This document shows, in pieces, positions 1 through 64,000 of a stretch of 64,000 nucleotides of DNA. Both the position numbers and the translations under genes were made by a program. Each line of letters opens with the position of its first letter. Position 1 is the stretch's first letter. Source of the stretch: Prevotellaceae bacterium (GTDB taxonomy: Bacteria > Bacteroidota > Bacteroidia > Bacteroidales > Bacteroidaceae); the NCBI GenBank assembly GCA_030531085.1, contig JAUNOM010000006.1, positions 1 through 64,000 of the forward strand. The letters run 5' to 3'. The notes below the pieces were generated by a model. It worked only from the letters and a program-made list of their open reading frames with translations. It was not told the origin of the DNA and searched no databases.

Positions 1-8
1 TCTTCAGA

Positions 9-800
9 CTAACAAGATTGTATGCTTAATCCACACACTTTTTCAGGTGAGCCGTATCCTGCGCCGAAGTAGTGGCAGTTTGGCTCATTATTTTCTTCTT
101 TTGCATTTGTTGCCTGATATCGGTAATATACCTCTATATCGTTGCGCTTGCTAAGCCTTATCTTTGTACCTGCCGTCATTCTGACCTTTTCTAATGCCAT
201 GGAGTTGAATATTTCTACGTTGGCGTAAGGTTTCAGTAAAGCCTTTTTCTTGGAATACTCTATTTGTAGTCTTGATCTCAGTATGTTCTTTCCTTTTCCA
301 CTTACATCTGTGTCCTCCCATATCTCGTTATCAAAATCGTATCTCTCTGTTATGGCGCTTGGCCTGTATGTGTATTGCCAGCGTTCACGTAGAGAAAATT
401 CAATGTTGTGGCATTTTGCTTGTCCTGTCAATGAAACGCTGAAGCGGTGTCTCGGTGTCCAGAAACTTGGACGCCAGTTGTTGTAGGAGGGCATACCATC
501 ATCCAAACTCTCTTTCTTGTAAGTGAGCTTCTCTGTTTTATTTGTATAAAGGAAAGAATATTCCGCATCTGTCTTTAGCCATTTCGTCAGTTTGTATGTT
601 ATGCCTGCTGATGCATCCCAACGATCAGCTGTTTGGAAGTTATTGCGTGTGCGGAACCCGACTCCTACGTCTGCCTTCAGCCCTTTTGTAATCTGTTTCT
701 CAACATTTGTGTTGAGCCATAATCCGCAGTCATCCGCTTCTTGCGCATGACTGTTTATACAAGCGAATGCAGCAGCTATGGATAATATTGCTTTTCTCAT
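9..800 (-). CDS. DUF2490 outer-membrane-like protein
   Basis: 263 residues starting with an apparent signal peptide (hydrophobic stretch ending near AQEADDCG). The rest alternates polar and aromatic strands (for example GLWLNTNVEKQ, FRTRNNF, RERWQYTYRPS), as in a small beta-barrel, and matches my recollection of the DUF2490 family. The function of the family is unknown; location in the outer membrane is inferred. It is the last gene of a minus-strand operon behind the VTC-domain and DUF4956 genes, 64 bp after the latter. The protein appears complete: start ATG at 800, stop at 9. Confidence 0.75.
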   Translation of the reverse strand: MRKAILSIAAAFACINSHAQEADDCGLWLNTNVEKQITKGLKADVGVGFRTRNNFQTADRWDASAGITYKLTKWLKTDAEYSFLYTNKTEKLTYKKESLDDGMPSYNNWRPSFWTPRHRFSVSLTGQAKCHNIEFSLRERWQYTYRPSAITERYDFDNEIWEDTDVSGKGKNILRSRLQIEYSKKKALLKPYANVEIFNSMALEKVRMTAGTKIRLSKRNDIEVYYRYQATNAKEENNEPNCHYFGAGYGSPEKVCGLSIQSC

Positions 801-864
801 ATTATTAATTAATGTATTTGCTTATTGTTGTTTTGTTAAGTATAAGTGTTAATACTTAATTGTT

Positions 865-1548
865 CTACTCCGTCTGCATCCACTCTTCCTTGGAAACTTT
901 CATGTGATCGTCAATGGAGTTGTTTTTGTCATCATCTGCCATATAGTATATTTTTATTACAGCCATATCGCGAAGAAAGTCAATGCCGCCCACCTCTATT
1001 TTCTCGATGTTCAGACCTGTACGTTCTTTTAGATCCTTCATTAGTTCATCGTGCTTATCAGGTTTTATGAGTTCGATGCGGTCATATTGTATTAGTTTTG
1101 TATTTACGTGCTTTAGAAGTTTGTAGCTCTCAAAGAACCACGTGGATAGTATGAATATGACATTGGTGCATATCAACTCCACATAGCCGATTGTGGTGGT
1201 TTATGAGTTTATGACGGATATTGCGATGATAGAGAAAAGGTATGTCATCTCACGTACAGGCATGGACTCTGTCCTATAGCGTATGATGCCAAAAATGGCA
1301 AATAGTCCGAGAGCGAAACCTAACTTCAACTTCACTTCGCCCAATAAGAATATGAGGAAGAAAATGCTAATGCTGATAAGCATGAATGTGAAGTAATAGT
1401 CCCTTCTACGACTCTTGGGGTAGTATAGGTGATGAATCATAATCCATACAATGAAACTGTTGAAGCTAAAGCGCAGTATCATCGCCAACAAATCACTTGT
1501 CTCGATTAACGGAGTGCCAAGCATTTCTATTTCTTCTAATTCTTCCAT
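865..1548 (-). pseudogene. DUF4956 membrane protein interrupted by in-frame stop
   Basis: Two open segments, 1548-1201 (115 codons) and the part below 1200 to 865, lie in the same frame and are separated only by a TAA at 1203-1201. Read through, they give about 227 residues, the usual length of a DUF4956 protein. The first part has membrane segments (SFIVWIMIHHLYY, FMLISISIFFLIFLLG) and the family core FAIFGIIRYRTESMPVREMT. The second gives the remaining membrane segment (TNVIFILSTWFF) and the soluble tail. The stop falls right after ISVINS. A single change from a Leu codon (TTA) to TAA would explain it. It could be a real nonsense mutation, a sequencing error, or a split into two polypeptides (GTG at 1182 is a possible restart). 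The family accompanies VTC-domain proteins. Confidence 0.8.
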
Positions 1549-1573
1549 GATTTTCTTTTTGTTTTTGAGAGGT

Positions 1574-2371
1574 TTATAAATGAGTATTTGATAATTCTAT
1601 TATTTTGTTGATGGATTTCAATCTGCTTTTTAATCTGTTTGTAGGTAGTGTGCTGTTAGTTACGGCGGAGCCTATGCAATATTTGCTGAATTTATGTGGC
1701 TTGATGCGTAACGTGTTCAGAATTTTTTTGATAGGCGAGGGGCGTTGGCCGTCTCGTTTTAGCTCTATTATAACAATATCTGGAAATTGATGAGTGTAAC
1801 CAGTCTTTAGGTTCTTAAATCTTAAATCAGTGTCAATGGTGACTCTTTCGGTCTTATTGTTGTTTACCAAAGTTATTCTTCTGAAATTGTTCTCTATGGC
1901 TTCTCTTAGTAATTCTGGTGAGTATTTTAATCGTTCTCTTAAGAATGCCATAATTTCACATCTGGTATCATCATCGTCAAATAGAATGTCATGGTGTTCT
2001 TCTGTCGGATTAAATTCCTTTATGCGCATTCTTTTCTTTTTGGTTCTTCCATGATTGTCTTTGGTCTTGACTTCAATATAATTCTGGCCTGCATTGACAT
2101 ACGAACGCATACGAACCTTCTGCCTTCCACTGTGTCCGTGTATATGTTCCTTGTACATATCGAATTGCGCAGTGTCGTAATATAGAGTATAATATGGCAT
2201 ATTTCTTTCCCCATCAATCTCTTGGATACGATATTCTGTTTGTGCCATAGTAAGGAATTGCTTCAGTTTGTCTATTGTCGTGACGAATTTTGTGTCAGTA
2301 CGGTTCATTAATCTGACACTTTTCATTTCATCTAAACTAATAGGAACGAATTGATTCAATAAGTTTTGCAT
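1574..2371 (-). CDS. VTC-domain (polyphosphate polymerase-like) protein
   Basis: 265 residues with the hallmarks of the VTC triphosphate-tunnel fold: an N-terminal NRTDTKFVT block with the conserved Arg and Lys, a basic strand QKVRMRSYV, acidic-basic EVKTKDNHGRTKKKRMR, and a C-terminal IIELKRDGQ strand. In yeast Vtc4 this fold makes polyphosphate from ATP; bacterial single-domain members are unproven. No signal peptide or membrane segment, so it is probably cytoplasmic and works with the membrane DUF4956 product encoded 25 bp downstream. First gene of the operon; a TAACTTTG -7-like box lies about 50 bp upstream. Confidence 0.8.
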   Translation of the reverse strand: MQNLLNQFVPISLDEMKSVRLMNRTDTKFVTTIDKLKQFLTMAQTEYRIQEIDGERNMPYYTLYYDTAQFDMYKEHIHGHSGRQKVRMRSYVNAGQNYIEVKTKDNHGRTKKKRMRIKEFNPTEEHHDILFDDDDTRCEIMAFLRERLKYSPELLREAIENNFRRITLVNNNKTERVTIDTDLRFKNLKTGYTHQFPDIVIIELKRDGQRPSPIKKILNTLRIKPHKFSKYCIGSAVTNSTLPTNRLKSRLKSINKIIELSNTHL

Positions 2372-2420
2372 TACGTAGAAACAGATATGTAATGTTTGGT
2401 CTTTTTGTATATGTAGATTA

Positions 2421-2428
2421 CAAAGTTA
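2421..2428 (-). promoter_or_regulatory. -7 element of VTC/DUF4956/DUF2490 operon
   Basis: On the minus strand the bases read TAACTTTG, an exact match to the Bacteroidetes -7 consensus TAnnTTTG, about 50 bp upstream of the VTC-domain start. No good TTTG is found at the right -33 distance, so the call is tentative. Confidence 0.45.
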
Positions 2429-2619
2429 ATACATTATTTTCAAATAATAGCATTTATTTGTATTTTTTTGTGATATTCTCCAATAAATACACCTAAAGAT
2501 GTAGATGATGTGTTGAGTGAAATTATATATGTAGTATAGATTTGTTTCTATATGTTTGTGCAGTATAATTGATATAAATCTATTATTGGCGCACATTATG
2601 ATGCTTTTTATATAAAATG
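2429..2619. other. AT-rich intergenic region
   Basis: Together with its neighbours this forms the roughly 300-bp gap between the VTC-domain start and the initiator tRNA. It is very AT-rich, has no open frame with coding character, and apart from the two promoters at its edges I see no repeat or strong hairpin. Confidence 0.6.
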
Positions 2620-2651
2620 TTTGCTGGTTTCATGAAAAAGCAGTACCTTTG
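2620..2651 (+). promoter_or_regulatory. Promoter of initiator tRNA
   Basis: TTTG at 2620-2623, a spacer of exactly 20 nt, then TACCTTTG at 2644-2651: a full match to the Bacteroidetes housekeeping promoter. It ends 23 bp before the first tRNA base, so transcription should start only about 15-18 nt upstream of the mature tRNA. Confidence 0.85.
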
Positions 2652-2674
2652 CACTCGTTAAAAATAAGCAATAT

Positions 2675-2747
2675 CGCGGAGTGGAGCAGTTGGTAGCTCG
2701 CCAGGCTCATAACCTGGAGGTCGTTCGTTCGAGTCGAGCCTCCGCAA
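2675..2747 (+). tRNA. Initiator tRNA-fMet (CAT)
   Basis: Cloverleaf with anticodon CAT at 2708-2710. The acceptor stem begins with C1 facing A72 (5' CGCGGAG, 3' CTCCGCA), the unpaired C1xA72 that marks bacterial initiator tRNA; the other six pairs are perfect. Anticodon arm CCAGG/CCTGG and T-arm sequence TTCGAGTC are normal. The discriminator A73 is followed by CTA, so the CCA end is not encoded and must be added after transcription. It is a single tRNA gene with its own promoter and terminator. Confidence 0.95.
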
Positions 2748-2754
2748 CTACAGA

Positions 2755-2792
2755 AAGGATTAAAGTTCAAATGAGGACTTTAATCCTTTTTT
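2755..2792 (+). terminator. Rho-independent terminator after tRNA-fMet
   Basis: Perfect 12-bp stem (AAGGATTAAAGT at 2755-2766 with its complement at 2777-2788), a 10-nt loop and a T-run. It starts 8 bp after the tRNA. Confidence 0.9.
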
Positions 2793-2952
2793 CTATTATG
2801 AATAGGTTATGTGCGATATATAGTATATATAATGTACACGTACATATATTATATGCTTGACGTGGGCACACATTCTATTCGTTCATTAATAAAGACTTTC
2901 TTAGAGCCTAAAACTATGGACGAGTAGATGTGTGTGTACGTTTTTGCAGTCT

Positions 2953-4782
2953 TTATGCTTCTTCTATCTCAGACAGCTCCAGCCATCGTAGTTCTTTCAT
3001 GTCCAGTTCCTCGTTCAGTATTGGGAGGCGCTTGCTTAGTTCCGTAATGCGCTCAACACTTGCCGTTGCTGTGCTTAGTTCTGTTTCTATGGCTTCCTTC
3101 TCTTTTGTCAGAGTCTCAATTTCTTTTTCTAATAGCGTAAACTCTCTTTTCTCCTTGAAGGACATCTTGCGGCGTGCGTTATTGCGGTTGTTGTTGTCGC
3201 TTTCGGACTTTGCGCTTTTTTCTTTTGTATTGCTTGCCTTAGTCTTTGCTTCTGTATCTTCTTTTGACTGTAGTTTGCTCCATTGTCTGTATTGTGTGTA
3301 GTTGCCAGGAAAGTCCTTTATAACACCTTCCCCTTTGAATACAAGTAGGTGATCTACTACCTTGTCCATGAAATAGCGGTCGTGGCTTACCACTATTACG
3401 CAACCAGGAAAGTCTTGCAGGTATTCTTCCAATATTTGAAGCGTCTTTATGTCGAGGTCGTTTGTTGGCTCATCCAATACAAGGAAGTTTGGATTGCGCA
3501 TTAGTACCGTGCACAGGTACAGTTTGCGTTTCTCGCCGCCAGACAGTTTGTATACGTAGTTATACTGCTGGTCGGTGGTGAAGAGGAAGTGTTGCAGAAA
3601 TTGTGATGCACTGTAGTGTCGTCCTTTGCCTAAGTCTATATACTCTGCAATATCGCGTACTACATCTATAACTTTCTGCTGTTCATCAAACTGTAGCCCC
3701 TCTTGTGAGAAGTATCCAAACTTTACAGTCTCACCTATGTCGAATCTACCTTCGTTTGGTGGAATTATGCCAAGCAGCAGCTTGAGGAATGTGGATTTGC
3801 CAGTACCGTTGTTTCCCACAATGCCCATCTTCTCATATCTGGCGAAGTTATAATAGAAGTTGTTGAGTATGAGTTTGCCAGGAAGACTACTGTTTTCTCT
3901 GGCAGGGAAACGTTTGGACACATATTGGCATTCAAAGATTTTGGAGCCGATATATACATTGGTAGATTTAAGTCTTATCTGTCGCTCCTCTATACGTTGT
4001 TTGGCAACTTTCTCCAATTCATAGAATGCTTCCTCACGGTAACGTGCCTTGTGTCCGCGTGCCTGTGGCTGTCTGCGCATCCATTCCAATTCGCGCCTGT
4101 ACAGATTGTTGGCGTGTTGTATGTTTGCCATAGTGGCGTCAATCCGCTGCTGTCTCTTTTCCAGATAGTAAGAGTAGGAACCCTGGTACGAATACATCGT
4201 CTTGTTGTCCAGTTCAAGTATTATCGAACATACATTATCAAGGAAAAAACGGTCATGCGTCACCATCAGAAGGCTTCTGTTGCCTCTTTGCAGATACCCT
4301 TCCAGCCATTCTACCATCTCGAGGTCGAGGTGGTTGGTCGGCTCATCAAGAATAAGCAGTGTGGGATTGGATATAAGTACCTGTGCCAATGCTACACGTT
4401 TCTGTTGTCCGCCACTTAGATGCTCTACTGGCTGTTCCATGTCAGTGATATGCAACTGTGTCAGAATCTGTTTTGCCTTCAGTTGTGCGTCAAGCACTTC
4501 TTCCATTCCGTGGAAGCAGGCTTCCAACACTGTGGCTCCTTTTGGAAAGCGAGGCTCTTGTCTTAGGTATCCCACCGTAATGTCATTACGGTAGATTATC
4601 TTTCCCGAGTCGGCAGACTCATTCCCAGTAAGCATTGATAACAGAGTGGATTTGCCTGTACCATTCTGGGCTATGAGACCGACACGCTGTCCTTCTGCTA
4701 TAGAGAAAGATATATCATCGAAAAGAACTCTCTCGCCGAAGCGCTTTGATACAGACTGAACGTCAAGAAGTGGAGATGGCAT
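2953..4782 (-). CDS. ABC-F family ATPase, Uup-like
   Basis: 609 residues with two ATP-binding cassettes and no membrane segment. Cassette 1: Walker A AQNGTGKST near residues 39-46, signature LSGGQQKR, Walker B LLILDEPTNHLD. Cassette 2: VGNNGTGKST, signature LSGGEKRK, Walker B LVLDEPTNDLD. The linker carries many Arg and Lys (RRELEWMRRQPQARGHKAR). The last about 75 residues form a charged coiled coil (KREFTLLEKEIETLTKEKE), as in Uup. ABC-F proteins act on ribosomes or, for Uup, are linked to transposon excision and DNA structure. Nothing here points to antibiotic resistance specifically. Last gene of the dnaN operon, 49 bp after engB. Confidence 0.93.
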   Translation of the reverse strand: MPSPLLDVQSVSKRFGERVLFDDISFSIAEGQRVGLIAQNGTGKSTLLSMLTGNESADSGKIIYRNDITVGYLRQEPRFPKGATVLEACFHGMEEVLDAQLKAKQILTQLHITDMEQPVEHLSGGQQKRVALAQVLISNPTLLILDEPTNHLDLEMVEWLEGYLQRGNRSLLMVTHDRFFLDNVCSIILELDNKTMYSYQGSYSYYLEKRQQRIDATMANIQHANNLYRRELEWMRRQPQARGHKARYREEAFYELEKVAKQRIEERQIRLKSTNVYIGSKIFECQYVSKRFPARENSSLPGKLILNNFYYNFARYEKMGIVGNNGTGKSTFLKLLLGIIPPNEGRFDIGETVKFGYFSQEGLQFDEQQKVIDVVRDIAEYIDLGKGRHYSASQFLQHFLFTTDQQYNYVYKLSGGEKRKLYLCTVLMRNPNFLVLDEPTNDLDIKTLQILEEYLQDFPGCVIVVSHDRYFMDKVVDHLLVFKGEGVIKDFPGNYTQYRQWSKLQSKEDTEAKTKASNTKEKSAKSESDNNNRNNARRKMSFKEKREFTLLEKEIETLTKEKEAIETELSTATASVERITELSKRLPILNEELDMKELRWLELSEIEEA

Positions 4783-4831
4783 ATCAGTAATGTAAAAGAA
4801 ATAGTTGTTTTTGATTGAAAGATGATGTTGT

Positions 4832-5437
4832 CTATACTGTGGTTACCTGATTGTATATGTTTTCTATATAGTCAAGCACTTCCTGTTTGCCTGTGCCTTT
4901 TTCTGAACTTGTTATAAAATATGGTGGCAGTTCCTCCCATGTCTCAAGCAGCGCATTAAGGTAGCTGTTAGTGTTCATCTTTATCTTTCCTGCACCTAAC
5001 TTGTCCGCCTTGGTGAAAACGATAGAGAAAGGTATTCCGTTCTCACCAAGCCATTGCATGAACTCAAGGTCTATCTTCTGTGGCTCATGCCGTATGTCTA
5101 TGAGCAGGAATACATTTACAAGTTGTTCACGATAGAGGATATATGATGAAATCATCTGGGTTATCTCATCCTGCACCTTCTTTGAGCGCTTTGCAAAACC
5201 GTACCCCGGAAGGTCTACAATATACCATTGGTCGTTAATGTTGAAATGGTTTATCAATAGTGTCTTGCCTGGGGTGGCACTGGTCTTTGCCAGCCCTTTC
5301 CGTCCGGTCAGCATATTTATCAGACTTGATTTGCCGACATTACTCCTGCCAATAAAGGCAAACTCCATTTTATTGTCTTTAGGGCATTGTGACAGCTTCG
5401 CTGAACTGATAGTGAATTCCGCTTTCTTTATATCCAT
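4832..5437 (-). CDS. engB: Ribosome biogenesis GTPase EngB/YsxC
   Basis: 201 residues, the family's normal length. TRAFAC GTPase motifs in order: G1 GRSNVGKSS near residue 30, the G2 threonine in TSATPGKT, G3 DLPGYGFA, G4 TKAD, G5 TSSEKGTG. The protein is needed for late assembly of the large ribosomal subunit. It lies 8 bp after the pseudoprotease gene and 49 bp before the ABC-F gene, in the dnaN operon. Confidence 0.95.
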
Positions 5438-5445
5438 GATATGTT

Positions 5446-6939
5446 CTATTTCTTTTTGGTAATTGGTGGCTCTGGCTGTTTCGTGTATGTAGCAATAAAA
5501 GCATCCGCTTGAGGATAACCTAATGCCTTGGCGCGTTTCAGCTCCGCTATTCCCGTTGGCTTATTGCCTGTCATACATAGGGCAAGGCCAAGCAGTCCGT
5601 GACCTTCTGCATAATCCGGAGCGATTGTTATGGCTTGGTGCGCTACATCTATAGCGTCTGTCGCACGGTTCATCCTCATTAGTAGCAATGCCTTTTCTGA
5701 AAGGTACAGTAACTGTTTGGGATCATGTACAGTGGCGCTGTCCAGCATCTCCAACTGTTGTGTCTTCTCTGCCTTCATATTCTTCAGACATTGGTATGCG
5801 AAGTAGTATACTTCCGCATTGCGTGGCTCTGACCTGTATGCTTTCTGAAATTCATTATAGGCTTCCTGAAACTTGGTTTGCGCGAAGAGTATCTGGCCTT
5901 TTGTTATCTGATAGAGTGGGGTGGCTTTTATGCTGATGGCGTTATCTATTTCTGTCAAAGCCTTGTCAAGTGTCCATGGTGCGTATTCCACATTTGGCAT
6001 AAGCTCTATCTTGTTGTATATGAGCTTGGAGTAATAGTAATGCGCATTGTCTTTTGAGGTACTCACGTCTATGGCTTTCATCATGGCCTCGTCCGCTCCA
6101 GCGAAATTATGCCGGTCTGTCAGCATGGTCGCTTTATATTCGTAACCGTCTTCCTTGTCCGGAAACATATTGATGAACTCCTCTACTGTTGCTGGATAGT
6201 TCAGGCTGTCATTCTTCTGTGAGGCTATCATCATGGCGAGCAGTGCCTGATTGTATTCCGTTGGCAATGCTATGCGTAATGATGTGTAGCGCAGGGTGTT
6301 GTTGTTAGTTGACAAAGCTGTGGGCTTTAGTGTCATAGCAAAGCGTGCGCTGGCTGCATATATGTCAGTTCTTGTATTACTGGTATTTACCAGTCCCATC
6401 AGTTCACCTTTGGAGTTGATTATGGGACTGCCTGCATGAGCGTCTGTTATGGCACCATTCTCCTGTTCTATTATGTAGTATGGCATATCGTTCATAAACG
6501 TTTCCACCTTGTTGGTAGTGAGTTTGCTGAACTGTGGCGCTTTCACATCATAATTAGCAAACCACGCATCCGCTCCTACGGTCTGCTGTCCTTGCTCTAT
6601 GGTTATAGGTGTTATGCGTTGTTTGCCTTCTTTCTTTACCCTTAGCCTTGCTATGTTGTATATGTCACTTGCTCCATATAGGCAGTCAACATTGAATTTC
6701 TGTCCCTGTCCGTCTATGACAATGGCGGATGCAGCTCCTTTTAATGGCGTCCATGCTGTTATGGCGGTTCCTTCCGGGTCAATGAAGGCGCCATAGCCTG
6801 TTGCCAGTAATGTGCCGTCAGCTTTGAATGTTGTGATTTTCAGTATGCCTTTTGCTGATTTCTTTACTGCAGAAGGCTGTGCCACAACTGAGAGCAGAAC
6901 TGTTGTCATTATATATAATAATGTGTAGATTCTTTTCAT
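5446..6939 (-). CDS. Exported trypsin-fold pseudoprotease with TPR repeats
   Basis: 497 residues. A signal peptide (to about residue 20, TVLLSVVAQ) is followed by a trypsin-like domain (about 25-215) recognisable from [24 protein letters not shown] and [17 protein letters not shown]. The three catalytic positions appear replaced: His by Trp63/Thr64, Asp by Asn96 and Ser by Ala169. Residues 330-480 form helical TPR-like repeats ([47 protein letters not shown]). A binding or scaffold role in the periplasm is inferred; I do not know a named family. It is tightly packed between recN (10 bp) and engB (8 bp), which suggests a constant function, but gives no direct clue. Confidence 0.75.
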
Positions 6940-6949
6940 CTTTAGAAAA

Positions 6950-8608
6950 TTATAGTTTCAGTAATGTTATCGCATTGCTGCGTGCCGCCTCTGTAATGTC
7001 AGAACCGCTGAGCATTTGCGCAATCTCATTAATTCGCTCCTCTGTGCTTAGACGTCGCATGATGGAGGTGGTACCGTTTGCAGACTCCTGTTTCTCCACC
7101 TTGTAGTGATAAGATCCTATTGCCGCAATCTGTGGCAGGTGCGTGATGCTTATCACCTGTCTGTTGGCATTACCCATCTTAAGCATTATGTCTGCCATCT
7201 TCTCCGCCACACGTCCACTTACACCCGTGTCAATCTCATCAAAGATGATTGTCGGTAGTTTGACGGCTCCACTGATCAGTGCCTTTAATGACAGCATCAG
7301 CCTGGCTATCTCACCACCAGATGCAACCTGTGCTACGGGACGCAGTTCCATTCCCTTGTTTGCCGAGAACATGAATGCTACCCTGTCCTGTCCCTTTGCC
7401 TGTATTGTGTCTTTCGTTATTTCTATAGCAAACTCAACATTTGGCATTCCAAGCGTGGAGAGTGAGGCACGTATTGCAGTCTCCACCTTTCCCATGGCTT
7501 CAAGACGTGTCCCGGTTAGGGCATCGGCCTTTTCCTGAACAACTTTATGCGTTGTTTGTACCAGTTCGTCCAATTCTGCGAGAGCCTCGTCACCTCCATC
7601 AATGTTGTTTATGGCTTCCTGTAGAGTCCTCTGCTCCTCTATTAGTTCCGAAATGGTGGTCTTTCTGAATTTTCTTTGTAAAGAGTATATGGTGTCAAGT
7701 CGTGAGTTTATGAAGTTCAACCGTTCCGGATTGAAGTCTATTCCTTCCGTTGCGCTTTCCACCTCCTGTGCAATATCCTTCAGTTCTATGTATGTGCTGT
7801 TGGCCCTTTCATAAAGCTCCTGCACTTTAGGATACATCCGTGCGGCATTTTCCAGTTTGGAAGTAATTGTCCTTAAAGTCTCCAGCGTGCCGGTATTGTC
7901 CTCGCTTAACAGTGCGTAAGTGTCATACAGGTTAGACTTTATCTCCTCTGTATGTGTGGCAGCGTCCAGTTCCGCTTCCAGCTCCTCCTGTTCACCCTCT
8001 TTCAGTTCTGCATTGGTAAGCTCATTAAGTTGAAAGCGCATGAATTCCTCATTCTCCCTTGTTGCGGCAATGCGCTCCTTCAGCTTGTCACGTGAACTGA
8101 TCGCATCATGGTATGCCTTGAAGGCCTTGCTGTATTCTGTTCTCTGTCTTGTGTTCTGCGCTATGATGTCAAGCACACTCATCTGGAAATCCTCTTTCTG
8201 AAGAAGCAGATTCTGATGCTGTGAGTGAACATCTATGAGCATCTCACCCAGTTCACGCATCAGCTGTAGAGGCGATGGGGTGTCATTAATGAATGCACGG
8301 CTCTTCCCCGTAGCGGTCAGTTCGCGCCTGATGATACACTCCTCATCGTCACAGTCCAGCTCATGACTTTCAAACCATTCCCTCATTCCATATCTGGATA
8401 TGTCGAAACGTGCTTCTATGGTGCACTTCTGTGTGTTTGTCTTGACGAGTTTGGAATCGGCCCTTTGTCCGAGCAATAGTGCTATGGCGCCGAGTATAAT
8501 GCTCTTTCCTGCTCCCGTCTCTCCCGTTATTACAGAAAATCCCGGTTCAAAATCAATGTCAAGCACATCTATGAGTGCGTAATTCTTTATATAAAGATGT
8601 CTAAGCAT
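6950..8608 (-). CDS. recN: DNA repair protein RecN
   Basis: 552 residues, SMC-like. N-terminal Walker A GETGAGKS at about 28-35, a long coiled-coil middle (about 150-370), a conserved VASGGEIARLMLSLK signature and the Walker B block FDEIDTGVSG followed by ISITHLPQIA. RecN holds DNA ends or sisters during double-strand break repair. Start ATG at 8608 gives the standard MLRHLYIKNYALID opening. Spaced 11 bp after the DUF4835 gene and 10 bp before the pseudoprotease gene. Confidence 0.96.
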   Translation of the reverse strand: MLRHLYIKNYALIDVLDIDFEPGFSVITGETGAGKSIILGAIALLLGQRADSKLVKTNTQKCTIEARFDISRYGMREWFESHELDCDDEECIIRRELTATGKSRAFINDTPSPLQLMRELGEMLIDVHSQHQNLLLQKEDFQMSVLDIIAQNTRQRTEYSKAFKAYHDAISSRDKLKERIAATRENEEFMRFQLNELTNAELKEGEQEELEAELDAATHTEEIKSNLYDTYALLSEDNTGTLETLRTITSKLENAARMYPKVQELYERANSTYIELKDIAQEVESATEGIDFNPERLNFINSRLDTIYSLQRKFRKTTISELIEEQRTLQEAINNIDGGDEALAELDELVQTTHKVVQEKADALTGTRLEAMGKVETAIRASLSTLGMPNVEFAIEITKDTIQAKGQDRVAFMFSANKGMELRPVAQVASGGEIARLMLSLKALISGAVKLPTIIFDEIDTGVSGRVAEKMADIMLKMGNANRQVISITHLPQIAAIGSYHYKVEKQESANGTTSIMRRLSTEERINEIAQMLSGSDITEAARSNAITLLKL

Positions 8609-8619
8609 ACACCTTGTCT

Positions 8620-9546
8620 TTATTCCTTAATCTTATTCCACGCGTTGCTTTGTGAAGGGTTTATGGAGAATAGTATGTCGTACACGGACTCTTTCTCCTT
8701 TTGCGTCCCCTTGTCTTTGTAGATATTGGCTAACTCATCTCTCTTATAGTCCGTCCATATCTGTGGCACAAGGCTCATCGGCCTGTCCTTGTGTGCCTTG
8801 TCCAGACGCTCCTGTATGGCTGTGGTTATCTCTGTCCTTCCTCTGTCCGCATTGTTCGCCATCTCATCCAGTCCCTTGCGGTAGTAGTCGTATTGCAGCA
8901 TCCTGAAAGGTTCCATGGCTCCCTCTATATAATCATTGATGAATGCAAAACGGTTCTTCTGACTGTCATACGCGCTCCATCCCGGATAGTTCAGGTTTTG
9001 GGCATTGTTTGTCAGGTTCATGCAGAGCTGCAGTATATCCTCTCCACCTTTTGGAGCGAAGGTGTCCAGGTTCATGCCAATGATAAGGTAGGCATAGTAG
9101 GCGAACAGTGCGGAGAGCTGGTTGTCAATCATCTCCGGATTAAACTCTATCTTGTCAAACTGGTTGTAGGTAAACGTGAAGTCGTTATCCTGATTCTGAT
9201 AGAATACCGTTGTATAGGAAGCGTTGTATACTGGACGGTTGGCCTGTATCATACATGAGCATCCCCACGTGCCCTCTTCACGTTTATACTCTTTTACCGT
9301 GATGTTGAAGCTGCAGGAAATCCGTTCTTGTTCCATGAACTGTAATGTTGTCCATTGGGTGTTGTTTACAAACTCTTCCAGCTTGTCTTTAAGTTCCGTA
9401 AACACACTTTCCTCTGTACCCTGAATCTGCGAATGGTTTATGTTCACTTTCGCCTGCAGTTCCTGTGCCATGACATACGCAGAGGCCACCCATGGTATAA
9501 GCGCCATGAGCAGCCATCGTTGTATGCGTGTTACGTTTCTTGTCAT
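8620..9546 (-). CDS. DUF4835 family protein (PorD-like, type IX secretion)
   Basis: 308 residues from ATG at 9546 (MTRNVTRIQRW), chosen because it gives a signal peptide ending near VMAQEL; the open frame runs further upstream only inside the exonuclease gene. Features of the family: AKVNINHSQIQGT near the mature N-terminus, a domain opening with KLEEFVNNTQWT, and a C-terminal FSINPSQSNAWNKIKE. The family is, as I recall, annotated as type IX secretion protein PorD, so a role in outer-membrane secretion is likely but not shown here. 11 bp gaps on both sides place it firmly in the dnaN-recN operon. Confidence 0.85.
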   Translation of the reverse strand: MTRNVTRIQRWLLMALIPWVASAYVMAQELQAKVNINHSQIQGTEESVFTELKDKLEEFVNNTQWTTLQFMEQERISCSFNITVKEYKREEGTWGCSCMIQANRPVYNASYTTVFYQNQDNDFTFTYNQFDKIEFNPEMIDNQLSALFAYYAYLIIGMNLDTFAPKGGEDILQLCMNLTNNAQNLNYPGWSAYDSQKNRFAFINDYIEGAMEPFRMLQYDYYRKGLDEMANNADRGRTEITTAIQERLDKAHKDRPMSLVPQIWTDYKRDELANIYKDKGTQKEKESVYDILFSINPSQSNAWNKIKE

Positions 9547-9557
9547 TAGTGAAAAAG

Positions 9558-10415
9558 TTACTTCATCATTCCAGACTCGCGGAGTCTGATTCTTGTGAGC
9601 ACCTGTTTCGTCTCCAGTGCAAAGTCTCCTGCCATCATCCAGCTGAAGTATCCTGGGTCTCTGTGCAGCACACTGGCTACCGGCCATCCTTTGTACTTTC
9701 CGAAGTTGAAAAGTTCCTGCTTCCTTTCTGTTCCGTCAGCGTTCAGCAAAGGCTTGCCGTCCGGACCAGGTACCGGTCCCCATACTATCCTTCCGGCAAA
9801 GTCCACATTCTTTTTCTGATTACAGAAAGCGTGCATCTCGTCCATGTCATTGTTCAGCTGACGGTCCTCTTCCTCCTGCCTGCCCGGAGCATACATATCC
9901 AGCTGGCCTTGCAGTACTCGCCATGTGGCCTCCGTGTCATCATTGGCCCTATGTGCCTGGAAGTCATCCTCCATCCTGCGTCCGCAGTAGAACTTGTATG
10001 CAGCGGCGAGATTGCGGCGCTCCATTCTCATGAATATGGTGCAGGCGTCAATAAGCCGCGAATGGGTAAAGTCGAATGGTACGCCAGCCCTTAAAAACTC
10101 CTCTGCCAGCATAGGTATGTCAAATCCGTTTGAATTGAATCCGGCAAAGTCACATCCTTTGAACTCCGTTGCCAGTGTGGGTGCAAGCTGCTTGAAAGTG
10201 GGCGCGTCCTTCACCATGTCATTGGTGATATGTGTCAATTCCGTCACTTCCTGCGGTATTGGCTTGCCCGGGTTTACAAAAAGGTTCTTGCGCTCTTCCG
10301 TACCATCAGGTATCACCTTGATATAGCTTATCTGTATTATGCCATCCTTGGCGATGTCAAGTCCTGTGGTCTCTAAATCAAATATTATGAGTGGTTTTGT
10401 CAGTTTTGGTCTCAT
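9558..10415 (-). CDS. DEDDh 3'-5' exonuclease (DnaQ/epsilon-like)
   Basis: 285 residues. Exo I IFDLETTGLD (Asp13, Glu15), Exo II AGFNSNGFDIPML, Exo III with His and Asp in HRANDDTEAT, so all four acidic residues and the general-base His are present. A C-terminal part (about 190-285) contains FNFGKYKGWPVASVLHRDPGYFSWMM, a short domain commonly fused to such exonucleases. It could proofread for the replicase or act in repair; being the gene after dnaN (43 bp gap) favours a replication link. Confidence 0.92.
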   Translation of the reverse strand: MRPKLTKPLIIFDLETTGLDIAKDGIIQISYIKVIPDGTEERKNLFVNPGKPIPQEVTELTHITNDMVKDAPTFKQLAPTLATEFKGCDFAGFNSNGFDIPMLAEEFLRAGVPFDFTHSRLIDACTIFMRMERRNLAAAYKFYCGRRMEDDFQAHRANDDTEATWRVLQGQLDMYAPGRQEEEDRQLNNDMDEMHAFCNQKKNVDFAGRIVWGPVPGPDGKPLLNADGTERKQELFNFGKYKGWPVASVLHRDPGYFSWMMAGDFALETKQVLTRIRLRESGMMK

Positions 10416-10458
10416 CTTTATATACTGGAACTCTCAGAGTAATTAATAGGGAAAGAAA

Positions 10459-11586
10459 TCAGTCGTTCAGCAGCATGGGCATTATTAGCATAAGCACATC
10501 CTGGCCTTCAGGCTGTTCGCATGGGCGTATCACCCCAGCCCTGCTCGGGTCTGCCAGTTCTATGACAACATCCTCACTCTCCAAATTGTTTAGAATCTCC
10601 AACAGCGTGCTGCCCCTGAAGCCTATGCTCATGTTTACTCCGCCATATTCGCACACAACGTCCTCGTATGCGCTTGTGGCAAAGTCCACATCTTCAGAAC
10701 TCAACTCTATATTGTTGAGGCTCATACGTAACTTTATTAACTGTGTGCTTTCACTGGCAAATGGTATGACGCGCTTCACCGCTCCCATGAGCGCACGCCT
10801 GTCTACGGTGATAACGTTCGGGTTGTCTGTTGGAATGACGGCAGCATAATTAGGGAAGCGTCCCTCAATGAGTCTGCATGATACCATTCCGTCAGGTAAT
10901 ATGAACTCTGCATTCTCGCCTGAAAACTTGATTGTGACTATGGTCTCGTCGTCCATTGACAACACGTTGCGGAGCAGTGCCGCAGGTTTCTTTGGCAGGA
11001 TGAATGATGCCGGCTGCTCAGCTTTGTTGGCAAATATCACGTTGCGTACCATCTTGCGGCCGTCTGTTGCCACAATGTTCATGCAGTCCTTCTTCAGATC
11101 GAAGAACACTCCGTTCATTATCATGCGCAGTTCATCGTCCGCTGTAGCGAATATAGTGCGCTGTAAGTTTGTGGCCAGCGTCTTGGATGTTATGGTAGTC
11201 TCGGTGAATCCCTGGGTGATAGGCTGTGGCTGCGGATAGTCATCGGCGCTCTGCCCTACAATGCGGTACACACCGTTCTGATAAATCATGCGTATGTTGT
11301 TATCGTTGGTGTCCACTTCGAATGTCAAAGGCTGCTCTGCCAGCTCCTTTACCGCTGTCAGCATGATGCGGTTTGGCACGCAGAACGAACCTTCGCCGTC
11401 ACATTCGCTGAGTGCAATGTTGCACTTCATCATGTTAGCGTTATCACTTGCTGTCAAAGTCAAGGTGCCGTTCTTGATTTCAAACAGAAAACTTTCCAGT
11501 ATGCTTAGTGAATTCTTGGAGTTGATAACCTTGGCAAGCGCTCCCAGCCTGCCGCTCAGTGTAGAGGATGATAGTGTGAATCTCAT
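10459..11586 (-). CDS. dnaN: DNA polymerase III beta subunit (sliding clamp)
   Basis: 375 residues from ATG at 11586 (MRFTLSSSTLSGRLGALAKV), the standard length and opening; a longer in-frame extension exists but overlaps the promoter. Three topologically similar clamp domains are visible, with family blocks such as DEELRMIMNGVFFDL and the C-terminal MLIMPMLLND that lines the partner-binding pocket. It opens a seven-gene minus-strand operon ending with the ABC-F gene. Confidence 0.96.
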   Translation of the reverse strand: MRFTLSSSTLSGRLGALAKVINSKNSLSILESFLFEIKNGTLTLTASDNANMMKCNIALSECDGEGSFCVPNRIMLTAVKELAEQPLTFEVDTNDNNIRMIYQNGVYRIVGQSADDYPQPQPITQGFTETTITSKTLATNLQRTIFATADDELRMIMNGVFFDLKKDCMNIVATDGRKMVRNVIFANKAEQPASFILPKKPAALLRNVLSMDDETIVTIKFSGENAEFILPDGMVSCRLIEGRFPNYAAVIPTDNPNVITVDRRALMGAVKRVIPFASESTQLIKLRMSLNNIELSSEDVDFATSAYEDVVCEYGGVNMSIGFRGSTLLEILNNLESEDVVIELADPSRAGVIRPCEQPEGQDVLMLIMPMLLND

Positions 11587-11680
11587 TGTAAATTGATATG
11601 CTTTTGTATACGTTTCCTTTACGTATTTCCTTAAAGATAATGATATGCGCGCATTATTGCGCAGCATTTTAAAAGTTATG

Positions 11681-11712
11681 CAAAAATACAAAAAAGTTAT
11701 GTGCCCAACAAA
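11681..11712 (-). promoter_or_regulatory. Promoter of the dnaN operon
   Basis: Minus strand: TTTG at 11712-11709, 20-nt spacer, TATTTTTG at 11688-11681, an exact fit to the Bacteroidetes consensus. The leader to the dnaN start would be about 90 nt. Its -33 box lies only 16 bp from the -33 box of the divergent DUF3127 promoter. Confidence 0.85.
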
Positions 11713-11727
11713 AAAAACTTCAAAAAG

Positions 11728-11759
11728 TTTCTTAATTTACCGATTTTTTCGTAATTTCG
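11728..11759 (+). promoter_or_regulatory. Promoter of the DUF3127 gene
   Basis: TTTC at 11728-11731, 20-nt spacer, TAATTTCG at 11752-11759: one mismatch in each box. It sits back to back with the dnaN promoter. Confidence 0.65.
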
Positions 11760-11797
11760 CAACAGAAATTAAATTTTGAACAGAAAATAAATAAGAA

Positions 11798-12196
11798 ATG
11801 GAATTACAGGGAAAAGTTATTGCCGCAATGCCTGAGCGTAGCGGTGTTAGTCAGCGTGGCGAGTGGAAGTCGCAGGAATTTGTCATAGAGACGCATGACA
11901 GCCCGTACAGTCGCAAGCTTGTCTTTACTGTGTTTGGTGCAGACCGCCTTCAGCGCTTCAATATACAGGTGGGACAGGAGGTACTCGTGGCTTTTGATAT
12001 AGATGCTCACGAGTGGAATGGACGCTGGTTTAATGACATTCGCGCTTTCGATGTCCGTCAGGTGGACGCTTCACAGTATGCGGCATCTTCTGTTGCGCCT
12101 GTGGCTCAGCAGCCGGTAGCGCCAGCGCCTGCAGCAGGTACTTCGGCTTCACAGCCTATGGAGACAGAGGACGGCCCTGATGATCTGCCGTTTTAA
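11798..12196 (+). CDS. DUF3127 protein with SSB-like C-terminal tail
   Basis: 132 residues. An OB-fold-like N-terminal domain (about 1-88: MELQGKVIAAMPER, YSRKLVFTVFGADRLQRF, WNGRWFNDIRAFDV) is followed by a low-complexity Ala/Pro/Gln linker and a tail ending DGPDDLPF. Acidic residues followed by Leu/Ile-Pro-Phe are the partner-docking tip of single-stranded DNA binding protein SSB. Family membership (DUF3127) is by recall; DNA binding is inferred. Divergent from dnaN with a shared promoter region. Confidence 0.85.
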   Translation: MELQGKVIAAMPERSGVSQRGEWKSQEFVIETHDSPYSRKLVFTVFGADRLQRFNIQVGQEVLVAFDIDAHEWNGRWFNDIRAFDVRQVDASQYAASSVAPVAQQPVAPAPAAGTSASQPMETEDGPDDLPF

Positions 12197-12292
12197 TTCT
12201 CTGCGACTGGAGTTCTCATAACAGTGACATACCGGTGGCATTGAAGCCGACAGGTACGGTGTGGAGATTTTGCATTTTGTCCTTTGCTGCTT

Positions 12293-12913
12293 ATGAATGA
12301 GTATACGTCATACAAGCTGCGTTTGAAGTCCGCTGTATTGCAGGAAGCGCGTCGTTGCTTCCTGCAATATGGCATCCGCATTGTCAAAATGGATGACATA
12401 GCGCGCAATCTCGGAGTTTCAAAGCGCACGGTGTATGAGCTGTACGCCACGAAGGAGGAACTGCTATGCGAAGTGATAAGGGCTCTGCATGAGGAAAGGA
12501 ATAAAAGTGTCCAGGAGTTGTTTGCCACGTGTGACAACAATATGGATCTGCTTATAGGAGTGTTAGGGCTGCAACTAAAAAGTGCTGCGGCTGTGAACTT
12601 CGCCTTTTTTAAGGATATACAGAAGTATCCACAGGCGGAAAAGCTTATAAATGAATATTATAAGCAGCAGAATGTGTATGCGGCGGAGTTCTTTGCCAAA
12701 GGAGTGGAGGAAGGCTTTTTCTTGCCTACTGTGGATTATACGGTGCTGAACCGGGTAGCTTCTGGCACGATGGAGATGCTGTCGAAGGATGAACGTTTTG
12801 ACGATTTGTCATACCGCGAGCTGTTTCTTGGTTATCTGTATGTCATGGTTCGAGGATTCTGTACAGTCAAAGGCATAGAGAAAATGGACAAGTTTGTGGA
12901 GAAGAATTTCTGA
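12293..12913 (+). CDS. TetR/AcrR family transcriptional regulator
   Basis: 206 residues from ATG at 12293 (a TTG three codons earlier is less likely). The N-terminal helix-turn-helix is clear: FLQYGIRIVKMDDIARNLGVSKRTVYELYATKEEL (read in two parts, residues about 23-57). The C-terminal ligand domain is mostly helical and diverged. It is preceded by the DUF3127 gene (96 bp) and followed by the non-coding repeat region, so no obvious target operon adjoins it; the regulated gene is unknown. Confidence 0.9.
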   Translation: MNEYTSYKLRLKSAVLQEARRCFLQYGIRIVKMDDIARNLGVSKRTVYELYATKEELLCEVIRALHEERNKSVQELFATCDNNMDLLIGVLGLQLKSAAAVNFAFFKDIQKYPQAEKLINEYYKQQNVYAAEFFAKGVEEGFFLPTVDYTVLNRVASGTMEMLSKDERFDDLSYRELFLGYLYVMVRGFCTVKGIEKMDKFVEKNF

Positions 12914-13019
12914 ATATATTTCCATTATCGGTATACGGAGACGCGTTTTAGACTGTAGCAAATCCGCATGATGATTGTTCATGATAAAGTGTTTCTTGCA
13001 TACCAGACCGCTAATGGCT

Positions 13020-13069
13020 AAAAATCAAAGTGTCAAAAAAATGCCCCTTTTTTTGACACTTTGATTTTT
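13020..13069. repeat. Hairpin A1, left end of composite repeat element
   Basis: Perfect 22-bp inverted repeat (AAAAATCAAAGTGTC plus seven A on the left arm) around a 6-nt loop TGCCCC. It may also end transcription of the TetR gene, but a closely similar sequence (CAAAGTGTCA, A-run, TGCC, T-run) occurs 28 kb away at 41875-41912. Confidence 0.85.
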
Positions 13070-13108
13070 GTACCTTGAAAATACGGCTGTCAGATTGACG
13101 AAAGCGTA

Positions 13109-13137
13109 AGACGGGCGCGTACAGACGATTCTTCGCG
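13109..13137 (+). repeat. GC-rich module C1 of composite element
   Basis: Contains ACGGGCGCGTACAG followed by CGATTCTTCGCG. The reverse complement of 41803-41829 is almost the same (ACGGGCGCGTACAG, then CGCATTCTCGCG). The GC-rich block stands out in AT-rich surroundings and encodes nothing obvious. Confidence 0.75.
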
Positions 13138-13214
13138 GATTTTTCTATCTTTCTGATTATTAGGCAACTGATTTCTAAAGATGGGAGATAGGTGTTCTTC
13201 TATGGAGCTATTTG

Positions 13215-13302
13215 TATGTGATTAGGGTGTAAAAGGATAGAGATTGCAGTGTAATTAATGATTGATTGCAAGGTAATCACATAGAGATAGCAGCGTAATA
13301 AG
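13215..13302 (+). repeat. Array B1: four 22-bp units
   Basis: Four consecutive units of exactly 22 bp, starting at 13215, 13237, 13259 and 13281. Units 1-4 carry, at the same phase, the cores ATTAGGGTGTAAAA, ATTGCAGTGTAAT, ATTGCAAGGTAAT and ATAGCAGCGTAAT. Cores are nearly palindromic and the outer six bases are often ATAGAG. The same order of core types appears in array B2. Confidence 0.75.
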
Positions 13303-13419
13303 TGCCAAATTGTTTCAAAAATGCCTGTTTGTAGCATGACAGTGGAAAGAGAAAAGGTGTAAAGGTCCTTCTTTTGGCGTTTTTCTTGTGTAGAATGGCA
13401 AGGGTACTTGAAACTTCGA

Positions 13420-13469
13420 AAATATCATTTTGTCACAAAAAGGCGCTGTTTTGTGACAAAATGATATTT
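13420..13469. repeat. Hairpin A2, right end of composite element
   Basis: Perfect 21-bp inverted repeat (left arm AAATATCATTTTGTCACAAAA in two parts, positions 13420-13440; right arm 13449-13469) with an 8-nt loop. Shares TGTCACAAAA with the other A hairpins. GGCTA occurs just outside both ends (13016-13020 and 13471-13475), a possible target duplication. Confidence 0.75.
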
Positions 13470-13511
13470 GGGCTATATTTGGTTCGCAGGGTGAATGTAG
13501 CGTGTTTCTCT

Positions 13512-14342
13512 TTATAAAATCATATTTTTGTCTTGAAACTGCAGGTTGAGTTTGTTGCACCATTCATCAAACTCCATATTCACCCTTTGCATCCAGTCAG
13601 GCAATGTCTTCAGGGCCTTGTATACTAATGGCTCTGGCATCTCCTTGTAATAAGCGTATGCCATAGGACCTGCAATGGCTGCCAGTGTGTCAGCGTCGCC
13701 TCCAAGTGATATAGCCAGTTTAATGCAGTCGGTATAGTCCGTGCTGGCGATAAAGCATATAATCGCAGGCCCAACAGTTCCGGGGCTTGTTGAGTTGAAT
13801 ATGAAGTCATCGTGTATTTCGTCGTATGTTTTTCCTGCCCAGTAGGGGTAATGCTTGTTGAGCAATTCCTTTTCTATGTATTTTTTGTCCTTGCCGTTTT
13901 TCAGGTGAAATATGGCAAGTGCGGTGACCACTGCTCCCCTGATGCCTTCTTCGTGGTTATGTGTCGGGAGAGCTGTCTCTGTAGCTAATTGGACGCATTC
14001 CTCTTCTGTCTGCGCGATCCATCCGGCTGATGATGCTCGCATTGCTGCCCCATTCCCGAAACTGGAGTATGGCAGGTGGTCGTGATCTTGCATCCATTCC
14101 TTGAAACGGTGCCCGTATCCGGCTTTGGGGTGCTGGTTTGCGCACATCCAGATATTGTGACTCATGTCTATCTTTTTCAGAAACGCCTCAGCGCAAGCGA
14201 ATGTCAGTACTGTGTCATCAGTGAAATGTGCTCTTGATGAAAACATCTTTACGGCGTTGTAGTCTTTGGTCCTGTGGGTTCTCCCCTCGTATGCGCTTCC
14301 TGCGATGTCGCCTATGACTGCGCTCATTAATAAGTTCTTCAT
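13512..14342 (-). CDS. ADP-ribosylglycohydrolase family protein
   Basis: 276 residues. Family motifs for the two-magnesium site are complete: GDIAGSAYEG near residue 11, FTDDTVLT near 40, and GGDADTLAAIAGPM near 215. Such enzymes remove ADP-ribose from modified proteins, nucleic acids or small molecules; the substrate here is unknown. It stands alone, convergent with the TetR gene across the repeat region. A -7-like TAACTTTG lies at 14407-14400 on the minus strand. Confidence 0.92.
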   Translation of the reverse strand: MKNLLMSAVIGDIAGSAYEGRTHRTKDYNAVKMFSSRAHFTDDTVLTFACAEAFLKKIDMSHNIWMCANQHPKAGYGHRFKEWMQDHDHLPYSSFGNGAAMRASSAGWIAQTEEECVQLATETALPTHNHEEGIRGAVVTALAIFHLKNGKDKKYIEKELLNKHYPYWAGKTYDEIHDDFIFNSTSPGTVGPAIICFIASTDYTDCIKLAISLGGDADTLAAIAGPMAYAYYKEMPEPLVYKALKTLPDWMQRVNMEFDEWCNKLNLQFQDKNMIL

Positions 14343-14531
14343 ACCTTTTGCTGTTTAGAGTTGTTTGGTAATATGTGATATTAGACACGAAGTCTTGTGC
14401 AAAGTTACGTAAAAGTTTTGAGCTCTGGCTCATGAAACGACTGTTTTTGTCGAAGTTGCGTGAAAAGTCTGCCGGTGGACTCTACGCAATGTCAAAAAAT
14501 ATTGTGTGGAAAACTATTTTTCAGGTAAATG

Positions 14532-14563
14532 TTTGTGAAATAAAAAAAAATATATTAATTTTG
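14532..14563 (+). promoter_or_regulatory. Promoter of polysaccharide export gene
   Basis: TTTG at 14532-14535, 20-nt spacer containing an A9 run, TAATTTTG at 14556-14563: exact consensus, leader about 75 nt. It may drive the whole run from the export lipoprotein through glmS, since no terminator is evident before glmS. The remainder of the 300-bp gap (14343-14642) is AT-rich without other signals. Confidence 0.8.
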
Positions 14564-14642
14564 CAAAGTATTTTATAAAGTGTACAGACACTTAGTAGAT
14601 AATTGTTAGAATAATAGAAAATAGCAAAAAACGAATTAGGCA

Positions 14643-15437
14643 ATGAGAAAGATATTATTTGTAGTTGGGCTTTGCGTGATGACGGCTCTCTTTTCAGGAT
14701 GTGTCATGACCAAGCAGGTGGCGTATTTCCAGAATCTTGATTCTGTTGATATAACTAAAAAAGTGAATGTTCCGGAAGTGCGTGTGAAGACAAACGATGA
14801 GCTTACAATCCTCGTTTCTTCTGTAACACCAGAGGCAGCGGAGCCTTTTAATATGAATATTAATTCCAGGTCTACATCCTCTATGAATAGTGCTTCGGCT
14901 GGTAAGGGGATGTACTCATATATTGTAGACCAGCAAGGAAACATCAATTTCCCCGTAGTTGGAAAACTGAATGTCGTTGGACTGACGCGTCCGGAGGTAG
15001 AAGATAAAATCACAAAGGCCATCAAACCTTATTTCGCAGAAACGGAGAACCCTGTAGTCAAAGTGCGTTTTACGAGCTTTCATGTGACAATAATAGGTGA
15101 GGTGACGGGCTCCAAGCTTATCAATGTGGAAAACGAACGCCTTAGTATTATAGAGGCTTTGGCACAGGCTGGTGACCTGTCAGTGTATGGTAAGAGACCA
15201 AATGTGCTTCTGGTGCGTGAGAACTCGAATGGAGAGAAGATGGCTATACGGTATAATCTGAATGATGCTAATGTCTTTAATTCACCGTATTACTATCTTG
15301 AACAGAATGACATTATATATGTAGAGCCACAAAGGGCCAAGGCGCGTAGCGCGGATGTAAGCTCTTATACTTTCTGGACGCCTATATCAAGTGTTCTTGT
15401 ATCACTTGCAACATTGGCTATAAGCCTTACAAAGTAA
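14643..15437 (+). CDS. Polysaccharide export lipoprotein (Wza/GumB-like)
   Basis: 264 residues. Lipobox TALFSGC with Cys20, then the polysaccharide export domain (about 45-135: VKTNDELTILVSSVTPEA, YIVDQQGNINFPVVGKLNVVGLTRPEVEDKI) and an SLBB domain (about 140-220: FHVTIIGEVTGSKLINVENERLSIIEALAQAGDLSVYG, in pieces). A C-terminal hydrophobic segment (PISSVLVSLATLAISLTK) fits an outer-membrane helix. Such proteins form the outer-membrane export channel for capsule or exopolysaccharide. No chain-length kinase (Wzc) or glycosyltransferase is adjacent; the neighbour glmS makes the amino-sugar precursor. Confidence 0.9.
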   Translation: MRKILFVVGLCVMTALFSGCVMTKQVAYFQNLDSVDITKKVNVPEVRVKTNDELTILVSSVTPEAAEPFNMNINSRSTSSMNSASAGKGMYSYIVDQQGNINFPVVGKLNVVGLTRPEVEDKITKAIKPYFAETENPVVKVRFTSFHVTIIGEVTGSKLINVENERLSIIEALAQAGDLSVYGKRPNVLLVRENSNGEKMAIRYNLNDANVFNSPYYYLEQNDIIYVEPQRAKARSADVSSYTFWTPISSVLVSLATLAISLTK

Positions 15438-15569
15438 AATTGAATATGGAGTTGATATGAAGGGAGATACTTTTCATATTGACTCTTTTTTCTAAATGTG
15501 CCTATGACTGTACGGAAATGGAATGTCATCATTCTGTAATGTAAAAAACTTCTCAAAACGAACTGCTTT

Positions 15570-17435
15570 ATGTGTGGAATAGTAGGGTATATAGGTATGC
15601 GTAACGCATATCCAATACTTATAAAGGGACTCCGACGACTGGAGTATCGTGGATATGATTCGGCGGGCTGCGCCATGCTGTCGGCTAAGGATGGGAGTCT
15701 GAATGTTTATAAGGCAAAGGGTAGGGTCTCCGACCTTGAGAGAAATGCTGAGGGTAAGGATGTCAGCGGAACTATCGGTATAGCGCATACACGATGGGCT
15801 ACCCATGGCGTTCCAAGTGAGATTAATGCCCATCCTCATGTAAGCAAGAGCGGAAACCTTACACTTGTGCACAATGGCATTATAGAGAATTACGCCACAT
15901 TGCGTGAGCAGCTGAAGGAGAGGGGCTACAGTTTCAAGAGTGAGACGGATACGGAGGTGCTTGTGCAGTTGATAGAGTATGTCATGGACACAAATGATGT
16001 GGATTTGCCTACAGCTGTGCGTGGTGCCCTTAGTCAGGTTTTCGGCGCTTATGCAATAGCTGTTATTGACCGACGGCATCCGGATGTGATTGTTGCTGCG
16101 AGGAAGTCCTCACCATTGGCAGTGGGTATTGTTGATGGTAATACGGAATTTTTTCTTGCTTCCGATGCATCGCCTATAGCAGAATATACAAAGCATATAG
16201 TATATCTTAATGATGAGGAGCTGGCTGTGATGACCCGTGGCAAGGGACTGGAAGTCCTGAGACTTGACGGTGAGCATACAAGTGCGGAAGTGCAGGAGGT
16301 AAATGTTGATTTGTCAATGCTGGACCATGATGGTTTCCCACACTTCATGCTGAAGGAGATTTTTGATCAGCCGAATGTCCTGAAGGACTGTATCAGGGGC
16401 AGAATAGTGGAGTCTCCATATTCACACGCACCTCAGGTCGTACTGTCCGCTGTCACTAATAACCGCAGGCAGTTGTTGCAGGCTAAGAGGATAGTGATTG
16501 TTTCCTGTGGCACATCATGGCATGCCGGACTGATAGGGAAGCAACTGATAGAGCATTTCTGTCGTATCCCCGTTGAGGTGGCGTATGCAAGCGAGTTCCG
16601 TTACTCTGATCCCGTGATAGGGGCGGATGATGTCGTGATGGCAATATCACAGTCCGGTGAGACAGCTGACACACTCGCTGCCATACAGTTGGCAAAACGT
16701 AATGGCGCATTAATCTTCGGTATAGTGAATGGTGTTGGCTCATCAATAGCCCGTGAGAGTGATACAGGTACTTACATTCATGTCGGACCGGAGATTGGAG
16801 TCGCATCAACAAAGGCCTTTACAGGACAGGTAACGGTGCTGGTTATGCTTGCTCTTGCTCTTGGTATGGCAAAGGGAACGGTGGAGCAGGATGAGTATGA
16901 GACAACGATAAAGGAACTGTTGGCTATTCCTGATAAGATAAAGAAAATTCTGGAACAGAATGATAAGATAAAGAATATAGCGCAGACTTATACCTTTGCC
17001 CATAATTTCCTATATCTGGGACGTGGCTGGAATTATCCTGTTGCGCTTGAGGGCGCTCTTAAACTGAAGGAAATAAGCTATATACACGCAGAAGGGTATC
17101 CTGCTGCGGAGATGAAGCACGGCCCTATAGCGCTTGTGGATGCGGAGATGCCTGTGGTGTTCATTGCGACGCACCATAAGCTGTATCAGAAGATTATCTC
17201 CAATATGCAGGAGGTTGTCTCACGTCATGGCAGTATTATAGCCATAGTGACAGAGGGGGACGAGCAGGTGAAGAACATGGTGAAGGAGGTTATCGAGGTT
17301 CCGCATACACTGGCATGCCTGTCGCCTCTGCTGTGTGTCATTCCTTTACAACTCCTGTCTTACCATGTGGCAGTTGCCAAGGGGCTGAATGTGGATCAGC
17401 CGCGCAACCTTGCAAAGTCGGTGACAGTAGAGTAG
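15570..17435 (+). CDS. glmS: Glutamine-fructose-6-phosphate aminotransferase
   Basis: 621 residues. Class II glutamine amidotransferase domain starting MCGIVGYIG, so Cys2 becomes the N-terminal nucleophile, with HTRWATHG and HNGIIENY. Two SIS sugar-isomerase domains follow (VSCGTSWHAG near 310, SQSGETADTLAA, GRGWNYPVALEGALKLKEISY, AEMKHGPIALVD), ending QPRNLAKSVTVE with the terminal Lys-Ser-Val-Thr-Val-Glu block. It makes glucosamine 6-phosphate for peptidoglycan and LPS. 132 bp downstream of the export lipoprotein and 60 bp upstream of the purF-like gene. Confidence 0.97.
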   Translation: MCGIVGYIGMRNAYPILIKGLRRLEYRGYDSAGCAMLSAKDGSLNVYKAKGRVSDLERNAEGKDVSGTIGIAHTRWATHGVPSEINAHPHVSKSGNLTLVHNGIIENYATLREQLKERGYSFKSETDTEVLVQLIEYVMDTNDVDLPTAVRGALSQVFGAYAIAVIDRRHPDVIVAARKSSPLAVGIVDGNTEFFLASDASPIAEYTKHIVYLNDEELAVMTRGKGLEVLRLDGEHTSAEVQEVNVDLSMLDHDGFPHFMLKEIFDQPNVLKDCIRGRIVESPYSHAPQVVLSAVTNNRRQLLQAKRIVIVSCGTSWHAGLIGKQLIEHFCRIPVEVAYASEFRYSDPVIGADDVVMAISQSGETADTLAAIQLAKRNGALIFGIVNGVGSSIARESDTGTYIHVGPEIGVASTKAFTGQVTVLVMLALALGMAKGTVEQDEYETTIKELLAIPDKIKKILEQNDKIKNIAQTYTFAHNFLYLGRGWNYPVALEGALKLKEISYIHAEGYPAAEMKHGPIALVDAEMPVVFIATHHKLYQKIISNMQEVVSRHGSIIAIVTEGDEQVKNMVKEVIEVPHTLACLSPLLCVIPLQLLSYHVAVAKGLNVDQPRNLAKSVTVE

Positions 17436-17495
17436 CCATACGCTGTTTCACGGCATATACAGACACAACAACACACAACAAATAATTAAAGAAAG

Positions 17496-19388
17496 ATGGA
17501 ATCTCTAAAGCATGAATGCGGCGTAGCCATGATACGCCTGCTGAAGCCTCTGGAGTATTATCAGAGTAAATACGGTACGTGGATGTACGGCATCAACAAA
17601 CTGTATCTGATGATGGAGAAACAGCACAACCGCGGACAGGAGGGTGCAGGCCTTGCCGCTGTGAAACTAAATGTGGAACCGGGTAGTGAGTATATGTTCC
17701 GTGAGAGGGCGGAAGGCTCAAATGCTATACAGCAGATATTCGCTACAGTGCATAAGGAATTCAACGGACTGACGCCGGAGCAGATTGCCGATGTGAAGTA
17801 TGTACATGATAATGTAGCCTTTGCAGGAGAACTGTATATGGGACATCTTAGGTACAGTACAACAGGTAAGAGCGGCATATCTTATGTACATCCTTTCCTG
17901 CGGCGTAACAACTGGAGGGCGAAGAATCTCAGCTTGTGCGGAAACTTCAATATGACAAACATGGATGAGGTGTTCGGGCAACTGACACGTCAAGGGCAGC
18001 ATCCAAGGATATACAGTGACTCGTATATTATGCTTGAACTGATGGGGCATAGACTTGACAGGGAGGTGGAACGTAACTTTGCCTTGGCTAAGGAACAGGG
18101 ACTCGTTGATAATGAGGTTACGGAGTTCATTGACAATAATGTTGACATGAGCAATGTGCTGGCTACATCCATGTGCCATTTCGATGGAGGTTATGTAGTA
18201 TGCGGTATCACCGGTAGCGGTGAGATGTTTGCAATGCGTGATCCATGGGGAATACGTCCTGCGTACTTTCATCTTGACGAAGAAGTTATGGCGTTGGCAA
18301 GTGAGCGTCCGGTATTGCAGACTACTTTTGATTTGGATATGACAGAGGTGGTGGAACTGAACCCTGGAGAGGCTATCCTTGTCAACAGAGCCGGTAAGGT
18401 GAGCCGTAAGCAGATTATAGAACCAAAGGGGGACTGTAAATGCTCATTTGAGAGAATATATTTCAGCCGTGGTTCTGATGCGGATATATACAAGGAACGC
18501 AAGAAACTTGGAGAACAGTTGATGCAGCCGATACTCCGCGCTGTGGATTATGATCACAGGCATACAGTGTTTTCGTATATTCCCAATACAGCGGAGGTAG
18601 CATACTATGGTATGTTGACAGGCTTTAAGAACTATATCAACCAACAGAAGGTTGAAAGGTTGCTTGCCATAGATGGGATGCCGACGAGGGAAGAGCTGAC
18701 TTCCTTGCTTGATGAATACGTACGGTCTGAAAAGATAGCGTGGAAGGATATAAAGCTGAGAACGTTCATTAGCGAGGGCAGTACACGTAATGACCTTGCA
18801 TCACACGTGTATGATGTGACTTATGGGTCTGTGGAGCCGGGAGTGGATAATCTCGTGGTCATAGACGACTCAATAGTGCGTGGAACAACATTGAAGGAGA
18901 GTATCTTAAAGATACTGGATCGCTTGAAACCAAAGAAAATAGTGATAGTAAGCAGCGCGCCACAGATACGTTATCCTGACTACTATGGCATCGATATGTC
19001 ACGGTTAGAGGAGTTTTGTGTGTTCCGGGCTGCCATACAGCTTCTTTTGGATGAGGGAAGACACTCGGTTATAAAAGAGGTTTATGAAGCGTGTCGGAAT
19101 GAGCTGCAGAAGCCTAATGAGCAGATGCGTAATCATGTTAGACGTATCTATGAGCCTTTTACAGTATATGAATTGAATCATAAGATTGTGGAAATGCTGC
19201 GTCCGGAAGGTATGACAACACCTGTAGAACTGGTGTTCCAAAGTATAGAGGGACTCCATACGGCTATCCCGAATCATAAGGGAGACTGGTATTTTACTGG
19301 CAATTATCCAACTCCTGGCGGAACAAGACAATGTCTACAGGCGTTTGTCAGCTACTATGAGAGATATCATGCAGTCTTGATGCAATAA
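17496..19388 (+). CDS. purF: Amidophosphoribosyltransferase, long Bacteroidetes type
   Basis: 630 residues, longer than the usual 460-510. The class II amidotransferase nucleophile is Cys8 in MESLKHECGVAMIR, implying removal of a seven-residue propeptide. HNRGQEGAGLAAVKL and DPWGIRPAY follow. The phosphoribosyltransferase PRPP loop is VVIDDSIVRGTT (about residue 455), followed by SSAPQIRYPDYYGID, both as in PurF. Extra length lies in an N-terminal insertion and about 100 C-terminal residues (EPFTVYELNHKIVEMLRPEG). It catalyses the first step of purine synthesis if it is a true PurF; a second standard purF elsewhere in the genome cannot be excluded. Confidence 0.85.
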   Translation: MESLKHECGVAMIRLLKPLEYYQSKYGTWMYGINKLYLMMEKQHNRGQEGAGLAAVKLNVEPGSEYMFRERAEGSNAIQQIFATVHKEFNGLTPEQIADVKYVHDNVAFAGELYMGHLRYSTTGKSGISYVHPFLRRNNWRAKNLSLCGNFNMTNMDEVFGQLTRQGQHPRIYSDSYIMLELMGHRLDREVERNFALAKEQGLVDNEVTEFIDNNVDMSNVLATSMCHFDGGYVVCGITGSGEMFAMRDPWGIRPAYFHLDEEVMALASERPVLQTTFDLDMTEVVELNPGEAILVNRAGKVSRKQIIEPKGDCKCSFERIYFSRGSDADIYKERKKLGEQLMQPILRAVDYDHRHTVFSYIPNTAEVAYYGMLTGFKNYINQQKVERLLAIDGMPTREELTSLLDEYVRSEKIAWKDIKLRTFISEGSTRNDLASHVYDVTYGSVEPGVDNLVVIDDSIVRGTTLKESILKILDRLKPKKIVIVSSAPQIRYPDYYGIDMSRLEEFCVFRAAIQLLLDEGRHSVIKEVYEACRNELQKPNEQMRNHVRRIYEPFTVYELNHKIVEMLRPEGMTTPVELVFQSIEGLHTAIPNHKGDWYFTGNYPTPGGTRQCLQAFVSYYERYHAVLMQ

Positions 19389-19453
19389 GTTTAAGAAGAA
19401 AGATTACATCATTTAAATATATAAACCATATACAGGTACCATATATAAATAAG

Positions 19454-20527
19454 ATGAAAAAGGTAACATTAGTATTACAGGATGGAACAACGTTCCATGG
19501 AAAGTCATTCGGGTATGATAAGCCAATAGCGGGTGAGGTCGTATTCAACACTGCGATGATGGGATATCCAGAAAGCCTTACTGACCCTTCTTATGCAGGG
19601 CAGATAATGGTGCTCACATATCCGCTTGTTGGCAACTATGGCGTGCCACCGTTCACTTTTGAGCAGAACGGTTTGCCAACTTTCATGGAGAGCGATAAGA
19701 TATATGCTTCAGCAATCATAGTTGCAGACTATAGTACGGAGTATAGTCACTGGAATGCCAAGGAAAGTCTTGCGGACTGGCTGAAACGTGAACAGGTACC
19801 AGGTATTACAGGTATAGACACACGTGAGCTGACGAAGGTATTGCGTGAGCATGGAGTGATGATGGGAAAGGTGATATTCGATGACGAACCTGATAATATT
19901 CCAGAGGCAAACTACAGTGGAGTAAACTTTGTTGATTTAGTGTCAACAAAGAAAATCCTTACATATAATGAGGGAGCTGCGAAGAAAGTGGTGCTTGTGG
20001 ACTGTGGCGTGAAGGCTAATATCATACGCTGTCTTATAAATCGAGGCTGTGAGGTTATACGTGTACCATGGAATTATGACTATACCGACATGGTGTTTGA
20101 CGGACTGTTCCTCGCCAATGGTCCTGGTGACCCAGATATGTGTGAGGAGGCTGTGGATATTATCAGAAAGCAGATGCAGCGAAGTGATAAGCCGATATGT
20201 GGAATTTGTATGGGTAATCAGTTGCTTGCAAAGGCGGCTGGTGCAAAGATCTATAAGTTGAAGTATGGTCATCGCTCACATAATCAGCCTGTGCGTATGG
20301 TAGGGACAGAGAAATGTTTTGTGACATCCCAAAATCATGGATATGCCGTGGATGCCACTACGCTTGGGAGTGACTGGGAGGAATTGTTTGTGAATATGAA
20401 TGATGGTTCGAATGAGGGTATTCGCCATAAGACGAAGCCATGGTTCTCAAGTCAGTTCCATCCGGAAGCGTGCTCTGGTCCTGTAGATACGGAGTTTATG
20501 TTTGACAAGTTTGTAGAGCAACTATAA
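19454..20527 (+). CDS. carA: Carbamoyl-phosphate synthase small subunit
   Basis: 357 residues. N-terminal CPSase small-chain domain (FHGKSFGYDKPIAGEVVFNTAMMGYPESLTDPSYAGQ, in pieces) and a C-terminal class I glutamine amidotransferase: oxyanion FLANGPGDP, nucleophile Cys in CGICMGNQLLA, His and Glu in SSQFHPEACSGP. It delivers ammonia from glutamine to CarB. 66 bp after purF and 77 bp before carB, same strand. Confidence 0.97.
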   Translation: MKKVTLVLQDGTTFHGKSFGYDKPIAGEVVFNTAMMGYPESLTDPSYAGQIMVLTYPLVGNYGVPPFTFEQNGLPTFMESDKIYASAIIVADYSTEYSHWNAKESLADWLKREQVPGITGIDTRELTKVLREHGVMMGKVIFDDEPDNIPEANYSGVNFVDLVSTKKILTYNEGAAKKVVLVDCGVKANIIRCLINRGCEVIRVPWNYDYTDMVFDGLFLANGPGDPDMCEEAVDIIRKQMQRSDKPICGICMGNQLLAKAAGAKIYKLKYGHRSHNQPVRMVGTEKCFVTSQNHGYAVDATTLGSDWEELFVNMNDGSNEGIRHKTKPWFSSQFHPEACSGPVDTEFMFDKFVEQL

Positions 20528-20603
20528 TAGCACAGGGTTTCTGTCAGACTTTTATTGCTGACAAAGCGAAGACTAATGACACAAAAATAGATATAGAGAA
20601 ACA

Positions 20604-23600
20604 ATGAAAGACGATAATATAAAGAAGGTACTTTTGTTAGGTTCTGGTGCGCTGAAGATAGGTGAAGCCGGAGAATTTGACTATTCTGGTTCTCAGGCAT
20701 TGAAGGCATTGCGTGAGGAGGGTGTGGAAACTGTTCTTATCAATCCGAATATTGCCACAGTACAGACATCGGAAGGTATTGCGGATAAGGTCTATTTCCT
20801 TCCTGTACAGCCTTATTTCGTAGAGCGTGTGATTAGAGAGGAGAAACCTGATGGCATACTTCTTGCGTTCGGTGGACAGACTGCTTTGAATTGCGGAGTT
20901 GAGCTATACCAGAGTGGTATTCTTGATAAATATAATGTGCGTGTTCTTGGTACTCCTGTACAGGCTATTATGGATACGGAGGACCGTGAACTCTTTGTAA
21001 AGAAACTTGATGAGATAAACGTAAAGACAATAAAGTCTCAGGCTTGTGAAAATATTGAAGAGGCACGTAAGGCGGCATCAGAATTAGGATATCCAGTAAT
21101 AATACGTGCCGCGTATGCACTTGGAGGATTAGGTTCAGGCTTTTGTGATAATGAGGAAGAACTTAATAAACTGGCAGAGAAGGCGTTCTCTTTCTCTCCG
21201 CAAGTACTTGTAGAGAAGTCTTTGAAAGGATGGAAGGAGATAGAGTACGAGGTGGTTCGTGACCGTTATGACAATTGTATAACGGTATGTAATATGGAGA
21301 ACTTCGATCCGTTGGGAATACATACCGGTGAGTCAATCGTTATAGCTCCATCACAGACTCTTTCAAATTCAGAGTATCACAAGTTGCGTGCTCTCGCAAT
21401 AAAGATAATACGCCATGTTGGTATTGTTGGTGAATGTAATGTACAGTATGCTTTTGATCCACAGTCAGAAGACTACAGAGTCATAGAGGTAAATGCCCGC
21501 TTGTCGCGTTCGTCTGCACTTGCTTCAAAGGCTACAGGATATCCGCTCGCATTTGTTGCGGCGAAACTTGGTATGGGATATGGACTTTTTGAATTGAAGA
21601 ATTCTGTCACCAAGACCACTTCCGCATTCTTTGAACCTGCACTTGATTATGTAGTATGTAAGATTCCACGTTGGGATTTGTCTAAATTCCGTGGAGTAGA
21701 CAAGGAGCTTGGCTCTTCTATGAAGTCTGTAGGTGAAGTTATGGCTATAGGACGTAATTTCGAGGAGGCTATACAGAAAGGCTTGCGTATGATAGGGCAG
21801 GGAATGCACGGATTTGTAGAGAACAAAGTACTTGAGATAAATGATATAGAGGCGGCTTTAAAGGCTCCTACAGACAAGCGTATCTTTGTTATTGCAAAGG
21901 CTCTGAAACGTAAGATCTACAATGTAGACCAGATTCATGAGATGACAAAGATAGATAAATGGTTCCTTGAGAAATTACAGCATATTATAGATATTGACGA
22001 CCGTTTGGATAAATGTACGTCAATAAATGTGCTTGACAAAGAACTGTTGCGTGAGGCTAAGGTGTATGGCTTTACAGATTTCCAAATAGCCCGTGCTGTG
22101 AACCTTGAGGTGGAGATGGGCAATATGCATAAGGCTATATTGACAGTGCGCGCCTTGCGTAAACGAATGGGGGTATTGCCAGTAGTGAAGCAGATTGATA
22201 CTTTGGCGGCTGAATATCCTGCACAGACAAACTATCTATATCTTACATACGCAGGTACGGCACATGATATAAAATATCTTGGTGACAAGAAGTCCATTGT
22301 GGTTCTTGGCTCTGGAGCATATAGGATAGGTTCTTCTGTTGAGTTTGACTGGTGTGGTGTGCAGGCTCTTAACACCATACGTAAGCAGGGGTATCGTTCT
22401 GTGATGATAAACTATAATCCGGAAACGGTGTCTACTGATTACGATATGTGTGATCGTCTTTATTTTGACGAGCTTACGTTTGAGCGTGTCATGGACATTA
22501 TAGATTTGGAGAACCCTCATGGTGTAATAGTATCTACAGGAGGGCAGATTCCTAATAATCTCGCGATGCGTCTTGATGCGGAGAATGTGCCAATCCTTGG
22601 TACATCTGCTAAGGACATAGATAATTGCGAGGACCGTGCGCAGTTTTCGTCAATGCTTACACGTAATGGAATAAATCAGCCGGAATGGTCTGCATTGACA
22701 TCAATGGATGATATAAATAAGTTCATAGAAAAGGTTGGTTTCCCTGTACTTGTCAGGCCGTCATACGTGTTGTCTGGTGCTGCAATGAATGTTTGTTCCA
22801 ATAAGGAAGAGTTGGAGAGGTTCCTGCAGCTTGCAGCTAATGTGAGCGAGGACCATCCTGTTGTGGTGAGTCAGTTTATAGAGCACGCAAAGGAAATAGA
22901 GATGGACGCTGTTGCCAAAGATGGTGAGATAATGGCATACGCTATATCTGAACATATAGAATTTGCTGGTGTACATTCAGGAGATGCCACGATACAGTTC
23001 CCTCCTCAGAAACTGTATGTTGAAACAGTTCGTAGAATAAAGCGTATCTCTAAGCAGATAGCTAAGGAACTGCATATCTCCGGACCATTTAATATACAGT
23101 ATATGGCCCGTGATAATGACATTCTTGTCATAGAGTGTAATTTGCGTGCATCCCGTTCTTTCCCATTCGTAAGTAAAGTGCTGAAACTTAATCTTATTGA
23201 TTTGGCAACAAAGATTATGCTTGGCGTACCTGTGGAGAAACCAAGTAAGAACCTTTTCGATTTGGATTATGTTGGTATAAAGGCAAGCCAGTTCTCTTTT
23301 AATCGTTTGCAGAAGGCGGATCCTGTTCTTGGAGTTGATATGGCCTCTACTGGTGAGGTAGGATGCATAGGTAATGACACTTCATGTGCTTTGTTGAAAG
23401 CAATGCTTTCTGTGGGATATAGAATCCCGAAGAAGAATATATTACTTTCAACGGGTTCGACAAAACAGAAGGCGGAGATGATGGATGCCGCAAAGATGCT
23501 TGTTAAGCATGGCTTTCAACTTTATGCTACAGGTGGCACATACAAGTTCTTGACCGATAATGGTATACCAAGTATAGAAGTGTTCTGGCCATCTGATGAG

Positions 23601-23837
23601 GGTAGAATGCCGCAGGCTCTTGATATGTTGCACAATAAGGAAATAGATATGGTGGTAAATATTCCTAAGAACCTTACAGTGCGCGAACTTGATAATGGAT
23701 ATAAGATCCGTAGGGCTGCTATAGATTTGAATATACCACTTATAACTAATTCGCGACTTGCATCTGCGTTCATAAATGCATTCTGCACTATGCCGCTTGA
23801 TCAGATAGCGATAAAGCCATGGCAAGATTATAAATAA
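20604..23837 (+). CDS. carB: Carbamoyl-phosphate synthase large subunit
   Basis: 1077 residues with the internal duplication of the family: first half begins KKVLLLGSGALKIGEAGEFDYSGSQA and contains the ATP-grasp block IIRAAYALGGLGSGF; second half repeats it as SIVVLGSGAYRIGSSVEFDW and VLVRPSYVLSGAAM. The C-terminal MGS-like allosteric domain is present (MLVKHGFQLYATGGTYKFL). It makes carbamoyl phosphate for pyrimidines and arginine. The next gene, dapA, follows after 16 bp. Confidence 0.97.
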   Translation: MKDDNIKKVLLLGSGALKIGEAGEFDYSGSQALKALREEGVETVLINPNIATVQTSEGIADKVYFLPVQPYFVERVIREEKPDGILLAFGGQTALNCGVELYQSGILDKYNVRVLGTPVQAIMDTEDRELFVKKLDEINVKTIKSQACENIEEARKAASELGYPVIIRAAYALGGLGSGFCDNEEELNKLAEKAFSFSPQVLVEKSLKGWKEIEYEVVRDRYDNCITVCNMENFDPLGIHTGESIVIAPSQTLSNSEYHKLRALAIKIIRHVGIVGECNVQYAFDPQSEDYRVIEVNARLSRSSALASKATGYPLAFVAAKLGMGYGLFELKNSVTKTTSAFFEPALDYVVCKIPRWDLSKFRGVDKELGSSMKSVGEVMAIGRNFEEAIQKGLRMIGQGMHGFVENKVLEINDIEAALKAPTDKRIFVIAKALKRKIYNVDQIHEMTKIDKWFLEKLQHIIDIDDRLDKCTSINVLDKELLREAKVYGFTDFQIARAVNLEVEMGNMHKAILTVRALRKRMGVLPVVKQIDTLAAEYPAQTNYLYLTYAGTAHDIKYLGDKKSIVVLGSGAYRIGSSVEFDWCGVQALNTIRKQGYRSVMINYNPETVSTDYDMCDRLYFDELTFERVMDIIDLENPHGVIVSTGGQIPNNLAMRLDAENVPILGTSAKDIDNCEDRAQFSSMLTRNGINQPEWSALTSMDDINKFIEKVGFPVLVRPSYVLSGAAMNVCSNKEELERFLQLAANVSEDHPVVVSQFIEHAKEIEMDAVAKDGEIMAYAISEHIEFAGVHSGDATIQFPPQKLYVETVRRIKRISKQIAKELHISGPFNIQYMARDNDILVIECNLRASRSFPFVSKVLKLNLIDLATKIMLGVPVEKPSKNLFDLDYVGIKASQFSFNRLQKADPVLGVDMASTGEVGCIGNDTSCALLKAMLSVGYRIPKKNILLSTGSTKQKAEMMDAAKMLVKHGFQLYATGGTYKFLTDNGIPSIEVFWPSDEGRMPQALDMLHNKEIDMVVNIPKNLTVRELDNGYKIRRAAIDLNIPLITNSRLASAFINAFCTMPLDQIAIKPWQDYK

Positions 23838-23853
23838 AAGAAATTGATATATT

Positions 23854-24738
23854 ATGCAAAACATTTTCCGTGGCCTTGGCATAGCCTTAGTCACACCTTT
23901 TAATGAGGATGGCTCTGTGGACTATGATTCATTGGCATCCATAATCGCCTACCAGCTTGATAATGATGCAGACTTTCTTTGTATCCTTGCAACAACAGGC
24001 GAGACACCTTGTCTTTCACCGAAAGAACATTATGAGGTGAAGCAGTTTATAGTGAAGCACGTGGCTGGACGTGTGCCTGTGCTGATGGGTTGTGGAGGTA
24101 ACAATACCGCAGCTGTAGTTGAGATGCTAAAGACATACGACTTCAGTGGGATAGATGGTATCCTTTCCATCTGTCCATATTATAACAAGCCTTCACAGGA
24201 GGGATTGTACCAGCATTTTAAAGCTATCTCTGCTGCTACAAAGTTGCCGATAGTGCTTTATAATGTACCAGGACGTACAGGAATAAACATGAAGCCTGAA
24301 ACCACGTGCAGACTTGCTGCAGACTGTGATAATATTGTTGCCATAAAGGAAGCCTGTGGTTCAATAGAGCAGATAGATGAGATTATAAAATATAAGCCGA
24401 CGGACTTTGATGTGCTTTCCGGTGATGATGCACTTACATTTCCAATGATTGCGTGTGGAGCGGTTGGAGTTATATCTGTGATAGGTAATGCGTTGCCAAA
24501 GGAATTCTCACGTATGATACGTTTGGAATTCCGTGGTGAGTTTGGTGCAGCACAGAAGATACATCATAAGTTTACAGATCTTTATGGACTGTTGTTTGTA
24601 GATGGTAATCCTGCTGGAGTAAAGGCTTTGATGAGTGAAATGGGATTGTTGAAGAATATACTTCGTTTGCCACTTGTTCCAACACGACTTACTACAAGAC
24701 AGAAAATAGCGCAGGTTCTCAAAGACCTTAAGTTATAA
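23854..24738 (+). CDS. dapA: 4-hydroxy-tetrahydrodipicolinate synthase
   Basis: 294 residues, TIM-barrel of the DHDPS family. Substrate loop TTGETPCLS (GTTGE-like), catalytic Tyr in LYNVPGRTG, Schiff-base Lys in VAIKEACGS (about residue 163). It condenses pyruvate with aspartate semialdehyde for lysine and meso-diaminopimelate. The 16-bp gap from carB suggests cotranscription. Confidence 0.96.
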   Translation: MQNIFRGLGIALVTPFNEDGSVDYDSLASIIAYQLDNDADFLCILATTGETPCLSPKEHYEVKQFIVKHVAGRVPVLMGCGGNNTAAVVEMLKTYDFSGIDGILSICPYYNKPSQEGLYQHFKAISAATKLPIVLYNVPGRTGINMKPETTCRLAADCDNIVAIKEACGSIEQIDEIIKYKPTDFDVLSGDDALTFPMIACGAVGVISVIGNALPKEFSRMIRLEFRGEFGAAQKIHHKFTDLYGLLFVDGNPAGVKALMSEMGLLKNILRLPLVPTRLTTRQKIAQVLKDLKL

Positions 24739-24832
24739 TTTGTAAACTATAATATATTGAATTGATAGAGGTTGGCATTATAATGCTTGCTTCTGTCAGT
24801 TCAGTATATTGTCATATAGCCTCCTGCATATT

Positions 24833-25474
24833 ATGGAAAACCATATATCATTAGACCTCATGGAGTTTATAGAACGTAACATTCTTCCACGTTATGCAGC
24901 CTTTGATGCTGCGCATAACATGGAGCACGTTATGCGCGTAATAAAGATGTCAAATGTCTTGGCTCGCAAGATGGGTGCAGATGTTAATATGGCTTATGTC
25001 GTGGCGGCATATCATGATTTAGGATTGGATGGCCCGCGTGCTGTACATCATATAACAAGTGGAAAAATATTAAAGGCGGATAAACGCCTTGAACGATGGT
25101 TTACGCAGCAACAGATTAACACAATGGTACAGGCTGTTGAGGATCATCGTGCATCTGCTTCAAGAGCACCACGCTCAATATATGGCAGGATAGTGGCAGA
25201 GGCTGACCGTGACTTGTTGCCTGATACGGTATTCCGTCGTACAGTCTTGTTTGGATTGGAGCATTATCCAGAAATGAGTGACGAAGAACACTGGCAGAGA
25301 TTTCGTGAACATATTATGCAGAAATATTCTGTATCTGGTTATATACATTTATGGATACAAGGCTCAGAGAATGAGAGAAATCTGAAAGAACTTCGTTGCA
25401 TTATAGCTGATGAAGTGCTGCTGCGAAGACATTTTGATGAGATCTATAAGGAATACAAGAAGAGTGAATTTTGA
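24833..25474 (+). CDS. HD domain phosphohydrolase
   Basis: 213 residues from ATG at 24833 (a TTG eight codons upstream is possible). Conserved metal ligands are visible: HNMEHVMRVI, then the His-Asp pair in VAAYHDLGL, then VEDHRAS and a late Asp in AEADRDLLPD. The family hydrolyses phosphate esters of nucleotides or other small molecules; the substrate is unknown. The next gene, menA, begins 4 bp after its stop. Confidence 0.88.
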   Translation: MENHISLDLMEFIERNILPRYAAFDAAHNMEHVMRVIKMSNVLARKMGADVNMAYVVAAYHDLGLDGPRAVHHITSGKILKADKRLERWFTQQQINTMVQAVEDHRASASRAPRSIYGRIVAEADRDLLPDTVFRRTVLFGLEHYPEMSDEEHWQRFREHIMQKYSVSGYIHLWIQGSENERNLKELRCIIADEVLLRRHFDEIYKEYKKSEF

Positions 25475-25478
25475 TAAA

Positions 25479-26372
25479 ATGCCAGATACCAATACATTTA
25501 AAGCATGGCTCCTTGCTGCAAGGCCTAAAACACTTACTGCCGCTGCTGTTCCTGTTATGGTTGGTGCTGCATACGCATGGCGCATGGCGCATGGCAAAGA
25601 CGTGGAATATAGTGCAATGCTTTTGTGTTTCCTCTTTGCTTTTGTGATGCAGATAGACGCAAATTTTGTAAATGATTATTTCGATTGTGTGAAGGGAGCG
25701 GATAATGAGAACCGATTAGGGCCCCAAAGAGCTTGCCAACAAGGTTGGGTGACGTTATCTGCCATGCGGTGGGCTATGTTTATAACGACAGTACTTGCAG
25801 CATTGATAGGGTTGCCACTTATCTTTTATGGTGGTTTGCCGCTTATAGTGATAGGAATGATGTGTCTGCTTTTCTGTTTCCTTTACACAACATTGCTTGC
25901 AGGTAAGGGAATGGGTGACTTGTTGGTAATAATCTTTTTTGGTTTAATACCATGTGGTTTTACATGTTATGTTATGTCAACAGGCACTTTGCAACAAATT
26001 CAATATATGCCATGGACAATAGCTGTAGCCTGTGGTATTGCTGTTGACACATTATTAATAGTGAACAACTACCGTGATATAGACAATGACAGAGCTGTAG
26101 GCAAACGTACTATGGTAGTACTGATGGGTAAGAGAATGACAGAATTTATATTTCTTCTTACAATGCCTGTTGCTGTTGCTATAGTTATTATGAGTCTTGG
26201 CTTAACGTCATTGTGTGCAATTATGGTTATACCTGTGTTGTTGCATATTCACGCATGGCATAGAATGTTGGCGATAGGAGAAGGGAGAGAATTGAATAAA
26301 GTATTAGGTGTTGTAGCAAGGAATATATTTGTGTTTGGAATATTGACAACTCTGCTTATCATTTTCTCATAA
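25479..26372 (+). CDS. menA: 1,4-dihydroxy-2-naphthoate prenyltransferase
   Basis: 297 residues from ATG at 25479; the longer in-frame extension overlaps the HD gene. UbiA-family membrane protein with about eight or nine transmembrane helices. First Asp-rich motif NDYFDCVKGAD, second NNYRDIDNDRAVGKRTM, both magnesium-prenyl diphosphate binding. The start AARPKTLTAAAVPVMVG is typical of MenA. It attaches the prenyl tail in menaquinone synthesis, the only respiratory quinone expected in Bacteroidales. No other men genes are in the window. Confidence 0.95.
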   Translation: MPDTNTFKAWLLAARPKTLTAAAVPVMVGAAYAWRMAHGKDVEYSAMLLCFLFAFVMQIDANFVNDYFDCVKGADNENRLGPQRACQQGWVTLSAMRWAMFITTVLAALIGLPLIFYGGLPLIVIGMMCLLFCFLYTTLLAGKGMGDLLVIIFFGLIPCGFTCYVMSTGTLQQIQYMPWTIAVACGIAVDTLLIVNNYRDIDNDRAVGKRTMVVLMGKRMTEFIFLLTMPVAVAIVIMSLGLTSLCAIMVIPVLLHIHAWHRMLAIGEGRELNKVLGVVARNIFVFGILTTLLIIFS

Positions 26373-26381
26373 AAACAGGCA

Positions 26382-26417
26382 AAAGCGGCACAAAAATGAC
26401 AATTTGTGCCGCTTTTA
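26382..26417 (+). terminator. Terminator after menA
   Basis: Perfect 14-bp stem AAAAGCGGCACAAA (26382-26395) with its complement at 26404-26417, 8-nt loop, ending in TTTT. It separates menA from the serC promoter. Confidence 0.85.
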
Positions 26418-26449
26418 CTTGCGATATTCAAATAAAATGAGTAACTTTG
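26418..26449 (+). promoter_or_regulatory. Promoter of serC-serA
   Basis: CTTG at 26418-26421, 20-nt spacer, TAACTTTG at 26442-26449. The -7 box is exact and the -33 box has one mismatch. Leader about 35 nt. Confidence 0.7.
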
Positions 26450-26489
26450 CTGCGTAATCTGAATGAAATCAACTTAAAACAATAAATCA

Positions 26490-27560
26490 ATGAAGAAGTA
26501 CAATTTTAACGCGGGTCCTTCTATGCTCCCACGTGAAGTTATTGAGGCAACTGCCGCACAGTGTCTTGACTTTAACGGCTCTGGCCTCTCTCTGATGGAG
26601 ATCAGTCACCGTGCGAAGGATTTCCAACCCGTTGTTGACGAGAGTGTAGCTTTGTTCAAGGAACTGTTACAGATTCCTGAGGGCTATTCTGTTATCTTCC
26701 TCGGTGGCGGTGCATCGCTTGAGTTCTGCATGATTCCATACAACTTCCTTGAGAAGAAGGCTGCTTATCTTAATACAGGTGTGTGGGCAAAGAAGGCAAT
26801 GAAGGAGGCAAAGCTCTTTGGTGAGGTTGTTGAGGTAGCATCTTCAGCAGAATCTACATATACTTACATACCAAAGGATTATACAATCCCAGCTGATGCG
26901 GATTATTTCCACATCACATCTAACAATACTATATATGGTACAGAGATTCGTAAGGATTTGGATTCACCTGTACCTGTTATTGCTGATATGTCATCAGATA
27001 TCTTCTCTCGTCCAATAGACGTCAGTAAGTATGGCATGATATATGGTGGTGCCCAGAAGAACCTTGCTATGGCTGGTGTTACATTTGTTATCGTCAAGGA
27101 CGAACTTCTTGGTAAGGTATCACGCACAATACCTACAATGCTTGACTATCGTACTCATATTGACAAGGGTTCTATGTTCAACACTCCTCCTGTTGTACCT
27201 ATCTATTCAGCATTGGAGACTCTGCGTTGGATTAAGCGCAATGGTGGTGTAGAGGCAATGGATAAGCGTGCAAAGCAGCGTGCAGAGATTGTATACGGTG
27301 AGATTGACCGTAACAAGCTCTTTAAGGGTACTGCTAATGTAGAGGACCGTTCTCTCATGAACCTCTGTTTCGTAATGAGTGATGAGTATAAGGAGTTAGA
27401 GCAGGACTTCCTTAATTTCGCAATGAAGGAGCGTGGCATGGTTGGTATCAAGGGACACCGTTCTGTTGGTGGTTTCCGTGCATCCTGCTACAATGCACAG
27501 ACTATAGAGGGCTGTGAGGCTCTTGTAGCTTGCATGAAAGAATTTGAGGCAAAACACTAA
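26490..27560 (+). CDS. serC: Phosphoserine aminotransferase
   Basis: 356 residues, normal length. Opens [14 protein letters not shown] (the family's FNAGPxxLP), the PLP Lys lies in [12 protein letters not shown] (about residue 193), and the end has [16 protein letters not shown]. It converts 3-phosphohydroxypyruvate to phosphoserine. Codon use here is noticeably richer in C-ending codons than in the flanking genes, as in highly expressed genes. Cotranscribed with serA, 74 bp downstream. Confidence 0.97.
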
Positions 27561-27575
27561 AGTAATATAAATTGA

Positions 27576-27620
27576 TTAAGGCATAGGACCTACAGGCTTG
27601 TACTTGGTCCTTGCCTTTAA
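27576..27620 (+). other. Hairpin between serC and serA
   Basis: Inverted repeat TTAAGGCATAGGACC (27576-27590) against GGTCCTTGCCTTTAA (27606-27620), 15-nt loop, 13 of 15 bases paired plus one offset. No T-run follows, so it is not a classical terminator; it could tune the serC/serA mRNA ratio. It ends 14 nt before the serA start. Confidence 0.55.
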
Positions 27621-27634
27621 TATTAAAAGTGACT

Positions 27635-28555
27635 ATGGCTAAAGTTTTAATAGCAACAGAAAAACCTTTTGCAGCAGCTGCTGTACAGGGTATAAAGGAA
27701 GTTATAGAAGGCGCAGGTTTTGAACTGGTCCTTCTGGAGAAGTATACAGAGAAGGCTCAACTCCTTGCTGCAGTGGCAGACGTTGATGCTATTATTATAC
27801 GTTCAGACAAGGTAGACGCAGAAGTACTTGATGCTGCCAAGAATCTGAAGATTGTTGTACGTGCAGGTGCAGGCTATGACAATGTAGACCTCGCAGCTGC
27901 TACCGCACACAATGTAGTGGTAATGAATACTCCCGGACAGAATGCTAACGCTGTAGCTGAGCTTGTACTTGGCCTGCTCGTTTATACAGTGCGCAATTTC
28001 TATAATGGCAAGGCCGGAAGTGAATTGATGGGTAAGAAGCTTGGCATTCTCGCTTTCGGTAACGTAGGACGTAATGTAGCACGTATAGCAAAAGGATTCG
28101 GAATGGATGTCTGTGCGTATGATGCTTATTGCCCGGCAGATATTATCGAGGCAGCAGGTGTACAGGCTATGGCTTCACAGGCAGATCTTTTCAAGGAGGC
28201 AGATATCGTATCCTTGCATATTCCTGCAACTCCAGAGACAAAGCAGTCTATCAATAAGCAGCTTTGTTCTACAATGAAGAAGAATGCTATCCTTATCAAT
28301 ACAGCCCGTAAGGAGGTTATTGACGAGGCAGGTCTTCTTGAACTGATGGCAGAGCGTACAGATTTGAAGTATATCACAGATATCAAGCCTGATGCAGACG
28401 CAGAGTTCGCTAAGTTTGAAGGCAGATACTTCTCTACACCAAAGAAGATGGGTGCGCAGACAGCAGAGGCCAATACAAATGCCGGCATAGCTGCTGCAAA
28501 GCAGATAGTTGGTTATATTAAGGACGGTATCACAAAGTTCCAGGTGAATAAGTAA
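27635..28555 (+). CDS. serA: D-3-phosphoglycerate dehydrogenase, short type
   Basis: 306 residues from ATG at 27635 (MAKVLIATEKPF). D-isomer 2-hydroxyacid dehydrogenase fold: NAD loop LGILAFGNVGRNVARIAKGFGMDV, catalytic Arg in NTARKEVID, and substrate-binding VRAGAGYDNVD. No ACT domain, so the serine feedback site of long SerA is absent. First enzyme of serine synthesis, paired with serC in one operon that ends in the terminator downstream. Confidence 0.93.
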   Translation: MAKVLIATEKPFAAAAVQGIKEVIEGAGFELVLLEKYTEKAQLLAAVADVDAIIIRSDKVDAEVLDAAKNLKIVVRAGAGYDNVDLAAATAHNVVVMNTPGQNANAVAELVLGLLVYTVRNFYNGKAGSELMGKKLGILAFGNVGRNVARIAKGFGMDVCAYDAYCPADIIEAAGVQAMASQADLFKEADIVSLHIPATPETKQSINKQLCSTMKKNAILINTARKEVIDEAGLLELMAERTDLKYITDIKPDADAEFAKFEGRYFSTPKKMGAQTAEANTNAGIAAAKQIVGYIKDGITKFQVNK

Positions 28556-28594
28556 GTCTTATTATACCTAAATCTTGTGACTATATAATAACGG

Positions 28595-28641
28595 AACAGA
28601 AGGTACATAGTAAACGATTACTGTGTCTCTTCTGTTTTTTT
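28595..28641 (+). terminator. Terminator after serA
   Basis: Stem AACAGAAG..AGTAA (28595-28613) with TTACT..CTTCTGTT (28618-28636), small internal mismatches, followed by seven T. Confidence 0.85.
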
Positions 28642-28651
28642 GTTTCATATT

Positions 28652-29443
28652 ATGCAAGTAACGCTATTACAAATTGACATTGCGTGGTGTGACGCTGGGC
28701 AGAACCGGACCGTTATAGAGAATATGATGTCTGGTGCTGCAAAGTCTGATTTATATGTCCTTCCAGAGATGTTTACCACAGGCTTTGATGTTACTCCGCG
28801 TGCTTCGGTTGAGGCTTCAGAAGGTGAGACATTGCAATGGATGCGAAAGATGGCTGCCAGCTATGATGCCGCCGTTGCAGGATCTGTCGCTATTCAATCA
28901 GAAGATGGCAGTATGCGTAATCGTCTGTATTTTGTAAAGCCAGACGGTACATATCAATATTATGATAAGCGTCATCTATTTACTTATGGCGGTGAAGATA
29001 AGGCGTATACCCGTGGTGCCAATCGTGTAATTGTCGAATGGAGAAATGTACGTTTCCTTTTACAGATATGTTACGATTTGCGGTTCCCTGTGTTTGCAAG
29101 AAACGGAATAAATAAGACGAACGCTTCACTACCACAGTATGACTGCTGTATATATGTGGCAAACTGGCCGTCAAGCCGTCGTTCTGTATGGGATACTTTG
29201 CTTCACGCCCGTGCACTGGAAAATCAATGTTATGTACTTGGCGTTAATCGTGTAGGTGATGATGCCGTATGTCATTATGATGGTGGCACGGTGGTCATTG
29301 ATGCTTATGGAAAAGACCTGGCTGTGGCGCCGGACAGTAATGTCGCAATCGTGACAGCTGAGTTAGATATAGACAGATTATCATCCTTTAGAAAGAAGTT
29401 CCCGGTACTTTATGATGCAGACCACTATACGATAAACAATTAA
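28652..29443 (+). CDS. Omega-amidase, nitrilase family
   Basis: 263 residues from ATG at 28652. Catalytic triad of the carbon-nitrogen hydrolases: Glu in LPEMFTTGFD, Lys in YYDKRHLF, Cys in LQICYDLRFP. The MFTTGFD block and overall length resemble YafV/Nit2-type omega-amidases, which hydrolyse alpha-ketoglutaramate or succinamate. It follows the serA terminator, so it is probably a separate unit with the next gene (42 bp). Confidence 0.88.
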   Translation: MQVTLLQIDIAWCDAGQNRTVIENMMSGAAKSDLYVLPEMFTTGFDVTPRASVEASEGETLQWMRKMAASYDAAVAGSVAIQSEDGSMRNRLYFVKPDGTYQYYDKRHLFTYGGEDKAYTRGANRVIVEWRNVRFLLQICYDLRFPVFARNGINKTNASLPQYDCCIYVANWPSSRRSVWDTLLHARALENQCYVLGVNRVGDDAVCHYDGGTVVIDAYGKDLAVAPDSNVAIVTAELDIDRLSSFRKKFPVLYDADHYTINN

Positions 29444-29485
29444 AGAGAATAGCTTCCTTTTTATTAACACTTCATATATGACGCT

Positions 29486-31270
29486 ATGAGACACTTATTA
29501 TCAACTGTTTTCCTTTTATTTCTCTGTATGCCAATTTTTGCTACAGAGAAGTTAGATATTTCTTCTTATATACATTATGGAGAAACCTATTTGGGTAAAC
29601 CATGGTCTTCATTACCTGTTACTGAATTTGCGAGATTTCGTAAGGAAGGCAACAGGGTAGGCTATGAGGCCATAGTGTTTGAGCGCCGCCGCCAGCTTGC
29701 CGCACTTGTCATGGCGGAGATAGTGGAGCGTAAAGGACGTTTCATGCCCGATATAATAAATGGTTTGGAAGTTATGATGGAAGAGCCTTGGTGGGGTATT
29801 CCCGCACATTATGGACATCCTATTCCTCTCTATAGTGATCAACCAGTCGATCTTTTTAATGCAGAGTCTGCCTCACTTATAGCATGGACAGGCAAGGAGT
29901 TACGAAAGGAACTGGACAGTTTCTCGCCACTGATATATAAGAAGATAGAGCAAGAAATAAATTACCGCATACTTACTAAGGCACTCGGACGTAAGGAATG
30001 GTGGAAGACGGCAGGAATGAACTGGAATCCTTGGATATGCAGTAACTGGCTGACCTGTGTAATGTTGTATGAGAAGGACGTAGACCGTAGACAAAAGGCC
30101 GTTACAGAGATAGAAGGATGTATGAGAGCCTTCATTGATGCCTATCCGGAAGATGGGGGCTGCGATGAAGGTACAGGCTATTGGGACCGTGCGGCGGCTT
30201 CACTGTTTGAGTGTCTTTACTATATGAAGCAGATAAAGCAGGACGGACTTGCCGATGTTTCAGTGCTTGACTATAAGTCGGACAAAGTGGCACGTATGGG
30301 AGCATATATATATAAGATGTATATAGCTAATGGTTACTCCGTTAATTTCGCTGATGCCCACGAGAACAAGAGCGTGGTACAGCAGAATGTCTTGTGGCCC
30401 TTTGCTTTATACTTGAATGATAACATAATGAAAGGCTTCGCCGCATGGGTAGCGAAAGACAAGGATTTCTGGAACGATGCGGCATCTCTATATGCAAAGA
30501 GTGGCAATTTCCCGACATTGGGCAGAGAACTTATGCTGTTGAAGAACGCTTCAACACTTGCAGAACAGGCCCCTGTCGAGCCATTCATTGAGTCTTGGCT
30601 GCCAGACTTGCAGATATCCACCATGCGTGGGAATAATTTATTTGTGGCCGTAAAAGGAGGTCATAACGGCGAGAGTCATAACCATAATGACGTAGGATCA
30701 TTTATTGTTTATTCATCTGGAGAGCCTTTGCTGATAGACTGTGGAGTAGGTGAGTATACATCAAAGACATTCAGCAACCAGCGCTACACAATCTGGACCA
30801 TGCAGAGTGACTACCATAACCTACCGCAGATAAATGGTTTCAGCCAGCGTGATGGCAAGCAGTACAGCGCAAAGGTCGTTAGACGGACTCCGCGAAACAT
30901 TACCTTGGAGCTTGCAAAGGCATATCCAACAGAGGCGGCGGTTGACTCATGGCAGCGTACGGTGTCTGTGAAAGGCAAGGAGGTAACGGTAAGCGAGAGA
31001 TATAACCTTAGTGAATATAAGGCGCCAACATACATAATGCTAATGACAACTGTAAAACCTGACGTGTCTGTACAGGGTAAGATAAGGCTGGGCGATGCAG
31101 TAATAACGTATTCACCAAAGATAATGACGGCAAAGGTAGAGGATAAGTCAGACCTCTTGGATCCGCTTCTTACAGGGTTATGGGGTAAAAATCTTTATCG
31201 CATAGTGATGCAGGTGAGTAGCAAGGATTTGAAAGGATCGCTCTCGTACACAATAAAGGCTGTCAGATAA
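29486..31270 (+). CDS. Exported heparinase II/III family lyase
   Basis: 594 residues with a signal peptide (LFLCMPIFAT). N-terminal alpha/alpha toroid (about 60-330: NWNPWICSNWL, EDGGCDEGTGYWDRAAASLFE) and C-terminal beta-sandwich (about 375-594) containing the family motif HNHNDVGSFIVYSSGEPLLIDCG. The family cleaves uronic-acid polysaccharides by beta-elimination. No SusC/SusD pair or sulfatase lies nearby, so the substrate cannot be guessed. Confidence 0.88.
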   Translation: MRHLLSTVFLLFLCMPIFATEKLDISSYIHYGETYLGKPWSSLPVTEFARFRKEGNRVGYEAIVFERRRQLAALVMAEIVERKGRFMPDIINGLEVMMEEPWWGIPAHYGHPIPLYSDQPVDLFNAESASLIAWTGKELRKELDSFSPLIYKKIEQEINYRILTKALGRKEWWKTAGMNWNPWICSNWLTCVMLYEKDVDRRQKAVTEIEGCMRAFIDAYPEDGGCDEGTGYWDRAAASLFECLYYMKQIKQDGLADVSVLDYKSDKVARMGAYIYKMYIANGYSVNFADAHENKSVVQQNVLWPFALYLNDNIMKGFAAWVAKDKDFWNDAASLYAKSGNFPTLGRELMLLKNASTLAEQAPVEPFIESWLPDLQISTMRGNNLFVAVKGGHNGESHNHNDVGSFIVYSSGEPLLIDCGVGEYTSKTFSNQRYTIWTMQSDYHNLPQINGFSQRDGKQYSAKVVRRTPRNITLELAKAYPTEAAVDSWQRTVSVKGKEVTVSERYNLSEYKAPTYIMLMTTVKPDVSVQGKIRLGDAVITYSPKIMTAKVEDKSDLLDPLLTGLWGKNLYRIVMQVSSKDLKGSLSYTIKAVR

Positions 31271-31351
31271 AGACATATTACAGCAAGGATGACATAGTGC
31301 GATAGGCACGATAAATAAACAAGCACAAATCTCAATATTTAGAAATACACA

Positions 31352-32539
31352 ATGAAGAAATCTTTAACAGCATTAGCTTTCGGCACTTTTGGATTGGGAG
31401 TGGCCGAGTATGTCATGATGGGGATATTACCCTTTCTTGCAAATGATTTCAGAATAACGATTCCGCAGGCAGGTTCTTTCATCTCTGCCTATGCTCTCGG
31501 CGTGTGTGCCGGTGCGCCACTCGTAGCTGTCATAGCGCGCACATGGCCTCTGAAACGTATCCTTTATGCACTGTGCTGCATAATGGTTTTGTCTTCGTTG
31601 GCCATGTCCTTGTGCCCTGTACCAAGTTCAGGTGCGGGACTTGGATGGCAGTTCTGGCTGATGATTGTTTTCCGCTTTTGTGCAGGCATACCGCACGGAG
31701 CGTATTTCGGAGTTGGCAGCATCGTGGCGGACAGGGTTTCAGAGCCGGGAAAGGCAACCTTGGCGGTGGCAATCATGTGTTCTGGCATGACAGTAGCCAA
31801 TCTTGTAGGCATACCTCTTGGCACATTCCTTACCAGTATTTTAAGTTGGCGTCTGATATTCGCATTCACTTGCGTTTGGAATGTCTATACATTGCTAAGC
31901 ATATCACGCTGGGTTCCGGACATGGCACCTTTGCCAGATACAGGATTTAAAGGTAATTTCCGTTTCATGAAGCATTTGGCTCCATGGCTGATAATCCTTG
32001 CAACGATATTCGGTAATGGAGGAATCTTCTGCTGGTATAGCTATATCTCCCCCACACTGACAAGCCTTGCCGGTGTGCCTGTGTCATGGCTTACGGTCAT
32101 GATGGTTCTGTCTGGAGGCGGTATGGTGATTGGTAATATTGTCGGCGGTGAGCTGTCTGACAAGTATGGACCTGGTATTACAGGGCGCGGATTGGCAATC
32201 TCTATATTCGTATGCCTTACACTCATAGCTCTGACAGCAAGTTACAAGTGGTGTCTTATACCACTGATGGTGATAGCGTGTGGATGTCTCTTTGCCGTAT
32301 CATCACCCCAACAGCTGCTTTTGTTACGTTTCAGCAAAGGCGGTGAACTTATGGGAGGTGCAATGGTACAGTTAGCCTTTAACCTTGGCAATGCGCTTGG
32401 GGCTTGGCTTGGTGGAATACCAATTATAGAGACTACGCCTGACACATATCATTATCCTGCTGCCATAGGAGCGTGTCTTGCGGCCTGTGGAATAGTCTGT
32501 TACGTAATCTTCTGCCGGCGTTACAGAGAGCAGGCGTAA
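31352..32539 (+). CDS. MFS transporter, DHA1/AraJ-like
   Basis: 395 residues, twelve predicted transmembrane helices. Opens ALAFGTFGLGVAEYVMMGILPFLANDF, with a conserved AYALGVCAGAP in helix 2 and FCAGIPHGAYFGVGSIVADR, as in the sugar-efflux/AraJ group of DHA1. It probably exports sugars or small drugs with proton antiport. 81 bp after the lyase gene, same strand; no terminator seen between them. Confidence 0.9.
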   Translation: MKKSLTALAFGTFGLGVAEYVMMGILPFLANDFRITIPQAGSFISAYALGVCAGAPLVAVIARTWPLKRILYALCCIMVLSSLAMSLCPVPSSGAGLGWQFWLMIVFRFCAGIPHGAYFGVGSIVADRVSEPGKATLAVAIMCSGMTVANLVGIPLGTFLTSILSWRLIFAFTCVWNVYTLLSISRWVPDMAPLPDTGFKGNFRFMKHLAPWLIILATIFGNGGIFCWYSYISPTLTSLAGVPVSWLTVMMVLSGGGMVIGNIVGGELSDKYGPGITGRGLAISIFVCLTLIALTASYKWCLIPLMVIACGCLFAVSSPQQLLLLRFSKGGELMGGAMVQLAFNLGNALGAWLGGIPIIETTPDTYHYPAAIGACLAACGIVCYVIFCRRYREQA

Positions 32540-32670
32540 TGTGATACTGTAAGTTTTATGTATGAATGTTAGCTAAAATTGTATGACGGATATAATAAAA
32601 TGCGACATGATACGTTAATTTAGATGTACAGATGTTAAAATCATCAATACACTAAAAACCTAATATATAT

Positions 32671-33462
32671 ATGAGAGTAATTATCGAACCTAATTATGAT
32701 GCAATGTCACGGTGGGCAGCTAATTATGTTGCTAAGAGAATACGTGAGTTCAACCCGACACCAGACAAACAGTTTAAGCTGGGATGCCCTACAGGCTCGT
32801 CTCCACTTGGCCTGTATCGAGAACTTATAAAGATGTACCAGGCTGGTGAGATTTCATTCCAGAATGTGGTGACATTCAATATGGATGAATATGTCAATCT
32901 GCCGGAGGAGCATCCGGAGAGTTACCATTCGTTCATGTGGACAAACTTCTTTTCGCATATTGATATCAAGAAAGAGAATGTGCACATTTTGAATGGCAAT
33001 GCTGCGGATTTGGAAAAGGAATGTGCCGATTATGAGCGCTCCATAGAAGAGGCTGGAGGCATAAACCTGTTTATGGGAGGTGTAGGACCTGACGGTCATC
33101 TGGCTTTTAATGAACCTGGCTCCTCATTGTCAAGCAAGACCCGTATCAAGACTCTTACCACAGATACAATAATAGCCAATTCCCGTTTCTTTGATGGTAA
33201 TCTGCAATTGGTGCCCAAGCAGGCTCTTACTGTAGGCATAGGTACAGTAATGGCAGCCGAAGAGGTGCTGCTTGTTTGCAGCGGACATCATAAGGCGCGT
33301 GCACTGCAGCATATTATAGACGGTTCTGTATCTCATAAATGGACAGCCTCTATGCTTCAGATGCATCCTAAGTGCATTGTAGTATGCGATGAGAATGCCT
33401 GTGATGAGCTTACCGTTGGTACATACAAGTACTATCTGGATAAGGAACGTGGCAATCTGTAA
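32671..33462 (+). CDS. nagB: Glucosamine-6-phosphate deaminase
   Basis: 263 residues. Family motifs: LGCPTGSSPLGLYREL, catalytic Asp and neighbours in FNMDEYVNLP, HPESYHSFMWTNFF, GGVGPDGHLAFNEPGSS with the active-site His, and the allosteric loop region near the C-terminus. Converts glucosamine 6-phosphate to fructose 6-phosphate and ammonia, the reverse direction to glmS elsewhere in the window. Confidence 0.97.
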   Translation: MRVIIEPNYDAMSRWAANYVAKRIREFNPTPDKQFKLGCPTGSSPLGLYRELIKMYQAGEISFQNVVTFNMDEYVNLPEEHPESYHSFMWTNFFSHIDIKKENVHILNGNAADLEKECADYERSIEEAGGINLFMGGVGPDGHLAFNEPGSSLSSKTRIKTLTTDTIIANSRFFDGNLQLVPKQALTVGIGTVMAAEEVLLVCSGHHKARALQHIIDGSVSHKWTASMLQMHPKCIVVCDENACDELTVGTYKYYLDKERGNL

Positions 33463-33530
33463 ATGTATCTCTAATGAGAAAGAGTTTGTCACGTGCTCAC
33501 ATTTAGCTTTTGGAATGGGAGTATGATAGA

Positions 33531-33573
33531 AAAAAGCATCGAAAACAGGTATTCCTGTCTTCGATGCCTTTTT
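33531..33573 (+). terminator. Terminator after nagB
   Basis: GCATCGAAAACAGG pairs with CCTGTCTTCGATGC around a 4-nt loop (one G-A mismatch), flanked by an A-run and followed by TTTTT. Probably works in both directions for convergent nagB and fructokinase. Confidence 0.88.
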
Positions 33574-33655
33574 GTTTTATACAGGTTTGACAATGCTCTG
33601 TGTGCCTGCTGTAAAGTGTTGATAAATAGAAAGATATAGACCCCACTGTAAAAGC

Positions 33656-33743
33656 TATCAAATTACCTTGTAAAAGCATAGAGATTACAGTGTAATTTGA
33701 TAGAGATTACAAGGTAATTTGATAGCTTTTGCAGCGGGATTAA
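33656..33743 (+). repeat. Array B2: 22-bp units between convergent genes
   Basis: Units of exactly 22 bp start at 33656, 33678, 33700 and 33722 with cores ATTACCTTGTAAAA, ATTACAGTGTAAT, ATTACAAGGTAAT and TTTGCAGCGGGAT. A weaker fifth unit precedes it at 33634-33655 (ends CTGTAAAAGC like the next one). Units 2 and 3 differ at only two bases. No A hairpins or C module accompany this copy. Besides this array and the nagB terminator the 311-bp gap holds nothing evident. Confidence 0.8.
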
Positions 33744-33773
33744 ATACATATAGTTTTCAGACGCAAAATCATG

Positions 33774-34694
33774 TTATAATAGACGCTGTTTTAGCTCCCT
33801 TGGATAGGCTGGCATGGCACCATGCTGAGTGCATACAAAGGTGCTTACCTCCACTGCTATTTTATGTGCTTCCTGTATTGATTTCCCGGCAAGAATAGCT
33901 GCGCAGAAAGAGCCGGTGAATGAGTCGCCGGCACCAACCGTATCCACCACTTTTGCAACAGGGGTGCGCTTGAAGCTGACACCGTCTGCGGAGATTACGT
34001 AAGAACCGTATGCCCCACAGGTGAGAATAATCATTTGCAGGTCATACATACTGATGAGGTCACGGCATTGATTCTCAAAATCCACTATCTGAAGCGGCTT
34101 CTCGGATGTCGGTTGGCGCACATCGCCGAGGTCAAGTAGTTGTGATATGAGTACTATCTCATCATCATTCAGCTTCAGCACATTGCAACGCTCCAGACTT
34201 TCCTCTATGACACCACGTGAATACCATGACTGGCGCAAATTGATGTCAAAGACTTTCAGCGTGCCGAGTGATGGCATTGCATCCAGAAACTTCTGTATGG
34301 TCTGACGCGTGACGATAGTGCGCTGTGCCAGTGAGCCGAAACATACGGCACGAGTATGCTTTGCTATCTCTTCTATTCTTGGAGTCCAGGGTATGTTGTC
34401 ATAGGCCACGCCGGTGCATATATCGTATTGTGGCACGCCGTTTTGGTTCAGGCTGATTTGGACAGTACCAGTAGGCTCGCTTACTGTCTCCAGATGAAAA
34501 GCCAGTCCGTGTGAGTGGAGTTCTTTGATGATGTCTTTTCCGTCCTCATCGTTACCTATGGCGGATACGGCCATGCCGTTAAGCCCGAACTGACTTACAT
34601 GATATGAGAAGTTGGCGGGTGCGCCACCGAGTTTCTTACCGTCAGGAAGGCAGTCGAACAGAACCTCCCCCAGACCTATAATGTAGTTTTCCAT
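33774..34694 (-). CDS. PfkB-family carbohydrate kinase (fructokinase)
   Basis: 306 residues, ribokinase fold. N-terminal GEVLFDCLPDGKKLGGAPANFSYH with the sugar-binding GG motif, and the C-terminal anion hole/catalytic base VDTVGAGDSFTGSF with the Asp. Phosphorylates a hexose, most likely fructose. It follows the sugar transporter gene by 8 bp, so the pair acts as uptake plus phosphorylation. Confidence 0.92.
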   Translation of the reverse strand: MENYIIGLGEVLFDCLPDGKKLGGAPANFSYHVSQFGLNGMAVSAIGNDEDGKDIIKELHSHGLAFHLETVSEPTGTVQISLNQNGVPQYDICTGVAYDNIPWTPRIEEIAKHTRAVCFGSLAQRTIVTRQTIQKFLDAMPSLGTLKVFDINLRQSWYSRGVIEESLERCNVLKLNDDEIVLISQLLDLGDVRQPTSEKPLQIVDFENQCRDLISMYDLQMIILTCGAYGSYVISADGVSFKRTPVAKVVDTVGAGDSFTGSFCAAILAGKSIQEAHKIAVEVSTFVCTQHGAMPAYPRELKQRLL

Positions 34695-34702
34695 ATTGAA
34701 TT

Positions 34703-35872
34703 TTATTTAAGTTTCAGAATATAGGTAAAAAGATACACAACACCGACAGACATTATGGCGACAGCACCGGCCTGTCCTGTTGCATCAGCAGCAATGCCCA
34801 TGGCGAGAGGGAAGAGAGTGCCGCCAAAGAGTCCCATAATCATCAGCCCGCTGACCTCGTTCTGTTTGGCAGGCATGGACTGCAGTGCGGTAGCAAAGCA
34901 GATGGAGAAAATGTTGCTGTTGCCATAGCCTATGAGCGCAATGGCTGTGTATAGAGTCCAAATGTCATGTCCAATGAACATTCCTATCATGCTTAGCGCC
35001 ATCAGTGCCACCGATATGCTGAAGAAAGTGCGTGTCTTTAGGACACGGAGAAAAAAAGAACCGCTAAAGCTGCCTATGGTGCGGAATATGAAGTAGAGCG
35101 ATGTAGCGAAAGCGGCATCGTTAAGGCTCATGCCAAGACGTTCCATCAGCAGTTTCGGGGCGGTGGTGTTCGTTCCCACATCAATGCCCACATGGCACAT
35201 TATGCAAAAGAACGACAGCAATACTATTGGTTCACGAAGCAGTTGCCTGTATTCAGAAAGCTGCTGTGTTATTGAACTGTGGGGCTTTGTGCTGCATTCA
35301 TCGCATTCGGTGATAGGCGTTACCCATAGTATGGTGGTGGTAAACAGTCCCACAATGAGGTATATTGCGAAGAGAATGCGCCAGTTCAGTCCGAAGGTTG
35401 GCAACATTGCCGTTGCGCCCCACATGGCAAGGTATGGCGCAAGGAATGATGCTATGGCCTTTACAAATTGTCCGAAGGTTAGTGTTGCGGCAAGATTACC
35501 GCCGTTAACCACCGCCGTCACCAGTGGGTTGAGTGATGTCTGCATGATGGCATTACCTATTCCGAGGAGAGAGAATGCTGTGAGTGTTATGGCAAAAGTC
35601 TCGCCGAACAGGGGAAGAAGAAGTGACAATACTGTTATTGTCAGTGAAATCAATACGGTCTTCTTACGCCCTATCTTGTTCATCAGCATTCCTGTGGGTA
35701 CGCTGAACAGCAGAAACCAGAAGAATACGAGCGATGGGAATATGTTGGCCGTAGAGTCTGAGAGTTGCAGGTCGGCCTTTACATAATTGCTTGCTATGCC
35801 AACGAGGTCTACAAAACCCATGACAAAGAAGCAGAGCATTACAGAGATTGTCGCTATTCTGTTTGTTTTCAT
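34703..35872 (-). CDS. MFS sugar transporter, FucP/GlcP-like
   Basis: 389 residues from ATG at 35872 (MKTNRIATISVMLCFFVMGFVDLVG); a 53-codon upstream extension is AT-rich and unlikely. Twelve hydrophobic helices with FGQFVKAIASFLAPYLA and a C-terminal GLFGGTLFPLAMGIAADATG, typical of the FucP-type sugar:proton symporters. Paired with the fructokinase gene; the pair resembles the inner-membrane fructose uptake pair of Bacteroides fructan loci, though no fructan enzymes lie here. Confidence 0.9.
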   Translation of the reverse strand: MKTNRIATISVMLCFFVMGFVDLVGIASNYVKADLQLSDSTANIFPSLVFFWFLLFSVPTGMLMNKIGRKKTVLISLTITVLSLLLPLFGETFAITLTAFSLLGIGNAIMQTSLNPLVTAVVNGGNLAATLTFGQFVKAIASFLAPYLAMWGATAMLPTFGLNWRILFAIYLIVGLFTTTILWVTPITECDECSTKPHSSITQQLSEYRQLLREPIVLLSFFCIMCHVGIDVGTNTTAPKLLMERLGMSLNDAAFATSLYFIFRTIGSFSGSFFLRVLKTRTFFSISVALMALSMIGMFIGHDIWTLYTAIALIGYGNSNIFSICFATALQSMPAKQNEVSGLMIMGLFGGTLFPLAMGIAADATGQAGAVAIMSVGVVYLFTYILKLK

Positions 35873-36051
35873 AGTGGATATGATGATAAGTTTTTTAGGT
35901 TTTTTATGTAAAGTCGATGTTAAGATATGTGGCTGTAAATGTAATGAAATGAATATTATAATGCAAAATAAAAGAGAAGACAAGTCTGACTTGTTATTGC
36001 ATAAATGATTGGGTATAGGAAAGAAGGACAAAAGGTGTGACGGAAAGAATG

Positions 36052-36828
36052 TTATTTCAGTCCCCTTGCCTTGAATATTCGTTCCTTGGCTTCGTTTATT
36101 TCCTGCATTTTCTTTTTTGAGGCCTCCACAATATCACTGCCGAGTGTGGCAACCCGGTCCGGGTGATGCTTCCTTACAAGGTTGCGGTATGCGCGTCTTA
36201 TTTCCTCATCTGTAGCATCAGGCGTTATTCCAAGTACTCTGTATGCGTCCTCTATGCTGTTGCCGCCGAGTGACAGCAGTTGGTCTACAACGCTTGTGTT
36301 GAGTCCGAGCAGCAGAGTTATTCTGCGCATGGCGTCAATCTCTATCGCATCAACTTTGCCGTCGGCTTTTGCTACCTCTGCTAAAAATACAAGTAACTGC
36401 AGGCGGTGCTCTTCAGGCATTGCTCTTCTCATTTCCATGCAGGCCTGTTCTATCTGTCGTTGCCATGTGATTTCGCCCTGTTGCTTGCGGTATTCAAAAA
36501 TGCGTTTGATTATAATATCGCCCTGTATTGCGGCTTCCTCTCCGAAATTGTTCCGCAGGAAGCGTCGTACCGTCTCCATTTCCGAGTGCATTATCTTTCC
36601 GTCCGCTTGTATAATATGTGCGGAAAGAACCATTAGTGAGAAGAGAAAACCGTTGCGTGCTCCCTCTTCAGAATTTTGACGGTTGCCTCCTCTGGTGTTG
36701 TTGGCCGTTTCATCGGCATTATTGGTATAGCTGTCAAACAGGCTTCCAAGTGCGAACCCTGCCAATGCTCCCAATACACCACCGCTCATTGCGCCAATCC
36801 AGGCACCAATCCATTTTCCGTATGCCAT
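36052..36828 (-). CDS. DjlA-like TerB/DnaJ domain protein
   Basis: 258 residues. A glycine-rich N-terminal segment (WIGAWIGAMSGGVLGALAGFALGSLF) that could insert in a membrane, a TerB-like helical domain (about 50-175: AHIIQADGKIMHSEMETVRRFL, and KADGKVDAIEIDAMRRI), and a C-terminal J domain (about 190-258) with AYRNLVRKHHPDR and its HPD motif. This is the DjlA layout, a membrane-tethered DnaK co-chaperone. It follows the AlaX-like gene by 14 bp. Confidence 0.9.
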   Translation of the reverse strand: MAYGKWIGAWIGAMSGGVLGALAGFALGSLFDSYTNNADETANNTRGGNRQNSEEGARNGFLFSLMVLSAHIIQADGKIMHSEMETVRRFLRNNFGEEAAIQGDIIIKRIFEYRKQQGEITWQRQIEQACMEMRRAMPEEHRLQLLVFLAEVAKADGKVDAIEIDAMRRITLLLGLNTSVVDQLLSLGGNSIEDAYRVLGITPDATDEEIRRAYRNLVRKHHPDRVATLGSDIVEASKKKMQEINEAKERIFKARGLK

Positions 36829-36842
36829 AGTCTTTTGTTTGA

Positions 36843-37322
36843 TTATGATTCAGATGATTTGTTTCCTACCTTAAATACTATTCTGAAAGAACCATTGTTG
36901 TAGCTGGTAGATGTTATGTGAAAGAAGTCAATGTCACCAGTGGAGGCGACGTGTTGTCCAATGCACGGGCAGATATCATATTCCCCAATTCTTACCAGAC
37001 GCAGTGTTTCCGAGGCATCTTGTGGCAGTTTGTCCAATTTAATACCTGCTGGTAATGAGTCACGTGTGACAAACTCGTATGTAACAGGCAGATCCTGTGC
37101 AATTAATTCATTCATACGCAACTCTATCTCCTGTATCTGTTTTGGAGTAGGGCACTGGCTTAAACAATAGTTTATCTTGGATTTCTTGCGTTCAATGTGA
37201 GCATTGTTTGACCTTTCGCATCCAAATTTCCTTATCATTACTTGATTTAATAGATGCTCTGCCGTGTGGGCAGGCTTGTATTCCTCCTTGTTGTGTGCGT
37301 TTATATAAGGTTCCTGTTCCAT
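36843..37322 (-). CDS. AlaX-like tRNA editing domain protein
   Basis: 159 residues from ATG at 37322 (MEQEPYINAHNKEEY). Metal-binding motifs of the Thr/Ala-tRNA synthetase second additional domain: HTAEH near residue 19 and CPCIGQH near residue 119. A free-standing editing protein would hydrolyse mischarged Ser- or Gly-tRNA(Ala). It has no synthetase domains. Has its own strong promoter and probably cotranscribes the DjlA-like gene. Confidence 0.85.
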   Translation of the reverse strand: MEQEPYINAHNKEEYKPAHTAEHLLNQVMIRKFGCERSNNAHIERKKSKINYCLSQCPTPKQIQEIELRMNELIAQDLPVTYEFVTRDSLPAGIKLDKLPQDASETLRLVRIGEYDICPCIGQHVASTGDIDFFHITSTSYNNGSFRIVFKVGNKSSES

Positions 37323-37342
37323 ATTATATATATTGTATTGTG

Positions 37343-37374
37343 CAAAGTTATGCAATAATTTTTATATTGCCAAA
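37343..37374 (-). promoter_or_regulatory. Promoter of AlaX-like gene
   Basis: Minus strand: TTTG (37374-37371), 20-nt spacer, TAACTTTG (37350-37343): exact consensus. The leader is about 14 nt, unusually short. Confidence 0.8.
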
Positions 37375-37385
37375 CGTTTTATACT

Positions 37386-37419
37386 AAAAAATCCTATGAG
37401 TAATTAACTCATAGGATTT
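37386..37419 (-). terminator. Terminator after tRNA-His
   Basis: Perfect 13-bp stem (AAATCCTATGAGT at 37389-37401 with 37407-37419), 5-nt loop, followed on the minus strand by a T-run. It starts 8 bp after the tRNA. Confidence 0.9.
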
Positions 37420-37426
37420 CCTTAAG

Positions 37427-37501
37427 GGTGCCCGGTGGGACTCGAACCCACGACATTCAGAACCACAATCTGACGCTCTAACCAACTGAACTACGGGCAC
37501 C
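37427..37501 (-). tRNA. tRNA-His (GTG)
   Basis: Minus strand reads GGTGCCCGTAGTTCAGTTGG at its start; the acceptor stem GTGCCCG/CGGGCAC is perfect and an extra G (position -1, base 37501) faces C73 (37427), the hallmark of tRNA-His. The anticodon loop TTGTGGT gives GTG. T-loop GTTCGAGTCC. CCA is not encoded. Confidence 0.96.
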
Positions 37502-37564
37502 ATTTATGTATTTGCTAATCAGGGATATGTTAGCATTTTCGTGCTTGCTCCTGAATTGCGAGTG

Positions 37565-37596
37565 CAAAGGTAGTGCTTTTTCTTTAATCCACCAAA
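37565..37596 (-). promoter_or_regulatory. Promoter of tRNA-His
   Basis: Minus strand: TTTG (37596-37593), 20-nt spacer, TACCTTTG (37572-37565), the same -7 box as the initiator tRNA promoter. Confidence 0.8.
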
Positions 37597-37661
37597 TTTT
37601 TCACTGTGTTTTTTATGTGAATACATTATTAAGTCTCTTTTTGTGCCGTTTGTCGGTAATA

Positions 37662-38813
37662 TTAGTCCATGCGGTTGCGATAGTCCTCGTATGTGAATTG
37701 ACGTAAAGTCTCAAACGTTCCGTCTGTGTGCTGCATGACAATGTCTGGATGTGATATGCCATTAAAGGTGTTAGTCTTGACTGTGGTGTAATGTATCATG
37801 TCCTCAAAGATTACTGTTTCTCCGATTTGCAGCTCATGATCAAAACTCCATGCCTGCATCCAGTCTCCGCTAAGACAGCTGTTTCCACCAAGACGGTATG
37901 TGTGCGGCATGGCGTTGTATTCTCCCTCGTGGCATATAGCACCCCTTACAGTCGGCCAATAAGGCATCTCAAGGCAGTCGGGCATGTGGCAGGTGAATGA
38001 CACATCGAGAATGGCTGTCCGTATATTGCTGTCTTCAACTATGTCTATGACGTGTGAAACCAATGGGCCTGTCTGCCATGCAAAGGCGCTACCGGGTTCA
38101 AGTATCACCTTTAACCATGGGTAACGGTTTCGGAAATCACATAATATTCGTACCAACAGGTTTATGTCATAATCCTTACGTGTCATGAGATGTCCGCCTC
38201 CAAAGTTAATCCACTTTAGTTGCGGGAACCATTTTGAGAATTTTTCTTCAATGTGAGCCAGTGAGCGTTGGAAGACATCCGCGCCGCTTTCGCAGTGGCA
38301 ATGACAGTGAAAGCCACTGATATGCTCGGGCAACTGTTCTTGTAGAGCCGTATTGCGGACTCCGAAACGTGTGCCCGGTGCGCATGGATTGTATATTAGG
38401 GTCTCAACCTCAGAATATTCCGGGTTAATACGCAGGCCAATACTTATGTCTTTGTTGGCTTTCATCGCACGCTGATGGTGGCGCTCGTATTGGGACAGAG
38501 AGTTGAAAGTAAGATGACTTGACATACGGGCTATGTCTTCAATCTCATAATCAGTATATGCCGGTGAGTATGTGTGTGCCATACTGCCAAACTCCTCATA
38601 GGCCAGTTGGGCCTCGCTGAGTGAGCTTGCGGTTGTGGAGTTGATGTATTCTCTGAATATAGGAAACGTTTTCCATAAGGCGTATGCCTTAAAGGCAAGT
38701 ATGATCTCTATGTCCGCCTCTGTTGCTACCTTATTTATAATGTCCAGATTATGTCTTAGTTTTTCCTCTTCAAGAATATATGCAGGGCGCATTATGTTGT
38801 TGTAAATATCCAT
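37662..38813 (-). CDS. nspC: Carboxynorspermidine decarboxylase
   Basis: 383 residues from ATG at 38813. Fold-type III PLP enzyme: the PLP Lys lies in IILAFKAYALW (about residue 40), then HCHCESGADVF, NFGGGHLMTRKDYD, LEPGSAFAW and CHMPDCLEMPYWP, which match NspC. It makes norspermidine or spermidine from the carboxylated precursor. The partner dehydrogenase is not adjacent. Divergent from the ThiE-like gene; a minus-strand TAACTTTG at 38863-38856 is a possible -7 box. Confidence 0.93.
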   Translation of the reverse strand: MDIYNNIMRPAYILEEEKLRHNLDIINKVATEADIEIILAFKAYALWKTFPIFREYINSTTASSLSEAQLAYEEFGSMAHTYSPAYTDYEIEDIARMSSHLTFNSLSQYERHHQRAMKANKDISIGLRINPEYSEVETLIYNPCAPGTRFGVRNTALQEQLPEHISGFHCHCHCESGADVFQRSLAHIEEKFSKWFPQLKWINFGGGHLMTRKDYDINLLVRILCDFRNRYPWLKVILEPGSAFAWQTGPLVSHVIDIVEDSNIRTAILDVSFTCHMPDCLEMPYWPTVRGAICHEGEYNAMPHTYRLGGNSCLSGDWMQAWSFDHELQIGETVIFEDMIHYTTVKTNTFNGISHPDIVMQHTDGTFETLRQFTYEDYRNRMD

Positions 38814-38881
38814 GTTTATTATAATGAAAATTGACTTTTCCTTGTTTTTTATATGCAAAGTTATATTTTATATTCGATAAA

Positions 38882-38913
38882 ATTGCTCATTTGATTAATT
38901 TTTCTTACTTTTG
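38882..38913 (+). promoter_or_regulatory. Promoter of ThiE-like gene
   Basis: ATTG at 38882-38885, 20-nt spacer, TACTTTTG at 38906-38913 (exact -7). The leader is about 20 nt. Confidence 0.65.
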
Positions 38914-38940
38914 CAAAGAAATTATGATGTTTTAGGCATT

Positions 38941-39546
38941 ATGAAGTTGATAATAATGACCCAGCCTACATATTTTGTGGAGGAGGACAAGATACTTTCA
39001 GCTCTTTTTGAGGAAGGGCTGGATATGTTGCATATAAACAAGCCAGAGTCAGAACCGCTTTATGCGGAGCGTCTGCTCACTCTTCTGCCAAAGAGTAGCC
39101 ATAGCCGTATCTCTGTACATCAGCATTACTATCTGAAGCATGAGTTTGATCTGCGTGGCATACACATAGACAATCCGGAACAGATGGTTCCGGACGGATT
39201 CAGCAGACATATAACGCGCAGTACATCGCAAATATCCGACTTGAAGGAAATGAAGAAACGCTGTGACTATGTAATGCTGCACTCACTATTCAATTCCTTG
39301 CATGATTCGGTGAAAGCGTCGCTTGACTTTGACGAACTGAATGAGGCGCATCGCCGTGGACTGATAGACAGGAAGGTATATGCTCTTGGAGGCATGAGCC
39401 TTGAGAGTATTCAGCAGGCAAAGGACCTCGGTTTCGGTGGAGTGGTGATTTGCGGTGACCTGTGGAACCGTTTCAGCATCCATAATGAAATTAATTTTCA
39501 TGAGTTGATAGACCATTTCAAGAAGCTGAAGAAGGCGGCCAGATGA
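38941..39546 (+). CDS. ThiE/TenI-like TIM-barrel protein
   Basis: 201 residues from ATG at 38941. Similar to thiamine phosphate synthase/TenI: GLDMLHINKPE at the strand-2 position (the family Lys is present), LRGIHIDNPE, CDYVMLHSLFNSLHD, ALGGMSLESIQQAKDLGFGGVVICGDLW. The phosphate-binding GG and a Gly-rich end are recognisable, but the diphosphate-binding segment is diverged. No thiamine gene or TPP riboswitch lies nearby, so the true substrate is uncertain. Next gene is prs after 51 bp. Confidence 0.75.
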   Translation: MKLIIMTQPTYFVEEDKILSALFEEGLDMLHINKPESEPLYAERLLTLLPKSSHSRISVHQHYYLKHEFDLRGIHIDNPEQMVPDGFSRHITRSTSQISDLKEMKKRCDYVMLHSLFNSLHDSVKASLDFDELNEAHRRGLIDRKVYALGGMSLESIQQAKDLGFGGVVICGDLWNRFSIHNEINFHELIDHFKKLKKAAR

Positions 39547-39597
39547 AATGGCGTATGATAATGTAACTGTTATATTAAACAAAAAATAAACATACAA

Positions 39598-40539
39598 ATG
39601 ACAGACGAAAAGAATTCCTACTTAGTGTTCTCTGGTTCGGCAACGAGATATCTTGCGGAGAAGATATGTGCCAATCTGGGTTGTCCACTTGGTAATCTGG
39701 TAAAGACGAAGTTCAGTGACGGTGAGTTCGCTGTTAGTTTCGAGGAGAGCATCCGTGGCCGTGATGTGTTCCTTGTACAGAGTACTTTCCCTAATTCTGA
39801 CAATCTTATGGAGCTGCTTCTTATGATGGATGCGGCTAAGCGTGCGTCTGCGCGTAGCATCAATGCGGTTATTCCATATTTCGGATGGGCGCGTCAGGAC
39901 CGTAAGGACAAGCCGCGTGTCAGCATAGGCGCCAAGCTGGTGGCCGATCTTCTCGGTGTGGCCGGCATAGACCGTCTTATAACAATGGATCTGCACGCTG
40001 ATCAGATACAGGGATTCTTTGATGTTCCGGTTGACCACCTTTACGGTTCTGGGGTTATACTGCCATATCTGAAGAACCTTCAGCTTGAGAATCTTGTTAT
40101 AGCATCGCCTGATGTTGGAGGTGCAAAGCGTGCCAAGAGTTATGCAAAGTATCTTGACTGTCCGCTCGTGCTGTGCAATAAGACACGTGCAAGGGCTAAT
40201 GTCATTGCGGAAATGCAGATTATCGGTGATGTAAAGGATAAGGATGTCGTGATAGTGGATGATATGGTTGATACCGCCGGCACTATAACCAAGGCTGCTG
40301 ACATAATGAAAGCGGCAGGCGCACGCAGCGTGCGTGCTGTGGCAAGCCATTGTGTGATGTCCGGTCCGGCAAGTGACAGGGTGCAGAACAGCGCTCTTGA
40401 GGAGATAGTGTTTACCGATTCCATACCATACGCCCAGCGTTGTGCGAAAGTGAAGCAGCTCAGTGTGGCTGAGATGTTTGCGGAGACGATACGCCGTGTG
40501 ATAAATAATGAGAGTATATCATCACAGTATATAGTATAA
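39598..40539 (+). CDS. prs: Ribose-phosphate pyrophosphokinase
   Basis: 313 residues, class I PRPP synthetase length. Motifs: FSDGEFAVSFEESIRGRDVFLVQST, YFGWARQDRKDKPR, DLHADQIQGFFDVPVDHL, and the PRPP-binding loop VVIVDDMVDTAGT. Supplies PRPP for the purF and pyrimidine steps encoded elsewhere in the window. Confidence 0.97.
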   Translation: MTDEKNSYLVFSGSATRYLAEKICANLGCPLGNLVKTKFSDGEFAVSFEESIRGRDVFLVQSTFPNSDNLMELLLMMDAAKRASARSINAVIPYFGWARQDRKDKPRVSIGAKLVADLLGVAGIDRLITMDLHADQIQGFFDVPVDHLYGSGVILPYLKNLQLENLVIASPDVGGAKRAKSYAKYLDCPLVLCNKTRARANVIAEMQIIGDVKDKDVVIVDDMVDTAGTITKAADIMKAAGARSVRAVASHCVMSGPASDRVQNSALEEIVFTDSIPYAQRCAKVKQLSVAEMFAETIRRVINNESISSQYIV

Positions 40540-40563
40540 GTGTCAACATACTGTTATTGAAGG

Positions 40564-40650
40564 ACGGGGATTGTCGCATGAATCTTACAGTGGCTTGGGG
40601 AAGAATGCCTTGCATATCTTTGGGTGTACAGTGTGACAGTCCCCGTTTTT
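40564..40650 (+). terminator. Terminator after prs with long structured loop
   Basis: ACGGGGATTGTC (40564-40575) pairs with GACAGTCCCCGT (40635-40646; one mismatch) followed by TTTTT. The arms are separated by about 59 nt that themselves contain short repeats (ACAGTGG, ACAGTGTG), unusually long for a terminator loop. Confidence 0.7.
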
Positions 40651-40681
40651 ATCATTAACAGTTCATTAGTATTCTTTTCAA

Positions 40682-41011
40682 ATGGGAAAGCTGAATAACG
40701 TTTGGTCCTACCTTGCCCGTCACAAGTATCTCATCACTATAGTGCTGGGAATACTGTTGGTGGGAGTCATTGATGAGAACAGTTTCCGTAAGTACATGAT
40801 ACTTCAGATGCGTTATAATGAGGCGAGGAGTGAACTTGACTCCTATGTGGAGCAGTTTCATCGTGACTCTGTGAGGCTGAATGCTCTTGAAGCTAATCAT
40901 AAAGGGGTAGAACGTGTGGCGAGAGAACGCTATTTCATGAAGCGTGCTAATGAGGACGTTTATGTGTTGAGTACGGATGAGAGAAATGTAGAGGAGGATG
41001 TTGTGAAATGA
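40682..41011 (+). CDS. FtsB/DivIC-like septum formation initiator
   Basis: 109 residues. One N-terminal transmembrane helix (YLITIVLGILLVGVIDE), then a coiled coil (RYNEARSELDSYVEQFHRDSVRLNAL) and the conserved EANHKGVERVARERYFMKRANEDVYVL block. Division-complex protein that would pair with FtsL and FtsQ in the periplasm. Stop overlaps the start of the next gene by 4 bp (ATGA). Confidence 0.88.
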   Translation: MGKLNNVWSYLARHKYLITIVLGILLVGVIDENSFRKYMILQMRYNEARSELDSYVEQFHRDSVRLNALEANHKGVERVARERYFMKRANEDVYVLSTDERNVEEDVVK

Positions 41012-41448
41012 ACTTAGGAGAGTATGCTAAGTGGAAGACAGTCTTGATGACACTCGGTGCTGTTATGATGGTGGTAGGTGCTGTCACTGTGATAATTGAT
41101 ATCGGGAACTTCATGCCATACATGGTGCGTGCTGTTGCCGTCATCGCGTATGCTGTGGGGACGGTGGTCTTTGCCGTAATGCAGGCAATGCAGACATACA
41201 GCAGTGTCAGCCTTACTATAAAGCGTCTTAGGCGTATAATGCTTATAGGCGATGCGTGTTTTGTCGCTTCTGGACTGCTGGCGCTTGAACAGGCATTCCA
41301 GATTGTGAAGCCCTGGGTTGCCACCACTGTTGATGGATACGCTGATTACTGTCATTATGTGCATAACAACTGGGTTGTATTATTGCTCATAGCCACTATT
41401 ATTGAACTGTATGTCACTATGCGCCTATCGTATGAATTGAAAAAATAG
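41008..41448 (+). CDS. Four-helix membrane protein of unknown function
   Basis: 146 residues with four hydrophobic segments (LMTLGAVMMVVGAVTVII, YMVRAVAVIAYAVGTVVFAV, IMLIGDACFVASGLLAL, WVVLLLIATIIELYVTM) and little else. I recognise no family. Translationally coupled to the FtsB-like gene through an ATGA overlap, which hints at a link to the cell envelope. Confidence 0.8.
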   Translation: MNLGEYAKWKTVLMTLGAVMMVVGAVTVIIDIGNFMPYMVRAVAVIAYAVGTVVFAVMQAMQTYSSVSLTIKRLRRIMLIGDACFVASGLLALEQAFQIVKPWVATTVDGYADYCHYVHNNWVVLLLIATIIELYVTMRLSYELKK

Positions 41449-41496
41449 AAAACTACATATATTAAAATACACGATTTTCTTTTAAACCCCATTTTG

Positions 41497-41536
41497 ACAA
41501 AACGTCACAAAAATTCCTTTTTTTGTGACGTTTTGT
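41497..41536. repeat. Hairpin A3, end of inverted composite element
   Basis: Perfect 17-bp inverted repeat (ACAAAACGTCACAAAAA at 41497-41513, complement at 41520-41536) with a 6-nt loop and T-run. It may terminate the FtsB-like operon, but it also shares GTCACAAAA with A2 and A4. Confidence 0.8.
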
Positions 41537-41612
41537 TTTTTTGTAACAGTCGACATTACTTTGCATTCTGGAGAGAAAATACACTCTCTTTATCCATTGA
41601 AAGAGCGAAAAA

Positions 41613-41722
41613 GTGCTTGCTGGAGCGCAATTTGATAGCTATTACCTTGTAATTAGATACATATTGCAGTGTTATCTCTATCAAATTGCAAGGTAATCTC
41701 TATCAAATAACAGCGTAAAAAG
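41613..41722 (-). repeat. Array B3: 22-bp units, inverted relative to B1
   Basis: Units of 22 bp start at 41613, 41635, 41657, 41679 and 41701. On the plus strand the cores are GCTGGAGCGCAAT, ATTACCTTGTAAT, ATTGCAGTGTTAT, ATTGCAAGGTAAT and ATAACAGCGTAAA. Because cores are near-palindromic the order fits B1/B2 in either direction; the surrounding A and C modules show the whole locus is inverted. Confidence 0.8.
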
Positions 41723-41802
41723 GCTCCTTTTAAGTCGCTATTATATATGTTTACAAGTGTTATGTTACGTAAGTATAAGATTATTAAGTTGTTAGTTGTA
41801 TG

Positions 41803-41829
41803 CGCGAGAATGCGCTGTACGCGCCCGTT
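41803..41829 (-). repeat. GC-rich module C2 of composite element
   Basis: Reverse complement reads ACGGGCGCGTACAG then CGCATTCTCGCG, matching C1 at 13109-13137 almost base for base. Same place relative to the arrays and the CAAAGTGTCA hairpin, but inverted. Confidence 0.75.
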
Positions 41830-41874
41830 ATGAATTAATTTTGAAATACGCGATTCTCAGAGAGTCTGGAAAAT

Positions 41875-41912
41875 CAAAGTGTCACAAAAACTGCCTTTTT
41901 TGTAACACTTTG
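41875..41912. repeat. Hairpin A4, other end of inverted composite element
   Basis: CAAAGTGTCACAAAAA (41875-41890), loop CTGCC, then TTTTTTGTAACACTTTG (41896-41912): 16 pairs with one mismatch. Extended match to A1 (AAAATCAAAGTGTCA). With A3, B3 and C2 this fills most of the 726-bp gap 41449-42174; the rest (41913-42086) is AT-rich with no feature seen. Confidence 0.8.
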
Positions 41913-42086
41913 TAAAATGGCACTTCCTTTGTAGAGGATTGTAAAATGTATGGATTTAATGTGATTTATATGTTGTACCTATCTGCGTTAGGTGGTGTTG
42001 TAGTGTTTATAAATCCTAAATGATAAGAACATTAAACTAAAAAAACATTAAACGTACACTTAATTCTACTAAATACCGTAAATTTA

Positions 42087-42118
42087 TTTTCTTACATCGA
42101 TAATTCACACTATCTTTG
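42087..42118 (+). promoter_or_regulatory. Promoter of DUF4369 lipoprotein gene
   Basis: TTTT at 42087-42090, 20-nt spacer, TATCTTTG at 42111-42118 (exact -7). Leader about 50 nt. Confidence 0.7.
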
Positions 42119-42174
42119 CATACGCTAAAGCGTAGATATGCTTTAATCGGCGTTGATTAACCGTAATAAAATAT

Positions 42175-42963
42175 ATGAAGAAACATTTTGATTTGCTGAC
42201 ATTCTCGTGCTTGGGCATTGTATTGCTTGCTGTGATGACAATGACTTCATGCACCAAATATGATATTTCAGGTTCTTCGGATCTGTTAACCGTTGATGGC
42301 CGTATGCTGTATCTGAGAACCTTGACAGGAGACAAGCCGCTTGGACTTGACTCATGCAATGTGGTGCATGGTAAGTTTAAGTTCTCTGGCTCTCTTGATT
42401 CTGTGCAGGTTGTGATGCTCTGCATGGATAATAATGCTGTGATACCTGTGGTGTTGGAGGATGGTAAGATAGAGATAGAGATGAACTCGCAACGTCAGGT
42501 GTGCAAGGGAACGCCATTGAACGATACACTTACCGCGTTTACAAACCGCTATCGCCAGTTGGCGCTACAGATGGCAGACCTGGAACATCAGCAGAATCAG
42601 GCCATAATGAATGCGGAGGACATGGATGAGGTGAATGCACGTCTTGCTCAAGCAGAGCAGAGACTGTTGCAACAGGAGGATAAACTTGTAAGTAGCTTCA
42701 TAGAGGACAATTTCAATAACAGTCTTGGACCGTATGTCTTTATCATGGCCACGCAGGGATACGAGTATCCTATGCTTACACCTTGGATAGAAGCTCTTAT
42801 GACAAAGGCTACGACAACATTCAAGAACCATCCCGCAGTGAAAGAATATATGGAGGCGGCACGGCATAATCAGGATGTGTTAAGTGGAGCTGTGGACATG
42901 CCAAGTCAAGAACCTATTGATGCGGCGGAGACCCCTAATGAGCTGGCTAAGCCGAAAGAGTAG
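42175..42963 (+). CDS. DUF4369 domain lipoprotein
   Basis: 262 residues. Lipobox MTMTSC with Cys26, then a beta-rich DUF4369-type domain (about 35-115: LLTVDGRMLYLRTL, SCNVVHGKFKFSGSLDSVQVVMLCMDN in pieces, VVLEDGKIEIEM). Next come a charged helical stretch (about 120-180) and an unstructured Pro-rich tail. This N-terminal part often precedes a thioredoxin domain in Bacteroidetes thiol-disulfide lipoproteins, but no CxxC is present here. Probably anchored to the outer membrane. Confidence 0.8.
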   Translation: MKKHFDLLTFSCLGIVLLAVMTMTSCTKYDISGSSDLLTVDGRMLYLRTLTGDKPLGLDSCNVVHGKFKFSGSLDSVQVVMLCMDNNAVIPVVLEDGKIEIEMNSQRQVCKGTPLNDTLTAFTNRYRQLALQMADLEHQQNQAIMNAEDMDEVNARLAQAEQRLLQQEDKLVSSFIEDNFNNSLGPYVFIMATQGYEYPMLTPWIEALMTKATTTFKNHPAVKEYMEAARHNQDVLSGAVDMPSQEPIDAAETPNELAKPKE

Positions 42964-42972
42964 ATGTTTTCT

Positions 42973-43024
42973 GAAGTTATAGTAATGTACCGGACAATAG
43001 TTGGAACTTGCTATAACTTCTTTT
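42973..43024 (+). terminator. Terminator after DUF4369 gene
   Basis: Perfect 10-bp stem GAAGTTATAG (42973-42982) with CTATAACTTC (43011-43020) and TTTT; the loop of 28 nt contains a partial second copy of the arm (AATAGTTGGAACTT). Confidence 0.7.
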
Positions 43025-43068
43025 AGTATTTGAGTGACTTTAGTGATTATCGCATAAAGATAAGAATA

Positions 43069-44403
43069 ATGACCATACTTGTAACAAATGGAATTCTTGT
43101 CAATGAAGGTGTGTGCCGTAAGGCGGATATCCTCATTGAGGATGATTGTATAAAGAGTATTGCAGATAGAGTAGGGGATTATAGCTCTGTCGATAAGGTT
43201 ATAGACGCATCTGATTGTTATGTACTGCCGGGTGTTATTGATTCTCATGTGCATTTTCGTGAACCGGGACTGACTCATAAGGCGGATATGGAGACAGAGA
43301 GCCGCGCCGCTGCTTATGGTGGTGTGACATCAGTCTTTGATATGCCGAATACTGTTCCACAGACTACAACGGCTTATGCCTTGGAGCATAAAAGGGATAT
43401 TGCGCACAGCAAGATGTGTGTGAACTATACATTCTTTCCCGGTGCCACAAATGACAATATAGCGGAACTGCGTGCTATGGACAAGAGTGTAATACCGGGA
43501 ATAAAACTGTTTATGGGGTCCAGTACAGGCAATATGCTTGTGGATAAGGAGCAGGCACTTGATGCGGTTTTCGCCATGGCTCATGATGTGGGACTGCCTG
43601 TAATGGCACACTGTGAGGATACGCAGGTGATAGAGCGTAATATGGATTACTATCGACGGACAATGGGGGATGATGTCTCCGACTTCAGACTACATCCCAT
43701 AATACGTTCTGAAGAGGCCTGTGTTAAGTCGACGGCCCTTGCTTTGAAATTGGCAAGACGTCATGGAACAAGGCTGCATATTGCCCATGTAAGCACGGCA
43801 AAGGAACTTGATTTGATAACGCTGGATGATAAAAACATTACTTTGGAGGCTACGGTAGCGCATCTTTTGTATTGTGATGAGGACTATGAGCGCCTTGGAG
43901 CAAGGATAAAGTGTAATCCGGCTATAAAGACAAGTGATGACCGTACTGCATTGCGTGCAGCGCTTGCCAGTTCTGGTATATATACAATAGGTACAGATCA
44001 TGCGCCGCATACTCTTGCGGAAAAGCAGGGAGGAGTGATGAAGGCTGTGTCAGGGATGCCGATGGTACAGTTCTCTCTTGTGGCAATGCTGACGCTAATG
44101 GATGAGGGATGTCTGACAATGGAGCGGATAGTGGAGCTGATGTGCCATAATCCGGCGCGTCTGTTCTCCGTAAGCCGCCGTGGCTTCCTGCGTCAGGGCT
44201 ATAAGGCGGATATGGCAATAGTGAGACGTGAGTCATGGACAGTGACAAAGGACTGCATACAAAGCAAGTGTGGATGGAGTCCGTTGGAAGGTATGAGGAT
44301 GCAGTGGCAGGTGAGGCAGACTGTCTGCAATGGGCGTATCGTGTATGATAATGGAGCGTTTGACAGCACCTGTCGCGGTGAGGCTTTGACATTTGAGCGA
44401 TAA
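43069..44403 (+). CDS. pyrC: Dihydroorotase, class I
   Basis: 444 residues from ATG at 43069. Amidohydrolase metal ligands: VIDSHVHFREPG (HxH), Lys-position block GIKLFMGSSTGN, VMAHCEDTQ, LHIAHVSTAKELD, and Asp in TIGTDHAPHTLAEK. Carbamoyl aspartate to dihydroorotate in pyrimidine synthesis, connecting with carAB and pyrBI in this window. The length and FREPG motif match the type I enzyme; related hydantoinase/allantoinase activity is less likely. The acyltransferase gene follows with a 13-bp gap. Confidence 0.93.
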   Translation: MTILVTNGILVNEGVCRKADILIEDDCIKSIADRVGDYSSVDKVIDASDCYVLPGVIDSHVHFREPGLTHKADMETESRAAAYGGVTSVFDMPNTVPQTTTAYALEHKRDIAHSKMCVNYTFFPGATNDNIAELRAMDKSVIPGIKLFMGSSTGNMLVDKEQALDAVFAMAHDVGLPVMAHCEDTQVIERNMDYYRRTMGDDVSDFRLHPIIRSEEACVKSTALALKLARRHGTRLHIAHVSTAKELDLITLDDKNITLEATVAHLLYCDEDYERLGARIKCNPAIKTSDDRTALRAALASSGIYTIGTDHAPHTLAEKQGGVMKAVSGMPMVQFSLVAMLTLMDEGCLTMERIVELMCHNPARLFSVSRRGFLRQGYKADMAIVRRESWTVTKDCIQSKCGWSPLEGMRMQWQVRQTVCNGRIVYDNGAFDSTCRGEALTFER

Positions 44404-44416
44404 TAGGAATATAGGG

Positions 44417-45193
44417 ATGCTTTATCATATATATCAAATATTTGTTCTTGCTCCGATTGTGGTTATTGCTACAGTAATAGTGAGTTCTGTGGTTGTAGTA
44501 ATGTGCACTGTTACGGGATGGCTCAGATTGCATTTGCCCTTTACGTTAGGAGTGATGACACGTCCGGACTGGTGGGCTTCCGTCATGACCCGTTGGTGGG
44601 GAAGAGTCATTATCTGTGCTTCATTGCTTGATGTGCATATTTATGGGCGTGAGAATATTCCGGAGGGACGGTCATGTGTGTTTACTGCGAACCACCAGGG
44701 AGCGTATGATATATTCCTTGTCTGTGGTTATCTTGGAGTGGAGATACGGTGGATGTTGAAACGTTCGCTTGAGAAAATCCCACTCTTTGGTATGGCTGCC
44801 CGTCATGCCGGCTATATATTCGTGGACAAAGGCAGTGCGGGAAAGGTGAGGGCCACATACCGCAAGGCGGAAGAGGCGCTGAAAGATGGGGCGTCTGTGA
44901 TGGTGTTTCCAGAGGGCGCGCGTACTTTTGACGGACGGATGCGTGCCTTTCGGCGTGGTGCCTTTACTCTTGCTGACGAGCTTCAGCTGCCGGTAGTGCC
45001 AATGACGATAAATGGTTCTTTCGATGTTTTGCCACGTCAGCGTGACGGACATTTCATAAAGCGTCATGAACTGTTTCTTACAATTCACGCACCTATATAT
45101 CCGCATACACAAGGTATGGACAATATAAATCGCCTTATGGAGGAAAGTTATACAGCAATAAACAGTGCTGTGGTTCCGGAATATAGAAATTAA
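44417..45193 (+). CDS. 1-acyl-sn-glycerol-3-phosphate acyltransferase
   Basis: 258 residues from ATG at 44417; a TTG at 44393 overlapping the dihydroorotase end is possible. One N-terminal membrane helix (IFVLAPIVVIATVIVSSVVVVM, in pieces). PlsC motifs: block I NHQGAYDIF (NHX4D), block II GYIFVDKGS, block III VFPEGART, block IV VVPMTINGS. Makes phosphatidic acid for membrane lipids. Terminates near the palindrome at 45216-45232. Confidence 0.93.
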   Translation: MLYHIYQIFVLAPIVVIATVIVSSVVVVMCTVTGWLRLHLPFTLGVMTRPDWWASVMTRWWGRVIICASLLDVHIYGRENIPEGRSCVFTANHQGAYDIFLVCGYLGVEIRWMLKRSLEKIPLFGMAARHAGYIFVDKGSAGKVRATYRKAEEALKDGASVMVFPEGARTFDGRMRAFRRGAFTLADELQLPVVPMTINGSFDVLPRQRDGHFIKRHELFLTIHAPIYPHTQGMDNINRLMEESYTAINSAVVPEYRN

Positions 45194-45215
45194 GTAGGGT
45201 ATATAACCAAAGTTT

Positions 45216-45232
45216 GTATGCAATTTGCATAC
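45216..45232. other. Palindrome GTATGCAA-T-TTGCATAC
   Basis: Eight-base perfect arms around one base, in the 64-bp gap between convergent genes. No T-run follows closely, so it could be a weak terminator or a protein-binding site. Confidence 0.4.
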
Positions 45233-45257
45233 TGTGATAAAGGAAACTGTTCCTATG

Positions 45258-45917
45258 TCAGTTCATTTCGTTGATAAAGCATGATTCCTTTTCCTTTCTC
45301 AAATCATCCAGTATCCTGCCGTTATAAGAGAAATATTTAGCCCCTTGATATGCACCGGAGGCATTCCTTTTATCTTCTGGCATAAATGTTCCGACAAAAG
45401 GGGATAACTTATAGATGCGTCCTTCGTATTCAATAGAATCGTCTGATGCTACTTTCACGACCAAATTGGTAGGCACAAATGTTATCTGTTCGCCTATCTT
45501 GATGTCGCACATACTGAACTTAAAGCGTGAACGCTTGGCTTCACGTTTGGTGGAAACGGGTGTGGCATTGTTAATCACAGGCTTGTTTTCATGATACAAG
45601 ATGACCTCTGCGTCGTCAATTGTCATTGCAATGTCACGAAAAATGTCAAGAGCCATTTGCGGGGCGACATTGAAGAACTCGCGGTTCTGACGGATGCGGA
45701 GGTCTGTCAGACGGTCAATAGTCTTGTGTACCAGCTTCTCCACCTCGTTGAATTTACAAGTTTTCATGGTTGCAAATATCTCAAAGGGTAGTGGTACAGC
45801 CGTATTGTCAAGTTCCTTAGAACGTACGTCCACAGGACGGGAACTTTTTCCAATCTTCACCCAATCTTCTTTGAAACTTGGATTGGTCAGTATATATACG
45901 TATCCTTGTTCTGACAT
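45258..45917 (-). CDS. T5orf172/GIY-YIG-type domain protein
   Basis: 219 residues. The N-terminal about 95 residues are a T5orf172 variant of the GIY-YIG nuclease fold: GYVYILTNPSF, WVKIGKSS, the Arg in DVRSKELDNT, and Glu in RQNREFFNV. The C-terminal domain (about 130-219: FKFSMCDIKIGEQITFVP, VASDDSIEYEGRIYKLSPFVGTFM, GAKYFSYNGRIL) is small and beta-rich, similar to modules found with such nucleases. No signal peptide. DNA cleavage is inferred only; the gene stands alone. Confidence 0.82.
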   Translation of the reverse strand: MSEQGYVYILTNPSFKEDWVKIGKSSRPVDVRSKELDNTAVPLPFEIFATMKTCKFNEVEKLVHKTIDRLTDLRIRQNREFFNVAPQMALDIFRDIAMTIDDAEVILYHENKPVINNATPVSTKREAKRSRFKFSMCDIKIGEQITFVPTNLVVKVASDDSIEYEGRIYKLSPFVGTFMPEDKRNASGAYQGAKYFSYNGRILDDLRKEKESCFINEMN

Positions 45918-45975
45918 CTTTATTAGTTTTATTTTCTTGTTACTTTACATATCGCTAATTCCATAACAATATAAT

Positions 45976-46017
45976 AGGAGAGCTACGGCATACTGGTTGG
46001 TATGGCGTAACTCTCCT
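45976..46017 (-). terminator. Hairpin after tandem SGNH gene
   Basis: AGGAGAGCTACGGCATA (45976-45992) pairs with TATGGCGTAACTCTCCT (46001-46017) apart from two internal mismatches; loop of 8 nt. It starts 13 bp beyond the stop of the SGNH gene on the minus strand. No clean T-run, but the position favours a terminator. Confidence 0.6.
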
Positions 46018-46030
46018 GTTGTATGGAATG

Positions 46031-47836
46031 CTATTTAAGATATTGCGTAAGTGGTGAGTTGTTTGCTGTCAGACCTTTCTTCAAGCTTAGTGCGTTGTTG
46101 CGTGCGCCGAGTAAGGAGGTGTGTGTGTGGTCATGGTTGAAATACTTCATGGCTTTCTCCTTGCTTCCGCATTTCTTGTCAAGGTAGTCAGCGGAGATAT
46201 TGTGTATGTCAACAAATTCAACACCGTTCTCTTCTGCTACTTGTTTGCACCATTGTGTGATGTAGTTATCGTTGCGGCGCTCTATGTATTGTTTGCCTTT
46301 CTTCTCCTCTACGGGATAGAACTTGCCGCGTTTGGTGCCTTTTCCTTCGTGCCATTCATTACGTGGTGTGAATGATAGTATTACAGGTATTGCACCTTTC
46401 TCTTTACAGTCTACTATCATCTTGTGCAGATACCAGCCGTATGAATATACAACAAGGTTCTTTCCGTTGCTCTTTAAGTGATATACATGGCTTGTATCTT
46501 TAGCACATGGTATTACACCACGTTCCTTGTCACGGTCTATACCTCCAATGTCATTATGTCCGAATTGTATTAGTACGTAGTCGCCAGGACGTAATGTGCG
46601 GTATACTTCTTCCCATCTGTCTTCAAGAAGGAATGTGCGTGTGGAGCGGCCAGCCTTGGCTGCATTGATGAATGTGCACTTTGACTCGTCAAATATTGTG
46701 TATGCCTGTGAGCCCCATCCCCACATACCATTGGGATTCTTGTCCTCATTCTTACCTGTAGAGTCGCCGCAAAGGAATATACGTACTTTATTTTTCTTTT
46801 CTTCTGCTGTTTTTGTTTTTGGTATTACATTGCCTTTCTTATCATAGTTATTGGGTTCCCATGATAATAGTTTCTTTTCGTAGTCAGGATATACCTTCTC
46901 GAGTAGGAGATATGATTTCAGTTCCTGAAGTTGTGGATCATTGTTTACAGCAAGACCTTCGGCTGCTGATTCTGCATTCATCCTTGCACCGAATGCAGAA
47001 GAGTGTATCTTATCATGGTAGAAGTGGTAGTTTGTCTTCCATTTGCCGTACTTCTCTAACTTCAGAGCGGAAATGTCATTGAGGTCTATGACAGGAACAT
47101 TCATCTCTTTGCCAATGGCGAAGATGGCAGGAGTGAAGTCTGACAGCTTGCGCTGTATACGATTGGTGTCTGATGTCTCGTAGGCGTTGCGCGGCGTGAG
47201 TGTTAGCAGTACTGGAGTAGCTCCCTTTGCACGTACCTCGTTGATGAATTTACGAGTGTAACCACCAAATGTATATACCGTATCCTGGCAGTTGCGCACT
47301 TTGTTGAATATGATGATTGAATCAGCGGAAAGGCTTAGCTTGCCGTCTGGACGATAGCTGGAGCGGGCGCGTATCTCGTCTATAGGTCCGTTATCATTAT
47401 GCCCCAGTTCAAGGAAAACGTAGTCTCCTTTCTTTACACCGCTGAGAGTACGTCTCCATAGCTCTGGAGACTTGTAGAATGTGCGTGGGGATGTGCCACC
47501 AAGCGCGTGATTTTCTACTGTAATCTTGTCTTCATTGAAATACTCATGTGCATAGTATCCCCATCCCCATTGGCCGTTGTCTCCGTTACCTCGTGTGCCT
47601 GTACGCATTGTGGAGTTACCTACAAGGAACAAAACTGGGTTGTTGCCCTTGCGGGATGAGCCTGGTACAGGGCGTGCTTGATTGGCTATGTCAATGGAGT
47701 CGGCTGTAAGGTCGCGTACACCGTTAATGTCCAGCCATATATCTCCCTGCTCTTTCTTGTTCTGTGCATCTGTTGTTGTTGGACAGAGTGCATTGCTCAA
47801 GGCCACGATAGCTGTTAGTAATATAGTCTTTCTCAT
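46031..47836 (-). CDS. Exported protein with two SGNH esterase domains (CE12-like)
   Basis: 601 residues with signal peptide (to about AQN, residue 26). Domain 1 (about 65-320): LVGNSTMRTG nucleophile block, GGTSPRTF, LELGHNDNG, and DKIHSSAFGA with the catalytic His. Domain 2 (about 345-595): LCGDSTGKNED, AGRSTRTF, IQFGHNDIGG, and HDHTHTSLLGA. Both resemble rhamnogalacturonan acetylesterase, which deacetylates pectin. Domain 1 has Asn in place of the usual Asp before Ser. Two full sets of active-site blocks suggest two working sites. Followed closely upstream by an unknown exported protein (28 bp). Confidence 0.9.
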   Translation of the reverse strand: MRKTILLTAIVALSNALCPTTTDAQNKKEQGDIWLDINGVRDLTADSIDIANQARPVPGSSRKGNNPVLFLVGNSTMRTGTRGNGDNGQWGWGYYAHEYFNEDKITVENHALGGTSPRTFYKSPELWRRTLSGVKKGDYVFLELGHNDNGPIDEIRARSSYRPDGKLSLSADSIIIFNKVRNCQDTVYTFGGYTRKFINEVRAKGATPVLLTLTPRNAYETSDTNRIQRKLSDFTPAIFAIGKEMNVPVIDLNDISALKLEKYGKWKTNYHFYHDKIHSSAFGARMNAESAAEGLAVNNDPQLQELKSYLLLEKVYPDYEKKLLSWEPNNYDKKGNVIPKTKTAEEKKNKVRIFLCGDSTGKNEDKNPNGMWGWGSQAYTIFDESKCTFINAAKAGRSTRTFLLEDRWEEVYRTLRPGDYVLIQFGHNDIGGIDRDKERGVIPCAKDTSHVYHLKSNGKNLVVYSYGWYLHKMIVDCKEKGAIPVILSFTPRNEWHEGKGTKRGKFYPVEEKKGKQYIERRNDNYITQWCKQVAEENGVEFVDIHNISADYLDKKCGSKEKAMKYFNHDHTHTSLLGARNNALSLKKGLTANNSPLTQYLK

Positions 47837-47864
47837 ATTAATAGTTAGTTGGTTTATTATGTTC

Positions 47865-48548
47865 TTATTTTACAAAGAATGTTTTCCATACTGTTAGTAT
47901 GGATTTCTTGCTGCTGTAAATAATCTCTGCCGAGCGAACGAAGGCCCTGTATGCGTTTCGTTCCTCACGTGAGTGCATTTGTTTTAGAATGTTGCTCTCA
48001 TTGACTTCAAATGTTTCGTCATTGTAAAGCATATAGAATTTGTTCTGTAATGGGAGTGGCTCCTGCTCAACATCGCGGATACCTTCATTGTCTGCGACAC
48101 CTGTGGCGATGGTTGTCAATGCAGGTGAGAAGTCAAGCATATTCATGGTGCTCTGCCTGTTGATGCGTACCATCTCGTCATATTGCGGCTTGTCAAGTTG
48201 TTCTGCCATATACAAACGGCATAACTTGCCATTGATAGTGTCCTCACTTATCACGCTGCACAGTTTGTTATTGATGTTATAGTATGTCATGCCATTAGAG
48301 AACGTTACCTTATTGACTGTGCCTTGTTTCGCTTCAAGCCTCTTACCATGACTCTCATACCATAAAGACATCTTCCCTACGTGTATGTTGGCTTTCGCCT
48401 TTATCTTATTTATACCGCTATATATAGTGGCATCCTGGAACAGTTCGTATACGAATGGCCAAGTGGCTATAGGATACCATTCTGACTGTTGGGCTTGAAC
48501 ATATAATGAAGCCATAGTCATGAGTAAGGTACATACGATATTCTTCAT
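47865..48548 (-). CDS. Exported protein of unknown function
   Basis: 227 residues with a signal peptide (MASLYVQAQQ). No domain recognised. The mature part is beta-rich in the first half (KIKAKANIHVGKMSLWYES, KVTFSNGMTYYNINNKLCSVISEDT in pieces) and helical at the end (NILKQMHSREERNAYRAFVRSAEIIYSS). Cys positions are isolated, not a pair. It lies between the phosphoesterase gene (81 bp) and the SGNH gene (28 bp) on the same strand. Confidence 0.75.
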   Translation of the reverse strand: MKNIVCTLLMTMASLYVQAQQSEWYPIATWPFVYELFQDATIYSGINKIKAKANIHVGKMSLWYESHGKRLEAKQGTVNKVTFSNGMTYYNINNKLCSVISEDTINGKLCRLYMAEQLDKPQYDEMVRINRQSTMNMLDFSPALTTIATGVADNEGIRDVEQEPLPLQNKFYMLYNDETFEVNESNILKQMHSREERNAYRAFVRSAEIIYSSKKSILTVWKTFFVK

Positions 48549-48629
48549 ATTGTTTGGATTTAGGGTTAGCTGTTATAGTTGATTATTTTAGGAATATTAG
48601 CGAGAACAATGACATGATATAGCTTGCAG

Positions 48630-49844
48630 CTATTCCTTATGTTTTAATGTTATTACTACAGCCTCACGCGGCATACCGAAACGGAAAGGGAAGTTTCCTC
48701 CCATACCAGTTGTTACACTGAGTATGCTTTGTTGTGTTGACTGTTCAGAATCCGATGGCTTTTCATAGAAAATGCCGCCCCATTCTTTGTATAACATTGA
48801 TGCTGGACTCCAGCCAAAGATGGAGAATTGTGTGCCATGAGTGTGTCCAGACATTGTTATTTCTGGTTTGAATATTGGCATTATGTGTTCTCTCCAAGCG
48901 TTAGGATCATGTGATAGCATTATGCTGAATGCCTGCTGTCCGTTGTTGGTTATTATTTTCCTGTCTTGAACTGTGAGGCCTTTTAGTGCTTGTTCTATGT
49001 TACCGTATTGCGGAAATGGCGGTTTTCCCCAATTCTCTTCGCCTATTAGGACAATGCTGTCACAGTGCACGTTTCCTTTTTCATCAGTATTACTGCGGTA
49101 TATGATACGGTGAGTGTTTGATAACATATCCCAACCAAAGGTGTGTTGTAGCTCACGTGTCCGGTTTACTAATGCAAGTCTCTCCTTTGGTGATATGTTT
49201 ATGTATGAAGCATAATCATGATTACCCATTATTGTCACGACTCCATCTGTTGCACGTAGTGATGAATATGCCTCTATGTGTGGCATCAACTCTTCTGGAG
49301 AGAAGTTAACAATGTCTCCGACAAAGCATATAAGGTCGGGCTTCAGGGTGTTAATGCTGTCTATACTCTCTCTTAACAGCTTGTGATAAGGCCCGCGAAA
49401 TGTTCCTGTGTGTGTGTCCGAGAACTGTACTATACGGTATCCGTCAAATGCTTTTGGTACTGTTGCACTCTCGTAGGTTACATATTTAAAGTGAAACTTT
49501 GAGAAACCTAAGGTTATTCCATATAATATAATGTATATGATGCCTAAGGCTGCAATAATACCAAGCCAAGTTCCGACTTTCGGTAATGGTGCAAAGATCG
49601 CGAAGATGATTTTGGGTATGCAGCAGATACCGATAAGTAACAGGAATATGTTTATGGAATTGTATTCCACTCCAAAACCTTTTCCGAAGAAAACGAAGTA
49701 GAGTGCGAAGCAAAGGATACCTATAGCAGGAAACCACCAAATCCATCGCCACATTGACTGAAAGTTAATGTAACGATGGAAAATGTAAAGGTCACTCAAT
49801 ATCCCTAAGGAAATGAGCAGTATAGGTATGAATGCTTTTACCAT
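48630..49844 (-). CDS. Membrane-anchored metallophosphoesterase
   Basis: 404 residues. Four N-terminal transmembrane helices (about 1-125), then a calcineurin-like phosphoesterase domain: FSDTHTGTF, CFVGDIVNF, GNHDYAS, LSHDPNAW, MSGHTHGTQF. All metal-binding motifs are intact. Resembles the YaeI/YkuE group, some of which act on UDP-diacylglucosamine or other lipids; substrate not known. Starts exactly one base before the secG stop, so it is coupled to secG. Confidence 0.9.
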   Translation of the reverse strand: MVKAFIPILLISLGILSDLYIFHRYINFQSMWRWIWWFPAIGILCFALYFVFFGKGFGVEYNSINIFLLLIGICCIPKIIFAIFAPLPKVGTWLGIIAALGIIYIILYGITLGFSKFHFKYVTYESATVPKAFDGYRIVQFSDTHTGTFRGPYHKLLRESIDSINTLKPDLICFVGDIVNFSPEELMPHIEAYSSLRATDGVVTIMGNHDYASYINISPKERLALVNRTRELQHTFGWDMLSNTHRIIYRSNTDEKGNVHCDSIVLIGEENWGKPPFPQYGNIEQALKGLTVQDRKIITNNGQQAFSIMLSHDPNAWREHIMPIFKPEITMSGHTHGTQFSIFGWSPASMLYKEWGGIFYEKPSDSEQSTQQSILSVTTGMGGNFPFRFGMPREAVVITLKHKE

Positions 49845-50207
49845 TTACTCACCCTTTGCAGGGGCAGCGGCAGGAGTTGTTGCAGCGTCTTTCTGCTCAG
49901 TGGCGCCAAAACCCTGTACGTTGTTCGGATTTGTTGTAGCCTGTTGAGTTGCTGCATTTTCGATTACAGAGCTTTCTGTGTCCGCCTGTGGAGCCACATA
50001 GGCACACGCAATGCTGATAACAACCATGACACCAGCGAGGGTCCATGTTGCCTTCTCAATGAAATTTGTGGTCTGGCGTACACCGGCAACGGAGTTTGCG
50101 CTTGAGAATCCGGAAGCGAGACCACCTCCTTTTGATTCCTGAATGAGTACGATACCAATCATCAGCAATGCTGCCAGTACGATAAAGATTACGAATAATG
50201 TGTACAT
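49845..50207 (-). CDS. secG: Preprotein translocase subunit SecG
   Basis: 120 residues. Two transmembrane helices (TLFVIFIVLAALLMIGIVLIQ; WTLAGVMVVISIACAYV) joined by the conserved ESKGGGLASGFSS loop. The C-terminal about 45 residues are an Ala/Gln/Thr/Pro-rich tail typical of Bacteroidetes SecG. Part of the SecYEG channel in the inner membrane. Confidence 0.95.
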   Translation of the reverse strand: MYTLFVIFIVLAALLMIGIVLIQESKGGGLASGFSSANSVAGVRQTTNFIEKATWTLAGVMVVISIACAYVAPQADTESSVIENAATQQATTNPNNVQGFGATEQKDAATTPAAAPAKGE

Positions 50208-50263
50208 TTTTGTTCTGTTATTTATTTTTTGTTATATGGTTTACTTTATATTTATATATGTAT

Positions 50264-51097
50264 TCATTTTCCTTTCTTTCCTTCCTGATTGGCTATCAGC
50301 TTTTTCAGGAATCGTTTCTGGTCTTCAAAATACATATTCTTCTTTTCTGTTGTATTGTTAATGCGGTTCATTATGTCAAGGGCTTTGCTGTATCGTCCTT
50401 GTTTTATATATATTCCGGCAAGTGTTTCTGTCAGGAACTCCTCTTCCGGCTCTTTCTCACTGTTGTCTGCAATAGGCATCTCTGGTAGATATTCTGGCTC
50501 TTCCTGCAGAGTTATACGTCCTTTCTCATTATTTATGAAGGCGTCTATCAATGCTCCGCCATTCATTGTGGTTGGTGTCTGAGGTGTAGACTCTGTTTCT
50601 GTTGTTGCAGGATTTAACTCTTCGAAATCCGTTGCCAACAGGTATGCCACATAATCCACTGTCGCATCCACAGCTGTAGGCTTGCGTTTGGTGCCTTTCT
50701 TTTTACTGTTGTCACTCTCGTCTGTATTCTCCTCCTCTTTTGGAATGGTACTTAGGAAAGAGTCTATCAGAGATACCGTTCGCGAATTGTTTTCATTCCC
50801 CACTGTTTCTGAACTGATATTGCTTTCTTGAGCATCAATGGAGGGTTGTGGTGTTTTATGTTTAAGTTTGTAATGTGCCTCTTCAACAAGGTTGAACAAC
50901 ACCTTTCGGTCTGTAAAGTATATCGCTGCCCTGCGCAATTCCTCATCGAAAGTAGAGTCATGCAGCAGATACAGATTCTTAATCATCAAGAGTCTTGCCG
51001 GCTGGTAGTAAGGGTATTGGGCCGTCATCCGCCTAAGCTCATAGAGAGTTTCACGGTTCAGTAATTCTGGATGTTGTGTCAGCTCTTGAATATTCAC
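50264..51097 (-). CDS. TPR-like cytoplasmic protein between lptE and secG
   Basis: 277 residues, GTG start at 51097. N-terminal helical domain (LNRETLYELRRMTAQYPYYQPARLLMIKNLY in pieces; RRAAIYFTDRKVLFNLVEEAHYKL), a Ser/Glu/Thr-rich linker, and a C-terminal tetratricopeptide-like end (LTETLAGIYIKQGRYSKALDIMNRINN). No signal peptide. A gene of this type commonly sits between lptE and secG in Bacteroidales; its function is not known to me. Confidence 0.85.
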   Translation of the reverse strand: MNIQELTQHPELLNRETLYELRRMTAQYPYYQPARLLMIKNLYLLHDSTFDEELRRAAIYFTDRKVLFNLVEEAHYKLKHKTPQPSIDAQESNISSETVGNENNSRTVSLIDSFLSTIPKEEENTDESDNSKKKGTKRKPTAVDATVDYVAYLLATDFEELNPATTETESTPQTPTTMNGGALIDAFINNEKGRITLQEEPEYLPEMPIADNSEKEPEEEFLTETLAGIYIKQGRYSKALDIMNRINNTTEKKNMYFEDQKRFLKKLIANQEGKKGK

Positions 51098-51147
51098 TTT
51101 ACTTCTCGTCCTATTTATCTTCAGATAGTATTCTTTGTTTGTGCATC

Positions 51148-51669
51148 TTACCAGTTCGCAACTGTAGCATTGAATATCTGGTCACATATATCCTTGCACA
51201 TCTGTGTTACAAGTTCTTCCTGTACAGAATTCAAACTTTGTGTAGTTTCATACGATGCCGTTGCTGTAAATGTACGTTCAAAGTCCTCATCATGCTTCGC
51301 ATTGTTTGTGAATCGCACATTGACCGTCATGGACAGCTCCGTTTGCGCCGAGTAACCATCAGCAGAAACGGACTTGTTACGCTGTTGATATTGCGTGATC
51401 TCACCTTCAACCTTTAGGTCACCGTTCCGTTTTACCTGTATCAGTCTTGTCTGGGAGGCATAAATGTCTTTCAGTCTGTTGTTGAATATTGACTGCATCG
51501 GTCCCCAAACATAAGAGGCTCTTATCGGAAAGTCGTTTATCTGTATCGTTTTTGTTTTGGTGTAATCAATACTGGCACCGTTGAACTTATACGAAACGGA
51601 GCAGGCTATGGGTACAGTCAGTGTGATGATGCTGCACAGTAGCATTGCCATGATATGACATCTCTTCAT
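51148..51669 (-). CDS. lptE: LPS assembly lipoprotein LptE
   Basis: 173 residues with lipobox TVPIAC (Cys23). The conserved opening SYKFNGASIDYTKTKTIQINDFPIRA (in pieces) and the C-terminal MCKDICDQIFN match the Bacteroidetes LptE family (partner of LptD at the outer membrane). The start overlaps the activator gene stop by 4 bp (ATGA). Confidence 0.92.
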   Translation of the reverse strand: MKRCHIMAMLLCSIITLTVPIACSVSYKFNGASIDYTKTKTIQINDFPIRASYVWGPMQSIFNNRLKDIYASQTRLIQVKRNGDLKVEGEITQYQQRNKSVSADGYSAQTELSMTVNVRFTNNAKHDEDFERTFTATASYETTQSLNSVQEELVTQMCKDICDQIFNATVANW

Positions 51670-52856
51670 TTTATTCCGAATTGTTTAAGCCTTCTATAAA
51701 GTGTTCTGTCAGATATTCCAAGATCAATAGCGGCTTTCTTCCTGTTTCCGCCATTACGTTCCAGAGCCTTTTCAAGGACAATCCTGCCGAGATCAGAAAG
51801 GTTCAGATTCTCCGGTTCGGATATCTCCTGAGCTATCACATTGATAGGCTGTGGCTCTGTATATGATGTTTGAGGATATGCCTGTATCGGCATAGGAGTA
51901 TTCGCTGCATCATCAATCTGTTTACGGAGTGAGTTTATCTCCCTTCTAAGGTCTGATACATTGCCTCTCATCTCGTAAAGTATCTTGAAAAGCATCTCAC
52001 GCTCACTCTCGTATGTGCGTCCGCCATTTCCGTGTGGCGCTATAGTGGCGAGCTGTGTGCTCTCCTCATTCATAGGAATGAACTTCAGAAGGTCGTCAAC
52101 GTCTATCTCCCTATTCCTGCACAGCACAGACATCTGCTCCGTAATATTCTTGAGTTGTCTGACATTTCCAGGCCATTTGTACTTCATCAGCACCTGTTTG
52201 GCGTTGTCAGTCAGCTGTATTCGTGGCAGATTGTATTTTTCGGATGTCTGCATGGCAAATAGACGGAACAGCAATACAATATCCTCGCCGCGGTCCCTTA
52301 ATGGAGGCATCTGTATGGGAATAGTGTTTAAGCGGTAATACAAGTCCTCACGAAAGCGGCCTTCTGTTATGGCCTTTCTCATATTGACGTTTGTCGCAGC
52401 CACTATTCTGACGTTTGTCTTTCTTATTTCCTGACCTCCCACGCGGATATACTCTCCTGTTTCAAGCACGCGTAACAGTCTTGCCTGTGTGGCCATTGGC
52501 AGTTCTCCTACCTCGTCAAGAAATAAAGTACCCTTATTTGCCGCTCCGAAATAGCCCTCACTCTCACCGATTGCTCCGGTAAAAGAGCCTTTCTCATGTC
52601 CGAATAGTTCTGAGTCTATGGTTCCTTCAGGTATAGAGCCGCAGTTTATTGCAAAGTACTTTTCACGCCTGCGTGGTGAGCAGTCATGTATTATGCGCGG
52701 AATTATCTCCTTGCCGACACCACTCTCGCCCACTATTAGTACCGAAAGGTCTGTGCGTGCCACCTGTAACGCTATGTCAAGGGCACGATTCAAGCCATCG
52801 CAGTTGCCTACGATGTTATAGTGTTGCTTGATTTTTTTCAGTTCCTCTAAGTCCAT
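51666..52856 (-). CDS. Sigma-54-dependent activator, Fis-type, no receiver domain
   Basis: 396 residues from ATG at 52856. AAA+ domain: Walker A VGESGVGKE near residue 35, GSFTGA sigma-54 loop, Walker B TLFLDEVGELP, sensor LYYRLNTIPI. C-terminal Fis helix-turn-helix (GGNRKKAAIDLGISDRTLYRRL). A short N-terminal segment (about 20 residues) replaces any sensor domain, so activity may be set by abundance or a partner. Runs into lptE with a 4-bp overlap, which suggests a role in envelope control. Confidence 0.95.
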   Translation of the reverse strand: MDLEELKKIKQHYNIVGNCDGLNRALDIALQVARTDLSVLIVGESGVGKEIIPRIIHDCSPRRREKYFAINCGSIPEGTIDSELFGHEKGSFTGAIGESEGYFGAANKGTLFLDEVGELPMATQARLLRVLETGEYIRVGGQEIRKTNVRIVAATNVNMRKAITEGRFREDLYYRLNTIPIQMPPLRDRGEDIVLLFRLFAMQTSEKYNLPRIQLTDNAKQVLMKYKWPGNVRQLKNITEQMSVLCRNREIDVDDLLKFIPMNEESTQLATIAPHGNGGRTYESEREMLFKILYEMRGNVSDLRREINSLRKQIDDAANTPMPIQAYPQTSYTEPQPINVIAQEISEPENLNLSDLGRIVLEKALERNGGNRKKAAIDLGISDRTLYRRLKQFGIK

Positions 52857-52865
52857 ATTGAGTTG

Positions 52866-52896
52866 CAAAGGTAGTTATTTTTTTTTACATACCATA
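52866..52896 (-). promoter_or_regulatory. Promoter of activator-lptE-secG operon
   Basis: Minus strand -7 TACCTTTG at 52873-52866, exact consensus; the -33 candidate TATG at 52896-52893 (19-nt spacer) is weak. The -7 box ends only 9 bp before the ATG, so the mRNA would have a leader of about 2-5 nt. Confidence 0.6.
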
Positions 52897-52941
52897 GTGT
52901 TTTTCCTAAATTTAACACAAATATGGTCTTGATGACAGTCC

Positions 52942-53874
52942 TTATGTCGTCTGGTCCGGATTCTGTTCCGTGGTCTTCGGGGCCCTTGTTGTTGTATAAT
53001 TTATGTTCTCCCTGCGGTGTTCTGCAGGATTGAACCCTTTTTTCTTTACAGTGAAACGTGTCTTGTCGCCATCTTCCTTGCGTTCATGATACAATTTGGG
53101 TAATGGTGAGGCGAAGGGAATATCATATTCCTTACGGTTACGGTTTATGTCCATATTTATGTATACTGCTTGGAGTATCCCTTCATATTGCGCGGCTGTC
53201 ACTGGTATGTCAATGCCAGTAATGACTGTGACCGTATCGCTGTCTGATGCTGTCACAAACCTGTCCGTGCATTGCTCTGGATGAACCTGTATTATGACAT
53301 CATAGGCCTGTCCGTCATTCGTATCAAAGAACGTCTCTATGTCTATAGGACCGAAAGCCTGGATGCTGCTGGTCTTTGTCAATTCTGTTATGGACTCCTT
53401 TATTACGGCATCCCATTCTGTTGTGCCTGATGCTGCTATGGCAATGCGCGGATTTAGAATGAGAAAGTCTCTCTTTAAGGAGTTGGTTATCTGGTTTACT
53501 TTTGCTATGACTTGTTCTGTTGTTGCTTCTGATGTGATATTACCAGTGCCTTTCTCTTCCGCCATATTGCCCATCTTCATGTAATTGTTGACATAAAGTG
53601 TTATGGCCTTTTCCGCTTTTTCTGTCATACACTGTTGTATGGCCTGTAATGGTGTGACGGAAAGCGGCAAACATACTATGCCTTGTATTTTCCCGTCACG
53701 ACAGTCTTCTATGGCGTCAAGCAGTGCCTCCAGTTCCGGCTGACCGTCTGCCCCGTATAGAGTGATGTTACAGATTTCATTGAGTCCCTCTTTTGACAGT
53801 GTCGTATTCAGCAGATCGTGTCTCTCTTTTGGAGCATTGCCAACGATGGCTATGTTAAGTAGTTTCTCTTTCAT
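52942..53874 (-). CDS. Degenerate PdxA-like protein, metal ligands lost
   Basis: 310 residues. Landmarks of 4-hydroxythreonine-4-phosphate dehydrogenase are still recognisable in order: KPRIA-like NPRIAIAASG, the FGPIDIETFF block (PdxA GPxPAD), YDVIIQVHPEQ (PdxA YDxxLAMYHDQG), and a C-terminal LQAVYINMDINRNRKEYD. The GDPaGIGPE N-terminal motif is absent and the metal-binding His of the NPHAG, YHDQG and HGTA motifs are gone or replaced. Not interrupted, so a new role is possible. Starts inside the end of rlmN (20-bp overlap) and occupies the place pdxA has in relatives. Confidence 0.7.
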   Translation of the reverse strand: MKEKLLNIAIVGNAPKERHDLLNTTLSKEGLNEICNITLYGADGQPELEALLDAIEDCRDGKIQGIVCLPLSVTPLQAIQQCMTEKAEKAITLYVNNYMKMGNMAEEKGTGNITSEATTEQVIAKVNQITNSLKRDFLILNPRIAIAASGTTEWDAVIKESITELTKTSSIQAFGPIDIETFFDTNDGQAYDVIIQVHPEQCTDRFVTASDSDTVTVITGIDIPVTAAQYEGILQAVYINMDINRNRKEYDIPFASPLPKLYHERKEDGDKTRFTVKKKGFNPAEHRRENINYTTTRAPKTTEQNPDQTT

Positions 53875-54982
53875 CTTTGTTAATTATATAGTCTTTAGAC
53901 TTTGCTGTAGATAACAGACCACACGCGGCGAAGATATCCTGTCCTCGTGATGCGCGTATAGTGGTGAATATTCCATGACTTGTAAGGTAGTCACGTAATG
54001 TCTCCATCCTTTTCTCGTCACTCGTTTTCAGACTTGTTCCTGGAATGCTGTGGAAACGTATCAGGTTTATACGGCAGTCAAGTCCGTCAAGTAGCTTTAC
54101 TATTTCCCGTGCGTGTGTCATTGAGTCATTGAGTCCGTCAAAGACAATGTACTCAAAGGACAGCCTTCGCTGCCTTGATGTCTCCTTGTGCCATGCCTGT
54201 TTGTCATGTGCGGGTTTTCTGAATGCCGGATATGTCTTCAGCAGTTCTACTATCTCGCTTATTGGCATACCCTTTTCCGCAGGCATCAGTTGCATACGTT
54301 GCTCATGTAGAGGGGTGTGCATGGATATCGCTATGTGGCACTGGCTCTCGTCAAGGAAACGTTTCAGCTTCCCTCTAATGCCTACCGAGCTTACCGTTAT
54401 GCGTTTCGGGCTCCATGCGTATCCCCATTCCGCTGTCAGAACCTCTGTAGCCTTCAGTATGTTGTCAAGGTTATCCATGGGCTCGCCTTGCCCCATAAAC
54501 ACTATGTTTGTCAACGTTTCCCGTTCAGGGAGAGAGTATATCTGATTGAGAATGTCCGTGACTGTCAGCGAACCTTCAAATCCCTGTTTGCCTGTTTGAC
54601 AGAACAGGCAGTCCATCTTGCAGCCTATCTGGCATGATACACATAATGTGGCCCTGTCCTTTTCTGGAATATACACCGTCTCCACATATCTTCCGGACAG
54701 GGTAGGGAACAGGTATTTAACCGTACCGTCAACAGAATGCTGCGCGTCTATAGGCGGCATTGCCCCTATTGTGTACTCTTTGCCCAGCATTTCTCTGCCT
54801 TTCTTTGAGATGTTAGACATCTCTTCTATGTCCGAAATGTGATTGCCATACAGCCATTTCGCTATTTGTTTACCGGTGAAGGCCGGCAGTCCGAATGACA
54901 CGGCCACCTCCTTCAGCTCATCAAGTGAGAGACCGAGGAGGTGTTTGCCAGTTTGTTGCGTATGTGATATCTCTTTCTGCAA
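53855..54982 (-). CDS. rlmN: 23S rRNA/tRNA adenine C2-methyltransferase RlmN
   Basis: 375 residues with a TTG start at 54982; no in-frame ATG or GTG occurs before the conserved opening (KHLLGLSLDELKEVA). Radical SAM cluster CKMDCLFCQTG, GQGEPMDNLD, SVGIRGKLKR, and the C-terminal methyl-carrying Cys in FAACGLL. Methylates A2503 of 23S rRNA and A37 of some tRNAs. 30 bp downstream of the pectate lyase gene and overlapping the PdxA-like gene. Confidence 0.93.
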   Translation of the reverse strand: MQKEISHTQQTGKHLLGLSLDELKEVAVSFGLPAFTGKQIAKWLYGNHISDIEEMSNISKKGREMLGKEYTIGAMPPIDAQHSVDGTVKYLFPTLSGRYVETVYIPEKDRATLCVSCQIGCKMDCLFCQTGKQGFEGSLTVTDILNQIYSLPERETLTNIVFMGQGEPMDNLDNILKATEVLTAEWGYAWSPKRITVSSVGIRGKLKRFLDESQCHIAISMHTPLHEQRMQLMPAEKGMPISEIVELLKTYPAFRKPAHDKQAWHKETSRQRRLSFEYIVFDGLNDSMTHAREIVKLLDGLDCRINLIRFHSIPGTSLKTSDEKRMETLRDYLTSHGIFTTIRASRGQDIFAACGLLSTAKSKDYIINKDERETT

Positions 54983-55012
54983 AATGGAAATGATTTCGTT
55001 ATATTGTGAAGT

Positions 55013-57202
55013 TTATCTGTTTGTGATTTTCTTACCGTCCTTTATTATGATGCCCTTGTGCTGTTTTGACACCTGCTGTCCGGTAATATTGTAAATGTTA
55101 CTGTTCTTTTTCTTTTGTTCAGCCTTTACGTTCTTTGCGTCAGTTGCTTTAGTGCAGTTAAGCGTGATAGCCCATACCACCTGCTTTCCTTTAGGGGTGA
55201 AGGTCATTGTTCCCCATGCGTCAGTAGGTATTTTCTGTTCTGTCAGAATGTAATTGCTACCGTTCTTTTGCGGAAACACATAGTCTGTCTCGCCGAAAGC
55301 CTGTCCGTCGAGCTCCACCACGTATGCGTCTACATCCGCATAGTTGTCATAACCTTTAAACACCACTTCCTTTACCACAAGGCCAGTAGGTATGTTTACA
55401 GTGTACTGAGCATTGGCTGAATATTTTATACCATCTTCCTTGCCCGTGCTGTAGTTCTTGCCTGCGGTGTTTGTTATAGTTACAGTATATCCGTTTGTTT
55501 CAAAATTGTATGTCGTTGTTGGAGTTCCAGCTTTATAGGTGGATTGCCCAAGGTATAGTGTGACATCCTCTCCGGATGGCGTTTCCTGCTCAATGACTTT
55601 CAACTCCGGCCAATATTCCTCAAAGTTAGCGTCGCCTTCACTGCTTCCGTCTTTCATTATTTCCTCTACAATGCTGTTGGCATACATTTCCAAATTAGTA
55701 TAATACCCCTTTGGATCCATGGAGAATTTCTTTGCGTCAGCAGGGTTGTTAGGGTCAAGTCCCCATTTTGTTTCCCATTCATCAGGCATTCCGTCCTCGT
55801 CAGTGTCATAGTTGGCAGGGCGTAAACCTGTTCCAAAGTCTTTTTCTGTGTATCCTTTTACGTCTGCCACAACATCAACGAGGCCTTTCTTTCCTGTTAC
55901 AGAACCGGTGTATGTGGCTGTCCCATTGGTTGCCTCTTCAACATATCGCGCGTCCACTTCATCGCGGTTATATGATGCTCCGACATATTTCAGTACTTTC
56001 TCGTATGCCTTTTCCGCGGTGTGAGTCGTAACATATCCAGATGGAGCCTCTGTGTCCATCTTTATCTTCACATACTTTACACCATTTCTTGTGATGCTTG
56101 GAACGCTCTCCGGATATAAGTCATTCTCGTCTTTAGAATACACTTCAGAGCCTTCGTATATTACTCCGCTGTCATAGCTTACTCCATTCCAGTCTTTGTT
56201 AGTGGTCTTCTTGCCCGTAGTGGTATGTGTGGTGTTACCCTGGATGAAGTAACGGCTCGTCATACCGTAATACTCCGGATGCTTGGAGTCAGAGTTTCCG
56301 CTCGAAGATACTGTAACAAGTGTTATGCGCTCCTGATTTCCGTTTCCGGATGGCCCCGCCTTGAAATAGTTGTTTACAATGTTTATCTGTCCGCCACCAG
56401 GTCCGCCGTAACAGGTTCCCTGTGCGTTGTACATGACACAGTTCCTGAAATCGACATTCTCTGCTTCTACCGGATTGGTCCATTTGTAGGTGTTGTACTC
56501 CCGATTGGCTGTGTATCCGGTCCAACCGTAACGTGCGCCGTTAAAGCGAGGGCCGCGGTTACTTACATGGGCTATCATGTTGTGGTGGAAACTTGCAAGT
56601 TTTCCGCCCCATATACCACCGTATCCATGTGCCCCCTTGTTATGTCCTGCGTTGGTAAGGCTCTCGGCTATGGTGCACCACTGCATCGTGAAGTTGTTGT
56701 TATCATAGAAGGAAGCCACCTCATCTATACTCCATGAGAAGGAGCAATGGTCGAATATTATGCCTGTCCTCTGCCGTTGTGTTGATGCATCAGCGCCGTC
56801 ATCAACGCTCCTTTCCTGTCCGCGGCGTATGCGCAGGAAGCGTATTATGTTGTTAGCACCGGGATTTACAGTGTAATAACGTAGTGTTATGCCTGGGGCA
56901 GGTGCTGTCTGTCCGAGTATAGTGGTGTTGGCACCGATGGATAAGTTTGCCTCCAAAGCAATCACGCCACCCACATCAAAGACGACAATCTTCTTTGCGT
57001 CACCTTTGACAGCCTCACGGAAGGAGCCCGCACCGCTGTTATTGAGGTTCGTTACATGGCGAATCTCTCCGCCTCTGCCGCCAGTGACGAAGCGGCCATG
57101 TCCTTCTGCACCGGGGAATGCCGGTGCGCTTTGGAATTGGGCAATGGCATTTAGTGCTATAGCCATTATAAGGATTAGAGTAGTTAGTAGTTTCTTTCTC
57201 AT
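55013..57202 (-). CDS. Secreted pectate lyase-like protein with T9SS-like tail
   Basis: 729 residues. Signal peptide (IMAIALNAIAQ), then a right-handed parallel beta-helix of the pectate lyase type (about 25-350: FPGAEGHGRFVTGGRGGEI, TTILGQTAPAPGITL, IIFDHCSFSWSIDEVAS, NRGPRFN). A linker with DTDEDGMPDEWETKWGLDP (calcium-like acidic motif) follows. C-terminal region: a beta-rich domain (about 560-690) and the tail IYNITGQQVSKQHKGIIIKDG, which resembles Prevotella type IX sorting ends. Probable extracellular pectin depolymerase. Own promoter just upstream. Confidence 0.88.
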   Translation of the reverse strand: MRKKLLTTLILIMAIALNAIAQFQSAPAFPGAEGHGRFVTGGRGGEIRHVTNLNNSGAGSFREAVKGDAKKIVVFDVGGVIALEANLSIGANTTILGQTAPAPGITLRYYTVNPGANNIIRFLRIRRGQERSVDDGADASTQRQRTGIIFDHCSFSWSIDEVASFYDNNNFTMQWCTIAESLTNAGHNKGAHGYGGIWGGKLASFHHNMIAHVSNRGPRFNGARYGWTGYTANREYNTYKWTNPVEAENVDFRNCVMYNAQGTCYGGPGGGQINIVNNYFKAGPSGNGNQERITLVTVSSSGNSDSKHPEYYGMTSRYFIQGNTTHTTTGKKTTNKDWNGVSYDSGVIYEGSEVYSKDENDLYPESVPSITRNGVKYVKIKMDTEAPSGYVTTHTAEKAYEKVLKYVGASYNRDEVDARYVEEATNGTATYTGSVTGKKGLVDVVADVKGYTEKDFGTGLRPANYDTDEDGMPDEWETKWGLDPNNPADAKKFSMDPKGYYTNLEMYANSIVEEIMKDGSSEGDANFEEYWPELKVIEQETPSGEDVTLYLGQSTYKAGTPTTTYNFETNGYTVTITNTAGKNYSTGKEDGIKYSANAQYTVNIPTGLVVKEVVFKGYDNYADVDAYVVELDGQAFGETDYVFPQKNGSNYILTEQKIPTDAWGTMTFTPKGKQVVWAITLNCTKATDAKNVKAEQKKKNSNIYNITGQQVSKQHKGIIIKDGKKITNR

Positions 57203-57242
57203 CTTGTAGTTTGTTTGTTTTTGAGTTATATGTAATTTTCTG

Positions 57243-57273
57243 CAAAGTTACAAAATTTCTTTGATAGACCAAA
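57243..57273 (-). promoter_or_regulatory. Promoter of pectate lyase gene
   Basis: Minus strand TTTG (57273-57270), 19-nt spacer, TAACTTTG (57250-57243): exact boxes. Leader about 35 nt. Confidence 0.8.
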
Positions 57274-57495
57274 TAATATAAGTGATAATTTGTCAGTGCC
57301 ATTATAAAAATGTTGGTGCTCAAACAAAATGATTTGATGTATCCGCACTTGCCCGTTTGACCTGTTGAAACAGAAAACTCATTCTGCCGTGTTAAATTGA
57401 TTCCGGTGGACAATGTGCCTGCTGAGGATGTGGCCTCGTCAGAGAGGCTGTAAAGTGGCAAAAAACGGATCTGTGTTTTTCCTAATTGCCATATA

Positions 57496-57605
57496 TGGCT
57501 TATTCCGTTACAATCTGTATGCTATTGCAATGCGAACACTATCATATTGCACTGCAATAGCATACAGATTGCTTTGCGAAAGCTATCTGATTGTGGCGTG
57601 AAATG
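57496..57605 (+). repeat. Array B4: diverged 22-bp units
   Basis: Units of exactly 22 bp start at 57518, 57540, 57562 and 57584, with cores ATTGCAATGCGAA, ATTGCACTGCAAT, ATTGCTTTGCGAA and ATTGTGGCGTGAA; a weaker unit precedes at 57496 (ATTCCGTTACAAT). The ATTGC...G.AA frame at fixed phase links it to B1-B3 although the sequence differs. It lies between divergent genes and is followed by AGCCTTTTT as B3 is by GGCTCCTTTT. Confidence 0.65.
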
Positions 57606-57751
57606 AGCCTTTTTGTGAACAGATGTCGTGTTTTTACTATGTAAAAGACGGTGATTAAGGAAACTTTAACATTTGCAGTGCTGCGATTTTAACAATTCGA
57701 ACACAGCAAAATATAGAATGATATTCGTCGTGCCAGCTCTGCATACATTGC

Positions 57752-57813
57752 CAAAATGACATGAGGACATTGCATTAAGACTGTGTGGTAATGTTGGTCC
57801 TTTTGCCATTTTG
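57752..57813. other. Imperfect long hairpin between divergent genes
   Basis: CAAAATGACATGAGGAC..CATTA (57752-57777) faces TAATG..GTCCTTTTGCCATTTTG (57789-57813): roughly 19 of 25 bases pair, loop about 11 nt. Arms share CAAAATG with hairpin A2. The rest of the 799-bp gap (57203-58001), apart from array B4 and the two promoters, shows nothing I can name. Confidence 0.5.
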
Positions 57814-57891
57814 TGTATTGGGACGATACGTATGTTACTGGATGCCGTGACCTTTAATGAATGCAAATAAAACCGTATTTCTGTTGTAAAC

Positions 57892-57923
57892 TTTGTCTGT
57901 TTGAAAACATTGTGCTAACTTTG
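57892..57923 (+). promoter_or_regulatory. Promoter of sulfur-transfer fusion gene
   Basis: TTTG at 57892-57895, 20-nt spacer, TAACTTTG at 57916-57923: exact consensus. Leader about 72 nt. Confidence 0.8.
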
Positions 57924-58001
57924 CAGCGAGACAGTTCCGTTGATGACGAGTCGTGCGAATGTGTGTCTTAAGTATAATTATAAAAAGCAAAGAGAATAGA
58001 A

Positions 58002-60455
58002 ATGAAGTATGTGATTGTAGGAGGTGTAGCCGGAGGCGCTACAGCCGCAGCAAGAATCCGCAGGAATACAGAGGACGCGGAGATTGTGCTTTTTGAGAAG
58101 GGTGATTATATATCGTATGCCAATTGTGGACTGCCCTATTACATAGGAGGAGTGATAGCAGACCGCGACCGTCTGTTTGTACAGACACCCAAGGCCTTTG
58201 CCCAGCGTTTTAATATTGATGTGAGAACACGGAGCGAGGTCATACGTATAGACCCTGCAACAAAGACTGTGCACGTGTGTTGTAAGGACGGACGGCCTTA
58301 TGCAGAGACATACGACAAGCTGTTACTCTCACCTGGTGCGTCACCTGTTTGCCCTCCATTGCCAGGCATTGACAGTGAGGGTATCTTCACATTGAGGAAT
58401 GTGGCGGATACAGATAGGATAAAGACCTTCATGAATGATAAGAATGTGAAGCGTGCAGTGATAGTAGGAGGAGGCTTTATCGGTCTGGAGATGGCGGAGA
58501 ACCTGCACCATGCAGGTATAGATGTGGCTGTGGTGGAGATGGCAAACCAGGTCATGGGGCCTGTGGATTACTCTATGGCGGCAATAGTGCATGAGCATCT
58601 GGTGGGACATGGGGTGAAGTTATACCTGAAACAGGTAGTGGAGTCATTCACTAAAACTGATGATGGCCTGGCTGTGAACTTCAAGTCCGGTATTGTTGTG
58701 CACACAGATATGGTGGTGCTGTCCATTGGCGTGAGGGCGGAGACGCAGCTTGCACAGGAGGCCGGTATAGAACTCGGAGAGATGAGGGGGATAAAGGTCA
58801 ATGAATGGTTGCAGACATCAGACGAAAGCATATACGCCGTAGGTGACGCTATAGAGTATCCTCACCCTGTGACAGGCAAGCCATGGCTGAACTTCCTTGC
58901 CGGACCGGCCAACCGTCAGGCGCGTATTGTGGCGGATAACATGGTGTTTGGCAATACGGTGAAGTATGAAGGCTCAATAGGAACGGCTGTGGCTAAGGTG
59001 TTTGACTTGACAGTGGCTTCTACTGGACTGCCGGCCAAGCGACTGAAACAAATGCAGGTTCCTTATCTTTCCGCTACTATTCATTCCAATTCTCATGCTG
59101 GCTATTATCCTGGAGCATTGCAGATGAGCATAAAGATAACGTTCTCGCCGACGGGCGGACGGCTTTATGGGGCGCAGATAGTAGGTTATGATGGTGTGGA
59201 CAAGCGCATAGACCAGTATGCTTTAGCTATCAAACAGGGTGCAACAGTTGAGCAGTTGACACAGCTGGAGCACGCCTATGCGCCGCCATTCTCTTCTGCT
59301 AAGGACCCGGTCGCTATCTCCGGATATGTGGCGGGCAATATCCTTAGTGGCAAAATGCGCCCTATATACTGGCGTGATATGCAGCAGTTGAATACCAATG
59401 ATGTTACTCTTGTGGATGTCCGCACACCGGAGGAATTTGCTCTTGGAACGATTGCAGGGGCGGTTAATATACCTTTGGACAGTATGCGCAGCCGTCTTTT
59501 CGAGATTCCTGCGGACAAACCCGTAGTAGTGTTCTGCGGTGTTGGACTGCGCGGTTATCTTGCCAGTAACATACTTAGGGGTAACGGCTATGCCGATGTC
59601 CGTAATTTGATTGGAGGACTGAAGACTTATAACGCTGCGATGGTGTCTGTTCCGGTTCCTGTGCAGGATGCGTTACCGGTGAGTGAAGAAGTGGCAAGTG
59701 ACGGCAAGAAAGTAGGGGAACAGGCTAATGTGTTGAAGCTGGATGTCTGTGGGCTGCAATGTCCGGGACCGGTTCTTGCCTTGAAAAAGACAATGGAGGA
59801 TGTAGGAGATGGAGATATTGTTGAAATTGTAGCCACAGATCCGGCTTTTCCGCGTGATGCGGCTGCGTGGTGCCGTTCTACAGGCCATGTGTTCCTTGAA
59901 AAACATTCAGAGCGTGGTAGCCATACTGTTATGATACAGAAGTCTTCAGTGCCGCAGATGGCACCGCAGGCTGCTATGCCTGTGGCTGATGGCAAGACTT
60001 TTATTCTTTTCAGTGACGACCTTGACAAGGCTCTTGCCACCTTTGTTCTTGCTAACGGTGCTGCGGCTACAGGGCGCAAAGTTACCATATTCTTCACGTT
60101 CTGGGGACTGAATGTCATCAAGAAACAGAACAAACCGCAGGTCAAGAAGGATGTGTGGGGACGTATGTTTGGATGGATGATGCCGTCAGATACAACGGGT
60201 CTGTCTCTCTCGCAGATGAATATGTTCGGTGCAGGTGCACGCATGATGCGCTCTGTTATGTCACGAAAGGGAGTGGAGTCGTTGGAGTCTCTACGACAGC
60301 AGGCTATAGACGCCGGCGTGGAGTTCATAGCGTGCCAGATGTCTATGGATGTTATGGGAGTGAAGAAGGAAGAGCTTCTTGATAATGTCACTGTTGGAGG
60401 GGTTGCCTCATATATGGAACGTGCAGAGCAGGCTAATCTTAATCTGTTTATATAA
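58002..60455 (+). CDS. CoA-disulfide reductase-like fusion: FAD/rhodanese/TusA/DsrE
   Basis: 817 residues, four domains. (1) FAD/NAD oxidoreductase (about 1-450): GGVAGGATAAARIRR, redox Cys42 in SYANCGLPYY as in CoA-disulfide reductase, second dinucleotide loop VGGGFIGLEMAE, FAD motif YAVGDAIE. (2) Rhodanese (about 455-545), active Cys512 in VFCGVGLRGY. (3) TusA-like sulfur carrier (about 578-645), CGLQCPGP with Cys583 and Cys587. (4) DsrE/F-like domain (about 665-817: FILFSDDLDKALATFVLANGA, FTFWGLNV, IACQMSMDVMG). The order implies relay of sulfane sulfur or thiol from low-molecular persulfides or disulfides through successive Cys. Cytoplasmic; single-gene unit with its own promoter and terminator. 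Confidence 0.93.
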   Translation: MKYVIVGGVAGGATAAARIRRNTEDAEIVLFEKGDYISYANCGLPYYIGGVIADRDRLFVQTPKAFAQRFNIDVRTRSEVIRIDPATKTVHVCCKDGRPYAETYDKLLLSPGASPVCPPLPGIDSEGIFTLRNVADTDRIKTFMNDKNVKRAVIVGGGFIGLEMAENLHHAGIDVAVVEMANQVMGPVDYSMAAIVHEHLVGHGVKLYLKQVVESFTKTDDGLAVNFKSGIVVHTDMVVLSIGVRAETQLAQEAGIELGEMRGIKVNEWLQTSDESIYAVGDAIEYPHPVTGKPWLNFLAGPANRQARIVADNMVFGNTVKYEGSIGTAVAKVFDLTVASTGLPAKRLKQMQVPYLSATIHSNSHAGYYPGALQMSIKITFSPTGGRLYGAQIVGYDGVDKRIDQYALAIKQGATVEQLTQLEHAYAPPFSSAKDPVAISGYVAGNILSGKMRPIYWRDMQQLNTNDVTLVDVRTPEEFALGTIAGAVNIPLDSMRSRLFEIPADKPVVVFCGVGLRGYLASNILRGNGYADVRNLIGGLKTYNAAMVSVPVPVQDALPVSEEVASDGKKVGEQANVLKLDVCGLQCPGPVLALKKTMEDVGDGDIVEIVATDPAFPRDAAAWCRSTGHVFLEKHSERGSHTVMIQKSSVPQMAPQAAMPVADGKTFILFSDDLDKALATFVLANGAAATGRKVTIFFTFWGLNVIKKQNKPQVKKDVWGRMFGWMMPSDTTGLSLSQMNMFGAGARMMRSVMSRKGVESLESLRQQAIDAGVEFIACQMSMDVMGVKKEELLDNVTVGGVASYMERAEQANLNLFI

Positions 60456-60457
60456 AT

Positions 60458-60521
60458 AAAAAACAATGGTTCCGCCTTTTGGGATTTGTTGTAATCTTTA
60501 AAGGCGGAACCATTGTTTTTT
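60458..60521. terminator. Bidirectional terminator between fusion gene and pyrI
   Basis: Perfect 22-bp stem (positions 60458-60479 and 60500-60521; core CAATGGTTCCGCC) with A-run before and T-run after, a 20-nt loop. It serves both convergent genes. Confidence 0.93.
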
Positions 60522-60541
60522 GTTAGTTATAGTATGAGGAA

Positions 60542-60997
60542 CTATACCAGCTTGACTGTCTTAATGTCCTGTTCTTTGTCGCAATAGTGGCAGCGTACTG
60601 TCCCGGATTGTTTGTTTACAACACGGAAAAGAGTCTGCATGGGTTCGTTGTTGGTGATGCACTTTGGATTATTGCAGCGTATGATGCCCTTTAGGACGTC
60701 GGGCGTCTCGACTGTCTTCTTCTCCTTCACTTCGTAGTTGCGTATAATACTTAATACAACTTTTGGGGCAATGACAGACAGACGGGATATTTCCTCATCG
60801 GTAAAGAACTTGTCCGTTACTTTGATGATGCCTTTCTTGCCGAGCTTTTTTGAGGGGTAGTTATTGCCTATTGTTACCGTTTCTGTGGATTTGTCCAGTT
60901 CCAGAAGGGAAACAACCTGATAAGTCTTTTCGGCAGGAATATGATCTATTACGGTGCCATTCTCAATGGCAGCCACCAGTCGTTCTTTTATATTCAT
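60542..60997 (-). CDS. pyrI: Aspartate carbamoyltransferase regulatory subunit
   Basis: 151 residues. N-terminal allosteric domain ([15 protein letters not shown], then the effector-binding block [15 protein letters not shown]) and a C-terminal zinc domain with four Cys in CNNPKC and CHYC. Binds CTP/ATP and controls PyrB. Cotranscribed with pyrB (35-bp gap, pyrB first). Confidence 0.96.
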
Positions 60998-61032
60998 TAT
61001 ATGATTGTGTTTATTGGTGGTAGAAAGCGTGT

Positions 61033-61974
61033 TCAGTCAATGATAGTGGTGTCACTCTTGATGTCGTCGAGTGTTATGCCAAGGCAATAGCAGAATATGG
61101 CCTCTCTGGCGTAAAGGCCATTCTTGGCCTGTTGTATGTAGTATGCGTGGTGAGAATCATCTACATCGTATGCTATCTCATTGACTCTTGGCAGTGGATG
61201 CAGTATCTTCATATTGTCCTTGCAAAGACGTAACATAGAACGGTTGAGTATATATACATTCTTTACACGCTCATATTCCATAAGATCAGAGAAACGCTCT
61301 TTCTGAACTCGGGTCATATATATGATGTCTGCGTCAGAAATTGTGTTCTCATTCAGGTCGGCGTGTTCGATGAAGTTGATGTTATGCTCCTTACAGTAAA
61401 TCTTGTATTCCTGTGGCATGGCAAGTTCCTTGGGGGCAACAAAATGGAATGTAGGGTTAAAATGGCGCATTGCCGTGATTAGAGAGTGTACAGTCCTGCC
61501 GTATTTCAGGTCACCTATAAGGTAAATGTTAAGATTTTCCAGTGTTCCTTGGGTCTTGTATATAGAGTATAGGTCAAGCAGGCACTGTGAAGGGTGCTCA
61601 TGCGCTCCGTCTCCGGCATTGATTATCGGTACGGGCGCTACCTCTGATGCGTATTGAGCCGCTCCCTCTATGTGATGACGCATAGCGATAGCGTCAGCAT
61701 AATTGGACACCATGAGTATCGTATCCTTTAATGTCTCACCTTTTGTGGCGCTTGTAACCTTGGCGTCAGTGAAGCCTATGACACGCGCTCCAAGGCGGTT
61801 GGCCGCCGTTTCAAAAGATAGGCGTGTCCTGGTGCTTGGTTCGAAAAAGAGTGTGGCGACTACCTTGCCCTTGAGAAGTTCGCGGTTTGGATGCTTCTCA
61901 AATTCCTGTGCCATACGTATAAGGTACAGTATTTCGTCCTTCGAAAGGTTGGCGATAGTAACGAAATTTTGCAT
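61033..61974 (-). CDS. pyrB: Aspartate carbamoyltransferase catalytic subunit
   Basis: 313 residues from ATG at 61974 ([18 protein letters not shown]); an upstream in-frame extension of 18 codons runs into the promoter zone. Carbamoyl-phosphate loop [13 protein letters not shown], the HPSQCLLD motif, and aspartate-site block HPLPRVNEI are intact. Uses carbamoyl phosphate from CarAB to start pyrimidine ring formation. Confidence 0.97.
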
Positions 61975-62067
61975 ATCTGTGAATATTAATGTGTAAGAAA
62001 ATATGGTTTCGAGTGCGAAGTTAAGCATTTTTTTTCAATAAACATTGGTTTTCTCAAAGTTTTATTG

Positions 62068-62075
62068 TATTTTTG
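62068..62075 (+). promoter_or_regulatory. -7 element of PBP1A gene
   Basis: TATTTTTG, exact -7 consensus, about 48 bp upstream of the GTG start. A -33 candidate TTGG (19-nt spacer) is imperfect. Confidence 0.55.
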
Positions 62076-62122
62076 CATCAAAATAGTAATGTATAAGTTT
62101 TAAATATACGTAATAATAAGGC

Positions 62123-64000
62123 GTGAGAAAGAAATTCATTTATTTTCTTTGGACAGCGATAGTGATGTCAGTGCTTTTTGTATCACTGATGTTTGTGGCT
62201 ATATGGAATGGTTGGATAGGATATATGCCGGACATTCAGGACTTGCAGAACCCTATAGATCGGTATGCTACACAGATATATAGTGCTGACGGCAAGGTGC
62301 TGGGTACTTGGAATATGAATAAGGAAAACCGTATTCATGTTGGCTTTAACAATATGAGCACGCAGCTTGTGCAGGCGCTTGTGGCTACGGAGGATGTTCG
62401 TTTTTATGAACATTCAGGTGTGGACTTCATCGCATTGAGTCGCGCTATTGTGAAAAGGGGAATATTAGGACAGACAAGCGCAGGAGGAGGAAGTACCATA
62501 ACGCAACAGCTGGCCAAGCAGTTGTATTCGTCACAAGCCCACAGTACGGTGGAACGCCTTATGCAGAAACCCATAGAGTGGGTGATAGCTGTGAAGTTGG
62601 AGCGTTACTTCACCAAGGAGGAGATTGTGACAATGTATCTTAATCAGTTTGATTTCCTGCATAATGCGGTTGGTATAAAGAACGCGGCTAATACTTATTT
62701 CAGTAAGGAGCCACAGGATTTGACGCTTGAGGAGTCTGCCCTGCTTGTTGGCCTTTGTAAGAATCCTTCATATTTTAACCCAGTACGTCATGAGGAACGT
62801 TGCATTGAGCGCCGAAATATAGTGCTGCATCAGATGGTGAAGGCTGGATATATAACGGAGGAACAGTATGAGGAGAGTTCTGCGAGACCTATAAAGCTGA
62901 AGTTTCATAGGGCGGATCATAAAGAGGGTATGGCTACATATCTCAGAGAGTTCTTGCGTCGTTATCTTATGGCGAACCATCCGCGGCGCGAAAACTATCC
63001 TGCTTGGCAGCAGGTACAGTTTGTTGTGGACTCTATAGCGTGGGAACAGGACCCGTTGTATGGATGGTGTAACAAGAATTTAAAGAAGGATGGTACACCT
63101 TATAATATATATAGGGATGGATTGAAGGTGTTTACAACCATTGATTCCAGAATGCAGCAGTATGCGGAGGAGGCGGTTTATGCGCACGTGGCAAAATATT
63201 TGCAGCCTGCTTTTAATCGTGAAAATAGACGAAAGCAGAATGCCCCGTTCTCAGGACAGTTGTCTGATAAGGAGGTTAGAAATATATTGAACCGTTCTAT
63301 AATTCAGAGTGACCGCTATCGTACAATGGAGGCGGCAGGTTATAGTAAAGAGGAGATTATGCGCTCATTCCGTGAGAAGACCGAGATGACAGTGTTTTCA
63401 TATAATGGAGAGGTGGATACGGTCATGACTCCTTTGGACTCAATACGCTATTATAAGTCTTTCCTTAGGGCAGGCTTCTGTTCCATGGAGGCGAGAACAG
63501 GTGCTGTCAAGGCCTATGTCGGTGGATTGGACTTCACACATTTTCAATATGACATGGTAATGGAGGGACGTCGCCAGGTAGGTTCAACAATGAAGCCTTT
63601 CCTTTATTCATTGGCAATGGAGAATGGCTTCTCTCCTTGTGATTATGTTCCTAATGTACAACAGACTTATATGGTTGCAGGACGGCCCTGGACTCCACGT
63701 AATGCATCAAGGGCACGATATGGCGAGAATGTCTCTTTGAAGTGGGGACTGGCACAATCCAATAACTGGATCTCTGCATATCTTATGTCCAAACTGGACC
63801 CTCAACAGTTTGTACAGCTGTTACATGAATATGGTATAAACAATCCTGACATACATCCGTCTATGGCTCTTTGTCTGGGCCCGTGTGATATTACAGTAGG
63901 GGAGATGGTAAGTGCGTATACTGCTTTTGCCAATCATGGTATACGTTGTGCGCCAATGTTTGTTACAAAGATAGAAGATAATAATGGACAGGTCATAGCC
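62123..64000 (+). CDS. Class A penicillin-binding protein (PBP1A-like), 3' end outside window
   Basis: 626 codons to the window end. Start GTG at 62123; an in-frame TAA sits two codons upstream (62117-62119), so no earlier start is available and the first ATG falls inside the membrane helix. Short cytoplasmic tail, one transmembrane helix (FLWTAIVMSVLFVSLMFVAIW in pieces), then a GT51 glycosyltransferase: EDVRFYEHSGVD, GGGSTITQQLAKQL, LNQFDFLHNAVGIKNAA, LVGLCKNPS. Transpeptidase domain: SxxK in GSTMKPFLY, SxN in QSNNW; the KTG motif lies beyond the end. It polymerises and cross-links peptidoglycan. Confidence 0.95.
   Translation, partial: MRKKFIYFLWTAIVMSVLFVSLMFVAIWNGWIGYMPDIQDLQNPIDRYATQIYSADGKVLGTWNMNKENRIHVGFNNMSTQLVQALVATEDVRFYEHSGVDFIALSRAIVKRGILGQTSAGGGSTITQQLAKQLYSSQAHSTVERLMQKPIEWVIAVKLERYFTKEEIVTMYLNQFDFLHNAVGIKNAANTYFSKEPQDLTLEESALLVGLCKNPSYFNPVRHEERCIERRNIVLHQMVKAGYITEEQYEESSARPIKLKFHRADHKEGMATYLREFLRRYLMANHPRRENYPAWQQVQFVVDSIAWEQDPLYGWCNKNLKKDGTPYNIYRDGLKVFTTIDSRMQQYAEEAVYAHVAKYLQPAFNRENRRKQNAPFSGQLSDKEVRNILNRSIIQSDRYRTMEAAGYSKEEIMRSFREKTEMTVFSYNGEVDTVMTPLDSIRYYKSFLRAGFCSMEARTGAVKAYVGGLDFTHFQYDMVMEGRRQVGSTMKPFLYSLAMENGFSPCDYVPNVQQTYMVAGRPWTPRNASRARYGENVSLKWGLAQSNNWISAYLMSKLDPQQFVQLLHEYGINNPDIHPSMALCLGPCDITVGEMVSAYTAFANHGIRCAPMFVTKIEDNNGQVIA

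What the first reader, a model, noticed from the sequence alone, without database searches (positions are those of the whole stretch)
13020..13469. Composite non-coding element: hairpin, GC-rich module, 22-bp array, hairpin
Within 450 bp lie hairpin A1, module C1, array B1 and hairpin A2. The same four module types occur in reverse orientation at 41497-41912 (A4, C2, B3, A3), with A1 resembling A4, C1 nearly identical to C2, and sequence around the arrays alignable (TATTTG, GGAGC next to the array). The element has no coding frame, and GGCTA just outside both ends could be a target duplication. I do not know a described family with this build. It may be a small non-autonomous mobile element or a structured RNA or chromosome-organising site.
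Basis: partly seen in the sequence, partly recalled or inferred. Interest (0 to 1): 0.75.

Follow-up and report, generated by a model that had tools for sequence, protein, structure and literature searches.

The report
Modular 22-bp-array repeats across Prevotella
The 450-base stretch is one copy of a non-coding repeat scattered behind genes in a Prevotella genome; its core recurs in other species of the genus beside tandem arrays that keep a 22-base step while their letters change from species to species.

Summary
The two window copies (13020-13469; 41491-41918) belong to one dispersed family (87 BLAST matches in the genome; 30 of 30 scored left-end candidates) with a fixed layout: hairpin, core, 22-bp array, hairpin. 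Of 18 measured copies, 14 are 427-430 bp and 3 are 22 bp longer. The core was found in 34 of 398 genomes of the genus. At 13 of 15 weak core matches lag 22 is the strongest self-similarity, although the unit differs. Of 20 sample windows per genome, 4 (G000), 6 (G016) and 7 (G150) hold a 22-bp array with that genome's own unit, about one per 12-22 kb. Elements sit behind stop codons, in either orientation. No target duplication; no Rfam match but tRNAs; no Y1 transposase in several element-bearing genomes. Best reading: a modular MITE-like repeat family, built like BOX or BrickBuilt, spread by an unidentified enzyme. Striking point: array sequence turns over while the period stays. Mobility and function are inferred. 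No description found in the searches made.

The parts
13020..13069 (+). left-end hairpin of copy 1 (GTGTCA type)
13070..13138 (+). core (module C) of copy 1, variant form; GACGGGCGCGTACAG at 13110-13124
   Evidence: sequence; aligned with 26 other copies
13237..13299 (+). 22-bp array of copy 1, 2.9 units
   Evidence: units
13420..13469 (+). right-end hairpin of copy 1 (palindromic outer arm)
41491..41536 (-). right end of copy 2: end motif ACGTTTTGTCAAAAT and hairpin 41497-41536
41630..41718 (-). 22-bp array of copy 2 (units in both orientations; folds as one long hairpin)
41750..41875 (-). core of copy 2
   Evidence: match to cross-species model R2, E 7e-20, (this copy was in the model)
41875..41918 (-). 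left-end hairpin of copy 2
33647..33725 (+). array-only copy between convergent genes; near-identical array at L281 1109
57502..57590 (-). array without a recognised core

Best explanation
A modular, non-coding, non-autonomous repeat family of Prevotella that spread by copying into intergenic DNA, each lineage amplifying its own version; the 22-bp array is its most numerous module and also occurs alone. Shown: many dispersed copies, fixed layout, sharp ends, length steps of 22 bp in G000, a core conserved across many species of the genus, arrays whose period is kept while their sequence changes, position behind stop codons. Inferred: that copies arose by transposition with an enzyme supplied in trans; that the array is a set of binding sites for that enzyme or a companion protein, so that protein and array change together; that insertions survive mainly behind genes because promoters and coding DNA do not tolerate them; that the end hairpins can stop transcription from both sides.
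For: 87 BLAST matches in G000 from one query, many of them one palindrome on both strands; 30 of 30 scored candidates with the left-end model. Length 427-430 bp in 14 of 18 copies, 450-451 in 3, 440 in 1; the extra 22 bp lie between core and the CTCTAAAATGC motif (271-274 against 293-294), while motif to end is constant at 84 (17 of the 19 rows listed had all anchors). In UBA3627 the end motif has 88 matches against 3 for the reversed pattern; 20 of 20 fetched end pairs (fetched because paired) lie 345-346 (4), 355-357 (10) or 381-382 bp apart (6). Core in 34 of 398 genomes of the genus at E <= 0.001. Lag 22 on top at 13 of 15 weak core matches, 18 of 20 further stretches (4 of them the same loci) and 23 of 38 G000 loci, against 18 of 292 flank windows. 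In 19 of 22 codirectional sites the element is nearer the preceding stop than the next start (read). Positions mostly not shared between species; in two of the three shared gene sides the element lies in opposite orientation (L012/L176, L031/L113; read), which suggests separate insertions.
Against: No enzyme, no autonomous parent, no target duplication, no clean empty site: at the two orthologous gene sides without an element the other flank differs too. Copies in G000 are old (mean pairwise identity 63%, 21 copies), so no recent movement of the composite form is shown there. One shared gene side has the same orientation (L039/L091). The arrays are dense and occur without core or ends, so array and element may have separate histories. 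The terminator scan found no classical terminator in 12900-13600.
Confidence: 0.55

Rival explanations
1. Chromosomal sites for a DNA-binding protein: the 22-bp arrays, spread along the chromosome behind genes, serve nucleoid organisation, supercoil control or insulation, as proposed for enterobacterial BIMEs (recalled). Copies spread once and are now kept for this use, and the protein changes its site in each lineage.
For: Array density about one per 12-22 kb in three genomes by sample windows; period kept while sequence changes; dyad centres spaced 11, 22, 33, 44 or 88 bp (one 11.5) in the 7 of 15 arrays with two or more, against a mean of 0.25 dyads per 110 nt in 147 flank windows; no orientation preference.
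Against: 5 of 15 arrays show one dyad and 3 none at the threshold used. No candidate protein identified. Positions are mostly not shared. The conserved core is not explained. G024, without a core match, had one array in 20 windows.
Confidence: 0.25
2. Structured RNA genes or 3' UTR regulatory RNAs: the core hairpin and array act as transcripts, ended by the end hairpins.
For: The arms beside the conserved loop pair better within a genome than between genomes (own mean -14.9 kcal/mol, permuted -12.7 +/- 0.9, 186 of 20,000 permutations as good); stable hairpins; terminator-like hairpins after the array in RGIG1502 and UBA3627 (by eye).
Against: Pairing is clear in 7 of 18 genomes (at most 2 of 17 foreign arms as good), and in 6 at least half of the foreign arms do as well (G012, G180, G014, G212, G299, RGIG1502). 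No Rfam family in the window but tRNAs; on six loci only sub-threshold microRNA hits. Both orientations relative to neighbours. A DNA-strand hairpin would give the same signal.
Confidence: 0.1
3. Palindrome-ended elements moved by a resident IS200/IS605-type (Y1, HUH) transposase or a RAYT, as for PATEs and REPs.
For: End hairpins, no target duplication, end motifs in direct orientation in UBA3627, G299 and G311 (the last two genomes by eye). 22-bp arrays lie near Y1 genes: 2 of 3 loci in G016 at >= 0.56 (the third 0.55), 2 of 2 in G150 (one with another unit), 0 of 1 in G299.
Against: 6 of 20 and 8 of 20 evenly placed windows of G016 and G150 reach that score too, so no enrichment is shown. 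PF01797: 4 of 6 genomes positive (G001 and G144 look like one assembly), G000 and G146 negative, 5 of 12 positive, none in G311, G259, G012, G137 (97-99% complete), which carry cores. No constant motif at the left flank of G000 copies by eye.
Confidence: 0.05

Closest known systems
BrickBuilt MITE of Porphyromonas gingivalis (PMC4596501; abstract, passages and section 5 read)
   Same: Also Bacteroidetes (recalled); dispersed intergenic element with leader, tandem array of 23-nt units and tail; no coding capacity; 19 copies in one genome.
   Different: 23-nt units; termini GAGACCTTTGCA, most similar to ISPg1/ISPg9 (IS5 family); reported in P. gingivalis and P. gulae, with only weak BLASTx tail hits elsewhere. 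Here period 22, other ends, hairpin ends, a core in many species, no parent IS found.
BOX elements of Streptococcus (PMC3049150; passages read)
   Same: Composite boxA-(boxB)n-boxC build with a variable number of a tandem module; excess between convergent genes; predicted stem-loops; different families in related species.
   Different: boxB is longer (about 45 nt, recalled); TIR similar to ISSpn2. No sequence comparison with BOX was made here.
REP/BIME and GTAG/CGTC-tagged palindromes (PMC3733652; passages read)
   Same: Palindromes outside genes in many copies; mosaics of several modules (BIME recalled).
   Different: REPs are 20-40 bp with an unpaired GTAG or CGTC tag; here 40-50 bp end hairpins without such a tag (by eye), plus a core and an array.

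Membership tests
MITE (generic) | many dispersed non-coding copies of a few hundred bp with sharp ends | tested here: met
MITE (generic) | terminal inverted repeats matching an autonomous transposon | tested here: inconclusive
   ends of G000 copies are similar in opposite orientation (by eye), ends in UBA3627 are direct repeats; no autonomous copy seen, but single end motifs were not all followed
MITE (generic) | target-site duplication | tested here: not met
   18 of 30 oriented rows had both ends detected; mean best match 3.7 against 3.6 in 400 cross-copy controls
BrickBuilt | 23-nt repeats and GAGACCTTTGCA termini | tested here: not met
   period 22; ends differ; BrickBuilt termini from PMC4596501
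BOX | sequence homology to boxA, boxB, boxC | not tested
   no BOX sequence was fetched
REP/RAYT system | resident RAYT / Y1 transposase flanked by the palindromes | tested here: not met
   PF01797 not found in G000 (81% complete), G146, G259, G311, G192, G012, G137, G128, G147; where present (G016, G150) nearby arrays are no more frequent than in sample windows; of 13 Y1 loci scanned, two had a core-like 14-mer with one mismatch, not followed
REP/RAYT system | GTAG or CGTC tag beside a 20-40 bp palindrome | tested here: inconclusive
   no such unpaired tag seen by eye at the G000 hairpins; CGTC lies inside the right stem
Known Rfam RNA family | match at gathering score | tested here: not met
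   two tRNAs only in the window; six loci searched by E-value: three sub-threshold microRNA hits
IS200/IS605-derived element (PATE) | constant cleavage motif at the left flank | tested here: inconclusive
   none seen by eye in the left flanks of G000 copies; other species not tested

The most novel reading that the evidence does not exclude
A lock-and-key system on the chromosome: on the order of a hundred or two arrays of species-specific 22-bp sites per genome, some of them beside a conserved hairpin loop (TTTSAAAATWATTT..CGG..), the grammar of HUH Rep origins (conserved nick hairpin plus species-specific iterons, recalled). An unknown Prevotella protein would have changed its site again and again while array geometry stayed, and would copy or organise these sites.
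Probability: 0.15. Interest if true: 0.85.

Novelty: new variant of a known kind. Interest (0 to 1): 0.65.

Why it matters
Modular interspersed repeats such as BrickBuilt are reported from one or two species. Here core and array geometry are traceable across many species of one genus, while the array sequence has been replaced. That is a natural experiment on how a DNA-binding or copying protein and its sites change together, and it supplies candidate terminators or insulators at dozens of gene ends in organisms with little regulatory annotation.

Tried and rejected
Target duplication GGCTA: no support over 18 copies. Known RNA families: none. Plasmid and phage records: no match with one copy each; viral contigs: 0 matches to the core pattern. 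One G000 copy by BLAST in 60 relatives: matches in 2, G000 itself and G001; left-end model: 7 of 120 genomes, so the ends are species-specific. Y1/RAYT as resident mover: absent in several element-bearing genomes. Promoters and terminators in copy 1: 3 promoter-like sites against 2.4 +/- 2.0 in shuffles, 0 terminator-like. RNAalifold on the left end found only the hairpin, with no two-sided changes, so it gives no covariation evidence. Shared positions: three gene sides; my hand estimate of about 0.7 by chance is too rough to decide. Family-wide search: 6 of 301 genomes, G000 included, two of them in other genera (L217, L219); of four loci looked at, none had lag 22 as clear best (L216 tied 10/22), so I treat the two outside hits as chance. 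The 11-bp difference of the 345 and 356 bp classes in UBA3627 lies behind the array by eye and is not used as evidence. Paper search for the end motif: 18 papers, none relevant by title.

Rows dropped: three of 30 oriented rows left out of A1; 21 of 30 rows had a detected right end for the full alignment, 18 for the end test; A2 uses 26 copies picked by me from the 46 and 8 read; the pairing test uses one locus per genome in 18 genomes picked by me, with L122 and L133 left out for want of a clear anchor. G001 and G144, G347 and G146, G393 and G147 look like the same assemblies (equal coordinates). Of the 8 windows of G150 at >= 0.60, one is a simple repeat and is not counted as an array; of the 2 of G024, one is a run of N.

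Full report
1. Observation. Both window loci hold the four modules claimed, in opposite orientation. The hairpins are far more stable than shuffles (0 of 200 for each), and the two loci align far above dinucleotide shuffles, also without the hairpins. Copy 1 lies between a TetR-type gene (ends 12913) and an ADP-ribosylglycohydrolase gene on the other strand (13512-14342); copy 2 follows a 146-aa frame without a Pfam match and precedes a DUF4369 gene. An 82-aa mechanical frame overlaps copy 1, and there is no sign that it is a gene.

2. A dispersed family. One BLAST of copy 1 against its draft genome (G000, 2.37 Mb, 61 contigs, 81% complete) gave 87 matches, many of them the same palindrome on both strands. 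From 38 fetched stretches plus the window, aligned copies show one plan: AAAAATCAAAGTGTCA hairpin; core with TTTSAAAATTATTT and CGCGTACAGCGCATTCTC; AT-rich spacer; array of units like GATAGAGATTACAGTGTAATCT in both orientations; CTCTAAAATGCAAGGTGA; second hairpin, most often ending GTTTTGTCAAAAT. Lengths cluster at 427-430 (14 of 18) and 450-451 (3), with one at 440; the extra 22 bp lie between core and CTCTAAAATGC. Mean identity among 21 full copies is 63%, so these copies are old. L010 keeps both ends and core but has no recognised array.

3. Across species. A core pattern found 27 stretches in the collection of 84,980 species, all in records named Prevotella or Prevotellaceae (UBA3627 18, RGIG1502 5, Tb.RUG.131 3, RGIG10298 1), and none in viral contigs. 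G001, in the genus of the window, has the coordinates of RGIG1502 (G144), which is how I name the genus. The ends differ by species while core and array remain. In UBA3627 both ends carry ATGACAAAAATGTCCTAT or a close form in direct orientation (88 matches, control 3; 20 pairs). A sequence-only model of the core (26 copies) matched 34 of 398 genomes of the genus, 15 of 175 among the better ones, with only 8 candidates scored per genome. In 301 genomes of the family it matched 6, two of them outside the genus and unconvincing.

4. Arrays keep their period, not their sequence. In 15 weak core matches, each from another genome, lag 22 was the best of lags 8-45 in 13; in 20 stretches from four genomes in 18, four of them the same loci. 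In 292 flank windows it was best in 18, some of which will hold other arrays. The units look unrelated, for example AAAATGAGTCATTTTACGTTCC, ACGGAGCCTGTTTTGAAACGCA and CGACGGGGCCGCCGTTGCATCA. Where an array has two or more strong dyads their spacings are 11, 22, 33, 44 or 88 bp, with one of 11.5 (7 of 15 arrays).

5. Array density. In 4.3-kb windows placed without looking at the sequence (even steps in G016, G150 and G024; round positions on six long contigs in G000), lag-22 self-similarity of 0.60 or more occurred in 4 of 20 in G000, 6 of 20 in G016 and 8 of 20 in G150 (one a simple repeat), against a mean of 0.27, 0.33 and 0.10 windows per lag for other lags. The arrays in each genome share that genome's unit by eye: GATAGAGATTACA in G000, TTGCGTCA/AAGTCA forms in G016, CTTAGCTTTTGCA in G150. 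This suggests about one array per 12-22 kb, on the order of 100-200 per genome, many more than the cores found; the sample is small. In G024, without a core match, one array was seen in 20 windows. So the array is a widespread module of which the composite element is one carrier. Array-only copies at 33647 and L281 are nearly identical, hence probably younger than the composite copies.

6. Core hairpin. The arms beside the conserved loop pair better within a genome than between genomes: own mean -14.9 against -12.7 +/- 0.9 kcal/mol, 186 of 20,000 permutations as good. It is clear in 7 of 18 genomes (G253, G193, G156, G192, G259, G000, UBA3627) and not seen in 6. It fits RNA or single-stranded DNA.

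7. Setting. Of 36 contexts in G000, by simple frame calling, 22 are codirectional, 9 convergent, 4 divergent and 1 open. In 19 of the 22 the element is nearer the preceding stop than the following start. Orientation is even (12 and 10). Insertion anywhere followed by loss from promoters would give the same picture, as argued for BOX elements (PMC3049150).

8. Movement. Gene neighbours are mostly not shared. Three gene sides carry an element in two species, two of them in opposite orientation, and one site is near-shared by two sister species. Two orthologous gene sides lack the element, but the other flank differs as well; around L109 synteny is poor in two relatives. No target duplication, no autonomous copy seen, and no Y1 transposase in G000 or in four near-complete core-bearing genomes. 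Arrays near Y1 genes in G016 and G150 are no more frequent than in sample windows.

9. Verdict. The family is real, spans many species of the genus and is undescribed in the searches made (most subscription papers are not held). I file it as a modular MITE-like repeat family with an unidentified mover, close in build to BOX and BrickBuilt, not a member of BrickBuilt, and not a REP/RAYT system on present evidence.

Noticed in passing
window 33647-33725; L281 1109-1196; L038 1414-1502: Array-only palindromic copies of about 90 bp, two of them nearly identical: perhaps a young small element of its own.
   Followed up: partly
L010 1481-2075: Element with both ends and core, about 590 bp, in which no array unit was recognised.
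   Followed up: no
Tb.RUG.131 (G145), many contigs: 38 of its 43 matches are to the array part of a UBA3627 element, besides its RGIG1502-type elements: two array types in one genome.
   Followed up: no
L139, L143, L145, L152, L154, L156: 381-bp class in UBA3627 with another left module holding a long stem (TTTCCTTGCGATATT / AATATCGCAAGGAAA) that differs on both sides in L154 (by eye).
   Followed up: no
L144, L146, L147, L149, L150, L153 and others: Copies with a shared left extension outside the end motif, so one subfamily is longer to the left.
   Followed up: no
L210, L214 (G016): Y1 transposase gene between palindromes of another kind (AACTCGGTACGAGTT, CCCACGTTGGC), perhaps a RAYT with its own REP family (by eye).
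   Followed up: no
L296 944-1031 (G024): A clear 22-bp array with a unit near AACGTGGGTAATACGATTACCC in a genome without a core match.
   Followed up: no
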